Source: Candidatus Omnitrophota bacterium (GTDB taxonomy: Bacteria; Omnitrophota; Omnitrophia; Omnitrophales; Aquincolibacteriaceae). Taken from it: a stretch of DNA of 39,780 nt. The stretch spans positions 1 through 39,780 of the forward strand of contig JAUYMS010000027.1 of assembly GCA_030698625.1 (NCBI GenBank), written 5' to 3'. The notes beneath the pieces are model-generated. The model was not told where the DNA came from. It searched no databases and saw only the letters and a program-made list of their open reading frames with translations. Shown here in pieces: positions 1 to 39,780 of this stretch. Position numbers and translations under genes: made by a program. The first letter of the stretch is position 1; every line of letters begins with the position of its first letter.

Positions 1-19
1 CTTTTTAACACCGGAAGAC

Positions 20-556
20 TTAACTTTCAAGCGGCACGGTTTTTAGGGGTAACACCACTATATCTGGCTTTACAATGTCAAAGAGGTATCTCAGAACCTG
101 GAGTTGATTATTCTGTCCGTAACCTTGGACGCCAGCATTGATAAAAAGCACTCCCTTTTCCCCGAACTCCTGGTTCAGTAACTCAACAAACCCTTTGCCT
201 GGATCTGCGCTCAGCCCTGCGGTAAAACTGTCGCCTAGCACCAATACACGCTTATGCGTAATGGGAGGGGGCGCCATCTGGCCATTAAAGCCTCCTGATT
301 CCACGTTGTTCGTATAGCCGAATCGCTCATCGCTTCTTAAATTCCCTGAGTTGCCAAAAATGAACCCCTGATCGATAGCACCGCTAAACGACGGCATTCT
401 GCATGCTCCCTGAACTTCCTTGTACGTGCCAACTCCCTTCTTGTCGTACATATCTGCTGCCCGCTGAAAACCCATTATCCACAACACTCCCTCGGAAGCA
501 ACGATGCTTAAAAACACTGCGATAACCAGGGTAATACCATCAGCACGTGAAAACAA
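20..556 (-). CDS. SGNH/GDSL hydrolase-like membrane protein, truncated
   Basis: This is the N-terminal half of an SGNH-hydrolase-like protein of the sort that edits or transfers acyl groups on surface polysaccharides. It has one membrane segment at about residues 8-30. The block I motif LVLGDSFTAG, with its nucleophile serine, follows at about 104-113, and a block III-like NAGVQGYGQNN comes later. The protein stops at 178 residues, just after the PDIVVL strand, so the C-terminal Asp-x-x-His needed for catalysis is absent and no other frame restores it. The TTG start has AGGGGG 8-9 bases upstream. An in-frame TAG five codons upstream separates it from a better ATG at 640, which has its own AAGGAAG site. 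This is the last gene of the polysaccharide operon and is probably a decaying gene; a working non-catalytic protein cannot be excluded. Confidence 0.6.
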   Translation of the reverse strand: MFSRADGITLVIAVFLSIVASEGVLWIMGFQRAADMYDKKGVGTYKEVQGACRMPSFSGAIDQGFIFGNSGNLRSDERFGYTNNVESGGFNGQMAPPPITHKRVLVLGDSFTAGLSADPGKGFVELLNQEFGEKGVLFINAGVQGYGQNNQLQVLRYLFDIVKPDIVVLPLKTVPLES

Positions 557-728
557 TGATTCTGCCCCCTACTCTGCTCCGCGAATAATCTTTTCAGATG
601 GCTGCGCACTAAGATCCAATTCTACCCGAAGCTGTATCATGCTACTTCCTTTCGAAGAGCTTCCTCTCCCATAAAGATAACTTGCCCGACATGTCTGTAC
701 CCTCAGCAACGCCATCAGGTTCCCCACC

Positions 729-1613
729 CTATCCATGAACTAAACCAGCAAGAAATCTCCTCGCTCTTCCCGCGACAACCCCCAGCCTACCCATGAAAAC
801 TGCCACCACACGTTCCAACTTCTGATGCAGCGAGTATTCCGCATGAAAATTGTAATAACTCACATCACTCTTGTCACAAATAATAGCTACCGATCGCCCA
901 AAGATCTCTGATTTTTCCACGCTCCACCCGTTACGCTTCGCTCTTACTTTCAACGACTCAGTAACTTTATGATACCAATCGAGTTCGGATACGCGGCACA
1001 CGAAATACTTATTGAAGCCAATCAAAAAAGGCGCTACCGTTTCTTTCTGCTCCAGCAGCACTTTACTGACAGCCACCGAGACGCCTGGCCAAAAACAGTT
1101 AAAGTAATCATCATGAATGATACAGCCTCTTGCCGACAATCCACTTATCGCCAACCTGAAATCTTTTTCCACTATGTCATCCCTATGAGATCCGTCGATT
1201 GAAAACAAGCGGTTGTTCTTTTCCACTTTATCCAGTGACAGAGTCAGTGAGGAGGCAGCGTCGATTAGGAAGCGATGGTTTGGAATATCTTCCTTCAGAT
1301 ATCTCGCCACATTTGCTATGAACTGACTACACGAAGTAGTCTCCGAGCCTCCAGAATTATCTACATTCTGTTTCTGATCAGAGAAGACATCACAAACCCT
1401 TATGCGCTCATTATCACTTCGCAACAGAGCTAAAAGGATCGTCAGCTTTCCGTGGTAGACACCAATTTCATAAATATCGCCCTTTATGCCGGCTTCTGTT
1501 TGGGCGCATGAAATTTCTGCTATCAGCTCGGCCGCTCCCTTTCGGAGCCAACCCGGAACGTTACGCATGTCACGACGGATGTACGCAAGAATATTCGAGG
1601 GGATCGGTGTCAT
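729..1613 (-). CDS. class I SAM-dependent methyltransferase (Methyltransf_24 type)
   Basis: A predicted SAM-dependent methyltransferase of 294 residues, probably O-methylating a sugar or a polysaccharide precursor in the cytoplasm. The glycine-rich SAM loop is EIGVYHGK at residues 49-56. The FSIDGSHRDDIVEKDF segment at 137-152 and IHDDY at 166-170 match the Asp/His metal and substrate positions seen in TylF/macrocin-type and cephalosporin-hydroxylase-like families. The C-terminal third is basic and less typical. The start codon overlaps the stop of the upstream glycosyltransferase by four bases, which implies translational coupling. The substrate cannot be told from the sequence. Confidence 0.8.
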   Translation of the reverse strand: MTPIPSNILAYIRRDMRNVPGWLRKGAAELIAEISCAQTEAGIKGDIYEIGVYHGKLTILLALLRSDNERIRVCDVFSDQKQNVDNSGGSETTSCSQFIANVARYLKEDIPNHRFLIDAASSLTLSLDKVEKNNRLFSIDGSHRDDIVEKDFRLAISGLSARGCIIHDDYFNCFWPGVSVAVSKVLLEQKETVAPFLIGFNKYFVCRVSELDWYHKVTESLKVRAKRNGWSVEKSEIFGRSVAIICDKSDVSYYNFHAEYSLHQKLERVVAVFMGRLGVVAGRARRFLAGLVHG

Positions 1614-2404
1614 GCCTTTTTGTTGCTACTCTTTTTTTTTAGGTGTGCTTCTAGTAGCTGCAAGGAAAGGATTGTTTCAAACAGAGCCCGCTGAGTTGCA
1701 TAGTGAAGACCGTAAGCCCCATCCAGAATTAGTCCTTTTACGATAAGGGACCCCACAAAAACAACAGGGGGGGCTAGAATGTACATCCTTCGAATGCGAT
1801 CCATGGCGTCGAGTTTTCCCCAGGCAGTAGCTGAGAGCTTTTCTGCTTCCCGTGCTGCATAGGCAGTTTGATTGCGAATCCACGTTTCGGTAGTCTTACG
1901 ATCGTCATGGAGAATATATGATGTTAGCATCGCGATATTCTCGCTGATTCTAAGCCGTTGCGTATGACCGTCTTGGACGTAATGCGCAGACGTCTTCCTA
2001 TACAGAACAACAACGGGGGCATACAGCGACGCCCGCAAGGGCTTACCGCCAACACAATACCTGAAGCGAGCTTCATATCCGCACACATCGGATGGCGGAA
2101 TAAGCCCTTGGAGTTCTTCGGAAAAATCATCAGCTAAAATATAGTCCGCGTCCAGAGCCAGAATCCATTCTGTCCTGATATTCGTCTCGCTAATGGCAAA
2201 ATTCCACTGATTAGCGTGGTTATCAAACTCTCGTTCGTACAGCCTTATGTTATTATACGCTGATGCCGCCGTACAGGTTTCATCCGTGCTAAAACTATCC
2301 ACAACCACAATGTCCTGAGCCCAACGAAGCTTATCCAGATTACGCGCTATATTGGGGGCTTCATTCCGGGTAAGAATGACCGGTGTAATATCGCTAAGCT
2401 TCAT
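1610..2404 (-). CDS. GT2 glycosyltransferase, WaaE/KdtX-like
   Basis: A family 2 glycosyltransferase with a GT-A fold. ILTRNE at residues 10-15 opens the nucleotide-binding fold, VVVDSFSTDET lies at 33-43, and the metal-binding DxD is DAD at 85-87. A hydrophobic stretch at about 206-230 suggests membrane association. This layout is typical of the lipopolysaccharide-core beta-glucosyltransferase-like group (WaaE/KdtX), which transfers a sugar from UDP-glucose or a similar donor. I chose the ATG at 2404 because the longer reading would overlap the preceding gene by about 40 bases and adds nothing resembling the family. It lies 7 bases after the upstream stop and overlaps the next gene by 4. Confidence 0.85.
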   Translation of the reverse strand: MKLSDITPVILTRNEAPNIARNLDKLRWAQDIVVVDSFSTDETCTAASAYNNIRLYEREFDNHANQWNFAISETNIRTEWILALDADYILADDFSEELQGLIPPSDVCGYEARFRYCVGGKPLRASLYAPVVVLYRKTSAHYVQDGHTQRLRISENIAMLTSYILHDDRKTTETWIRNQTAYAAREAEKLSATAWGKLDAMDRIRRMYILAPPVVFVGSLIVKGLILDGAYGLHYATQRALFETILSLQLLEAHLKKKSSNKKA

Positions 2405-2411
2405 AGCGGGC

Positions 2412-3548
2412 TCATATGCATTGTTTGTAAAGTTCCTCCATACGCTTCGCAACTGATTGCCACGTAAATCTTTCCTCTACGAGATGCCTTCCGCGCTCCC
2501 CCATTTCTCTAAGCGCCACAGGATCTGAAAGCGCTTCGCTGATAGCTTCTCCCAAGCACTTAGGGGTCCCTTCCGTCACAATTCCGCAGCGAGCCGCCCG
2601 AATAACCGAAGACAGGCCCACTTCCGGGGTAACAATCACAGGACAAGCGACAGCCATGGCTTCCAACAACACGATGCCAAAACTCTCTGAATACGACGGC
2701 AATACGAGCACGTCTGCCGATGAGAGCAACTTCTCCTTTTCGCTACCCTTTACGGGCCCAACATAATGAATTCTATCTCGAACGCGTTCGTCGTCAATCA
2801 TGGTGCGCAATCTGTTCCAATAGTTCTCTTCATCATTCCCCGCTAGAATGAAGCGAGCATCGCCAACGAATTTGACCGCTCTAACAAGGCGGTCTAGCCC
2901 CTTTTCCCAGTTTATCCGCCCTAGATAAAGCACCGTTTGCTGTCGCCTTTTCGCATCAGGCCTACTCACATCGCGAGGTATCGCATCGATTCCATTTGGA
3001 ATAATAGATACTCTCTTGAGATTTAGGTCAAACTTCTCCAGATCGCTTGCTTCTTTATCACTCGTCACATGAACAGCAGATGCGTTATGAAGGTTCTTCT
3101 TTTCCATCAAGGAAATCCATAACGTTTTGATGAAGGGACTCTTTTTCCGTATCAGTTCCTTCACAAGCATCCCACGCGGAGACTGCACGTAAGGAAGTCC
3201 CACCTGTCTTGCTACGTGCACGGCTTTCCATGTCGGCCATAGATAAATCGAATGCGTATGGACAATATCATACCGCGCCACTTCTTCTTCTAAGGCCTTA
3301 CCCAAACTACTCGAATAATAGAACCGTCGGCAATGACGTGATTGAAAGTACCTTATTCTAACGCCGTCAATGTCCACAGGCTTATCCAAGGGCACCCGTG
3401 AATTTTGCTTTCCGTCAACATTTGTCGTGAAAACGTCGACGGTGTGTCCCCGCTGGGCCAATGCCCTACAAAGCCCATGGACCGAACGAATCGGACCCCC
3501 GTACCTTGTTGCCGGCAAGTAACTTGGGACAACGTGGAGAATCTTCAT
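2412..3548 (-). CDS. GT4 glycosyltransferase
   Basis: A 378-residue GT-B-fold glycosyltransferase. The N-terminal acceptor domain begins MKILHVVPSYLPATRYGGP, the usual GT4 opening with a glycine-rich loop. The C-terminal donor domain has VLYLGRINWEKGLDRL near residues 212-227 and the E-x7-E signature in ESFGIVLLE at about 286-294. It probably adds a sugar from a nucleotide-sugar donor to the lipid-linked repeat unit at the inner face of the cytoplasmic membrane. Its stop lies a few bases before the next ATG and its start 4 bases after the polymerase-like gene. Donor and linkage are unknown. Confidence 0.88.
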   Translation of the reverse strand: MKILHVVPSYLPATRYGGPIRSVHGLCRALAQRGHTVDVFTTNVDGKQNSRVPLDKPVDIDGVRIRYFQSRHCRRFYYSSSLGKALEEEVARYDIVHTHSIYLWPTWKAVHVARQVGLPYVQSPRGMLVKELIRKKSPFIKTLWISLMEKKNLHNASAVHVTSDKEASDLEKFDLNLKRVSIIPNGIDAIPRDVSRPDAKRRQQTVLYLGRINWEKGLDRLVRAVKFVGDARFILAGNDEENYWNRLRTMIDDERVRDRIHYVGPVKGSEKEKLLSSADVLVLPSYSESFGIVLLEAMAVACPVIVTPEVGLSSVIRAARCGIVTEGTPKCLGEAISEALSDPVALREMGERGRHLVEERFTWQSVAKRMEELYKQCI

Positions 3549-3552
3549 TGAA

Positions 3553-4905
3553 CTACCGTGCTGATCGCCTAGCCCCAGCCATACGCGTCATCACAAACCA
3601 GTTAATCATCAAACAAAATACAACGGCTGAAAGAACAGTTGCTGTGATTTCCACAAGTGACCCAATCGATTGCAAAAAGCCAACACCTGGGACAAACCAA
3701 TAAGTAAATCCAGTCCAGTTATCGTTCTTGAGATCTTCAGCCGCCTTGCGGTCAAAATATGCGATCGTAGAGCCCAAAATGAGAAAACCCATAATGACGC
3801 CTGTATTTCCGTAATTGATATAGAATTCCATGACCTGTCCCACACCAACGCTTGTTCCTTCGCCAAATACCATTCCCGTATAGGTGGCCACGAGATCACC
3901 GCTACCCGCAACTACAGGTTTATTGCGCCAGATAATACGCGGCACCATGGCTATGAGAGCATCCCGGAACGTCTTCCCTGACGCGTACTCTATTTGGCCG
4001 CTTTCCAGATAGTCTACAGATGCCCCAACCAGAATGTTCTGGTTTAGTCGCCGGTCAATATCCTCCAATTGATCTTCATCGTGAAGATCCAGCATCTTAA
4101 AGTTACTAACCATTCCACCCATCGTTCCTAAAACACCCATACGGCTACTCTGTCCCCAGGCTGCTTTGCGAATATCCGTGCGAACGTCCATGTAGTTCAC
4201 GAAAAAGGAGAGCCCCAGATAGAGGCTAAAGATGGCTCCCAGTACGAGATGGTATCTCGGCCTATAAAAAATAAAGACAAACAAAAAAACGATAGATGCA
4301 GCACGCACGCCGTATCCGAGAAAGCCAGCTAGAAGTGTAGTGACTGGAAGAAACAAAATTGTGAATAGAAGAATCACAAGAAGCTTTTTCTTATTTGTGT
4401 CTAGATGCGCCTGCCAACACATAAGGCAAAGAGCTGCGATCAGAAGGGTCCATCCCGATTGCGCCATTGTTCCGATGGTTGGAATTCTCCGAATAAACGG
4501 GCCTAAAACAAAATTGAAGAATATAGCTACAAACAGATAAACGGTTGGGAGGCGCCTATTAAAACCTCCTCGAGTCGCAGGTAACGTACGGATTCGACTC
4601 CGCTTTAGAAGTAACGGACCGATGACCACGACGCCAAACGCGAACGCCAAAACACCCAAACAACTTACATTAAACCCCCTTACGACATCGATTGCTCTCA
4701 CCCCGTCCTGTGCAAATTCTCCTGACTCAAAATACCAAGGAAGAGCATAGATCAAAGCGCCGAACCAATGAATCATCGTCAGATCGAATAGATAGGCGAA
4801 AGGAAGACCGACGCTCGGGGTTCGTCTCTTCCACAGATGCCAAACTACAACCGAGACACCAACAAACCAGCCAACCAGGGGTATGATGAGATCACTGCTT
4901 TTCAT
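3553..4905 (-). CDS. Wzy-like O-antigen/exopolysaccharide polymerase
   Basis: A 450-residue integral membrane protein with about ten or eleven predicted helices, for example near residues 8-25, 38-58, 80-103, 120-138, 145-162, 172-195, 198-212 and 217-236, plus several after 355. Between them lies a long, mostly polar segment at about 240-350. This topology, with one large periplasmic loop in the second half, is that of Wzy-type polymerases that join lipid-linked repeat units in the periplasm. Primary sequence in this family is poorly conserved, so the call rests on topology and on its place among glycosyltransferases. The ATG has AAGGGA 8 bases upstream. Confidence 0.7.
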   Translation of the reverse strand: MKSSDLIIPLVGWFVGVSVVVWHLWKRRTPSVGLPFAYLFDLTMIHWFGALIYALPWYFESGEFAQDGVRAIDVVRGFNVSCLGVLAFAFGVVVIGPLLLKRSRIRTLPATRGGFNRRLPTVYLFVAIFFNFVLGPFIRRIPTIGTMAQSGWTLLIAALCLMCWQAHLDTNKKKLLVILLFTILFLPVTTLLAGFLGYGVRAASIVFLFVFIFYRPRYHLVLGAIFSLYLGLSFFVNYMDVRTDIRKAAWGQSSRMGVLGTMGGMVSNFKMLDLHDEDQLEDIDRRLNQNILVGASVDYLESGQIEYASGKTFRDALIAMVPRIIWRNKPVVAGSGDLVATYTGMVFGEGTSVGVGQVMEFYINYGNTGVIMGFLILGSTIAYFDRKAAEDLKNDNWTGFTYWFVPGVGFLQSIGSLVEITATVLSAVVFCLMINWFVMTRMAGARRSAR

Positions 4906-4949
4906 ATACGTTCCCTTTTTACCGCCACCACGTGTTCCGTGATTGTCGC

Positions 4950-5642
4950 TTACTGTTTTTCAAAAATCACCATCCTCTGTCTATCTTGCTCGGCATCCTG
5001 CGATGCATGACCACAACTACTTAGTAAACCAAGATCATGCATCTCCAAACTGGCTTTGCGCGCCTCGCCAGCATAGAAGGACAGCGGACGAGCCACGAGC
5101 GGAAATCCTTGCCATTCGCCAACATCCATGGGCCTGTCCGTCTCATTGACATTGGCGAAGAATCGTCCACCCCTTTTTAGGTGCCTAGCAACCAGCTTCA
5201 TAAATTCTGAAACTTTTTCGTCACTCAGATGAATCAATACCGAAAATGCCCAGACAACATCAAATTCCCTTTTTAAATCGAGATCCGCCTCATTGGTCAA
5301 GAGAACCAGATGCGCTCTCTTGTGATTCAACCTGGCCTCCTTCATCTCCCGTACGGCTTCCTTAAGAACCTCTTCTCGTACGTCTACTCCGTAGTAATGG
5401 CCTTCTTCCAAGTACTGGATTAGCGGAATGCCTCCCCTGAGAGTTCCACATCCCATATCCAACAAATAATCCTGCTTCCGCAAGCTCTGCTTTCTCAAGA
5501 ACTGCAGCTGGAAGGCCCGCTTCATCTTCCACAAAACAGGTTCGCCGACCATTCCGTGGCGTCTTTCCTGCTTCGTATAAAAATATGGGCGTAATCTCCC
5601 ATATGTATACTTCGCAAATCTGATTAAGCGATTAAATACCAT
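4950..5642 (-). CDS. class I SAM-dependent methyltransferase
   Basis: A 230-residue methyltransferase with a Rossmann SAM-binding core. Motif I is LDMGCGTLRGG at residues 61-71. An acidic residue in YYGVDVRE at about 83-90 ends strand 2, and FDVVWAFSVLIHLSD gives the motif II/post-II region. The N-terminal 50 residues are basic, which may help bind the acceptor or membrane. The likely job is methylating a sugar, or capping the growing chain, in the polysaccharide encoded around it. It is flanked by 42- and 44-base gaps, longer than most in this operon, and shows no strong ribosome-binding site. Confidence 0.8.
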   Translation of the reverse strand: MVFNRLIRFAKYTYGRLRPYFYTKQERRHGMVGEPVLWKMKRAFQLQFLRKQSLRKQDYLLDMGCGTLRGGIPLIQYLEEGHYYGVDVREEVLKEAVREMKEARLNHKRAHLVLLTNEADLDLKREFDVVWAFSVLIHLSDEKVSEFMKLVARHLKRGGRFFANVNETDRPMDVGEWQGFPLVARPLSFYAGEARKASLEMHDLGLLSSCGHASQDAEQDRQRMVIFEKQ

Positions 5643-5684
5643 TTGTCAATCAATCCGTCTGCAAGTTAATACACGGGAAACGAT

Positions 5685-6791
5685 TTATTCCTTGTACCCT
5701 GCGATACCTATCTCTTTTAAGACCTTACTTAAGCGCTCTCTGTAAGAATAACCAGAGCTTCGGCATCGCTCATAGCCTCGGCACGCTATTTTTTCGCGTT
5801 CCCTATCGTGAGACAGATAGTACGCGACCTTTTCAAGTAATTCTTCACTCGATGAAAAAAATTCGGCTTCTTTGCCTTCTTCAAAAAAGTCGCAGTGCTC
5901 ATCCGTCCGGTCAGCTAGCAACATCGAGGCCGTGGCCGGAATTTCGAAAGTCCTAGTCGTGTGCTCATCGGGACATACCGACCTTAGAAAACCGATGCCG
6001 ATTGCGGCTGCGGACAAGGCCCACGCATACTCGTCGCCATATATCTCACCGTCCTGAACGCATCTTCCGAGCCGCTCGTCCTTATTTATCATGACCGCAG
6101 CGGTGCCCGCCAGACGGCTCATGCGAAGATATCGTCTTGGTGTCCAAACCCCATCAAGCACATGATTCCAGCCATAGCCCCAAATTTTCAGGCAATGGCC
6201 CGCATCAACAATTTGTCGCAAAAGATTTTCACGGCGCGGCTCCCAACCACCGACAAAACTGAGCTGACTTTGATACTTTTCCATGGTTGTTCTTTTCGCA
6301 GGCAGGAACGGCCGGTGGACCTTTTCACAGAACCCTAACGGCATATATAGAACTCTGTTACCCACGGACGCATAGCTGGCTAGTTCATACCTTTTCGACG
6401 TAACAAGATAATCATATAAAGGTAAGGCCCCTCTCAGCGTTTTGGTTTGTTTCCATTTAAGACTGAGGAGAGGATCCGGTGTGTAATGCAACGTTTTCAG
6501 GCCCTTACTCTTTAACTCGCGGATAATGTCGGCGCCGATATATTCCTGCTTTTCACACCACAACAGATCCGGTTTAGTCTCCCGGACAATTGCGCGCACC
6601 TGATTCGTTACACACTCAACAGCCGAGCCTCGTTCCAGGAATTGTTGAGCATGCCGTGAAAGATAACCGCATTTACTCCATCCTGCTTGTGAATCAATTC
6701 CTGTCACCGTATGACCTAATTCCCGCAACGCATCCAGCCGCATATGCGACGTCTGCCCCAAGGCTATCTGTCCCACAAATAGAATCTTCAC
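5685..6791 (-). CDS. CgeB-family glycosyltransferase
   Basis: A 368-residue protein resembling the CgeB/DUF3880 branch of GT-B glycosyltransferases. The N-terminal half, starting MKILFVGQIALGQTSHMR, has the WCEKQEYIG segment typical of the group. The C-terminal half carries TRTFEIPATASMLLADRTD, followed by FFEEGKEAEFFSS and a terminal helix ending in YSYRERLSKVL. That succession corresponds to the Glyco_trans_1_2 domain and lacks the classical GT4 E-x7-E spacing. It starts 4 bases after the preceding stop. The sugar transferred is unknown. Confidence 0.78.
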   Translation of the reverse strand: MKILFVGQIALGQTSHMRLDALRELGHTVTGIDSQAGWSKCGYLSRHAQQFLERGSAVECVTNQVRAIVRETKPDLLWCEKQEYIGADIIRELKSKGLKTLHYTPDPLLSLKWKQTKTLRGALPLYDYLVTSKRYELASYASVGNRVLYMPLGFCEKVHRPFLPAKRTTMEKYQSQLSFVGGWEPRRENLLRQIVDAGHCLKIWGYGWNHVLDGVWTPRRYLRMSRLAGTAAVMINKDERLGRCVQDGEIYGDEYAWALSAAAIGIGFLRSVCPDEHTTRTFEIPATASMLLADRTDEHCDFFEEGKEAEFFSSSEELLEKVAYYLSHDREREKIACRGYERCRSSGYSYRERLSKVLKEIGIAGYKE

Positions 6792-6795
6792 TACA

Positions 6796-7908
6796 TCACT
6801 CAGTGCATCGAGACCATATTATCGACATAGCCGTCGCGCATTTTTCGGCGTCACAGTGTTGTTCCATCCACGTCCGACCCTCATCGATCATTCGACGGCG
6901 TTCATCATGACTGAGACCGATCACGTGTCTCAACGCTGCTGCCAAATCACTTCCCGCCTGTTTTTCATACAGAATGCCCCCACCACTGTCGCTTACAATT
7001 TCAGCCAAACCACCTGAGCCCTGCCATCCAATGGGTAGGGCCCCTGCGACCCATGCCTCTAAAGCCGTCCGTCCCAGTGATTCGGCGTAGGATGGGCAAA
7101 CCACGGCTGTTGCGGTGCGATACAGAGGCAGCACATCATCGATGAAACCTTCAAAAGTTATGAGCTCGTTAAGACCTAACGCCGAAACCAGCTGCTTCAA
7201 ATTTGCAGCATGAGATTCATCGCCGGGACCAGGCGCTCCTAATATTCTGCATCTGATGTGCCAATGCGTCTGTTCAAGTTCTTTAACAGCACGAATGAGA
7301 ATTTCTTGCCCCTTTTCTTTCGCGAGCCGTCCAGCACATATGATTTCCTCAGGATTCTTCGGGTTCTTCTGCAAGATGCGGGATTTTTTGCTTTCAGGCG
7401 ATTTAAACGGATCATAGATCACGCGAATCTCAACGCCCTTCGAATCTGTTTGTTCCTGCAACTTTCGCTTCATAAAACGGCTAACACAAACAAATGCTTT
7501 CAGATTTTTCGGCAACTGTTTGAATGTCGCAAGATATCTAGCATCGCATAAAAGTCGTAAATGGCTTGCCACCGGAAGGCGAAACAGCATGGTGGCGTAA
7601 GTCGCAATTCGCAGATAGCCAGTTTGATTCAGATGTAGGACATGCGGACGAAAAATTGTGATAATTCTCATTAGCTGAATACATGCCACAAGACGCCACA
7701 CCACGCCTCTCAGATGCAGTTTTTGGGGCAGAACAGGATATACGCGACAACCGAGATCGCGCAGCTTTGGCAAAATATCAGCCTTTACAGGACAGCAAAC
7801 CGCGATATTCCAGCGAGTCGCAATGCTTGTCTCGAGAAGCCCTAGGAGAGAGCGCTCTGAGCCCCATAGCGCTCCTGACGGCTCAACAATGAGAACGCGC
7901 TTTACGAT
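6796..7908 (-). CDS. GT4 glycosyltransferase with an apparent non-standard start
   Basis: A GT-B glycosyltransferase. The C-terminal domain is clear: EEIICAGRLAKEKGQEIL, then ESLGRTALEAWVAGALPIG with the E-x7-E motif. The first ATG/GTG/TTG in frame is a TTG at 7773, but starting there would remove the first strand and helix of the acceptor domain. The frame stays open upstream and encodes RVLIVEPSGALWGSERSLLG, which is the usual GT4 N-terminus. No ordinary start exists in that stretch. Candidates are ATC at 7908 or GTA at 7905, behind AAGGGTGGGG and overlapping the upstream gene's TAA. I annotate from 7908. Either a rare start codon is used or a GTGA overlap has mutated to GTAA. Confidence 0.75.
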   Translation of the reverse strand: MVKRVLIVEPSGALWGSERSLLGLLETSIATRWNIAVCCPVKADILPKLRDLGCRVYPVLPQKLHLRGVVWRLVACIQLMRIITIFRPHVLHLNQTGYLRIATYATMLFRLPVASHLRLLCDARYLATFKQLPKNLKAFVCVSRFMKRKLQEQTDSKGVEIRVIYDPFKSPESKKSRILQKNPKNPEEIICAGRLAKEKGQEILIRAVKELEQTHWHIRCRILGAPGPGDESHAANLKQLVSALGLNELITFEGFIDDVLPLYRTATAVVCPSYAESLGRTALEAWVAGALPIGWQGSGGLAEIVSDSGGGILYEKQAGSDLAAALRHVIGLSHDERRRMIDEGRTWMEQHCDAEKCATAMSIIWSRCTE

Positions 7909-9122
7909 CGCCCCACCCTTTTTAAGCTTGTGCCGCCAAGTATGGCGTCTAGGACCGGCCTGTATTGCACATCATAATTGTAGAGGGTAAGGTGAAGCTT
8001 CCGCGCCTTCTCACTCATTGTTCTCCGCCGCTTCTCGTCACCCAATAATCCTTTTACTGCTTCAGCAATGTCTCTTGGCTTCTCTGCGTTGACACTAACA
8101 CCTATACCGTTTAGATCAATTAATTCTTTAACGCCGGGTTCTGCATTGGAAATCTGCGGGACGCCACACGCCATATATTCAAATCTCTTGTTTGATGCAC
8201 CTGCCATATATTTAAAATTCAGCGAAACTGGTTTCGGCATGCCAAAAGCCAGATCGGCATCCACAGTATAGGAAAAAACATTTTTATACGTAAGGTGCCC
8301 AAGAAAGATGACACGTTTAGACACGCCCGCACGTCCCGCGATCACCGCTAATTCCCGTCTAAACGACTCATCTACCCGTCCAAGGAACACCATCACAGCG
8401 TCATCAGGCCACCATCTCACAGATTCAACAATCCGTTCCGCATAATAGTTGCTGCATACAACTCCTTGAAAAAAAACGATGTGTTTTGCATCTACGCCAA
8501 GTTTTCGAAGATCTCTTCTCAGCCGCCCTCGCGGAAGCACTTCGACGCGCCGCGGACAGTTGTTTACGACCTCAATGCGGGCATTTTTTAATGGCGTGAG
8601 ATTCTGCATGAATTCTTTTCTATGCTTGTCTGGAACTACAACTAGATTCGCACCCTGGCTACGTCTGGCGGCCATAATGTCCTGTACACCACTCCACAAT
8701 CGTTCCCGCTCACCGTAGCCCAAGTAATCATGGTAATGATGCACTGTAAATCTGCGCTTATCCAAGTGCCATTTGAGGGCCATAATTCCGCTACTGTCGT
8801 AACCAATACGTGCCTGCATGTCGCTTCCGGAGTCCAATTCCCAAGCCCGTCGCGTAAACACGATATTCCTCCACGCCCTTGCCGCCCTCATGGCCATACC
8901 AGTTGAACGGGATGTGCTCAAGGCCTTCTTAGCACTTTGCCATAATGGTCGGACGAGTCTGACATTACCGTTAAGCTGAGAATCGGGCGCGGCCATACCG
9001 CCGTCAAGCAATATAACGCGCAAGCCAGCTTCCGCAAGAATGTTCGCCTGATTTAACGTAGGGGGGTAGTAATCAGTCCCGGATCGCTGAACTAATAGCA
9101 CGCTCTCCCTAAGCCCGTTCAT
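7902..9122 (-). CDS. glycosyltransferase, GT-B fold (GT4-like)
   Basis: A 406-residue GT-B glycosyltransferase with a divergent N-terminal domain and a recognisable C-terminal donor domain. VMVFLGRVDESFRREL and RVIFLGHLTYKNVFSY are the two Rossmann strands. ASNKRFEYMACGVPQISNAEPG is the nucleotide-sugar-binding segment in place of the classical E-x7-E, and a terminal helix SEKARKLHLTLYNYDVQ closes the fold. The ATG is at 9122. The stop TAA overlaps the apparent start of the next gene. It belongs to the polysaccharide operon by position; the donor is not predictable. Confidence 0.82.
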   Translation of the reverse strand: MNGLRESVLLVQRSGTDYYPPTLNQANILAEAGLRVILLDGGMAAPDSQLNGNVRLVRPLWQSAKKALSTSRSTGMAMRAARAWRNIVFTRRAWELDSGSDMQARIGYDSSGIMALKWHLDKRRFTVHHYHDYLGYGERERLWSGVQDIMAARRSQGANLVVVPDKHRKEFMQNLTPLKNARIEVVNNCPRRVEVLPRGRLRRDLRKLGVDAKHIVFFQGVVCSNYYAERIVESVRWWPDDAVMVFLGRVDESFRRELAVIAGRAGVSKRVIFLGHLTYKNVFSYTVDADLAFGMPKPVSLNFKYMAGASNKRFEYMACGVPQISNAEPGVKELIDLNGIGVSVNAEKPRDIAEAVKGLLGDEKRRRTMSEKARKLHLTLYNYDVQYRPVLDAILGGTSLKRVGRS

Positions 9123-9140
9123 TTATCACGACGCCTGTTG

Positions 9141-10082
9141 TTAGACCTTTCCTTCCGGATAACTCCACTCTTCAAACGATCGCCCAAGTAATCGGCTCAA
9201 CTTCTCCACATCAGCGGTAATCAATTTCATGATGAAATCCATGTTTCGCTCGCTAATCTCTGTCAACGCAGAATAGTCTATTTTTCGACTGACCGCCTGT
9301 CTGTAAATACCCTTGACCCATGCCGGGGTCAGCGAAGACAATCTATTGTAGCCCGGTATCGCACGCAGAACAGCCGTTGGATTTATGAACCGCAATCGTT
9401 TGCCCTCAACCTGATTGTACTTTATTCCTAGAGTTGGAACTTTCCATTGCGTATCAATTCGCAAGAAGCTAAATATTGATTTCATAACTTCATTGGGCTC
9501 CCTACGCAGCGCTTCCGTTGTGATACACAATAATTGGTTTAACGCAAAGCGTTGTACATAATGGAAAAGCTGTCGGTGATAAAGGCTAGTGTATACGAGC
9601 ATCCGAAAATACCGCTGGGCAGGGCTGTTGAGTATGTTCGCGGATGCTATAATGGCATTCAAACTCACACTTGTCGGTATGCGCCCCCAAAACATCTCTT
9701 CTCCATAATGCGACTTAATTCGCTCCACAGGATCGCGCATCAAATATATCAACCTAGCGCCAGGCACGGTCTGGGCCATTAATTCTGCCGCCCTTTTTGA
9801 ATTATCTTCGTGTGTATAACCCGGTGAAGATTCACCGCGGATCGGATATTTTTGGCCCGCCTCGAATTGCTCTTCATACCACGGCAATCCTCTATGCCAA
9901 GTGCCCCACGCTGCGTCGTCAATAAAGAAATGAAGCTCCTTCTGTCGAGTCATAAACACTTCTGGGTGCGTTGCCAAATACCAGTGCAGGCTGGTCGTCG
10001 CACATTTGCTGGCTCCTATGATAATCAGATTTGGCAGCATCTTTGTCTTCTCGTTTTCACTGTGATGATCCTTGTGTATCAT
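9141..10082 (-). CDS. PAPS-dependent carbohydrate sulfotransferase
   Basis: A 313-residue sulfotransferase expected to move sulfate from 3'-phosphoadenylylsulfate to a sugar hydroxyl. The 5'-phosphosulfate loop is IIGASKCATTSLH at about residues 21-33, and the 3'-phosphate site is LIYLMRDPVERIKSHY with its Arg and Ser. ESSPGYTH between them is also typical of the heparan-sulfate-sulfotransferase-like group. The ATG at 10082 overlaps the preceding stop by four bases. An internal ATG at 10040 (residue 15) has GAGAAG close upstream and is a real alternative start. Its presence implies that the surface polymer made here is sulfated. Confidence 0.9.
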   Translation of the reverse strand: MIHKDHHSENEKTKMLPNLIIIGASKCATTSLHWYLATHPEVFMTRQKELHFFIDDAAWGTWHRGLPWYEEQFEAGQKYPIRGESSPGYTHEDNSKRAAELMAQTVPGARLIYLMRDPVERIKSHYGEEMFWGRIPTSVSLNAIIASANILNSPAQRYFRMLVYTSLYHRQLFHYVQRFALNQLLCITTEALRREPNEVMKSIFSFLRIDTQWKVPTLGIKYNQVEGKRLRFINPTAVLRAIPGYNRLSSLTPAWVKGIYRQAVSRKIDYSALTEISERNMDFIMKLITADVEKLSRLLGRSFEEWSYPEGKV

Positions 10083-11023
10083 GGACGATAGACGCTCAAG
10101 TCGGGCATAACGTATTCGCCGGATTCGTCAAGTGGCGCACCTGCATTGCGATCCCTGCGTGGTGTTCCAAAATAGCGGCGCCATGCATCGAGTGGCAATC
10201 CTGATTCGGCAAACCGACGATATGCTCTTTTCCATCTCCCTTTTAGGAAATCCATAAACACAGGTTTGGCGACCAGATAAAGTAGATTCCTCTTCGCCTG
10301 TGTTCTTTCCTCAGATGTTAATGGACAATTATGAGAATCAAGCATTTTGTACATTTGCCCCGGAAGTCTTACCGTATATCCCCATGCATCAGAGCTGCGC
10401 AAGGCTTGGCCGGGATGGGATCGATACCAGTACAGATCGGCGGGTAGCAAAAGACAGTTGAAGCGAGCGCATGCTCCCAGAAAAAAAAGCAGGTCCGAAT
10501 GAGTGCCGAGCGAAGAGAATCCTCCCATCTCAAGCAGCGTCTCGCTGCGAAAGAGCGCATCTGACGGACCGCATCGGCACAATCCAAAACCTAAGAACTC
10601 CCTCTGATATGCCATGCGCGGCGTCAAAAGCATCGGACAAGGCCCCCCTTCCCATCGCACACCGCTTGTTAATGCAAACCCCGCCTGCGGCTCTGCCTTT
10701 AATAACGAATACATCATTGCCAGGCAGTGCGGATACATGATGTCATCAGAATCATGATATTTGATGTAGTCCCCTTTGGCCAGCGTCGCAGCGTAATTGC
10801 GGTTCGGAAACTGGCCAATGTTTTTCTCATTAGAATAGATTCTAACGCGCGAATCGCTTTCGTACTGTCGAGCAACCTCAAGCGAACGGTCCTCTGAGCC
10901 ATCGTCGACAATAATCAATTCGAAGTCTAAGTAAGTTTGTGCCAGCACGCTTTCGATAGCTGCGGGAAGAAATTTTTCTCTGTTATAGACGGTTAACAGG
11001 ACACTGATGACTGGTTCTCTCAC
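10079..11023 (-). CDS. GT2 glycosyltransferase
   Basis: A family 2 glycosyltransferase of 314 residues with a full GT-A core. ISVLLTVYNRE lies at 6-16, LIIVDDGSEDRS at 37-48, the NIGQFPNRN helix start near 68-76, and the metal-binding KYHDSDDIMYP at 88-98. A later acidic DLLFFLG segment is a candidate for the catalytic base region. The C-terminal 80 residues are basic and probably sit on the membrane. It overlaps both neighbours by four bases, so it is translationally coupled to the sulfotransferase downstream and the GT4 gene upstream. Confidence 0.88.
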   Translation of the reverse strand: MREPVISVLLTVYNREKFLPAAIESVLAQTYLDFELIIVDDGSEDRSLEVARQYESDSRVRIYSNEKNIGQFPNRNYAATLAKGDYIKYHDSDDIMYPHCLAMMYSLLKAEPQAGFALTSGVRWEGGPCPMLLTPRMAYQREFLGFGLCRCGPSDALFRSETLLEMGGFSSLGTHSDLLFFLGACARFNCLLLPADLYWYRSHPGQALRSSDAWGYTVRLPGQMYKMLDSHNCPLTSEERTQAKRNLLYLVAKPVFMDFLKGRWKRAYRRFAESGLPLDAWRRYFGTPRRDRNAGAPLDESGEYVMPDLSVYRP

Positions 11024-12288
11024 GAAAGGCCGTGACCCTTTCGAGTTAAGCCATGGGTAGATTCCATATCCGCCGCCATCCGCTCGCCGATAACGTCCCA
11101 GCTGTATTGGGAAACAGCGAGATCGCGGCCTGCTCGCCGAATTGCATTAAATGTCTCGGGCGTTCTGAGAAGTTTGAGGATAGACTGGGCGAACGTCTCA
11201 GCATCGTCTGCAATTAGTATGTTCCGTCCGGGCTCCACGTCGAGTCCCTCTGCACCGATGCTTGTCGAAACAACGGGATTACCCAAAGCCATGGCTTCAA
11301 GAATCTTGAGCCTTGTGCCGCTACCCTGCCGGAGCGGGCAGATTGCTATACCGGCTTTGTAATAGTACGGAACTATGTCTCTGACCTCACCAGCGAACTC
11401 TACCCGGGGATGATTGGCGAGCCGACTAAAATCATCGCGTGATCCGTCCCCACCAACAATAATCAGTTTGATTTCTTTATTTAATTCACACAGTCGCGGC
11501 CACACCGCGCTTCCAAACCACTTGATGCCATTGATATTTGGAAGTGTTTTCAGATTGCCGCAAAACAGGATGTTGCGGCAAGATGACTTATCGGGACGGC
11601 TATCCGCCGATCGCGCGGTTGTATCCACACCATTCGGTACAACATGTATCGGAATAGTATTGTGGCGAGCAAGCTTGGTTCGATCTGTGGCGGAACAGCA
11701 AAAGACAGCGTCTACATGTCGTTGGAGGTTGTGTTCGATTTCACGCAATCGGTGAATCTCCCGCTGTTTTCCCCGCCGCTGCTTATCTGGCAGGTCTTCT
11801 ATATTTTGGCGCATCAGATCATGGTCTACATTGTGCGCGTCTAGAATTCGAACGGCTTTTGAACTCAGCCTCTTAACCAGAGGAGCTGCAAACATAGACT
11901 GTACGTGTTCAAAAAAAACGATGTCCACGCATATCTTCGTCAAGACGTGCCTTATTAAGTGATGAGACCGCACTAACGTTCCCTCAGCCGGGCCCTCCCA
12001 GGATCTTCTCATCCAACGAAACTGCAACCCTGCCCGCAATCTCCGGGGAAACCGATCGAATAGCGAGGGCGGCGGGGGCTGATCAATCGGACTATAAACA
12101 CATACGCTATCAGGCACTCTGTAATCGTCATCTCCGGTACGCAGCTCAGACTCCTTCTGGAACAGAATGGCATGCACTTCATAGAATCGTGCCATCTGTC
12201 TTAAGAGATGATAGCAACGCAATGCTCCCCCTCCCCGCAAGGGAAATAACGGGTATGGGCAAATCGTCAGTATCTTAACTTTGCGCAC
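11020..12288 (-). CDS. GT4 glycosyltransferase, Glyco_trans_1_4 type
   Basis: A 422-residue GT-B glycosyltransferase. The N-terminus reads ILTICPYPLFPLRGGGALR, with the glycine loop, and the linker has HVVPNGVDT. The donor domain carries NILFCGNLKTLPNINGIKW and IAICPLRQGSGTRLKILEAM with its conserved Glu. The GSGTRLKILEAMALGNPVV segment is the form seen in TIGR03087-like transferases associated with exosortase and exopolysaccharide systems. That assignment needs a profile search. It begins 3 bases after the ABC exporter gene. Confidence 0.86.
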   Translation of the reverse strand: MRKVKILTICPYPLFPLRGGGALRCYHLLRQMARFYEVHAILFQKESELRTGDDDYRVPDSVCVYSPIDQPPPPSLFDRFPRRLRAGLQFRWMRRSWEGPAEGTLVRSHHLIRHVLTKICVDIVFFEHVQSMFAAPLVKRLSSKAVRILDAHNVDHDLMRQNIEDLPDKQRRGKQREIHRLREIEHNLQRHVDAVFCCSATDRTKLARHNTIPIHVVPNGVDTTARSADSRPDKSSCRNILFCGNLKTLPNINGIKWFGSAVWPRLCELNKEIKLIIVGGDGSRDDFSRLANHPRVEFAGEVRDIVPYYYKAGIAICPLRQGSGTRLKILEAMALGNPVVSTSIGAEGLDVEPGRNILIADDAETFAQSILKLLRTPETFNAIRRAGRDLAVSQYSWDVIGERMAADMESTHGLTRKGHGLS

Positions 12289-12291
12289 CCC

Positions 12292-14106
12292 TCACACCAT
12301 CTTCTGCTCTGTCCAGGCTTGATAAAACTTCCCCTTCGACTCCAGCAGAGCGGCGGGCGTCCCGCATTCGAGGATCATTCCATTCTCAATATAGATTATT
12401 TTAGCGGCATTCTTGATCGTTGATAGTCGGTGGGCGATGACGATCGTGGTCCTGCCCTTCACAACTTCCTGTACGGCTTCTTGAACGATGCGTTCCGTTT
12501 CCGAATCAAGCGCACTTGTTGCCTCATCTAAAATCAGAATATCGGCATTTTTCAAGAGCGCACGGGCTATGGAGACTCTTTGCTTTTCACCTCCCGACAG
12601 TTGCACCCCGCGATCTCCAATAATCGCATCAAGACCGCTTGGGAGTTCTCTGACATAATTGGTCAGCCTCGCCTGCTCAATAATCCTTGTGAGCCTTTCT
12701 TCACCGACGCCAGGACCAATTCCATATAACAGATTACTTCTCAACGTATCATTAAATAAGTGAATATCCTGGCTGACGATTGCCATGCTTCGTCGTAGGC
12801 TCGCCAGCGTGAATTCTCGTATATCCACACCATCCAGAAGCAAAGTACCCTGCGGCGCATCGTAAAACCGCAAGATCAGATGCGCGATCGTTGTCTTGCC
12901 GGCCCCGGTAGGTCCGACGATCGCAGTCATTTCCCCTCTATTGATTGAAAAACTTAAATTTTTGAGAATTGCTCGTTCTTCCCTGTAGGAAAATGTCAGA
13001 TTTCTAAACTCGATTTTCTCTCCGAGATCAGCGAATTCCCGGCATCCCTCCTGAACTATGAATTCATCGTTGTTCATTAAGATTGCACCTATCTCCCGAA
13101 GGGGTCCCCTGACAGCGGCAATCTCACCTTTGAGATTATTCACGCTTCCAAAGGATGCGGACGCTCGTCTAAGAACAACGAAATAGACCAGATATGCTCC
13201 AATCCCGCTACTCGTCCCGTCTTTTGCGACCAGAAGACCGACGCACAACATCAGTAACAGTATCCCTGACAACATGATAATTTCCTGAGCCGGACTCATG
13301 AAATTCAGCTTCTTATCAATACTGAATTCGAACATTCGTATCATCTGGCTCATTTTTGAAAATTCCCGCTTCTCGAACTTTTCCTGCGTATAGGCCTTCA
13401 CCAACGGAATACATGAAAGAACATTGTGGATTTTCTTTCCCAGCTCCCTCTCTTGATTTGCGTTGTCCTCGGAGGAACGCCTGATCTTTGCGATGACCCA
13501 GTTCAGGGCAAAGTAGAGCACCGGGAATATCATGACGCTAATGATCGTCAGTTTCCATGAGATAGCGCATAACAGCACGATGTATATCACGAGCAGAAAC
13601 AGATAGATTAGAAAATTCTGACATTGCGAAAAGTGATAAGCCACCTGCTGAGTAAATGTTACGAGCACTTGGTGTAAATGACCCGTATTGTATTTATCAA
13701 AAAAAAGTTTTCCGTAACTTAGATATTGCTCAAACAACCGACATCTTGCTCGATGCGTAAAGTCCCTTATGAGGTAAGCCGCGCTAGTTCGCGAACCATA
13801 CTGTAGAAGGACTTTAACCACTGCGGCTGTGAACACCAGGACTATCATTACCCCGTAGAGGATCGAATCACTAGCGGCCATTTTTGGAAACCATCCAAGG
13901 GCCGTGTTGGCGAAAGGCAAACTCCGGATGGCCACGGTATCCTGCCCTAAGATTGCATTCGTCAACGGAATGAGAAGGCCAAGACTGAGGGCCTCGAAAA
14001 GCGCGGCCGCGAGGGCCATAACCGCCGGGATGCTGAAAAGAGCTGGGCGCACAGAAAAGCTCTTAAAAAATTGGTTGATGTTTTGTAGTCTGCGGAAGGT
14101 CTTCAT
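12292..14106 (-). CDS. MsbA-type ABC exporter (fused permease-ATPase)
   Basis: A 604-residue half-transporter with an N-terminal six-helix membrane domain (about residues 20-320) and a C-terminal ATPase. The Walker A loop is GPTGAGKTT at about 396-404, the signature is LSGGEKQ near 500, Walker B is ILILDEATSALD near 519-530, and the switch histidine lies in IAHRLST. The domain order and size are those of MsbA/lipid-A-core and lipid-linked oligosaccharide flippases that act as homodimers in the inner membrane. It sits inside the polysaccharide operon and no Wzx flippase is seen, so it may flip the lipid-linked glycan. Its cargo is inferred from context only. Confidence 0.9.
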   Translation of the reverse strand: MKTFRRLQNINQFFKSFSVRPALFSIPAVMALAAALFEALSLGLLIPLTNAILGQDTVAIRSLPFANTALGWFPKMAASDSILYGVMIVLVFTAAVVKVLLQYGSRTSAAYLIRDFTHRARCRLFEQYLSYGKLFFDKYNTGHLHQVLVTFTQQVAYHFSQCQNFLIYLFLLVIYIVLLCAISWKLTIISVMIFPVLYFALNWVIAKIRRSSEDNANQERELGKKIHNVLSCIPLVKAYTQEKFEKREFSKMSQMIRMFEFSIDKKLNFMSPAQEIIMLSGILLLMLCVGLLVAKDGTSSGIGAYLVYFVVLRRASASFGSVNNLKGEIAAVRGPLREIGAILMNNDEFIVQEGCREFADLGEKIEFRNLTFSYREERAILKNLSFSINRGEMTAIVGPTGAGKTTIAHLILRFYDAPQGTLLLDGVDIREFTLASLRRSMAIVSQDIHLFNDTLRSNLLYGIGPGVGEERLTRIIEQARLTNYVRELPSGLDAIIGDRGVQLSGGEKQRVSIARALLKNADILILDEATSALDSETERIVQEAVQEVVKGRTTIVIAHRLSTIKNAAKIIYIENGMILECGTPAALLESKGKFYQAWTEQKMV

Positions 14107-15200
14107 TTCACTCTCGAAAACTCGTCGACGAAATCAGAAACGCGATGTTGAAACGCAACCACGGAATACTGTTCGAGTTGACCAACCGCCGCGGTGGATC
14201 GCCCGCTAACCGTGTCCGTAATAGCCTTACGAAGAGCCAATGAGTTGCGGGGATCGACAGTGACGCCCAGATTATTCGCCTCCAAAACCTCTTGGCTCGC
14301 GTCTAAGCAGCTGCCGATAGCGGGTACTCCACATGCCAGGGCCTCCAAATAAGTAATCCCAAAGCCCTCACCATAGCCCGGCATGACGTAAGCATTTGCC
14401 AATCTATAGTGGTCTACCTTGCAACTTTCAGATATGTGACCCGCAAATATGACGGTTTTCGCAATCCCCAGTGATCGCGCTTTTATCTCAAGTCGTTTCC
14501 TGTCTGTGCCATCGCCTACAATGAGATACCGCAATTCTTTCATTTCTTTCAACAGGGCTGGCATCTCCTCCAGGACCTCATCGACACCTTTGTAACGCTC
14601 TCGGGCGTCAAGTCGCGCCAAGGTCATGATGACCTTCTTTCCTTCTAAACCGTATTGCCGCAGGAGCTCTGGATCCTTCTTGCCCGGCGTGAAATGCTCA
14701 AGATCAACACAATTTGGAAGAATGTGGGTTCTAATACCGTTGGGGTGCGCCCATGAGGAAAAGCGCTGGAGAGTAAATCGGCTTACAGAAAGCACAGCAC
14801 TTACCCACTTTATCAACAGCTTGCTGATTAAGGGACGCGGAACAGTCCAAGCCTCTATACCGTGTATGACCAATGCTATGGGTGCCCTAAGGCCGAGTAA
14901 GCGGGCAAGAATTGCCAATGGCAGCAAATGCATGTGCCCACATACAATGAGGTCGACATTTTTATGCCTGATCATGTAACGAAGAAACGCAATGACGTAT
15001 ACAATTTTGCTCCCCGCCGATTCACTCCGATAATCAAGCTTAGCGGGCAATGCGCCAACACTTTCTACAATCAGTCTCGGAAATGCAACGACCGTCTCAC
15101 TGTTGTGGCACTCACAGAGTGCAGTTAATAGGTCGCGGTTAAATTTGGCGATGCCTCCGCGCCCGCCGAAGGCATCGGTCACTAAGACCAAGAACCTCAT
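14103..15200 (-). CDS. GT4 glycosyltransferase
   Basis: A 365-residue GT4 enzyme. It opens MRFLVLVTDAFGGRGGIAKF with the glycine loop. The donor domain has KVIMTLARLDARERYKGVDE, YLIVGDGTDRKRLE and the E-x7-E region in GYGEGFGITYLEALACGVP. I set the start at the ATG at 15200 rather than a longer reading. This start overlaps the amidotransferase stop by four bases, as in other junctions here, and begins exactly where family members begin. It probably transfers a hexose during repeat-unit assembly. Confidence 0.9.
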   Translation of the reverse strand: MRFLVLVTDAFGGRGGIAKFNRDLLTALCECHNSETVVAFPRLIVESVGALPAKLDYRSESAGSKIVYVIAFLRYMIRHKNVDLIVCGHMHLLPLAILARLLGLRAPIALVIHGIEAWTVPRPLISKLLIKWVSAVLSVSRFTLQRFSSWAHPNGIRTHILPNCVDLEHFTPGKKDPELLRQYGLEGKKVIMTLARLDARERYKGVDEVLEEMPALLKEMKELRYLIVGDGTDRKRLEIKARSLGIAKTVIFAGHISESCKVDHYRLANAYVMPGYGEGFGITYLEALACGVPAIGSCLDASQEVLEANNLGVTVDPRNSLALRKAITDTVSGRSTAAVGQLEQYSVVAFQHRVSDFVDEFSRVK

Positions 15201-17047
15201 GCGGCGGAGCTGAGCTCCTTGCATACGGCATAGGCCCAGCGGCGCGACCAGTGATTGGTCTCGTGTTTCAGGAGCGCTACATCCTTCCACGCACAGAAGC
15301 GCTCTTTGCCTTGCAGCCAATCAGCCATCGGCAATGAAAAACCGGTTTTGGCTCGATTCGTTATTTCATCTGGAAGTGGCTGCTCCGGTGCTTGCGCCAA
15401 ATCTTCTTTCGCTGCGATTTTCTGCTGACGGATGACGGGGCCAGCCATGCGCTTTAGGAATTCAAAGTCGACATAGGGTGTCCGGATCTCCACGGAATGG
15501 GCCATGCCGGCCCAGTCAGCATCGCGCAGGAGTTGGTTCCTCATATAGAGAGAGGCCTCACGCACCGCGATCCGGCTGTAAGGGGTTTTTAACCCGGGCT
15601 TGATAAAGCCGTTGAATCCGGCCAATGAAGAAAAGTGCTTGAGACCTTCAGCGGCCATGTCGGGCTTCATTACCTTGGGAAGTTCCCATGGCATAAAGAG
15701 GCCCCTCTTTAGAAAGTAGGCCCCGGCGTAAGTGCCGCCGAATTTCACCATTCCCAACGTTTTAGGATGAATGGAGGGGATCAGCATACGGACCAGCGAA
15801 CACGCGCCCGCAAATGCGCCTCCGAGAAGGGGGACGTGGGAGGGAATCCTCATCGCCGAAACGAGTGATGGAATCTGCTGAAAGGACGGGTACCCGCCGA
15901 ACAGTTCGTCTCCTCCGAGGCCCGACAGAGCAACTTTGAGACCCTGCTCGGCTGCCATTTTGCTAATGAAGTAGGTATTGAGGCCGTCAATTGTGGGCTG
16001 GTCCATAGCCTCCAGGACCTTTTCGAGATCCTGCTCAAACTCACGTCTCGTCAGGACCTTTTCGACATGCCTTGTTCCATAGCGCTCGCTGAGCATTCGC
16101 GCCAGGGGCGCTTCGTCATGCTCTGTATTACGGAACTCTTCAAAGCTAAGGGTCATGGTCCGAAGGGGTTGACTGGATTCCTTTGCTGCCATCGCCACGA
16201 GAGCTCCCGAATCAATTCCGGCCGACAGAAATACACCCACCGGGACATCGGAGACAAGATGATGTTTAATTGAATCGCGTAAAGCGCCCCGTAGTCTCAA
16301 ATGCAGGGGGTCTTCTATATAGCGGTTTAACCGCCTGTTCTCGGCATTCTTGAAGACTTCTTCGATTGATGCGTATTCTTCAGCGTCAGAAATGCCCCCT
16401 TCGGTCACGCGCATAAGATGGCCTGCAGGAAGCGCGCGAATGCTTTCGTAAATCGTATAAGGTTCCGGCACGCTGCCCCAGAGAAAGAAACCGGTTACAC
16501 CCGCGGGGCTCTGGGTCTTGGAAACCTTCCCTCCCGCGATGAGCCCCTTGACCGATGACGCGACCCTGACCATATTGCCGTCGTCCGCATAATAAAGCGG
16601 TTTGATCCCGTATGGATCCCGCGCCAGAAGCATGGTTCGGGATTTCTCGTCCCAGAGCACAAATGAGAACATGCCGCGTAATTTTCGTAAAGCTTCTGTG
16701 CCGTACTTTGCATATAACTGAAGAATCACTTCGGTATCGGAATCTGAGTTAAAGGTACATCCCTGTCTTATTAAATCTTCCCGTAGTTCTCGGTAATTGT
16801 AGATTTCGCCGTTGTAGCTAATAACAAGAGTCCCATCATGACTCTTCATGGGCTGTGTCCCACGCTCTGAGAGATCAATGATGGAAAGACGCCGATGCCC
16901 TAACCCGACTCTTCCGTCACTGGCATACCATTCCCCCGAGCCGTCCGGTCCTCGTCTTGTCATGTGATCCCGAATTCGGCGCAGTTCATCCCGGTCTACG
17001 CCGGAACTACCGGCACCATAAGAAAACATGCCGACTACACCGCACAT
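15197..17047 (-). CDS. asnB: asparagine synthase-type glutamine amidotransferase
   Basis: A 616-residue class II amidotransferase. Processing of the ATG at 17047 would expose Cys2 (MCGVVGMFSYG), the nucleophile that releases ammonia from glutamine. RRGPDG and SYNGEIYN complete the N-terminal Ntn domain. The synthetase domain has the PP-loop VGVFLSAGIDSGAL at about 268-281 and ALSGLGGDELFGGYP. Such enzymes make asparagine, or amidate uronic acids in polysaccharide loci. This length and context resemble exosortase-associated amidotransferases (TIGR03108-like), so sugar amidation is the likelier job here. The start was moved to the Cys2-yielding ATG; it lies 1 base after the epimerase stop. Confidence 0.88.
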   Translation of the reverse strand: MCGVVGMFSYGAGSSGVDRDELRRIRDHMTRRGPDGSGEWYASDGRVGLGHRRLSIIDLSERGTQPMKSHDGTLVISYNGEIYNYRELREDLIRQGCTFNSDSDTEVILQLYAKYGTEALRKLRGMFSFVLWDEKSRTMLLARDPYGIKPLYYADDGNMVRVASSVKGLIAGGKVSKTQSPAGVTGFFLWGSVPEPYTIYESIRALPAGHLMRVTEGGISDAEEYASIEEVFKNAENRRLNRYIEDPLHLRLRGALRDSIKHHLVSDVPVGVFLSAGIDSGALVAMAAKESSQPLRTMTLSFEEFRNTEHDEAPLARMLSERYGTRHVEKVLTRREFEQDLEKVLEAMDQPTIDGLNTYFISKMAAEQGLKVALSGLGGDELFGGYPSFQQIPSLVSAMRIPSHVPLLGGAFAGACSLVRMLIPSIHPKTLGMVKFGGTYAGAYFLKRGLFMPWELPKVMKPDMAAEGLKHFSSLAGFNGFIKPGLKTPYSRIAVREASLYMRNQLLRDADWAGMAHSVEIRTPYVDFEFLKRMAGPVIRQQKIAAKEDLAQAPEQPLPDEITNRAKTGFSLPMADWLQGKERFCAWKDVALLKHETNHWSRRWAYAVCKELSSAA

Positions 17048-17048
17048 G

Positions 17049-18026
17049 TCAGCCGAGTTGCTCCCGCACTTGCTCTTCAATCCAACCATAGGTTTTCATG
17101 AGACCCTCTTCCAAGGAAATCGCCGGTTCCCATTTGAGGGTTTTTCGAAGTAGCGTATTGTCCGAATTGCGGCCGCGTACACCCTGCGGACCTTCAATAT
17201 GTTTTATTTTTATCTCAAAGCCTGCGATCTTTGCGATCATGGCGGCGAGCTCATTAATACTCACCATACGATCCTGACCGAGGTTTAGCGGATCATGGAA
17301 ATCGGAACGCATGAGCTTATAGATGCCGATCACGCAATCATCGATATAACAAAAGGAACGCGTTTGCTCTCCATCACCCCATATTTCAATTACGGGATTC
17401 TTGGTGAGCTTTGCGGTTGCAATCTTGCGGCAAAGTGCCGCCGGCGCCTTTTCTCGGCCTCCATCCCACGTGCCCCTGGGACCGAAGATATTATGGAACC
17501 GCACAATCCGTGTTTCCAGTCCGTAGTCCTCGCGATAATGGGTGCACAAACGCTCCGTAACGAGCTTCTCCCAACCATAGGCATCTTGCGGCATGGCCGG
17601 ATAGGCATCGTCTTCCTTCAATGGAGTCACGTTGGCATCGGTCTGTTTGTATTCGGGGTAGATGCAGGCCGAAGACGTATAGAAATATCTCTTAGCGCCG
17701 TTTTCACGGGCGGCATCAAGCGTATGAATATTGATCAAGGAGTTGTTATGAAGAATCTGCGCATGGTTGCCGGAAATAAACCCCATGCCGCCCATGTCCG
17801 CAGCAAAGGCGTAAACTTCTTCGATGCCTTCGGTCGCCTTGAGACAATTCTCCCAGCGCCGTAAATCCAGGAGAGCAAACTCATCAGCCCGAGATTTCTC
17901 GAACTCGGGCTCTTTGATATCGACTCCACGGACCCAGTAGCCTTTATCAACAAGATAACTGGCCATATGGTGGCCGATAAAACCCCCGGCCCCAGTGACC
18001 AAGACTCGTTTTTTTGCGCCAGCCAT
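17049..18026 (-). CDS. gme: GDP-mannose 3,5-epimerase
   Basis: A 325-residue short-chain dehydrogenase/epimerase that closely matches plant GDP-D-mannose 3,5-epimerase, which makes GDP-L-galactose and GDP-L-gulose. The NAD loop is TGAGGFIG at 11-18. Family-specific blocks are AADMGGMGFI (75-84), SSACIYPEYKQ with catalytic Cys121, the YxxxK pair Tyr150/Lys154 in DAYGWEKL, RFHNIFGPRGTWDGGREKAP with catalytic Lys193, and GDGEQTRSF. All residues known to matter in the plant enzyme are present. The ATG at 18026 has AAGGGG six bases upstream. It is the first sugar gene after the antiterminator and leader, and points to an L-sugar in the polymer. Confidence 0.92.
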   Translation of the reverse strand: MAGAKKRVLVTGAGGFIGHHMASYLVDKGYWVRGVDIKEPEFEKSRADEFALLDLRRWENCLKATEGIEEVYAFAADMGGMGFISGNHAQILHNNSLINIHTLDAARENGAKRYFYTSSACIYPEYKQTDANVTPLKEDDAYPAMPQDAYGWEKLVTERLCTHYREDYGLETRIVRFHNIFGPRGTWDGGREKAPAALCRKIATAKLTKNPVIEIWGDGEQTRSFCYIDDCVIGIYKLMRSDFHDPLNLGQDRMVSINELAAMIAKIAGFEIKIKHIEGPQGVRGRNSDNTLLRKTLKWEPAISLEEGLMKTYGWIEEQVREQLG

Positions 18027-18065
18027 GATTTTCCCCTTACACAGCTTCGCCCTCTCGGTCACAGA

Positions 18066-18143
18066 CGGGTGCTCCCGCCTCGACCTACGAGGACAGAGTT
18101 CTCACGTTAGCACACAAGCTCGGACCTAGGACCTGGGCTTGTG
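18066..18143 (-). promoter_or_regulatory. three-hairpin RNA leader between the antiterminator and the sugar genes
   Basis: The 119-base gap between the antiterminator stop and the epimerase start can fold, on the transcribed strand, into three successive hairpins. The first has CACAAGC/GCTTGTG arms (18137-18143 with 18113-18119) around a 17-base loop and begins 3 bases after the stop codon. The second is CCTCG-TAGGT-CGAGG (18078-18092) and the third, directly adjacent, is CGGG-AGCA-CCCG (18066-18077). None is followed by a T-run, so these are not ordinary terminators. Position and structure suggest a loading or pause site for the NusG paralogue, or an RNA-processing site. The base pairing is seen; the role is inferred. 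Confidence 0.45.
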
Positions 18144-18145
18144 GC

Positions 18146-18691
18146 TTATAAAGGTTCTACGTTGGCACTGTCTACTTCTACGGACGCCGACTGCGCGAGC
18201 AATTCCAACGAGATCACGAGTCGACAGTGCCTGCCCTTTTGAACAATGAATCCTTCGATCCCTTTAAAAGGTCCTGAGCGGATATACACACGCCGGCCTT
18301 CTTTTAAGTACGGGTAGGGGTCGAGGGGGATGTCTTCTTCCACAAACTTCTTTATCGCTAAGAGTTCTTTTTCGGGGACTTCCATCGGCCGGGCCTTGGT
18401 CGGGCCGACAAAGCTCACGACACCTACGGTATTCATGATGGTCCAGCGGTCTATAAGGGCAGCATGAGTGAAGATATAACCCTTGAACAAGGGTTCTTCG
18501 ATGATTTTCTTGCGGTCAGACCATCGGCGGTTGAACTTCCGCAGCGGCAGAAATGTCTCGATGCCTCGTTTAGCCAGTTCTCTCTGCACAACCTTCTCGT
18601 GCCGGCTACGCGTATAAAGTGCAAACCAATGAGGAATTGTGCTCGGCGCGACCAGTAAAGAATCAGTCGCAGCCCTAGCTTGCGACAACAT
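18146..18691 (-). CDS. NusG/UpxY-family transcription antiterminator
   Basis: A 181-residue specialised NusG paralogue. The NGN domain begins at HWFALYTRSRHEKVVQREL (about 21-39), continues through IETFLPLRKFNRRWSDRKK and PLFKGYIFTHA, and contacts RNA polymerase. A KOW domain follows at about 128-155 (LKEGRRVYIRSGPFKGIEGF). UpxY, RfaH and LoaP-type proteins of this size keep polymerase going through long polysaccharide operons and are usually the first or second gene, as here. Housekeeping NusG is excluded by gene context: no secE or rplK/rplA nearby. It lies 26 bases after the small DNA-binding protein gene and directly before the hairpin leader. Confidence 0.88.
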   Translation of the reverse strand: MLSQARAATDSLLVAPSTIPHWFALYTRSRHEKVVQRELAKRGIETFLPLRKFNRRWSDRKKIIEEPLFKGYIFTHAALIDRWTIMNTVGVVSFVGPTKARPMEVPEKELLAIKKFVEEDIPLDPYPYLKEGRRVYIRSGPFKGIEGFIVQKGRHCRLVISLELLAQSASVEVDSANVEPL

Positions 18692-18717
18692 GAGTCACTT
18701 CTATCGGGTTGTAAGGG

Positions 18718-18927
18718 TTATTTGTTCATTCGGTCTAGAAGCCAAGCATCCAGCACATCTTTCTTAAAACGCCATTGCCCCCCAATTTTGGTGGCCGGAA
18801 TCTCACCCTTTTTCAAAAGCCTGTATATCGTAACTAGGTGAAAACCCAAATACTTAGCCGCCTCCTTGGGCGTCATAATCTGCGTTCGCTCTGGCCTCTG
18901 ACCTTGAGGTCTTTGTGGTTCCATCAT
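18718..18927 (-). CDS. excisionase-fold (HTH_17) DNA-binding protein, copy 1
   Basis: A 69-residue protein with a single winged helix-turn-helix of the MerR/excisionase type. MTPKEAAKYLGFHLVTIYRL at 18-37 forms the two-helix unit, and IPATKIGGQWRFKKDVLDAW provides the wing and last helix. A basic, proline- and glutamine-rich 17-residue tail comes first. It heads the polysaccharide operon, behind a near-consensus promoter, with AGGGA 7 bases before ATG. It is almost identical to the product at 20923-21132, which precedes a sugar aminotransferase. No integrase or phage gene is near, so I infer a transcription regulator, possibly autoregulatory, rather than a recombination factor. Confidence 0.85.
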   Translation of the reverse strand: MMEPQRPQGQRPERTQIMTPKEAAKYLGFHLVTIYRLLKKGEIPATKIGGQWRFKKDVLDAWLLDRMNK

Positions 18928-18985
18928 GTCTTTTCCCTGTTGTTTTTTAAAAGCTATTGATTAAGATAGTTATAATCTAGAAAGA

Positions 18986-19024
18986 ATAATACATCTATAA
19001 TTATAAGGAGTCAAGTATTGCTAT
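18986..19024 (-). promoter_or_regulatory. promoter of the polysaccharide operon with conserved upstream block
   Basis: On the minus strand the -35 is TTGACT (19009-19014) and the -10 is TATTAT (18986-18991), separated by exactly 17 bases. This predicts transcription from about 18979 and a leader of about 50 bases. The -35 is embedded in ATAGCAATACTTGACT (19009-19024). That block differs by two bases from the one in front of the paralogous gene at 21193-21208. Conservation beyond the hexamer suggests a protein-binding site. Confidence 0.75.
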
Positions 19025-19206
19025 CTATTTTTATATATGTTATAAATTGGCTAAATTCTTTATTTCTGCCTACTTATGGCCAATTTCACGAACTTGAGAA
19101 AAATGTTGAATGGGCCCTCGAATTCGGCTAGTCTCAAGTCGAATTGGAATTTTTGGTATCCATAATTTGTTTTACTGACAAAGGTTAAGTCGAAAGGATA
19201 AACTGT

Positions 19207-19710
19207 ATGAAAAGGGCTTATTTCTTGGCGATTATCGTAGCACTCACAGCAGCGCTCATGCCGTTGGCACATGCCCAGGAGACAGTCTGGGAAATGGCAG
19301 AATCTGGACAGTACGGCCACAAGGTCGCGGGAATGCTAGGCCGTGGTCTTATTAATGTTGCAACCTGCTTTGTGGATTTGATTGTTCAAACTGTAGAGGG
19401 AACCCAGGAAGGTCCCCCTGTAGTTGGAACCCTGACGGGTTTAGGCGGCGGTATCGCTTGTACGGCACTTCGCGCGGGTTCCGGGGTCGTAGATGTCGCA
19501 ACTTTCTGGGTGCCTGATTTTAACGGCTTGCCGGTTGCGCGTTCGTACTCTGACTGTCTTTTAGCCGATTATTCCGCTGCGGTTCAGTCTTCGGATATGG
19601 CTCAACCGTCACGTGTGGCGCAATCCTCAGGGATGGCTCAGTCGTCAGGTACGATCGTCTCGCAAGGTAAGCCCGCGAATGCGGATCCCATGCAGTACGT
19701 AAAGAAGTAG
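19207..19710 (+). CDS. secreted TIGR04073-like exosortase-associated protein
   Basis: A 167-residue exported protein of unknown biochemical role. Residues 1-23 form a signal peptide ending ALMPLAHA-QE. The core (about 35-110) has MLGRGLINVATCFVDLI, then GTLTGLGGGIACTALRAGSG and VVDVATFWVPDFNGLPVARS. This layout matches the small TIGR04073 family, which occurs with exosortase/polysaccharide systems. The C-terminus carries four copies of a six-residue QSSxMA-type repeat and is probably disordered. AAAGGAT lies 8 bases before ATG. It is divergent from the polysaccharide operon and convergent with the aminotransferase gene, 11 bases away. The family name should be checked with an HMM. Confidence 0.75.
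   Translation: MKRAYFLAIIVALTAALMPLAHAQETVWEMAESGQYGHKVAGMLGRGLINVATCFVDLIVQTVEGTQEGPPVVGTLTGLGGGIACTALRAGSGVVDVATFWVPDFNGLPVARSYSDCLLADYSAAVQSSDMAQPSRVAQSSGMAQSSGTIVSQGKPANADPMQYVKK
19585..19656 (+). repeat. four in-frame 18-base tandem repeats
   Basis: Units begin at 19585, 19603, 19621 and 19639. Each encodes a version of Q-S/P-S-x-M/V-A: QSSDMA, QPSRVA, QSSGMA, QSSGTI. The units have diverged at the DNA level while keeping frame. This indicates expansion within a tolerant, secreted, Ser/Gln-rich tail of the TIGR04073-like protein. Confidence 0.8.
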
Positions 19711-19721
19711 TACCCCAGCGC

Positions 19722-20858
19722 TCAATAAAATTCTTTGATCGTGCTAACGACGAAACGGATTTCGTCCTCGGTGAGTTCGGGATAGATCGGTAGGGCAAGA
19801 ACTTCCGCGGCGGCCTTTTCACTCCCAGGGAAGTCACCCCGCTTATAGCCAAGCTGCTTAAAACATTCCTGCAGATGAAGCGGCACAGGATAATAAACAC
19901 CGCAGCCGATTCCTTTTTCCTGCAGATAATTCTTCAGCTCATCACGGCGCGCAGTGCGGATACAGTATTGATGAAAAACATGTCTGACCTGCGACACAAT
20001 GGGCAGACTCAGTTTTCCGGCCTCCACAAGCCCGGCTTCATTGAGTAAACGACCGTAAAGCTTGGCGTTATCACCGCGTTTACGGGTCCATTCGTCGAGG
20101 AATTTCAACTTAACCAGAATCACGGCTGCCTGAATGGCGTCAAAGCGAAAGTTCCCGCCTAAGACGGTGTGGCGGTATTTTGTGCTCATGCCGTGCGTCC
20201 GTAGCGAATGAACCTTCTGGGACCTCGCGGCATCTTGAGTCACGATCATTCCCCCGTCGCCAAAACCCCCGAGATTCTTTGTAGGGAAGAATGAAAAACT
20301 GCCGTAATGACCGATCGATCCGGCACGACGCCCCTTATCTTCTGCCCCGATCGCCTGGGCGGCGTCTTCAATCATGATCAAGTTTTTTTGCTTCGCGATC
20401 TGCATCAGTGGATCCATGTCCGCCATTTGACCATAGAGATGAACGGGTACAATCGCTTTGGTCTTTGCCGTCAGTTTATCGGCAACCAGAGAAGGGTCTA
20501 AGTTGTAGGTGGCTGGATCGATATCGACAAACACCGGGCGCGCCCCGAGCCGGGCAACGCATTCGGCCGTAGCAAGAAAGGTAAAGGGCGTCGTAATAAC
20601 CTCGTCGCCGGCGCCAATTCCTTCGGCCATAAGTGGCAAGAGAAGCGCGTCCGTGCCGGAGGAGACACCGCAGCCATAACTGCAACCCGAATAGGCCGCA
20701 ACTTCCGCCTCACATTCGGCGACCTTCGGACCTAGTATGAATTGCTGGTTGGCGATGACCTCATACAGTGCATTCTGAATCTCACTCTGGATAGACTCAT
20801 ACTGGCGCTTAAGATCGACTAAGGGGACCTTCGTAATACGGGTAGCTGATTCTGCCAT
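19722..20858 (-). CDS. DegT/DnrJ/EryC1/StrS-family sugar aminotransferase
   Basis: A 378-residue PLP-dependent aminotransferase that acts on nucleotide-linked keto-sugars. VSSGTDALLLPL at about 65-76 binds the PLP phosphate, IEDAAQAIGA contributes Asp165 to the pyridine nitrogen, and FSFFPTKNLGGFGDGG holds the Schiff-base Lys194. VPLVDLKRQY at the start and YYPVPLHLQ near the end resemble WbpE-type enzymes that aminate UDP-3-keto-GlcNAcA, but the substrate is not certain. It follows the second excisionase-fold gene after 64 bases containing a terminator-like hairpin. No ribosome-binding site is obvious before the ATG. It probably supplies an amino sugar to the polysaccharide made by the adjacent operon. 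Confidence 0.88.
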   Translation of the reverse strand: MAESATRITKVPLVDLKRQYESIQSEIQNALYEVIANQQFILGPKVAECEAEVAAYSGCSYGCGVSSGTDALLLPLMAEGIGAGDEVITTPFTFLATAECVARLGARPVFVDIDPATYNLDPSLVADKLTAKTKAIVPVHLYGQMADMDPLMQIAKQKNLIMIEDAAQAIGAEDKGRRAGSIGHYGSFSFFPTKNLGGFGDGGMIVTQDAARSQKVHSLRTHGMSTKYRHTVLGGNFRFDAIQAAVILVKLKFLDEWTRKRGDNAKLYGRLLNEAGLVEAGKLSLPIVSQVRHVFHQYCIRTARRDELKNYLQEKGIGCGVYYPVPLHLQECFKQLGYKRGDFPGSEKAAAEVLALPIYPELTEDEIRFVVSTIKEFY

Positions 20859-20901
20859 GGAGGGCGTATTGTGTCACACAAGGAAGGCTAGGGAAAGTAA
20901 G

Positions 20902-20930
20902 AAAAAAGACTCGCTCGGGGCTTTAACCCC
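20902..20930 (-). terminator. terminator-like hairpin overlapping the small regulator's stop codon
   Basis: On the minus strand GGGGTTAAAGCCCC (20917-20930) can form a short G/C stem that includes the TAA of the upstream gene. It is followed, after about 10 bases, by six T residues (20902-20907). The distance from stem to T-run is longer than in a textbook terminator, so it may act as a partial terminator or attenuator ahead of the aminotransferase gene. Confidence 0.4.
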
Positions 20931-21132
20931 TATTCATGCGGTTGAGGAGCCAAGCATCCAGAACATCCTTCTTGAAACGCCATTGGCCCCCGATCTTCGT
21001 AGCCGGGATCTCGTGCTTCTTTAAGAGGCGGTAAATAGTGACCAAATGGAAGCCTAGGTACTTCGCCGCCTCTTTCGGGGTCATGATCTGCGTTCGCTCT
21101 CTGCGCGGCTGATCGGGCTGGATATTATCCAT
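20923..21132 (-). CDS. excisionase-fold (HTH_17) DNA-binding protein, copy 2
   Basis: A 69-residue near-twin of the protein at 18718-18927. From RTQIMTPKEAAKYLGFH onward nearly every residue is the same, the clear exceptions being a His for Gly in the LLKK(H/G)EIPATKI segment and a few changes at the extreme C-terminus. The DNA differs mainly at third codon positions, so the copies are old and under selection for protein sequence. I start at the ATG at 21132 because this aligns with copy 1 and leaves GGAG 9 bases upstream. A TTG at 21147 and an ATG at 21138 are alternatives. It precedes the sugar aminotransferase and has its own consensus promoter. Confidence 0.83.
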   Translation of the reverse strand: MDNIQPDQPRRERTQIMTPKEAAKYLGFHLVTIYRLLKKHEIPATKIGGQWRFKKDVLDAWLLNRMNRG

Positions 21133-21169
21133 CTGCATTGTCTCCAAAGGTTAGAAAGTTAATGATCGA

Positions 21170-21208
21170 ATAATATTGCAATAATTATATTATGTCAAGT
21201 ATTGTTAT
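21170..21208 (-). promoter_or_regulatory. sigma-70-type promoter of HTH copy 2 with the shared block
   Basis: Minus strand: -35 TTGACA (21193-21198), 17-base spacer, -10 TATTAT (21170-21175). The block ATAACAATACTTGACA (21193-21208) matches the one at 19009-19024 in 14 of 16 positions. The spacer also holds TATTGCAATA, a short palindrome that could be an operator half. It begins just past the pyrE stop, so the HTH-aminotransferase pair is likely transcribed separately from pyrE. Confidence 0.78.
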
Positions 21209-21220
21209 GAAATATTAGGG

Positions 21221-21766
21221 TTAGGACTTAAGATCCCGGACGGAAAAAATAGGCGAGAAATTATAGCCGGCGAGTGTCTCATCGGCCCCTTCTTCACGAT
21301 CCACCAAGCAAATCACCTTCACCACTTTTGCGTGCATCTTTTCGATCTCCTTAATAGCCTTGAGTACCGAAGCGCCCGTGGTTACAACATCCTCCACGAC
21401 CACAACTCGGTCTCCTTTTTTCAGCGGAGGACCCTCGATCTGCTTCTGCATACCATGATCTTTAGCTTCCTTACGCACCAAAAAAGCACGCACTGGATGG
21501 CCGGACTGGGAACTCAGGAGGGCAACGGCTGCCACGATAGGGTCAGCGCCAATGATGGGGCCACCGACAGCATCGGCATTGGTGCCGTGTATCATATTGA
21601 TGACTATCTTACCGGTGAGAAAGATGCCTTGCGCATCCAGCGTCACTTGTTTACCGTCGATGTAGAAATCAGACTTTTTCCCCGAAGCCAAAGTCCGATC
21701 GCCTTTCATCATGGCTTTCTGTTTAACTAACTCTAATAGATCACTTCTTAATTTGGCTTCATCCAT
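21221..21766 (-). CDS. pyrE: orotate phosphoribosyltransferase
   Basis: A 181-residue enzyme joining orotate to PRPP to give OMP in pyrimidine synthesis. The PRPP-binding signature is VVVVEDVVTTGAS at about 121-133. LASGKKSDFYIDGK near 27-39 forms the orotate-side segment, and VRKEAKDHG at 97-105 is the flexible catalytic loop. The length is normal for the short bacterial type. I start at the ATG at 21766, which has AAGGTGG about 6 bases upstream; a GTG nine bases earlier has no room for a ribosome-binding site. The start overlaps the end of trmJ by 8 bases, so the two are coupled. Confidence 0.93.
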   Translation of the reverse strand: MDEAKLRSDLLELVKQKAMMKGDRTLASGKKSDFYIDGKQVTLDAQGIFLTGKIVINMIHGTNADAVGGPIIGADPIVAAVALLSSQSGHPVRAFLVRKEAKDHGMQKQIEGPPLKKGDRVVVVEDVVTTGASVLKAIKEIEKMHAKVVKVICLVDREEGADETLAGYNFSPIFSVRDLKS

Positions 21767-22547
21767 GCGTGCCACCTTCCCGTGTAGAGGCTATTCTACT
21801 AAGTCCTTGTGAATTGGCAAATGGGAATTTAAACGGCTTGATCACGACCCTTTCGCGGATACGGCGCGACAAACCGCGTAACATCTGCGCCTCACTGTGC
21901 ACGAGCCCATTACGCTTCATGAAAATGTGAAACGTATTCCGAATCCTATCTGCAACGACCCTCTTATAACCCAGATGAAGCACCGCGCCATAGAGACGCT
22001 CAAGCACTTCTGATACATCTTTCTTCGGAACAAAGGCATGCTCGGTTACTTCCTGCTCGGGCGGCCTGAAAGTAAAGAGAGAAAAACTGAGAATCATAAC
22101 TGCCTGCGCCAAATTAATTGAGGGGTAGTCAGGATTAGTCGGAATCGCCGTTACCCAATCACAAAGTCTCAGCTGTTCATTTGAGAGCCCTTTGGATTCC
22201 TTTCCAAAAACAACGGCAACCCTCTTTTCGCACGCCGTCTCCGCCGCTTTCGCAATCGCATTGCCGAAAGGGATGACCGAACCCCGCTTCGGACCTCGCC
22301 GGCGCGTCGTTCCGACAACCAGATACGTGTCTTTCAGCGCCGCCGCAAGCGTCTTAAAGACCTTAGCCTTTTCCACCAAGCCGTAGCTTCCCACCGCCAT
22401 CTTCTTGGCCTTTTGCCGCCACTGCTTCGGCGGACTGACAAGGCGCAAGCTCACGAGCCCCATGTTTTTCATGGCGCGGGCAACGGCCCCTATATTATCG
22501 GGGTTTTCCGGCTCTGCTAATACAATAGAAATTTTGGAATTTGTCAT
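21759..22547 (-). CDS. trmJ: tRNA (cytidine/uridine-32-2'-O)-methyltransferase, TrmJ-like
   Basis: A 262-residue SPOUT-family methyltransferase. Motif 1 is LAEPENPDNIGAVARAMKNM, in which N and R are conserved. Motif 2 is AVVFGKESKGLSNEQLRLCD, and motif 3 is AIPTNPDYPSINLAQAVMI. These three blocks form the knotted SAM site, and the PENPDNIGAVARAMKN form is that of TrmJ, which methylates position 32 of several tRNAs. The C-terminal extension (about 165-262) is helical, as in TrmJ. The ATG at 22547 is preferred over a TTG two codons earlier. It is divergent from the phosphodiesterase gene with only 34 bases between. Confidence 0.87.
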   Translation of the reverse strand: MTNSKISIVLAEPENPDNIGAVARAMKNMGLVSLRLVSPPKQWRQKAKKMAVGSYGLVEKAKVFKTLAAALKDTYLVVGTTRRRGPKRGSVIPFGNAIAKAAETACEKRVAVVFGKESKGLSNEQLRLCDWVTAIPTNPDYPSINLAQAVMILSFSLFTFRPPEQEVTEHAFVPKKDVSEVLERLYGAVLHLGYKRVVADRIRNTFHIFMKRNGLVHSEAQMLRGLSRRIRERVVIKPFKFPFANSQGLSRIASTREGGTHG

Positions 22548-22581
22548 GTACAAGAAATAGCGAATCTTTTAAACTTTAATA

Positions 22582-23379
22582 ATGGTATCAGATCCGTCGC
22601 CCCTTGTCATTGCCCATCGAGGTGCATCATCCTGCCTTCCCGAAAACACGATCGCGGCCTTCCGCAAGGCCGTGGACCTCCGCGCCGACATGCTCGAATT
22701 TGATGTGTGGTTTTCCAAAGATGCCGTTCCTGTCATTTGCCACGATGCCCGCCTTGAGCGAACTACCAATGGCATGGGTTTTATTTCGGATCATACTTTC
22801 GAAACACTTAGTACGTTTGATGCCGGTTATCATTTTCAGAGCGGCGGCGAGTTTCCCTGCCGCGGCCTCGATATGTGCATACCGAGCCTCGAAGAGGTCT
22901 TCAAGTGTTGCCCGAGAACCCGCTATGCTATCGAGATCAAGCAAAAATCACCGGCCTTGGTCCATGCCGTCATGATGCTTGTGGAAAAATACGGCGTCGA
23001 GGAACAATCCATTGTGGGTTCGGAACATGATGTTGTCTTTGAATGTTTACGTGAACAGCACCCCCGAGTACGCCGCTTTTTATCCCGCAAACGCGTCTGC
23101 CTCGAACTCTTCCGTTACCGCACAAAGCGCGCTGCCAGGCTTAATGCCCTGTCAGTCGCCTCAATTCCCGTGCAATATATGGGAATGCGGCTCGATACGA
23201 CGGATTGGATCAAGTATCTGCATTTGCAATCGATTCCTGTTTTTTTCTGGGGAGTTGAAAATGCTGAAATCATGCGGCGCGTATGGGAGAACGGCGCCGA
23301 CGGCATCTGCGCCAACGACATTGAATTGCTCAATCGGGTGTTGAATCGGAATCCCGGAACTGATCCCACAATCGCTTAA
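22582..23379 (+). CDS. ugpQ: glycerophosphodiester phosphodiesterase
   Basis: A 265-residue cytoplasmic-type GDPD that splits glycerophosphodiesters into glycerol-3-phosphate and an alcohol. Catalytic and metal residues are all visible: His12-Arg13 in AHRGAS, Glu21-Asn22-Thr23, Glu39 and Asp41 in LEFDVWFS, and His54-Asp55 in PVICHDARLERTTNG. AIEIKQ near 115-120 supplies the later acidic ligand, and FFWGVENAE with GADGICANDIE closes the barrel. There is no signal peptide, which favours UgpQ over the periplasmic GlpQ. Its 3' end overlaps the convergent zinc-ribbon gene by 50 bases. Confidence 0.88.
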   Translation: MVSDPSPLVIAHRGASSCLPENTIAAFRKAVDLRADMLEFDVWFSKDAVPVICHDARLERTTNGMGFISDHTFETLSTFDAGYHFQSGGEFPCRGLDMCIPSLEEVFKCCPRTRYAIEIKQKSPALVHAVMMLVEKYGVEEQSIVGSEHDVVFECLREQHPRVRRFLSRKRVCLELFRYRTKRAARLNALSVASIPVQYMGMRLDTTDWIKYLHLQSIPVFFWGVENAEIMRRVWENGADGICANDIELLNRVLNRNPGTDPTIA

Positions 23380-23704
23380 ACCGAGCTTCGTAGATCATCT
23401 CGTACGTCTCCACGCCGGCCGGAAAGAGAGCTCTCACCTTGTCGCGGAGTTTTGCCTGCTCGATCTCGATATCAACCTTCGGAGAGATGCCGTCTATGAT
23501 CATGCGGCATATGCGGTCAGCGTCATGGGCAATTTCGCGAGCCTTCTTACGTTCGTCTTCACTTTCAAAAAACCGCAGAAAGTCGTCGATCGTTTCGATG
23601 AGCGAAAGATCCAGCGCCTGGCCGCACTCGCACTTAACCCCTGCAGCGCCTTCAAACTTGGTCACGTCATGCGCGTGACCACATTTGGGACAACGAATTG
23701 CCAT
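23330..23704 (-). CDS. hypothetical zinc-ribbon protein
   Basis: A 124-residue protein of unknown function. An N-terminal zinc ribbon has Cys5, Cys8, Cys25 and Cys27 (CPKCG and CECG). The rest is charged and mostly helical, with FLRFFESEDERKKAREIAHD and ADRICRMIIDGISPKVDIE. I start at the ATG at 23704 because it begins exactly at the ribbon and avoids the overlap with cobO that the longer reading would need. The gap to cobO is 14 bases, so it is probably the last gene of the rsmB-cobO series. The last 50 bases overlap the convergent phosphodiesterase gene. Confidence 0.7.
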   Translation of the reverse strand: MAIRCPKCGHAHDVTKFEGAAGVKCECGQALDLSLIETIDDFLRFFESEDERKKAREIAHDADRICRMIIDGISPKVDIEIEQAKLRDKVRALFPAGVETYEMIYEARFKRLWDQFRDSDSTPD

Positions 23705-23718
23705 GGCAAGTCCCGGCC

Positions 23719-24294
23719 TTAATATTCTATTCCCGGCTGGGCCTTGATGCCCTGAGCATACGGGTGTTTGATACACTTCATCTCCGTCACAAGATCGGCG
23801 ATCTCGACGAGCTCTTCAGGGGCGCCGCCTCCGGTCAAAATGACATGCTTCATCGGAGGCTTCTTTTTTAGCTCCGCCACGACCTCATCCTTATTGAGAA
23901 AGTTATACTTGAGGACATAATTGATCTCGTCGAAGATGACGACTTCGTGCTCGCTGTCATGTAGAAATTCGCGGCATTTGTCCCATGTCGTCTTCGCTAT
24001 TTCTACGTCACGTTCGAAGTTCTGGGTTTCCCAGGTAAATCCCTCACCTAGCGAGAAGATCTTGAAGTGATCTCCGAATTTTTTCGCCGCCTCGACTTCG
24101 CCGGTCTTCCACTTGCCTTTGATGAATTGAACCATCGCCACTTTATATCCGCGGCCAATCGCTCTAAGCGCCGTGCCAAAAGCAGCTGTCGATTTCCCTT
24201 TTCCGTCGCCGGTATTGACGAGGATCAACCCCTTCTTCGTGTTTTCTCCGGCAACCTTGTGGTTGCGCGGTGACTTGTCTACTTTAGAAGTCAT
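23719..24294 (-). CDS. cobO: cob(I)yrinic acid a,c-diamide adenosyltransferase
   Basis: A 191-residue CobA/CobO/BtuR-type adenosyltransferase that attaches the 5'-deoxyadenosyl group to cobalt, using ATP. The P-loop is NTGDGKGKSTAAFGTALRAI with GDGKGKS at about 29-35. VAMVQFIKGKW, VVIFDEINYVL and HVILTGGGAPEELVEIADLVTEM are the other family blocks. The ATG overlaps the stop of the upstream gene (TAATG) and has GGAGGA about 6 bases before it. No other cobalamin gene and no cobalamin riboswitch is visible, so it probably serves salvage of imported corrinoid. Confidence 0.93.
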   Translation of the reverse strand: MTSKVDKSPRNHKVAGENTKKGLILVNTGDGKGKSTAAFGTALRAIGRGYKVAMVQFIKGKWKTGEVEAAKKFGDHFKIFSLGEGFTWETQNFERDVEIAKTTWDKCREFLHDSEHEVVIFDEINYVLKYNFLNKDEVVAELKKKPPMKHVILTGGGAPEELVEIADLVTEMKCIKHPYAQGIKAQPGIEY

Positions 24295-24677
24295 TAGAAA
24301 TCCTCCTCGAGCGGTTTCCATGGATAGTCCGACATCCCCATGGCTTCTGTAAGCGGCGAAATATCGTCGGTGAAGGGCAGAACCCAGGGCATGAATGCTA
24401 TATCCGTAATCGCCGATGCAAAGCGCATGAGAATGTTGCTAACCGTGCGCGGAACCACGGTGGCGGGCCAGAGATAGCGGTGTTTGGCAGGCTCGGTCAT
24501 GGGGGTGTAAACGAGCTCGGTTATCGTTCCGACGGCATTCAAGATTCCGCGCATTTCGGTTTCTACGATTCTCCCAAAGATCCCTTTGTCGCTACGACCG
24601 TCATCATAGGGCGACCCGGCGAGAGCCGGCGCTGCCGCAGACATAAAAAGAAAGATAACGATTATCCATATCTTCAT
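24294..24677 (-). CDS. small exported protein, possibly TIGR04073-related
   Basis: A 127-residue protein with a clear signal peptide at 1-20 (ending AAAPALA-GS). The mature part has RGILNAVGTITELVYTPMTE, then VPRTVSNILMRFASAITDIA and FMPWVLPFTDDISPL. The order is Arg-Gly-x-x-Asn near the start, a basic helix, then a D/V-x-F-x-P tail. It loosely parallels the TIGR04073-like protein at 19207-19710, but the similarity is weak and needs a profile comparison. The ATG at 24677 has GGGGG 7 bases upstream. It lies between rsmB and cobO, coupled to the latter. Confidence 0.6.
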   Translation of the reverse strand: MKIWIIVIFLFMSAAAPALAGSPYDDGRSDKGIFGRIVETEMRGILNAVGTITELVYTPMTEPAKHRYLWPATVVPRTVSNILMRFASAITDIAFMPWVLPFTDDISPLTEAMGMSDYPWKPLEEDF

Positions 24678-24708
24678 AGACAAACCCCCGTCAAATTAAA
24701 TGTTTCCA

Positions 24709-26019
24709 TTAGGCCGGACGCTTCCGAAAAACTGCCAGAAAAAAACCGTCGGTGCTCTGCTCATGCGGCATCAGGCGATACTGCCCTTCGCCGGTCTTAC
24801 AATTCTCCAAGATCGGAACAACATCCCCATCAGGCTCTAAACCATCTCCCCCAGCCAAAAGCTTCTCAACCACACCTTCATTTTCGGCGCGGTCGAGTGA
24901 GCAGGTAATGTAGTAGAGTTTGCCACCTTTCTTGAGGCGGGGCAACGCCTTTTCGATGATGTCCAGTTGCCTTTCGGGATAGCTTTCGAAATCTTTTTCC
25001 TGCAGCCGCCACTTAAGATCCGGATTCCGGCGAATGGTGCCGGTGCCGCTACAGGGAACATCTATCATGATTTTATCGAACCCATCTCTAATCTCGGTAA
25101 TCTCATCGAGTCGATCCGGAACAACAATTCGAATATTGGTCGCCCCCGCACGTTTCGCCCTTTTTTCCAGATCTCTGAGCTTTCCCTCTCGAATATCACT
25201 CGCTACCACGCACCCTTTATTCTCCATAAGAGCCGCCGCAAGCAGCGCCTTCCCTCCGCCGCCGGCACAGGCATCCCAAACCCATTCGCCGGCACGCGGC
25301 CCTACCGCCTGCGTGATCAGTTGGCTTCCCTCATCCTGAATCTCTACATAACCTTTCTGAAACTCTTCGGTGCTTAGGAGATGAATCCTGTTGCGAAACA
25401 CCACGCCACAGTCAGAGCGTTTAGATGCTTCCACTGAAATGCCCTTGCTCTGAAACCGAGCCAGCAATTCATCGCGGCTCATTTTGCTCGGATTGACGCG
25501 TCCGACAAGCGGCGGGCGCTGATTCAGAGAACAAAGCAGAGCTACGGCCGGCGCATTCCCAAATTGTTCAAACCACCGTTTCACAAGCCAATCGGGAAAC
25601 GAGTAACGCGCGGCAGCCGCGTCTACCTCGGATTCAAAGCTTATATCCTCAGGGAGATCATGCGCCTTTATCCTCTCTTCGGATTTGAATCCGTCCGGCA
25701 GAACCGCCTGAGCACCCTCCTTATCAAGAATGCCTGCCAGCACGGCAGCAAGCGCAAGCATAGCCCCATCACGATCTTCCTCGGAACTCGAGTTCCCCAA
25801 TAGCTTTTCGGTCCAGATGTCTATGAATGTTTTGTGGCGATAGAGGGAAAAGATAACTTCGGAAAGAAAACGCCGGTCCCGCGATCCAAATTTTTTACGA
25901 TGTTGCAGAAAAAACTGCTTCACTCGGCGATCTGCAGGGGAATTGCTTCGTCCAAGCTCTAACCATAGTTCGCGGGCTGCCCGAAGCTGCGCTTGGAGGA
26001 TGTGTGTTTTATCTGTCAC
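24709..26019 (-). CDS. rsmB: 16S rRNA m5C methyltransferase, RsmB/NOP family
   Basis: An RNA m5C methyltransferase of about 436 residues. An N-terminal NusB-like helical domain (QAQLRAARELWLELG onward) is followed by the Rossmann core. VWDACAGGGGKALLAAAL is the SAM loop, DVPCSGTGTIRRNPDLKW holds the cysteine that helps product release, and YYITCSLDRAENEG holds the nucleophilic cysteine. The two-cysteine arrangement is characteristic. RsmB methylates C967 in E. coli 16S rRNA; other NOP-family members act elsewhere, so the exact site is inferred. The start is uncertain: I use the GTG at 26019, but a GTG at 26073 abuts a large inverted repeat, and neither has a good ribosome-binding site. Confidence 0.85.
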   Translation of the reverse strand: MTDKTHILQAQLRAARELWLELGRSNSPADRRVKQFFLQHRKKFGSRDRRFLSEVIFSLYRHKTFIDIWTEKLLGNSSSEEDRDGAMLALAAVLAGILDKEGAQAVLPDGFKSEERIKAHDLPEDISFESEVDAAAARYSFPDWLVKRWFEQFGNAPAVALLCSLNQRPPLVGRVNPSKMSRDELLARFQSKGISVEASKRSDCGVVFRNRIHLLSTEEFQKGYVEIQDEGSQLITQAVGPRAGEWVWDACAGGGGKALLAAALMENKGCVVASDIREGKLRDLEKRAKRAGATNIRIVVPDRLDEITEIRDGFDKIMIDVPCSGTGTIRRNPDLKWRLQEKDFESYPERQLDIIEKALPRLKKGGKLYYITCSLDRAENEGVVEKLLAGGDGLEPDGDVVPILENCKTGEGQYRLMPHEQSTDGFFLAVFRKRPA

Positions 26020-26072
26020 AGAAGACGGGGCTAATGCACCATAGGGTGGGGCAATCGAAGCACACAGCAGCA

Positions 26073-26123
26073 CTTATGACCCATAGCGTGGATCCCTACT
26101 ACTTTCACGCTATGGGCCATAAG
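26073..26123. repeat. 18-base inverted repeat, intergenic
   Basis: Arms CTTATGACCCATAGCGTG (26073-26090) and CACGCTATGGGCCATAAG (26106-26123) pair over 17 of 18 positions around a 15-base loop. It lies between the small membrane protein gene and rsmB. There is no T-run on either side, so it is a poor terminator. A palindromic repeat element or an mRNA-processing or stability hairpin is more likely. Confidence 0.85.
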
Positions 26124-26148
26124 TTATTACTGTAAAAAGACTTATATC

Positions 26149-26607
26149 TTAACCTTGATAGGCCTGTTCACCGGCTGATTGAATGCGATTGCGAATATCG
26201 CTCTGCGTGGTTTGGTCTCTGGAAAAGCGGCGTTCACGCGAAAGCTCAAGTGCCCTCTGGGCCTCAAGCATCTGCGCTTGTAACGCAGGATCCTGTTTGT
26301 TTTGCGCTCCTTTGTAGGCATCTGCCGCACTCCAGGCATGGTTTGCGATGAGCGGGCCGAGACCTGCCCAAATCACACCACCACCCACAACACCGCCCAA
26401 GATGGCAACGGTAGTAATAAGCCCTATTTCTACGGCAGCCATTACTTTTGACTTGGTGCTACCGAGCTCGCCATTCATAGCCTGTCCGGTTGTCGGGAGC
26501 AACAACGACGCACCTGCCTCCCTAGCCCCGATCGCATAGACTGACGGCGATTGCACAGCCACCAGCATTAATACCGCCATCGCGGTTGACAACGATTTGA
26601 TTTTCAT
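26149..26607 (-). CDS. small inner-membrane protein with signal sequence (DUF5683-like?)
   Basis: A 152-residue protein with a signal sequence or first helix at 1-25 (ending SPSVYA). SLLLPTTGQAMNGELGSTKSK follows at about 34-54, and a glycine-rich hydrophobic segment lies at about 58-88. The LLPxxGQxxNGE motif before a membrane helix resembles the small DUF5683/TM2-like proteins, but I cannot confirm the family. The C-terminal 50 residues are charged and helical and contain many Gln/Arg. It has a perfect AGGAGG site 6 bases before ATG and a consensus promoter, so it is probably strongly expressed. Function unknown. Confidence 0.7.
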   Translation of the reverse strand: MKIKSLSTAMAVLMLVAVQSPSVYAIGAREAGASLLLPTTGQAMNGELGSTKSKVMAAVEIGLITTVAILGGVVGGGVIWAGLGPLIANHAWSAADAYKGAQNKQDPALQAQMLEAQRALELSRERRFSRDQTTQSDIRNRIQSAGEQAYQG

Positions 26608-26678
26608 TGAAACCTCCTGGGGTCAACTAACACTAGAAAACATTCCCTACGCTTAACTAATCGGCTTCGTGGAATAGG

Positions 26679-26707
26679 ATCTTAAATTGTTTTTTTTTAT
26701 TTGTCAA
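26679..26707 (-). promoter_or_regulatory. strong sigma-70-type promoter
   Basis: Minus strand: TTGACA (26702-26707), a 17-base A-rich spacer, and TAAGAT (26679-26684). The predicted leader is about 65 bases, up to the AGGAGG site of the small membrane protein gene at 26607. Confidence 0.75.
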
Positions 26708-26721
26708 TCGGAAGAGCTATT

Positions 26722-26746
26722 AAAAAATATCCCGCGGGCGCGAGGG
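26722..26746 (-). terminator. putative rho-independent terminator of pepA
   Basis: Minus strand: CCCTCGCGCCCGCGGG (26731-26746) can form a short G/C stem with one mismatch, followed by ATATTTTTT (26722-26730). It lies about 30 bases after the pepA stop and just upstream of the next promoter, where a terminator would be expected. Confidence 0.5.
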
Positions 26747-26774
26747 TTCTGCTATTACGTTTCCCCCAAAAAGA

Positions 26775-28280
26775 CTATTTCCAGTCAGAGAGGAGCTTGG
26801 TTACGAGCCGCACTCCGACACCGGTGGCGCCCTTGGGGCAATCGTAGCGAGGGACATCGCACCAGGCCGTGCCTGCGATATCAAGGTGCACCCAGGGGGT
26901 TTTCTCCGGAACGAATTCCTGCAGGAATTTGGCGGCCGTGATGGTGCCCCCGTGGGGACCTCCGATGTTGTTGAGGTCGGCATGATTGCCCTTAATCATT
27001 TCGCGGTAATCGTCCCACATAGGCAATTCCCAGCATCGTTCACCGGTTTGTTCCCCCGCTTTTTTGACGCGCGCGGCAAATTTCTCATCGTTGGTCATGA
27101 GCCCGATGGCTTTATCACCAAATGTATAAACGACGAGGCCGGTCAGCGTCGCCATATCGATAATGGCCTTCGGCTTAAACTTTGCCGCATACGACAACGC
27201 ATCTGCCAAAATCAAGCGGCCTTCGGCATCGGTATTGAGCACCTCTACGGTCTTTCCATTGTGCATGTGGACGATATCGCCGGGGCGCTGGGGATCTTCG
27301 GACACGTTGTTTTCGGCGGTAGGAGCAAGCCCCACTACGTGCACGGGGATTTTCAGGTCACTGATAACGCCCATGATGCCGATCACGGCGGCGGCGCCGG
27401 ACATGTCATATTTCATTTTGTCCATATCCTTTGCCGGCTTAATCGAAATACCGCCCGTATCAAAGGTAACACCTTTGCCGACAACACAGAAAGTGCCCTT
27501 GCTTTTGTAACGCTGACCGTATTCAAGCACGATGAGGGCCGGTGGGTTGATGCTTCCGCTTCCGACACCGAGAATGCCCCCCATCTTTAGTTTCTTGAGT
27601 TCGGCGGGACCGATGACTTTGCAGATGAACTTTTTCTCCAGAGCCAGCTTCTTTGCCCGGGCCGCAAGCGCGTTTGGTGTCATCACATTGGCCGGCTCAT
27701 TGATGAGGTCGCGCGTCAGCATGATACCGCGCGCTACGGAGAGTCCGTCTTTGACGCTTTTTTCTAGCGCGGCGGAATTCTGCTTCTTAAGAGTTAGAAA
27801 CTCGAGGGTGTCCTCCTTGCCGTTTTTCTTAGCATTCGGATCAGGAGACTTGTATCTGTTAAACTCATAGGCCGCCAATAACCAGATTTCGCCGAAGGTG
27901 CCGGCTGCGGTGGCTGGCTTTACGTCACCGTGACAAAAACTGTCGAGAAGAATACGCACGGTCTTCGCCTTGCGCGCCTTAGCAAGCTTTGAGACCTGCC
28001 CTACAACCTTGCGGAGACCCAAGGTCGCGTAATCTTTTTTGGCGCCAAGACCCAGAATCACAACCTCAGAGGCTTCATGATTGCTGTCGTGAAACAGCGC
28101 AAAACTTTCCCCGACTTTACCGGAAAAATGGTCCATGGAAGCCACTTTCTGAAAAGTGCGCGCAAATTCGGACTCCAGGCTGTGAATTTCTTTGGGTAAG
28201 CGGTCCTTTTCAAAGGACCCGATAACAAAAAGGTCTGCGGGTTTACGGCGGCTAGTAACATTAAGTAAGGCTGTTTTCAT
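26775..28280 (-). CDS. pepA: leucyl aminopeptidase (M17)
   Basis: A 501-residue cytosolic M17 aminopeptidase, a two-zinc hexameric enzyme that removes N-terminal residues from peptides. The family signature NTDAEGRL is at 349-356. VGKGVTFDTGGISIKPAKDMDKMKYDMSG carries the metal-binding Lys and Asp residues (given here as two adjoining parts, GKGVTFDTGG and KDMDKMKYDMSG). MATLTG and the GGTITAAKFLQEFVP tail complete the catalytic domain, and the N-terminal 170 residues are the usual macro-like domain. GGAGG lies 6 bases before ATG, behind an extended -10 promoter. In some bacteria PepA also binds DNA; nothing here tests that. Confidence 0.95.
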   Translation of the reverse strand: MKTALLNVTSRRKPADLFVIGSFEKDRLPKEIHSLESEFARTFQKVASMDHFSGKVGESFALFHDSNHEASEVVILGLGAKKDYATLGLRKVVGQVSKLAKARKAKTVRILLDSFCHGDVKPATAAGTFGEIWLLAAYEFNRYKSPDPNAKKNGKEDTLEFLTLKKQNSAALEKSVKDGLSVARGIMLTRDLINEPANVMTPNALAARAKKLALEKKFICKVIGPAELKKLKMGGILGVGSGSINPPALIVLEYGQRYKSKGTFCVVGKGVTFDTGGISIKPAKDMDKMKYDMSGAAAVIGIMGVISDLKIPVHVVGLAPTAENNVSEDPQRPGDIVHMHNGKTVEVLNTDAEGRLILADALSYAAKFKPKAIIDMATLTGLVVYTFGDKAIGLMTNDEKFAARVKKAGEQTGERCWELPMWDDYREMIKGNHADLNNIGGPHGGTITAAKFLQEFVPEKTPWVHLDIAGTAWCDVPRYDCPKGATGVGVRLVTKLLSDWK

Positions 28281-28307
28281 AATTTCCTCCGGTAGATTAG
28301 AAAGTGA

Positions 28308-28316
28308 ATTATAGCA
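28308..28316 (-). promoter_or_regulatory. extended -10 promoter of pepA
   Basis: Minus strand TGCTATAAT (28308-28316) is a TGn-extended -10 element about 28 bases upstream of the pepA ATG. No good -35 is seen, as is normal for extended -10 promoters. The same 80-base gap must also serve the divergent gene at 28361, for which only a weak TAGAAT (28327-28332) is visible. Confidence 0.55.
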
Positions 28317-28360
28317 CGATTTCGGCTAGAATAGGATCCTTCAATTTAGGAGCATATGAC

Positions 28361-28948
28361 GTGGCGACAAAACCCAAAACGACGGGGACTCAAACCGTAT
28401 TCTGGTGGATCATTTGGATCACCCTTACGATTGCGTCTTTTTTTATCGGTGCAGCATTCTGGACACCCATCATTGCCGATCACTTCGGATCGATTCGCGG
28501 TTCCAAGGCTGCCTTTGCTTGGGTTGCGGCAGTATTCGGAACCTGGCTGATTGTTTTGGTCCCGCTCATCATTGTCATGTACCAAAAGGTCGACAAGGCC
28601 TATGAGGACGTCCGTATACGCCGCGAAAACGCAGCCCTCGTCTTTCGTAGCATTAGCATCGACAAAGCAAAGAGATTACTGCCGGCCCAATTACGGGATA
28701 AGATTCGAGGGGTCCCGCCGTCCATCGAACGAGGTCATCTCGTCAATGTCGTGTTGAAAGACGGGCGGCAGATTCCGAATGTCTTCATTGCTGATTGCAA
28801 AGAAATTCTTGGGATTTACGACTATACGGAATATCCGTTTTCGGGAGATGAGATTCACGACATCGAGGTTGTGGACTTAGCCCACCCTCCCCAGTTTCGT
28901 CAATCTCAGTGGCTGCGGTTAGACGGAGTTTCGCTCGGATCTTCCTGA
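28361..28948 (+). CDS. hypothetical two-TM membrane protein
   Basis: A 195-residue protein of unknown function. Two membrane helices lie at about 13-35 (FWWIIWITLTIASFFIGAAF) and 49-75. A charged helix (YQKVDKAYEDVRIRRENAAL) follows. The cytoplasmic C-terminal domain of about 105 residues has a short beta-rich segment around VNVVLKDGRQIPNVFIADC, which could be a small ligand- or RNA-binding fold. I start at the GTG at 28361 because AGGAG lies 8 bases upstream; an ATG four bases earlier is out of frame. The 3' end overlaps the convergent ferredoxin gene by 43 bases. Confidence 0.65.
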   Translation: MATKPKTTGTQTVFWWIIWITLTIASFFIGAAFWTPIIADHFGSIRGSKAAFAWVAAVFGTWLIVLVPLIIVMYQKVDKAYEDVRIRRENAALVFRSISIDKAKRLLPAQLRDKIRGVPPSIERGHLVNVVLKDGRQIPNVFIADCKEILGIYDYTEYPFSGDEIHDIEVVDLAHPPQFRQSQWLRLDGVSLGSS

Positions 28949-29286
28949 GTCTTTTGATTGCAAATGCTCTTCAGCGTCAGCGACGGGGCCTTTTCAATCC
29001 CTTCCGCATAATCAAACATGGGAATGGTATCCCAAGGACAATGTTTGGCGCAAAGAGCGCATCCGATACAGCGGTCGATGTCCACTTCCACGGTTTGCTG
29101 AAACTGCGCGAAGTCCGCACCGGGAACAATTTCGATGCAATCCACAGGACAAAAAACGATACACGCTTCGCACCCCGTACAGCCGTGCTGATCGATGACT
29201 GCCAACTGTCGGGGTTCGCGCTTTCGCTCGGGCTTCTTAGCAATTTGAGGGGGCCTTGCGCCCTTTCGTGCTGTATTCTCAGTCAT
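28906..29286 (-). CDS. 2[4Fe-4S] ferredoxin-type protein
   Basis: A 126-residue iron-sulfur protein. Cluster 1 ligands are Cys36, 39, 42 and 46 (CTGCEACIVFCP) and cluster 2 ligands are Cys73, 76, 79 and 83 (CIGCALCAKHCPWD). It resembles the soluble ferredoxin domain of RnfB-like and other low-potential electron carriers, with a basic 30-residue N-terminus and a 35-residue tail. There is no membrane anchor. It follows glmS by 35 bases but has no functional tie to it that I can see. Its partner redox enzyme is not in the window. Confidence 0.85.
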   Translation of the reverse strand: MTENTARKGARPPQIAKKPERKREPRQLAVIDQHGCTGCEACIVFCPVDCIEIVPGADFAQFQQTVEVDIDRCIGCALCAKHCPWDTIPMFDYAEGIEKAPSLTLKSICNQKTQEDPSETPSNRSH

Positions 29287-29321
29287 GGGCTGAACATAAT
29301 AACACAGAGCACCGCTGGGGT

Positions 29322-31163
29322 CTATTCCACGGTTACCGATTTGGCTAAATTGCGGGGCTGATCAACATCGCGTTTGTTGAAAACGGCAATCTTATAGGCA
29401 AAAAGCTGCAGCGGAAGAACTGTTAAAATTGGGCTAAAAACCTCTTCTGTCTTGGGGATGCAAAAGATCTCGTCGGCCAGTTTCTCCAGGCGTTTATCCC
29501 CCTCAGTCCCGATCGCAATAATCATCCCATCGCGGGCCCGGATCTCCTCAATATTGGAAAGCATCTTTTCATAAGTTCTTGAACGGGGGGCCATGCAAAT
29601 CACCAATTGCTCGTGATCGATAAGCGCAATGGGCCCATGCTTCATCTCCCCTGCTGCGTAACCGTGAGCGTGGGCATACGTGATTTCCTTGAGCTTGAGG
29701 GCCCCTTCCAAGGCCGTTGGGAAATTGTAGCCACGGCCGATGTAGAGAAAATTTCGGCGATGATAATGCTGGCGCGCGCTCTTTTCAATAGCCGCTTCTT
29801 GTTTAAGAACCTTTCGAGCCGCCGCAGGCAGCTTTCGGAGCTCGGCAATCATTCGTTTAAGTTCTTTTTTCGTAATCGTTCCCTTCAACTGGGCGAGATA
29901 GAGCGTGAGAAAAGCCAGCGTCGCAAGCTGAGCGGTATAGGCCTTTGTCGAAGCCACGCCGATCTCCGGACCCGCATGCGTATAGACAACGGCATCTGAT
30001 TCGCGCGCAATCGTACTGCCGACGACGTTGACCACAGCCAAGGTCATCGCGCCCTTTTGCTTCGCCTCACGCATCGCAGCAAGGGTATCTGCCGTTTCGC
30101 CCGATTGCGTTATCAAAATTACCAGGTCGTCTTTATTCAGAATAGGATCTTCGTATCGAAACTCGCTCGAAACGGTTGCCTCTGCGGGCAGACGAGCATA
30201 TTTGCCCATCATGTAATTGCCCACCATCCCTGCATGATAAGCCGTGCCGCAACTGACCAGGTAGATGTTCTTAATGCGCTTGAGTTTTTTGTCCATACCG
30301 GGCGATAGGGTATCAAAGTAGACGTTCCCTCTTCGATTGAGCCGTTTCTGAATTGCCGCTGAAAGCACCTGCGGCTGCTCATGGATTTCTTTGATCATGA
30401 AATGCGGGTAGCCGCCCTTCTCTGCCTGTGAAATATCCCAGTCGATATGAACCGTAGCGCGCTTGACGGTCTTTCTCGTTTTCAGAGAACGGAGCACCAC
30501 TTTATCGCGGCTAACCACCCCGTACTCATCGTCCTCCAAGTAAATAATACGACGGGTATATTCAAGGAGCGGCGTCACATCGCTGGCAATAAAGTTCTCT
30601 CCCTCACCGATTCCTAGACAAAGGGGGTTCGAGCGACGAAAGACGATCAGCTTTTCGGGTTCTTCGGCCGAGAGGACGACAAAAGCGAAAAAACCCTCAA
30701 GTCGCAAAACGGCTTTTCGGAAGGCCTCTTCGAGGCTGTGGTTCTTGTAATAATGTCCAATAAGATTGGCGGCGACTTCCGTATCCGTTTCCGAGTGGAA
30801 CTTAACTCCCTTACGCTGCAGCTCCTTTTTGAGCACGGCATAGTTTTCGATAATGCCGTTGTGGACAAGCGCAATTCTGCCGGATGCATCTTGGTGGGGA
30901 TGGGCGTTATCGCGCGAAGGAACACCGTGCGTGGCCCAGCGAGTATGCCCAATTCCGATGCGAGAATGAAGATCAAAACCTTGCAGTTGCTCCTTCAGAC
31001 GCGCTAACTTCCCCTGCTCTTTAACGACGAAGAGGCTTTCCCGCTGACCGTTCAGGCAGGCAATTCCGGCCGAATCATACCCCCGGTATTCCAGGCGCTC
31101 GAGTCCGTTTACTAGGATAGGGATAGCGCTACGGCTCCCTATATAACCGACAATTCCACACAT
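29322..31163 (-). CDS. glmS: glutamine--fructose-6-phosphate aminotransferase (isomerizing)
   Basis: A full-length 613-residue GlmS, which makes glucosamine-6-phosphate from fructose-6-phosphate and glutamine, the entry to UDP-GlcNAc for peptidoglycan, lipid A and capsules. Cys2 of MCGIVGYIGS is the glutaminase nucleophile, and RLEYRGYDSAGIA, GHTRWATHG and HNGIIENY complete that domain. Two SIS domains follow, with SCGTAYHAGMVG, TQSGETADTLAA and AAGEMKHGPIALID. The C-terminus ends NLAKSVTVE as expected. The leader is about 65 bases from a TATAAT at 31229-31234. It is too short for a glmS ribozyme, but contains a 7-bp hairpin. Confidence 0.97.
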   Translation of the reverse strand: MCGIVGYIGSRSAIPILVNGLERLEYRGYDSAGIACLNGQRESLFVVKEQGKLARLKEQLQGFDLHSRIGIGHTRWATHGVPSRDNAHPHQDASGRIALVHNGIIENYAVLKKELQRKGVKFHSETDTEVAANLIGHYYKNHSLEEAFRKAVLRLEGFFAFVVLSAEEPEKLIVFRRSNPLCLGIGEGENFIASDVTPLLEYTRRIIYLEDDEYGVVSRDKVVLRSLKTRKTVKRATVHIDWDISQAEKGGYPHFMIKEIHEQPQVLSAAIQKRLNRRGNVYFDTLSPGMDKKLKRIKNIYLVSCGTAYHAGMVGNYMMGKYARLPAEATVSSEFRYEDPILNKDDLVILITQSGETADTLAAMREAKQKGAMTLAVVNVVGSTIARESDAVVYTHAGPEIGVASTKAYTAQLATLAFLTLYLAQLKGTITKKELKRMIAELRKLPAAARKVLKQEAAIEKSARQHYHRRNFLYIGRGYNFPTALEGALKLKEITYAHAHGYAAGEMKHGPIALIDHEQLVICMAPRSRTYEKMLSNIEEIRARDGMIIAIGTEGDKRLEKLADEIFCIPKTEEVFSPILTVLPLQLFAYKIAVFNKRDVDQPRNLAKSVTVE

Positions 31164-31201
31164 TCCAGTTCTTCCGTTTTTTTGAGATTAAAAGGCGGCC
31201 C

Positions 31202-31220
31202 ACGTCGACGATTTCGACGT
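31202..31220 (-). promoter_or_regulatory. hairpin in the glmS 5' leader
   Basis: ACGTCGA (31202-31208) and TCGACGT (31214-31220) form a perfect 7-bp stem with a 5-base loop, about 40 bases upstream of the glmS ATG. It may affect mRNA stability or translation. There is no T-run. Confidence 0.4.
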
Positions 31221-31319
31221 CTGAGGAAATTATACCCGCTGGATTATCGTTTTGACAGGCCATTTTAGATACATTAGTATAATCGCTTCGGCTACGATCA
31301 CTAACAGAAGGGGCCCTTT

Positions 31320-31964
31320 GTGAGAGAACGACGCAAAAATTTTCTTATCAATAAACCGCATCAATTCCGGTTTATGGCCTATCTGACGCTCCCCCTTCTG
31401 GTAATCTGTTGTATTACAATGCTGGGTCTGTATTTCGGTGTTTGGGGCAGCGTCCTCGACGCGTTTTCCGATGAGCGCATCCGCAATGACCTGCTCTTAG
31501 CATCACGACTCACCGAATACGAGCAGGCCCGCCATCCGGTTCCCAATGAGATTTCCTCGTTATCATTTTTTCAGCAGGCAAAGCGCCTTAGCCAAAGACA
31601 GCGTGAGATTTTTAAAGAAATTCTTAATGACACCAACCGGAAGCTATTTCCCAAATTCGTACTGATTCTTTTCTTCATAGGCTGGGGCTCAATCTATGTT
31701 TCCCACAAAATTGCCGGGCCACTTTATCACTTCAATCGGGTTCTCTCCGAGATCGACAACGGCAATCTACGTGTCCGCGTCAATCTTCGCCAGGGTGACG
31801 AGGCCCGATTTTTAGGCGAACGCTTCAGCCAATCAATCGAGAAACTCGATTTAACCTTCTGCAGACTCAAAAATATCATCCGGGAAAACGAAGCCAGCCC
31901 GGAACACATGACTGCCCGCCTGAAGGAAGAACTTTCCAAAATCAAAACCAGTGATCATACGTAA
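31320..31964 (+). CDS. HAMP-domain membrane protein without output domain
   Basis: A 214-residue inner-membrane protein. TM1 is at about 18-41, a periplasmic segment at 42-107 follows, and TM2 is at about 108-127. A HAMP linker runs from about 128 to 180 (HKIAGPLYHFNRVLSEIDNG, then LRVRVNLRQGDEARFLGERF). The protein ends about 30 residues later without a kinase, cyclase or chemotaxis domain, so it may pass a periplasmic signal to a separate partner. The start is GTG at 31320 behind AAGGGG. A perfect TATAAT (31278-31283) lies about 40 bases upstream, but the nearest TTGACA is 20 bases away. Its end overlaps the glycosidase gene by 14 bases. Confidence 0.78.
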   Translation: MRERRKNFLINKPHQFRFMAYLTLPLLVICCITMLGLYFGVWGSVLDAFSDERIRNDLLLASRLTEYEQARHPVPNEISSLSFFQQAKRLSQRQREIFKEILNDTNRKLFPKFVLILFFIGWGSIYVSHKIAGPLYHFNRVLSEIDNGNLRVRVNLRQGDEARFLGERFSQSIEKLDLTFCRLKNIIRENEASPEHMTARLKEELSKIKTSDHT

Positions 31965-33192
31965 ACTTCTATGCTTTTGGCTTGTGCTCGCATGCGGCAC
32001 GGCCAATCTATATGCCTTCACCCCCCAACCCAGTGATATCGCCCTGCTCGAGAAGATTGAGAAGGATAGTCTGAATTATTTCGTCCGGATGTCTGACAAG
32101 GTCTCCGGGTTGACTCGCGATTCTTCGAGACCGGGATCGCCGGCTTCAATTGCCGCAACCGGATTTGCTCTCGCCGCCATTGCGATTGGAGGTGCGCGCG
32201 GCTGGGTCCCCGAAGATTACGCCTACGAACAACTCCGCAAGACTCTAAAAAACCTCCTGACAAAGGCACAACACCGCAAAGGGTTTTTCTATCACTTTCT
32301 GGACGCTCGAAGCGGCAGGAGAGTATGGGAATCCGAGGCCTCTTCGATTGACACGGCATTACTGATCGCTGGGGCGCTTTTGGCGGGAGAATACTATCCG
32401 GGGACAGATGTTGAGCGCATGGCTCGCGCCTTATACGAGAGGGTGGATTGGAAGTGGATGATGAACAGCTCGGACCTTATTTGCATGGGTTGGAAGCCGG
32501 AATCAGGCTTTCTTCCCTACTATTGGGATCAGTACAGCGAACACCTGATTTTACAAGCACTCGCCATAGGATCACCGACCCACCCAGTCGCCCCAGAGAC
32601 CTGGCAGTCGTGGCTTCGCAATCGTGATGACTATCGCGGGATCTCCGTCCTCTATTCTTTCTCGGGCAGTCTCTTTACGTATCAATACGCCCACGCCTTC
32701 ATCGATTTCAAAGAACTCAATGATCGCAGCGTTAATTATTTTGAAAACTCCAAAGCGGCGACGATGGCCAACAGAAACTACTCCTTGGAGTCTCGTGCCC
32801 AATATCAATCTTATTCGGAAGCGTCGTGGGGGCTTTCCGCATCACTTGGTCCTGGCGGCTATAAGGCGTACGGTGCCAAACCCGGCCAAGGCCTGCACGA
32901 CGGAACCGTCGCGCCTCATGCCGCGATTTCGTCAATCGTTTTTACCCCGGAAGAATCCATACGTGCCGCACGTTTCATGTATGACGAGCATGGCGAGAAA
33001 CTCTATGGACATTTTGGATTTAAGGATGCCTTCAACCTTGACAAGCGATGGTGGGCGAGCGAATACCTCGGTATCGACCAGGGAATTACAGTGTTAATGC
33101 TTGAGAACTTTCTTCAGGATGGCATCTTGTGGCAGAAGTTCATGCGTCTCAGATCGATCCAGAAATGGATCAAACTCTGTAAGCTCGGCTAA
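31951..33192 (+). CDS. secreted glucoamylase-family (PF10091/GH144-like) protein
   Basis: A 413-residue exported alpha/alpha-barrel protein. Residues 1-22 form a signal peptide. Family blocks are GLTRDSSRPGSPASIAATGF, KGFFYHFLDARSGRRVWESE, SSIDTALLIAGALLAGEYY, GWKPESGFLPYYWDQYSEHL, SLFTYQYAHAFIDF, GPGGYKAYGAKPGQGLHDGT and YLGIDQGITVLMLENFLQDG. These blocks define the putative glucoamylase family to which endo-beta-1,2-glucanases (GH144) belong, so a periplasmic beta-1,2-glucan or related glucan substrate is plausible but unproven. The GTG start overlaps the HAMP gene by 14 bases. The 3' end overlaps the convergent flgM-like gene by 4. Confidence 0.85.
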   Translation: MIIRKLLCFWLVLACGTANLYAFTPQPSDIALLEKIEKDSLNYFVRMSDKVSGLTRDSSRPGSPASIAATGFALAAIAIGGARGWVPEDYAYEQLRKTLKNLLTKAQHRKGFFYHFLDARSGRRVWESEASSIDTALLIAGALLAGEYYPGTDVERMARALYERVDWKWMMNSSDLICMGWKPESGFLPYYWDQYSEHLILQALAIGSPTHPVAPETWQSWLRNRDDYRGISVLYSFSGSLFTYQYAHAFIDFKELNDRSVNYFENSKAATMANRNYSLESRAQYQSYSEASWGLSASLGPGGYKAYGAKPGQGLHDGTVAPHAAISSIVFTPEESIRAARFMYDEHGEKLYGHFGFKDAFNLDKRWWASEYLGIDQGITVLMLENFLQDGILWQKFMRLRSIQKWIKLCKLG

Positions 33193-33452
33193 TTCCCGTT
33201 CTTGCGTACAAACTGAAATGTCAGGCGGGCGGCGGTTTCTTCGATCACTTGCGGCGTGACATAAGTGCCCCTACGAATTTGCTCCTTGATCTCGCGTACT
33301 CGCCCCAGGTTAGGTTCCGGCTGCGACGGGATGAGAAGCTGATACTTTTTGACCTCCCGCAAAAGCTCCTCGTCATGGCCGTTTTGGCTAATGGGCCTTT
33401 CGATACGGATCTTCCGGCCACTTTTCTTGGGTGAACGACTTGGAGTGCTCAT
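33189..33452 (-). CDS. flgM: FlgM-like anti-sigma-28 factor
   Basis: An 87-residue basic protein whose second half matches the FlgM fold. GRVREIKEQIRRGTYVTPQV at about 50-69 corresponds to the conserved helix and G-x-Y turn, and IEETAARLTFQF is the last helix that clamps the sigma factor. The N-terminal 35 residues are rich in Ser, Pro, Lys and Arg and look disordered, as in FlgM. AAAGGA lies 5 bases before ATG. It follows the fliA gene and has a sigma-28-type promoter, the usual autoregulated arrangement. Similarity is limited, so the call also relies on that context. Confidence 0.7.
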   Translation of the reverse strand: MSTPSRSPKKSGRKIRIERPISQNGHDEELLREVKKYQLLIPSQPEPNLGRVREIKEQIRRGTYVTPQVIEETAARLTFQFVRKNGN

Positions 33453-33523
33453 ATATTCCTTTCACGAGGGATAATAATCAACCTAAAATAAGAGCGCAGG
33501 GAATTCCCTAGTTGCCAATAAGG

Positions 33524-33551
33524 ATATCGGCAGGCGGGCGGGATAACTTTA
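33524..33551 (-). promoter_or_regulatory. sigma-28 (FliA/SigD-type) promoter in front of the flgM-like gene
   Basis: Minus strand: TAAA (33548-33551), 16-base gap, GCCGATAT (33524-33531). This equals the Bacillus SigD consensus TAAA-N14-16-GCCGATAT and is one base longer than the E. coli FliA spacing. It starts right after the fliA terminator and predicts a leader of about 65 bases. Confidence 0.72.
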
Positions 33552-33554
33552 CAA

Positions 33555-33573
33555 AAGGGGTGAAAACCCCCTT
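33555..33573 (-). terminator. putative rho-independent terminator of fliA
   Basis: Minus strand: AAGGGG (33568-33573) and CCCCTT (33555-33560) form a 6-bp stem with a 7-base loop. It begins 5 bases after the fliA stop and is followed by a very short T-run, so termination may be partial. Confidence 0.5.
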
Positions 33574-33577
33574 AAAA

Positions 33578-34357
33578 TCAGGCCTCTAGACTGATCTCTC
33601 CGGCCTTTCTGGTCAAATGGGCTCGCAATCGGGTCACTACCTTGGTGTGAATTTGGCATACCCGAGACTCTGAGACATCCAGAATTTCACCTATTTCGCG
33701 CAGAGTGAGGTTCTCGTAGTAATAGAGAACGATCACCAGTTTTTCCTTCTCCGGAAGTTCGTCGATCGACTCGGCTAAAAGCTCTTTCACTTCATTCTGA
33801 TGAACGTAGTTAAACTGGTTCGTAATCAACGAATCTTCGATGGTCTGTAAACGCGAGATTGGCTTGTTGCCGTCGTCGTTCTGCCAGACTTCATCAAGTG
33901 ATAAAAAGCTGGTTGCGTTGAGATCACTGTAGATCGAATTGAGTTCTGCGATCGTGATTTTCAATCCGCCTGCCAATTCGTCGTCAGTGGCAACGCGACC
34001 ATATTTCTCTTCAAGTTCTTTGCACTTCTTTTCTATCTCGCGGGCCTTTTTTCTTAACAGGCGCGGTGCCCAATCAAGTTTCCTGAGCTCGTCCATAATC
34101 GATCCCCTGATGCGTGAAACGGCATAGGTCTCAAATTTGTTACCCTGTGAGACATCGTATTTGTTGATGGCGTCGAAAAGCCCGAGGATACCATAACTGA
34201 CAAGATCGTTAAATTCCACATTGGGAGGCAAACCGATCGCCACGCGGCCGGCAACATATTTCACCAGGTAGAGATACTTCTTCACAATCTCTTCGCGAAG
34301 AGCTGGACTCTTGACCCGTTTGTACTTCTTCCACATTTTGACTTCGTTGTCATTCAT
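33578..34357 (-). CDS. fliA: RNA polymerase sigma-28 factor (FliA/WhiG family)
   Basis: A 259-residue group 3 sigma factor. Region 2 is KYLYLVKYVAGRVAIGLPPN, then DLVSYGILGLFDAINKYD and FETYAVSRIRGSIMDELRKL. WAPRLLRKKAREIEKKCKEL is the region 2-3 junction typical of FliA. Region 3 is GRVATDDELAGGLKITIAEL, and region 4 is ELPEKEKLVIVLYYYENLTL then REIGEILDVSESRVCQIHTK. FliA-type sigmas drive flagellar, chemotaxis or envelope genes. No flagellar gene is in the window. AAGGAG lies 7 bases before ATG. A MerR-like gene lies upstream and a FlgM-like gene downstream. Confidence 0.93.
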   Translation of the reverse strand: MNDNEVKMWKKYKRVKSPALREEIVKKYLYLVKYVAGRVAIGLPPNVEFNDLVSYGILGLFDAINKYDVSQGNKFETYAVSRIRGSIMDELRKLDWAPRLLRKKAREIEKKCKELEEKYGRVATDDELAGGLKITIAELNSIYSDLNATSFLSLDEVWQNDDGNKPISRLQTIEDSLITNQFNYVHQNEVKELLAESIDELPEKEKLVIVLYYYENLTLREIGEILDVSESRVCQIHTKVVTRLRAHLTRKAGEISLEA

Positions 34358-34399
34358 GGGGAGTCTCCTTCGTTTTAAGATGCACGTTTGACCTCATGG

Positions 34400-34636
34400 T
34401 TATTTTTTTTGTTGTTCTAGGATTTTTTTAATCTGGAGTAGTGTGTAGTTCTTGGATTGCAGAACCTTGATCTCTTCAAGGCGATCAAAGACATTCTCAT
34501 CATAAAGCCGATGGCCGGAGACTGTTCGCCGAGCCTCTTGAATAAGGCCGGCAAGGGTATAGTTATGGATCGTTTGGCGGGAAAGCCCCGTATACTGCAT
34601 AACCTCGCCTATCTTGTAGAGTTTTTCACGTTTCAC
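34400..34636 (-). CDS. short MerR-family DNA-binding protein
   Basis: A 78-residue protein that is essentially only a MerR winged helix-turn-helix. KIGEVMQYTGLSRQTIHNYT at 8-27 is the HTH, LIQEARRTVSGHRLYDENVF at 31-50 the wing, and a last helix ends LLQIKKILEQQKK. The effector-binding C-terminal domain of classical MerR proteins is absent. It starts with GTG at 34636, overlapping the TPR lipoprotein gene by 11 bases, and lies 42 bases before fliA. It may control its own operon through the palindrome at 35293-35321; this is inference. Confidence 0.83.
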   Translation of the reverse strand: MKREKLYKIGEVMQYTGLSRQTIHNYTLAGLIQEARRTVSGHRLYDENVFDRLEEIKVLQSKNYTLLQIKKILEQQKK

Positions 34637-35291
34637 GCTGGCTGCGCTCTCCGTAGGATTGGATGTCCTCGTAAAGCTCCTTCGCTTCGGTATCTTCCGG
34701 ACTTAAAAGCAACACCTTCTCAACGGCAAGTCGGGCAGCACCCCATTTTTCTTCACTCACCCACAGATTCGCCTGTCGTTTGTAAACAGCAATACGATCC
34801 TGGATCTGACTCTCGTAGGCACGTTTGAGAATCTGCGTTTCGTCCCGGCCTCCTTCGTGGATAGACTGCTTAATGGAATCCACCAGGTGGGAAGCTTCAA
34901 GATTGGTAGGTTGATAAATGAAAACCTTTTCGGCTGCGGTGAGCGCCTGCTCCTGCTGCCCTAGCTCATAGAGCGCCTGAGCGCGCTCCACCCAACTGCG
35001 TGCCTCGGCGGAGCGCTCCTCGCGGGTCATCTCCTCGACAGGAGTCGATTCGAAAATTTCCTGCTGACGCGAAATCTCCTGCTCCAAGACTTGGGCCATG
35101 AGACGCTCGGCCTCCAGATTGCCCGGTTCGCGGTACAAAATCTGCTCGGCCATCTGCCTGGCCTGAAAGATCTCCCCGGCACGCAAGTAGCGCTGAGCAT
35201 TTTCTACAGAGACCGTGGAAGTCGCTCCCTGGGAGAGGGTGCGGCAACCGGTCAAAAGCCCTATTAGCAGAAGTGTGAGTGTAGCGCTCAT
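34626..35291 (-). CDS. TPR-containing lipoprotein
   Basis: A 221-residue predicted lipoprotein. The signal peptide ends in the lipobox LLTGC, with Cys16 as the lipidated residue. The mature part is built of helix pairs resembling tetratricopeptide repeats: AQRYLRAGEIFQARQMAEQI, then AQALYELGQQEQALTAAEKV, then RQANLWVSEEKWGAARLAVE. All share the A-G-A spacing. TPR lipoproteins act as scaffolds in outer-membrane assembly, polysaccharide export or pilus assembly; the partner is unknown. It is the first gene of the TPR-merR-fliA series and has an imperfect promoter overlapped by a palindrome at its start. Confidence 0.8.
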   Translation of the reverse strand: MSATLTLLLIGLLTGCRTLSQGATSTVSVENAQRYLRAGEIFQARQMAEQILYREPGNLEAERLMAQVLEQEISRQQEIFESTPVEEMTREERSAEARSWVERAQALYELGQQEQALTAAEKVFIYQPTNLEASHLVDSIKQSIHEGGRDETQILKRAYESQIQDRIAVYKRQANLWVSEEKWGAARLAVEKVLLLSPEDTEAKELYEDIQSYGERSQRET

Positions 35292-35292
35292 A

Positions 35293-35321
35293 TTTACATA
35301 ATGTAATTTATATTATGTAAA
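35293..35321. promoter_or_regulatory. operator-like palindrome at the TPR-merR-fliA promoter
   Basis: Perfect 10-base arms TTTACATAAT (35293-35302) and ATTATGTAAA (35312-35321) flank a 9-base centre. Extra ATGTAA half-sites give three in 27 bases. It ends one base before the ATG of the TPR gene and covers the predicted transcription start, which suits repression. Confidence 0.6.
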
Positions 35322-35325
35322 CTAC

Positions 35326-35354
35326 AATTTATAAAGACGGGCTCCCCTGGTCAA
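35326..35354 (-). promoter_or_regulatory. probable promoter of the TPR-merR-fliA operon
   Basis: Minus strand: TTGACC (35349-35354), a 17-base spacer, and TAAATT (35326-35331). A TATAAA overlapping the -10 at 35328-35333 is an alternative with 15-base spacing. It lies just upstream of the palindrome. Confidence 0.5.
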
Positions 35355-35498
35355 CACTTTTTTCGGCTTATTTTTAGCAATCCCTAGCGATAGTGCCTTG
35401 TTCGGATCAGATCCCCAAGATGTAGTGTGGGGTGGGGGACAGATTTTTTAAGGCGCGGGGTAACTGCGACGATAATGTTAAGACGAGGAGGGCTCGGA

Positions 35499-35714
35499 AT
35501 GACTTATGAAAGATTGTTCAATCTAAAATACAAGCAGGGTGTTTCGACCTATGAGCTTATCCAACGCTTCCCGAATGATGCTGAGCGGGTTCGTGAGGTT
35601 GCGCTGCTAGACGTGCCTGAGGCGACACTGAAAGAGATTATTCGGGATGAGAAGATTATTAGCCGGTTGATACGTTTAAAACGGCAACTTTTTGGCGGGC
35701 CGACAAAGCACTAA
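35499..35714 (+). CDS. hypothetical 70-residue protein
   Basis: A small basic, helical protein of unknown function. The sequence contains MTYERLFNLKYKQGVSTYEL, then FPNDAERVREVALLDVPEAT and RDEKIISRLIRLKRQLF. There is no signal peptide or membrane segment. I start at the ATG at 35499, which has GAGGAGGG 8 bases upstream; the reading could begin further upstream, but that part looks non-coding. It is convergent with accA, 16 bases away. The even helix spacing and basic C-terminus would suit a small nucleic-acid- or protein-binding adaptor, but I do not recognise a family. Confidence 0.65.
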   Translation: MTYERLFNLKYKQGVSTYELIQRFPNDAERVREVALLDVPEATLKEIIRDEKIISRLIRLKRQLFGGPTKH

Positions 35715-35730
35715 GACCGTGCGGGCTCTC

Positions 35731-36777
35731 TTAACCCTTAGAGCCGAAAACCCCCATCTTTCGAAACTTCTGATATCTCAATTCAGGCAGTTCCTTCCGA
35801 GGAACAGCCTGAAGTTCTTCCAATGCTTCATCAACCTTCTTGCGGATATTTTCAGCCGTCTGCGCGAAATCGCGATGGGCACCACCCAAGGGCTCCTGAA
35901 TCACACCGTCGATGACGCCAAGCTCTACAAGATCCTCTCCGGTCAACTTTAATGCCTCCGCAGCATCTTGAGAACGAGCGGCGTCTTTCCAAAGAATCGC
36001 GGCGCATCCTTCCGGAGAGATTACGGAATAATAGGCATTCTGTAATACAAATACCCGGTCACCCACACCAATGCCGAGGGCTCCTCCGCTTCCACCCTCT
36101 CCGATCACGACAACAATCACGGGTACCGTCAGCTCTCCCATCTCGCGCAGATTATACGCGATCGCTTCAGACTGCCCACGTTCCTCAGCGCCGATCCCGG
36201 GATACGCTCCGGGAGTATCAACCAAACAAAGAATAGGCATCCCAAAACGGTCCGCCAAACGCATGACGCGTATCGCCTTGCGGTATCCTTCCGGATGGGC
36301 GCTGCCAAAACTGCGCCAGAGATTCTCTTTGGTGTCCCGCCCCTTTTGATGACCCACGACACAGACGGGAGTTTTTCCGCCCCATTTCGCAAAGCCGGCA
36401 ACGATTGCGTGATCATCACTAAAGTGCCTATCACCGTGTAATTCGATAAAATCCTCGCAGAGGTAATTGACGTAATCCAGCGTGTAGGGGCGTAAGGGAT
36501 GCCGCGCTACTTGGACGCGCTGCCAGGGCGTCAGATTATCGAATATGTCCTTGAGCGCCTTCTCAAGTTTCTTTTCCGCGCTCTTAATCTCACCTGAGAG
36601 ATCAATGCCCTCATCCATTGAATCTCTGAGCTCGTTGATCTTCTTTTCGAGCTCCATGACAGGACGTTCAAAGGGCAAGCAGGCATCAAACAAACCGCGC
36701 GTTCCGAGGACTTTGGTCCTCTTCGGCGGCGCTGGGGCCTCCTCTTCCTTTTTCCTTTTTCGGTTCTTCTTAGCCAT
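35731..36777 (-). CDS. accA: acetyl-CoA carboxylase carboxyltransferase subunit alpha
   Basis: A 348-residue AccA, which with AccD transfers CO2 from carboxybiotin to acetyl-CoA, the first step of fatty-acid synthesis. Family blocks are FERPVMELEKKINELRD at 36-52, TPWQRVQVARHPLRPYTLDY, FIELHGDRHFSDDHAIVAGF, GHQKGRDTKENLWRSFGSAH, CLVDTPGAYPGIGAEERGQS and the oxyanion segment GEGGSGGALGIGVGD. It is slightly longer than usual because of a lysine- and proline-rich N-terminal tail of about 30 residues. A short 6-bp hairpin covers the stop codon. It lies 4 bases after the transpeptidase gene; accD is not in the window. Confidence 0.96.
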   Translation of the reverse strand: MAKKNRKRKKEEEAPAPPKRTKVLGTRGLFDACLPFERPVMELEKKINELRDSMDEGIDLSGEIKSAEKKLEKALKDIFDNLTPWQRVQVARHPLRPYTLDYVNYLCEDFIELHGDRHFSDDHAIVAGFAKWGGKTPVCVVGHQKGRDTKENLWRSFGSAHPEGYRKAIRVMRLADRFGMPILCLVDTPGAYPGIGAEERGQSEAIAYNLREMGELTVPVIVVVIGEGGSGGALGIGVGDRVFVLQNAYYSVISPEGCAAILWKDAARSQDAAEALKLTGEDLVELGVIDGVIQEPLGGAHRDFAQTAENIRKKVDEALEELQAVPRKELPELRYQKFRKMGVFGSKG

Positions 36778-36781
36778 CGTC

Positions 36782-37558
36782 TTAATCCACCACCGTTACC
36801 TTTGTCTCCCGGGGCAAAAGATCATACAACTCTTCAACGTCGTTATTTAGCATACGCACACAACCGGCCGTCGCTTGCGTCCCAATGGATTCCGGAATGG
36901 TCGTTCCGTGAATACCATAGCCGGAGTAATCAAAGCCCATCCAGCGCGTTCCGAGAATATTGTCGGGGCTGTCCGGCGCAACAACAGCGCCTGAGCTGAA
37001 CCACGTGGGGTTTACGAGTTTATTGACGATCTTAAATTCGCCTGTGGGTGTGCCGTTATTTTTTCCCGTGGCCACCCGGTAACGCTTCACCGGCTTTCCC
37101 GCAAAGTAGACGTAGAGGATATTTTCGGATTTATCGACGATCACGGAGAAAGCACCCGTGTGCACCTTTAATTTCATATTGGGGTAAATGGTGTCACTCG
37201 TCAGGCCGTTAGCCTTTTTAATCAATCCCACCGTTGTCTTATATTTTCTGGCAATGACGTATAGACTGTCACCCGGAGCGACCGTATGAAAAGCACTATC
37301 GGGGGTTTCTGTGCGGGAAAGCAGGAGCTGCCAGTTCAAATTCTCATAACGAGCACGCACCGCTTCAGCCCGTGTGGCCGGGAGATCGGGTTCTTGTAAA
37401 ATGGACTCATAAATCTTCTGCGCTTCTAGGTATTCTCCCTTGGACTCCATATCGATGGCTCGCGTAAGAGGCGAAATCGTGGGCGCCACATCAACATTAG
37501 CAAAGGCGAACGGCATTACGGCTGCGAGAGCAGTAAATATCCAGATTAATTGCCGCAT
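36782..37558 (-). CDS. LysM and L,D-transpeptidase (YkuD) protein
   Basis: A 258-residue exported cell-wall enzyme. Residues 1-20 are a signal peptide. A TPR-like helix pair lies at about 34-80 (GEYLEAQKIYESILQEPDLP). One LysM domain is at about 90-133 (HTVAPGDSLYVIARKYKTTV and IYPNMKLKV). The YkuD domain follows from about 137. The catalytic signature is GIHGTTIPESIGTQATAGC with the nucleophile Cys near 231, followed by VRM. It forms 3-3 peptidoglycan cross-links or anchors proteins to the wall. Its start overlaps the PAP2-like gene by 13 bases. Confidence 0.92.
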   Translation of the reverse strand: MRQLIWIFTALAAVMPFAFANVDVAPTISPLTRAIDMESKGEYLEAQKIYESILQEPDLPATRAEAVRARYENLNWQLLLSRTETPDSAFHTVAPGDSLYVIARKYKTTVGLIKKANGLTSDTIYPNMKLKVHTGAFSVIVDKSENILYVYFAGKPVKRYRVATGKNNGTPTGEFKIVNKLVNPTWFSSGAVVAPDSPDNILGTRWMGFDYSGYGIHGTTIPESIGTQATAGCVRMLNNDVEELYDLLPRETKVTVVD

Positions 37559-37998
37559 ATCAGTAACCCCATGATAATCCCCAGAAATGCACCGGCAAAA
37601 ACTTCTATCGGAGTGTGCCCTAGGAGTTCTTTAAGACGCGTTTCGGGAACCGCTCCCTTTTCATAGACATCATCGATCATCTTATTGAGAATTCTGGCTT
37701 GACGTCCCATGTTACGGCGTACCCCAGCGGCATCAAACATAGTAATAATGGTAAAAATAAAAACCATCAAGAATGGAATTGTCCAAACACCGTAATACAA
37801 CCCCACGACCGTTGCCAGTGCTGCGACGGTCGCAGAATGCGAGCTCGGCATGCCGCCTGTGTCAAAGAGCCACCGAAAATTGAATTTCTTTTCGCGAACA
37901 TACCCCCTCAATACTTTCGCTAACTGCGATACAAACCAGCTCAAAAAAACGGCGACAAACGCGCGTCCAGGTGGAAAAGTATGTTCTATGGGAAGCAC
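37546..37998 (-). CDS. divergent PAP2 family (DUF212) membrane protein
   Basis: A 150-residue membrane protein with about four helices. The conserved FDTGGMPSSHSATVAAL is at 45-61. It contains the Ser-His pair of the PAP2 phosphatase motif but not the full second and third motifs, which is typical of the divergent PAP2 family. VRRNMGRQARILNKMIDDV and LKELLGHTPIEVFAGAFLG are the other family segments. It probably acts on an isoprenoid or lipid phosphate at the membrane, though enzyme activity in this group is not established. It is first in the PAP2-transpeptidase-accA series. Confidence 0.9.
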   Translation of the reverse strand: MLPIEHTFPPGRAFVAVFLSWFVSQLAKVLRGYVREKKFNFRWLFDTGGMPSSHSATVAALATVVGLYYGVWTIPFLMVFIFTIITMFDAAGVRRNMGRQARILNKMIDDVYEKGAVPETRLKELLGHTPIEVFAGAFLGIIMGLLICGN

Positions 37999-38043
37999 GG
38001 TAATGTGGATGGGCTGCGAGGACCCATTGACTCCTTAGTAGAA

Positions 38044-38062
38044 TTATGATTTAATATCATAA
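38044..38062. promoter_or_regulatory. operator-like palindrome between the PAP2-like gene and comM
   Basis: TTATGAT (38044-38050) and ATCATAA (38056-38062) form a perfect 7-base inverted repeat around TTAAT, 46 bases upstream of the divergent PAP2-like gene and 100 bases upstream of comM. The A/T-rich nature fits a protein-binding site or a promoter element. Confidence 0.4.
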
Positions 38063-38161
38063 GTCTTTCGATAATTAATCAATAACTGGCCACTCGCTTG
38101 AATATCCTATGGCGGGAGGCATTATAAGGAGCAGCCCTTCAAAAAGCAAGGCCCATTTGAC

Positions 38162-39685
38162 ATGATAACTAGAGTACACAGCGCAGCTTATCTCGGAATT
38201 CAGTCCTATCCAGTGGAGATCGAAGTCGATGTCCAGGCCGGCCTCCCCCAGTTCACCGTCGTGGGCCTGCCGGATACCAGCATCCGGGAAAGTCGTGAGC
38301 GGGTGCGCTCAGCCATCAAGAACAGCGGATTTCGCTTCCCTCCCGAGAGAATTACCGTCAATCTGGCACCCGCCCATATCCGCAAGGAAGGGCCCGCCTT
38401 CGAGCTGCCCATTGCTCTGGGGATACTTGCCGCCACCGAGGTCATTTCCGCTGAGAAGCTGCGGGAGTTCGTCTTCTTGGGAGAGCTTGCTCTCGACGGA
38501 ACCCTACGCCCCTTTAAAGGTGCGATGGCGATTGCCGAAGGCTTGCAGAACCAACTCCCTGCAATTTTTCCCGAGGCCAATGCTCGTGAAGCAGCGTTTT
38601 ACGAAAAAGCGACGCTTTATGCGGCGAATAACCTTAAGGAAGTCATTGATTTTCTCCGCGGTGACATACGGCTCAGCCGGACAATGCCTCTTCGGCAATC
38701 CACCCCAGATTTAAAAAAGCACCACCCCATCGCCAATTTATCCGATATTAAAGGACAACGATTCGCTAAGCGCGCGTTAGAGATCGCGGCATCGGGTGGC
38801 CACAATCTCCTTTTTATCGGATCGCCGGGATCCGGAAAAACCATGCTGGCCCGACGACTCCCCGATATTCTGCCACCGTTACCTTTTGATCAGGCCTTGG
38901 AGGTAACCAAACTTTACAGCGTGGCCGGACTCTCGCGCAACAGAACAGGCATCACGCAGGATCGTCCTTTCCGAAGTCCTCACCATTCCATTTCTTCCGT
39001 TGCTATGGCAGGCGGAGGTACATGGCCTCTTCCGGGCGAGATTTCTCTGGCCCATGCAGGTGTCTTGTTTCTTGATGAATTTCCCGAATTTCGCCGCGAT
39101 GTCGTAGAGACACTTCGCGCGCCCCTCGAAGAAGGCAGCATAACGATTTGCAGGGCCAAGGGCAACCTCACCTATCCGTGCCGCTTGATGCTGATCGCCG
39201 CAATGAACCCGTGCCCATGCGGTTACTTAACCGACCGTCGAAAGCCGTGCCGGTGTTCGTCGGTTCAGATTCAAAAGTACCAGGCCAAGATTTCAGGCCC
39301 CATCCTTGACCGCATCGATCTCCACGTCGAGGTTCCGGCTTTAACTTACGGCTCCCTCGCCAGCGAGGAGCCGGCTGAAAGCTCTGAAGTCGTCCGTCAG
39401 CGCGTCGAGGCATGCCGCCACATCCAGACAGCCCGCTACCCTGACCGTCAATTTAAGGTGAATGCCTTCATGCAGCCGCGGGAAATTAAGAAGTACGCCA
39501 TGCCGGATTCAGAAGGAAGCAAGCTGATTGAAATGGCGATGAAAGAATTGAATCTTTCAGCTCGCGGCTATTACAAGATTCTCAAAGTGGCGAGGACGAT
39601 TGCGGATATGACGGAAGAAGAAAATATTTCATCGGAGCACATCTCCGAGGCCATCGGTTATCGCACCCTCGACCGGCAGTGGTAA
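38162..39685 (+). CDS. comM: YifB/ComM-family Mg-chelatase-like AAA+ ATPase
   Basis: A 507-residue protein, the usual family length. The N-terminal Lon-protease-like domain (1-170) has EVDVQAGLPQFTVVGLPDTS, then ERVRSAIKNSGFRFPPERIT. The AAA+ core has Walker A GSPGSGKTMLARRLP at about 220-234, Walker B VLFLDEFPEF at about 301-310 and MNPCPCGY with further cysteines (RKPCRCS) near 349-366. The C-terminal domain has LDRIDLHVEVP and LSARGYYKILKVARTIADM. ComM is a helicase that extends branch migration during natural transformation, so this suggests DNA uptake or recombination capacity. The ATG at 38162 lacks a strong ribosome-binding site. It faces the partial gene at the right edge. Confidence 0.95.
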   Translation: MITRVHSAAYLGIQSYPVEIEVDVQAGLPQFTVVGLPDTSIRESRERVRSAIKNSGFRFPPERITVNLAPAHIRKEGPAFELPIALGILAATEVISAEKLREFVFLGELALDGTLRPFKGAMAIAEGLQNQLPAIFPEANAREAAFYEKATLYAANNLKEVIDFLRGDIRLSRTMPLRQSTPDLKKHHPIANLSDIKGQRFAKRALEIAASGGHNLLFIGSPGSGKTMLARRLPDILPPLPFDQALEVTKLYSVAGLSRNRTGITQDRPFRSPHHSISSVAMAGGGTWPLPGEISLAHAGVLFLDEFPEFRRDVVETLRAPLEEGSITICRAKGNLTYPCRLMLIAAMNPCPCGYLTDRRKPCRCSSVQIQKYQAKISGPILDRIDLHVEVPALTYGSLASEEPAESSEVVRQRVEACRHIQTARYPDRQFKVNAFMQPREIKKYAMPDSEGSKLIEMAMKELNLSARGYYKILKVARTIADMTEEENISSEHISEAIGYRTLDRQW

Positions 39686-39732
39686 TTGCTAAGTCAGGCA
39701 GACGAGTCGCTCCTGTTTTACCCACTGAGGGC

Positions 39733-39780
39733 TTAAGCTGCGGGTTTTTCGGGATGCGTTGCGGTGAGAATATCACCCTT
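39733..39780 (-). CDS. possible C-terminal end of a gene running off the window
   Basis: The last 48 bases read, on the minus strand, as KGDILTATHPEKPAA followed by TAA, which looks like an ordinary protein C-terminus convergent with comM. It is too short to identify and could be chance. Confidence 0.25.
   Translation of the reverse strand, partial: KGDILTATHPEKPAA

Follow-up and report, generated by a model that had tools for sequence, protein, structure and literature searches.

Introduction

Specialised NusG paralogues have few described recruitment signals in the literature that we found, much of it accessible in part: ops for RfaH and the dfn hairpin for LoaP. According to the accessible text of the eLife RfaH paper (PMC5995543), the ops sequence is a consensus pause in which positions 11-12 are TG; its non-template strand forms a hairpin closed by the C3:G8 pair around the loop G4-A7, and the RfaH contact positions are H20, R23, Q24, and R73 (T6 pocket). 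For LoaP, the available portion of the source (PMC12691694) reports that an RNA hairpin in the leader (dfn/mln) is needed for the NusG paralogue, and the site is described as a UNCG-type hairpin of antibiotic operons with a terminator after it. The UpxY proteins of Bacteroides act within 5' leaders (PMC7819879, available in part), and the accessible parts of the UpxY literature that we found name no recruitment element. The epsC/EAR RNA, in the part of the report available (PMC2864571), is a structured leader RNA of exopolysaccharide operons and is linked to antitermination.

Here we describe a conserved leader element from a Candidatus Omnitrophota bacterium and compare it with these systems. 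The window is the whole stretch of DNA that was analysed, 39,780 nucleotides of contig JAUYMS010000027.1 (assembly GCA_030698625.1). Like ops, which lies within JUMPstart leaders, the element is a putative leader signal for a NusG paralogue before polysaccharide operons, and it ends in a 12-nt block with a GGC start and a TG end, as in the accessible description of ops. Set against that description, the loop of the new block is one base shorter and has no flipped T6, and a conserved RNA hairpin lies upstream of the block; no GGCGGTAGCGTG-like ops sequence was found in the element. With the LoaP site it has in common a leader RNA hairpin, and the paralogue model also matches the NusG-RNA complex 8f5g. 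The apical loops of the element, however, vary in sequence and length without a UNCG loop hairpin, the conserved parts are its tail and 3' strand, and the window leader gave no terminator when scanned. The protein family and the gene position at the head of a polysaccharide operon are those of Bacteroides UpxY, but the leader action described in the available text lies upstream of upxY, whereas the new element usually follows the paralogue gene and is found at unlinked operons as well. It resembles the epsC/EAR RNA, as far as that account was accessible, in being a structured leader RNA at exopolysaccharide operons, and differs in that no Rfam match was found here.

Organization of the locus

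On the minus strand of the window, a small helix-turn-helix gene is followed by the NusG-like gene, a gap, the epimerase gene, and polysaccharide genes, and the Pfam families of the downstream genes place the paralogue gene in a polysaccharide operon. The genes are as follows.

18718..18927, minus strand: small helix-turn-helix gene 5' of the paralogue (open reading frame)
18146..18691, minus strand: UpxY-type NusG paralogue, 181 amino acids, NGN domain and predicted KOW beta-barrel (Pfam NusG, NCBIfam NF033644, AF2 model)
17049..18026, minus strand: gene for an NAD-dependent epimerase, the first one 3' of the element (Pfam Epimerase; ATG at 18026)
7902..17089, minus strand: downstream polysaccharide genes, namely asparagine synthase-like, glycosyltransferases, ABC exporter, and sulfotransferase (Pfam)

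The NusG-like gene ends at 18146 and the next ATG is at 18026-18024, leaving a gap of 119 bases (18145-18027), the length that the first-pass annotation of this DNA had given. The sequence AAGGGGAA is located at 18037-18030, ahead of the epimerase ATG.

The helix-turn-helix gene is one that we take to be excisionase-like. A near-alike sequence was seen 5' of the paralogue in most Omnitrophota relatives, and the two genes are perhaps a conserved regulator pair. Two overlapping sigma-70-like promoter matches were located 5' of this gene at 18986-19027 (minus strand); the promoter scan gave more matches than the average shuffle and is weak evidence for promoters there.

A second, better-scoring NusG protein is encoded on another contig (G000:C13), so the window gene is a paralogue. 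The paralogue (P0001) matched the NCBIfam UpxY model NF033644 with 134 bits (cut-off 100), as did 10 of 10 A1 members at E<=0.001. It scored below the cut-offs of the RfaH models TIGR01955 (73.6 against 144.5 bits) and NF006534 (55.5 against 124) and of the LoaP model NF033641 (72 against 125 bits). An AlphaFold model with a mean pLDDT of 76 showed an NGN domain and the beta strands of a KOW domain. For the C-terminal domain, which in RfaH is alpha-helical and autoinhibited, AF2 thus predicts strands, at a block-mean pLDDT of only 50-75. The nearest solved structures to the model were NusG, RfaH, and the NusG-RNA complex. The paralogue differs at most RfaH contact positions: where RfaH has H20, R23, Q24, and R73, the paralogue consensus has E, K, K, and A in an alignment read by eye.

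The leader carries a conserved hairpin and tail

The whole gap folded at -48.5 kcal/mol against -38.5 +/- 3.8 kcal/mol for shuffles (z -2.65) and was better than 200 of 200 shuffles. The first-pass annotation had picked out 18066-18143 as the hairpin-rich interval; this piece alone folded no better than shuffles (z -0.56, with 59 of 200 folding as well), because the 3' arm of the main hairpin is cut off. Of the three hairpins without T-runs described there, the first is present and no T-run follows it, and the minimum-energy fold contains two hairpins. The first hairpin (18143-18113) has no counterpart in eight relatives, and we rejected it as the functional site.

Comparison of nine Omnitrophota loci showed spacers of 52-174 nt from stop codon to core, unrelated in sequence. 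In eight homologues that have different genes downstream, a GACTGAGAGGGCGAAGCTGTG-like block recurs 50-170 nt 3' of the stop codon, its window copy being 18060-18040, and in the relatives it is preceded by a strand able to pair with it. The conserved structure lies at 18094-18049 with the block extending to 18040, largely outside 18066-18143. It consists of a hairpin (18094-18049) running into the invariant block GAGAGGGCGAAGCTGTG (18056-18040). Its parts, with the first hairpin, are listed below.

18113..18143, minus strand: first hairpin, CACAAGC (18143-18137) with GCTTGTG (18119-18113); folds, local to this genome
18038..18096, minus strand: conserved leader element, full covariance-model match (R1 and R2)
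18090..18094, minus strand: P1 5' strand GTCCT, pairs with 18053-18049
18079..18085, minus strand: P2 5' strand GGTCGAG, partner strand 18063-18057; this is P2 in the family structure
18064..18078, minus strand: variable apical hairpin (P3) region; sequence differs among copies, pairing often kept
18057..18063, minus strand: P2 3' strand TGTGACC (family TGTRACY), partner of the P2 5' strand
18049..18053, minus strand: P1 3' strand AGGGC, partner of the P1 5' strand
18040..18051, minus strand: 3' block of 12 nt, GGCGAAGCTGTG, a putative pause site (T-1 at 18041, G+1 at 18040)

We used two covariance models, R1 built from 14 copies without the window copy and R2 from 61 copies including it. The window copy matched R1 with 30.7 bits (E 7.8e-5 over 452 kb) and R2 with 38.3 bits (E 1.3e-7 in its own genome); it ends 13 nt ahead of the start codon and carries GCGAAGC at 18050-18044, inside the 12-nt block.

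Searches against Rfam 15, JUMPstart RF01707 included, gave no match at gathering in the window, none at E<=5 in 18000-18200, and none at E<=0.1 in 11 other element-bearing loci. A literature search found no description of this element, with most subscription papers lying outside its coverage.

Other origins of the element were considered and rejected. An intrinsic terminator was dropped, there being no terminator-like site at the element. For phage cargo, no exact TGTRACYGAGAGGGCGRAGC match was present in viral contigs. The core can be read as VTERAEQ with wobble-like changes, as a coding origin would have it, yet the first codon is GTA or GGG in many copies, and the frame runs into a stop upstream in 43 of 43 copies (after 2-33 codons) and downstream within 20 codons in 29 of 43.

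Covariation of the paired strands

The stems show compensatory base changes, both in the 61 copies used for training and in 36 that later searches added. In the training copies, 82.8% of paired cells were standard pairs, and 65 double-change cells were counted against 29.5 +/- 4.2 in shuffles. The covariation score was 0.247, compared with 0.180 +/- 0.008 in shuffles and at most 0.107 when partners were slid by 1-3 columns. The 36 later copies, which include L190, probably from the same contig as the training locus L071, had 82.0% standard pairs, 40 double-change cells against 15.1 +/- 3.4 in shuffles, and a score of 0.242 (slid versions at most 0.096). Since both alignments were fitted to the model structure, the slid control weighs most. 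The variable apical stem and upper P2 account for most of the compensation; the 3' strand is near-fixed in its lower part.

The tail has a pause-like layout

Among the 61 copies, G-10 was present in 61, C-9 in 59, A-6 in 60, G-5 in 61, C-4 in 60, T-1 in 59, and G+1 in 45, and positions -3, -2, +2, and +3 varied. The motif GCGNAGC occurred in 57 of 61 copies and in 33 of 35 of the later set, which showed the same pattern with T-1 in 35 of 35. The conservation of the block is partly built in, because the first scan of loci used it; a fixed T-1 beside variable -2 and -3 is not built in by that scan. The tail carries the flanks of a consensus pause (G-10, T-1, G+1) with a small GC-stem loop between them. 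GNA and GNNA loops closed by G-C pairs are very stable DNA mini-hairpins in the part of the report available (PMC4686876), and on that description GC-GRA-GC of the tail is of the GNA kind. By analogy, the 3' block is laid out like a consensus pause that holds a GNA DNA mini-hairpin, from which we infer pausing.

Letter similarity to ops was also scored and was dropped as evidence, since it was not above chance: the Nitrospirota-type consensus agrees at 8 of 12 positions (reached by 2,813 of 20,000 shuffles) and the window copy at 7 of 12 (11,562 of 20,000). The parallel with ops in pause and mini-hairpin is therefore put forward as a hypothesis.

The element accompanies the paralogue across phyla

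Ten aligned paralogues, used as the search query, recovered 62 named paralogue loci, from Omnitrophota, Nitrospirae, Nitrospinota, Dadabacteria, Deltaproteobacteria, Acidobacteria, Planctomycetes, and one Alistipes. With R2, 38 of the 62 loci yielded 41 copies at E<=9e-4, every one on the coding strand; the sole minus-strand match (E 0.026) overlaps a true copy. R2 training includes many of these 41 copies, so the count is a census and not an independent test. The same element stands by other UpxY-like genes and before other polysaccharide operons, and in most paralogue loci it sits between the regulator and the structural genes. No nearby copy was found in 24 of the 62 loci, in two of which the contig ends at the gene. 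Element-bearing genomes belong to Omnitrophota, Nitrospirota, Nitrospinota, Dadabacteria, the Deltaproteobacteria-labelled, Acidobacteria, and the Bacteroidota group.

Genome-wide searches gave the following results. Among the 58 nearest genomes, R1 matched at E<=1e-3 in 9 of 13 with a strong paralogue match, and 45 of 45 nearest Omnitrophota genomes without one had no R1 match below E 0.15. In 384 Omnitrophota genomes, five loci at E<=1e-3 were new to the model; four have a paralogue open reading frame alongside, and in the fifth genome the paralogue is on another contig and the element lies 16 nt 5' of an ABC-transporter gene. The Nitrospirota-group set comprised 395 genomes from the phylum of G067 (a Nitrospirae record), with a strong paralogue match defined as E<=1e-35. 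Here the element was found at E<=1e-4 in 84 of 181 genomes with the strong paralogue versus 13 of 214 without (Fisher p 1.7e-21, relatedness ignored), and at E<=0.01 in 140 of 181 versus 25 of 214 (p 1.8e-42, relatedness likewise ignored); 97 of the 181 thus have no element at E<=1e-4, and 41 have none even at E<=0.01. In the phylum of a Desulfuromonadales genome, R2 matched at E<=1e-4 in 22 of 247 genomes, and four of six new loci fetched carry a paralogue open reading frame. Hardly any matches were expected in the phylum of an Alistipes genome, where 6 of 247 genomes had one; two of the six follow a paralogue open reading frame and precede an asparagine-synthase gene (the second judged by its first residues).

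In the Nitrospirota group, the element of loci L202-L221 lies directly 5' of the paralogue gene, and 17 of these 20 loci match R2. This reduced form keeps the core TGTAAGTGAGAGGGCGAAGCTGTG and has lost the long hairpin, which makes the tail the common core; by eye, many of these copies could form a short hairpin of the ACT-GTA-AGT type. One Acidobacteria genome has the same form. The full-form hairpin is thus not needed everywhere, and the long hairpin may be an aid to the tail.

As a separate observation, L226 and L227 carry near-identical elements followed by a gene that starts like the gene after the L012 element (PAPS-reductase-like, by eye), in different phyla. This likeness may be a sign that the cassette as a whole moved by horizontal transfer.

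Solitary copies

Several genomes carry two or more copies of the element, and in G061, G078, G082, and G548 elements are present though the listed paralogue locus has none. For the count of solitary copies, 20 regions were picked from 51 search rows, less L161 and L165, and the rest were fetched automatically; L161, inside a 1,814-aa stop-free stretch, was left out. Of 33 solitary copies, 18 have as their first downstream gene one for polysaccharide, nucleotide-sugar, asparagine-synthase, or export functions; 17 of these were assigned by Pfam and L157 from its likeness to L156. Copies placed in this way are what a factor acting in trans would be expected to have. The other 15 precede other or unannotated genes: no family (L147), Uma2-like by reading (L151), CbiM (L154), E1 dehydrogenase (L160), nucleotidyltransferases (L162, L228), AbiEii (L164), APS kinase (L200), Phd (L225), cytidylyltransferase-like (L233), PorV (L234), WYL (L237), and a first gene that was absent or not scanned (L163, L197, L230).

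In the Omnitrophota- and Nitrospirota-side searches, 22 of 24 solitary copies lie in stop-free stretches of at most 154 aa. Weak control matches to the model (L110, L113-L115, L172, L173, L175-L179, L181-L185) fell in stop-free stretches of at least 262 aa in 13 of 16 cases and were treated as chance; L177, intergenic and ahead of an epimerase gene, may be a real copy.

Three further observations concern single copies. L154 (G082:C37) is a good copy 26 nt 5' of the CbiM cobalt-uptake gene, outside the polysaccharide theme. The L153 and L162 copies follow similar small genes (MNN/MNS...ITQR.LS.RL.IALGL.N.Y.KRL), which, read by eye, are likely winged-helix regulators. The genome of the window has a second, weak R2 match at G000:C50:82233-82284 (E 0.037), which may be a trans target or chance.

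Discussion

The element recurs on the same strand, with compensating changes, near relatives of the paralogue and before sugar-coat operons, and for this reason we read it as probably the docking site by which the paralogue family finds its operons. A structured, strand-fixed, paralogue-linked element that also stands at distant like operons fits an expected recruitment site, and we hold with good though incomplete confidence, from sequence comparison, that at the start of polysaccharide operons it brings the neighbouring UpxY-type NusG paralogue to RNA polymerase. The first-pass annotation had suggested a recruitment site in a leader hairpin. Stem covariation and the occurrence of the same element at other UpxY-like genes and operons support the putative site, and the leader element is structured; it lies in the 3' half of the gap, not in the first hairpin, and looks like a pause signal plus a hairpin. 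By analogy, the best explanation is a different element that would function like ops or the LoaP dfn hairpin, yet is a member of neither.

In the mechanism that we propose, RNA polymerase would pause at the 3' end of the element, at T-1/G+1 (18041/18040). The nascent RNA would then have its P2/P3 hairpin at the exit channel, and in the bubble the non-template strand would display the GCGRAGC segment. The paralogue may recognise the RNA hairpin, the non-template segment, or both, and we hold the RNA reading and the DNA reading each less firmly than recruitment itself. Once bound, it would displace the housekeeping NusG and stay on, and the long operon would be read to its end by antitermination.

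The alternative that survives best, though we consider it unlikely, is a ligand-sensing riboswitch or a leader for another protein, perhaps translational, in which case the paralogue would share the operons without touching the element. Such a leader would fit a conserved structured RNA near start codons, and in the window AAGGGGAA and the ATG come directly after the element. However, the distance from the element to the next start varies from overlapping to more than 400 nt, the genome co-occurrence with the paralogue is strong, and adjacency recurred in later matches. The structure is one plain hairpin without a multi-branched pocket, and neither a terminator nor an anti-RBS switch was seen, which argues against a riboswitch.

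A regulatory pause or attenuator worked by general factors (NusA, NusG, Rho), with the paralogue loading elsewhere, would account for a conserved 3' end laid out like a consensus pause, but it leaves unexplained why genomes without the paralogue mostly have no element, and we regard it as quite improbable. Least probable of all is an RNase processing site cutting the regulator from the structural mRNA, the alternative in the first-pass annotation, which matches the position between regulator and structural genes in most paralogue loci but is made less likely by elements before operons without an upstream regulator gene and, in one group, before the regulator itself, and by unpaired 3' letters conserved like the stem up to T-1, needless for a hairpin-cleaving enzyme.

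Within the docking-site reading, we suggest tentatively, as an idea with perhaps one chance in a few of being right, that the element is a widespread composite signal for UpxY-type NusG paralogues. One stretch would be used both as a covarying RNA hairpin, LoaP-like, and as a non-template GNA mini-hairpin in a consensus pause, ops-like, in cis and in trans, and would be a possible source of DNA-only and RNA-only modes. With a model that recognises the site across phyla, the targets of these regulators can be predicted from sequence, and a defined sequence becomes available for in vitro transcription. The same model offers a way to ask whether recruitment read from DNA and recruitment read from RNA arose independently. 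A practical side benefit is that the element flags polysaccharide operons under this kind of control where genome annotation is poor.
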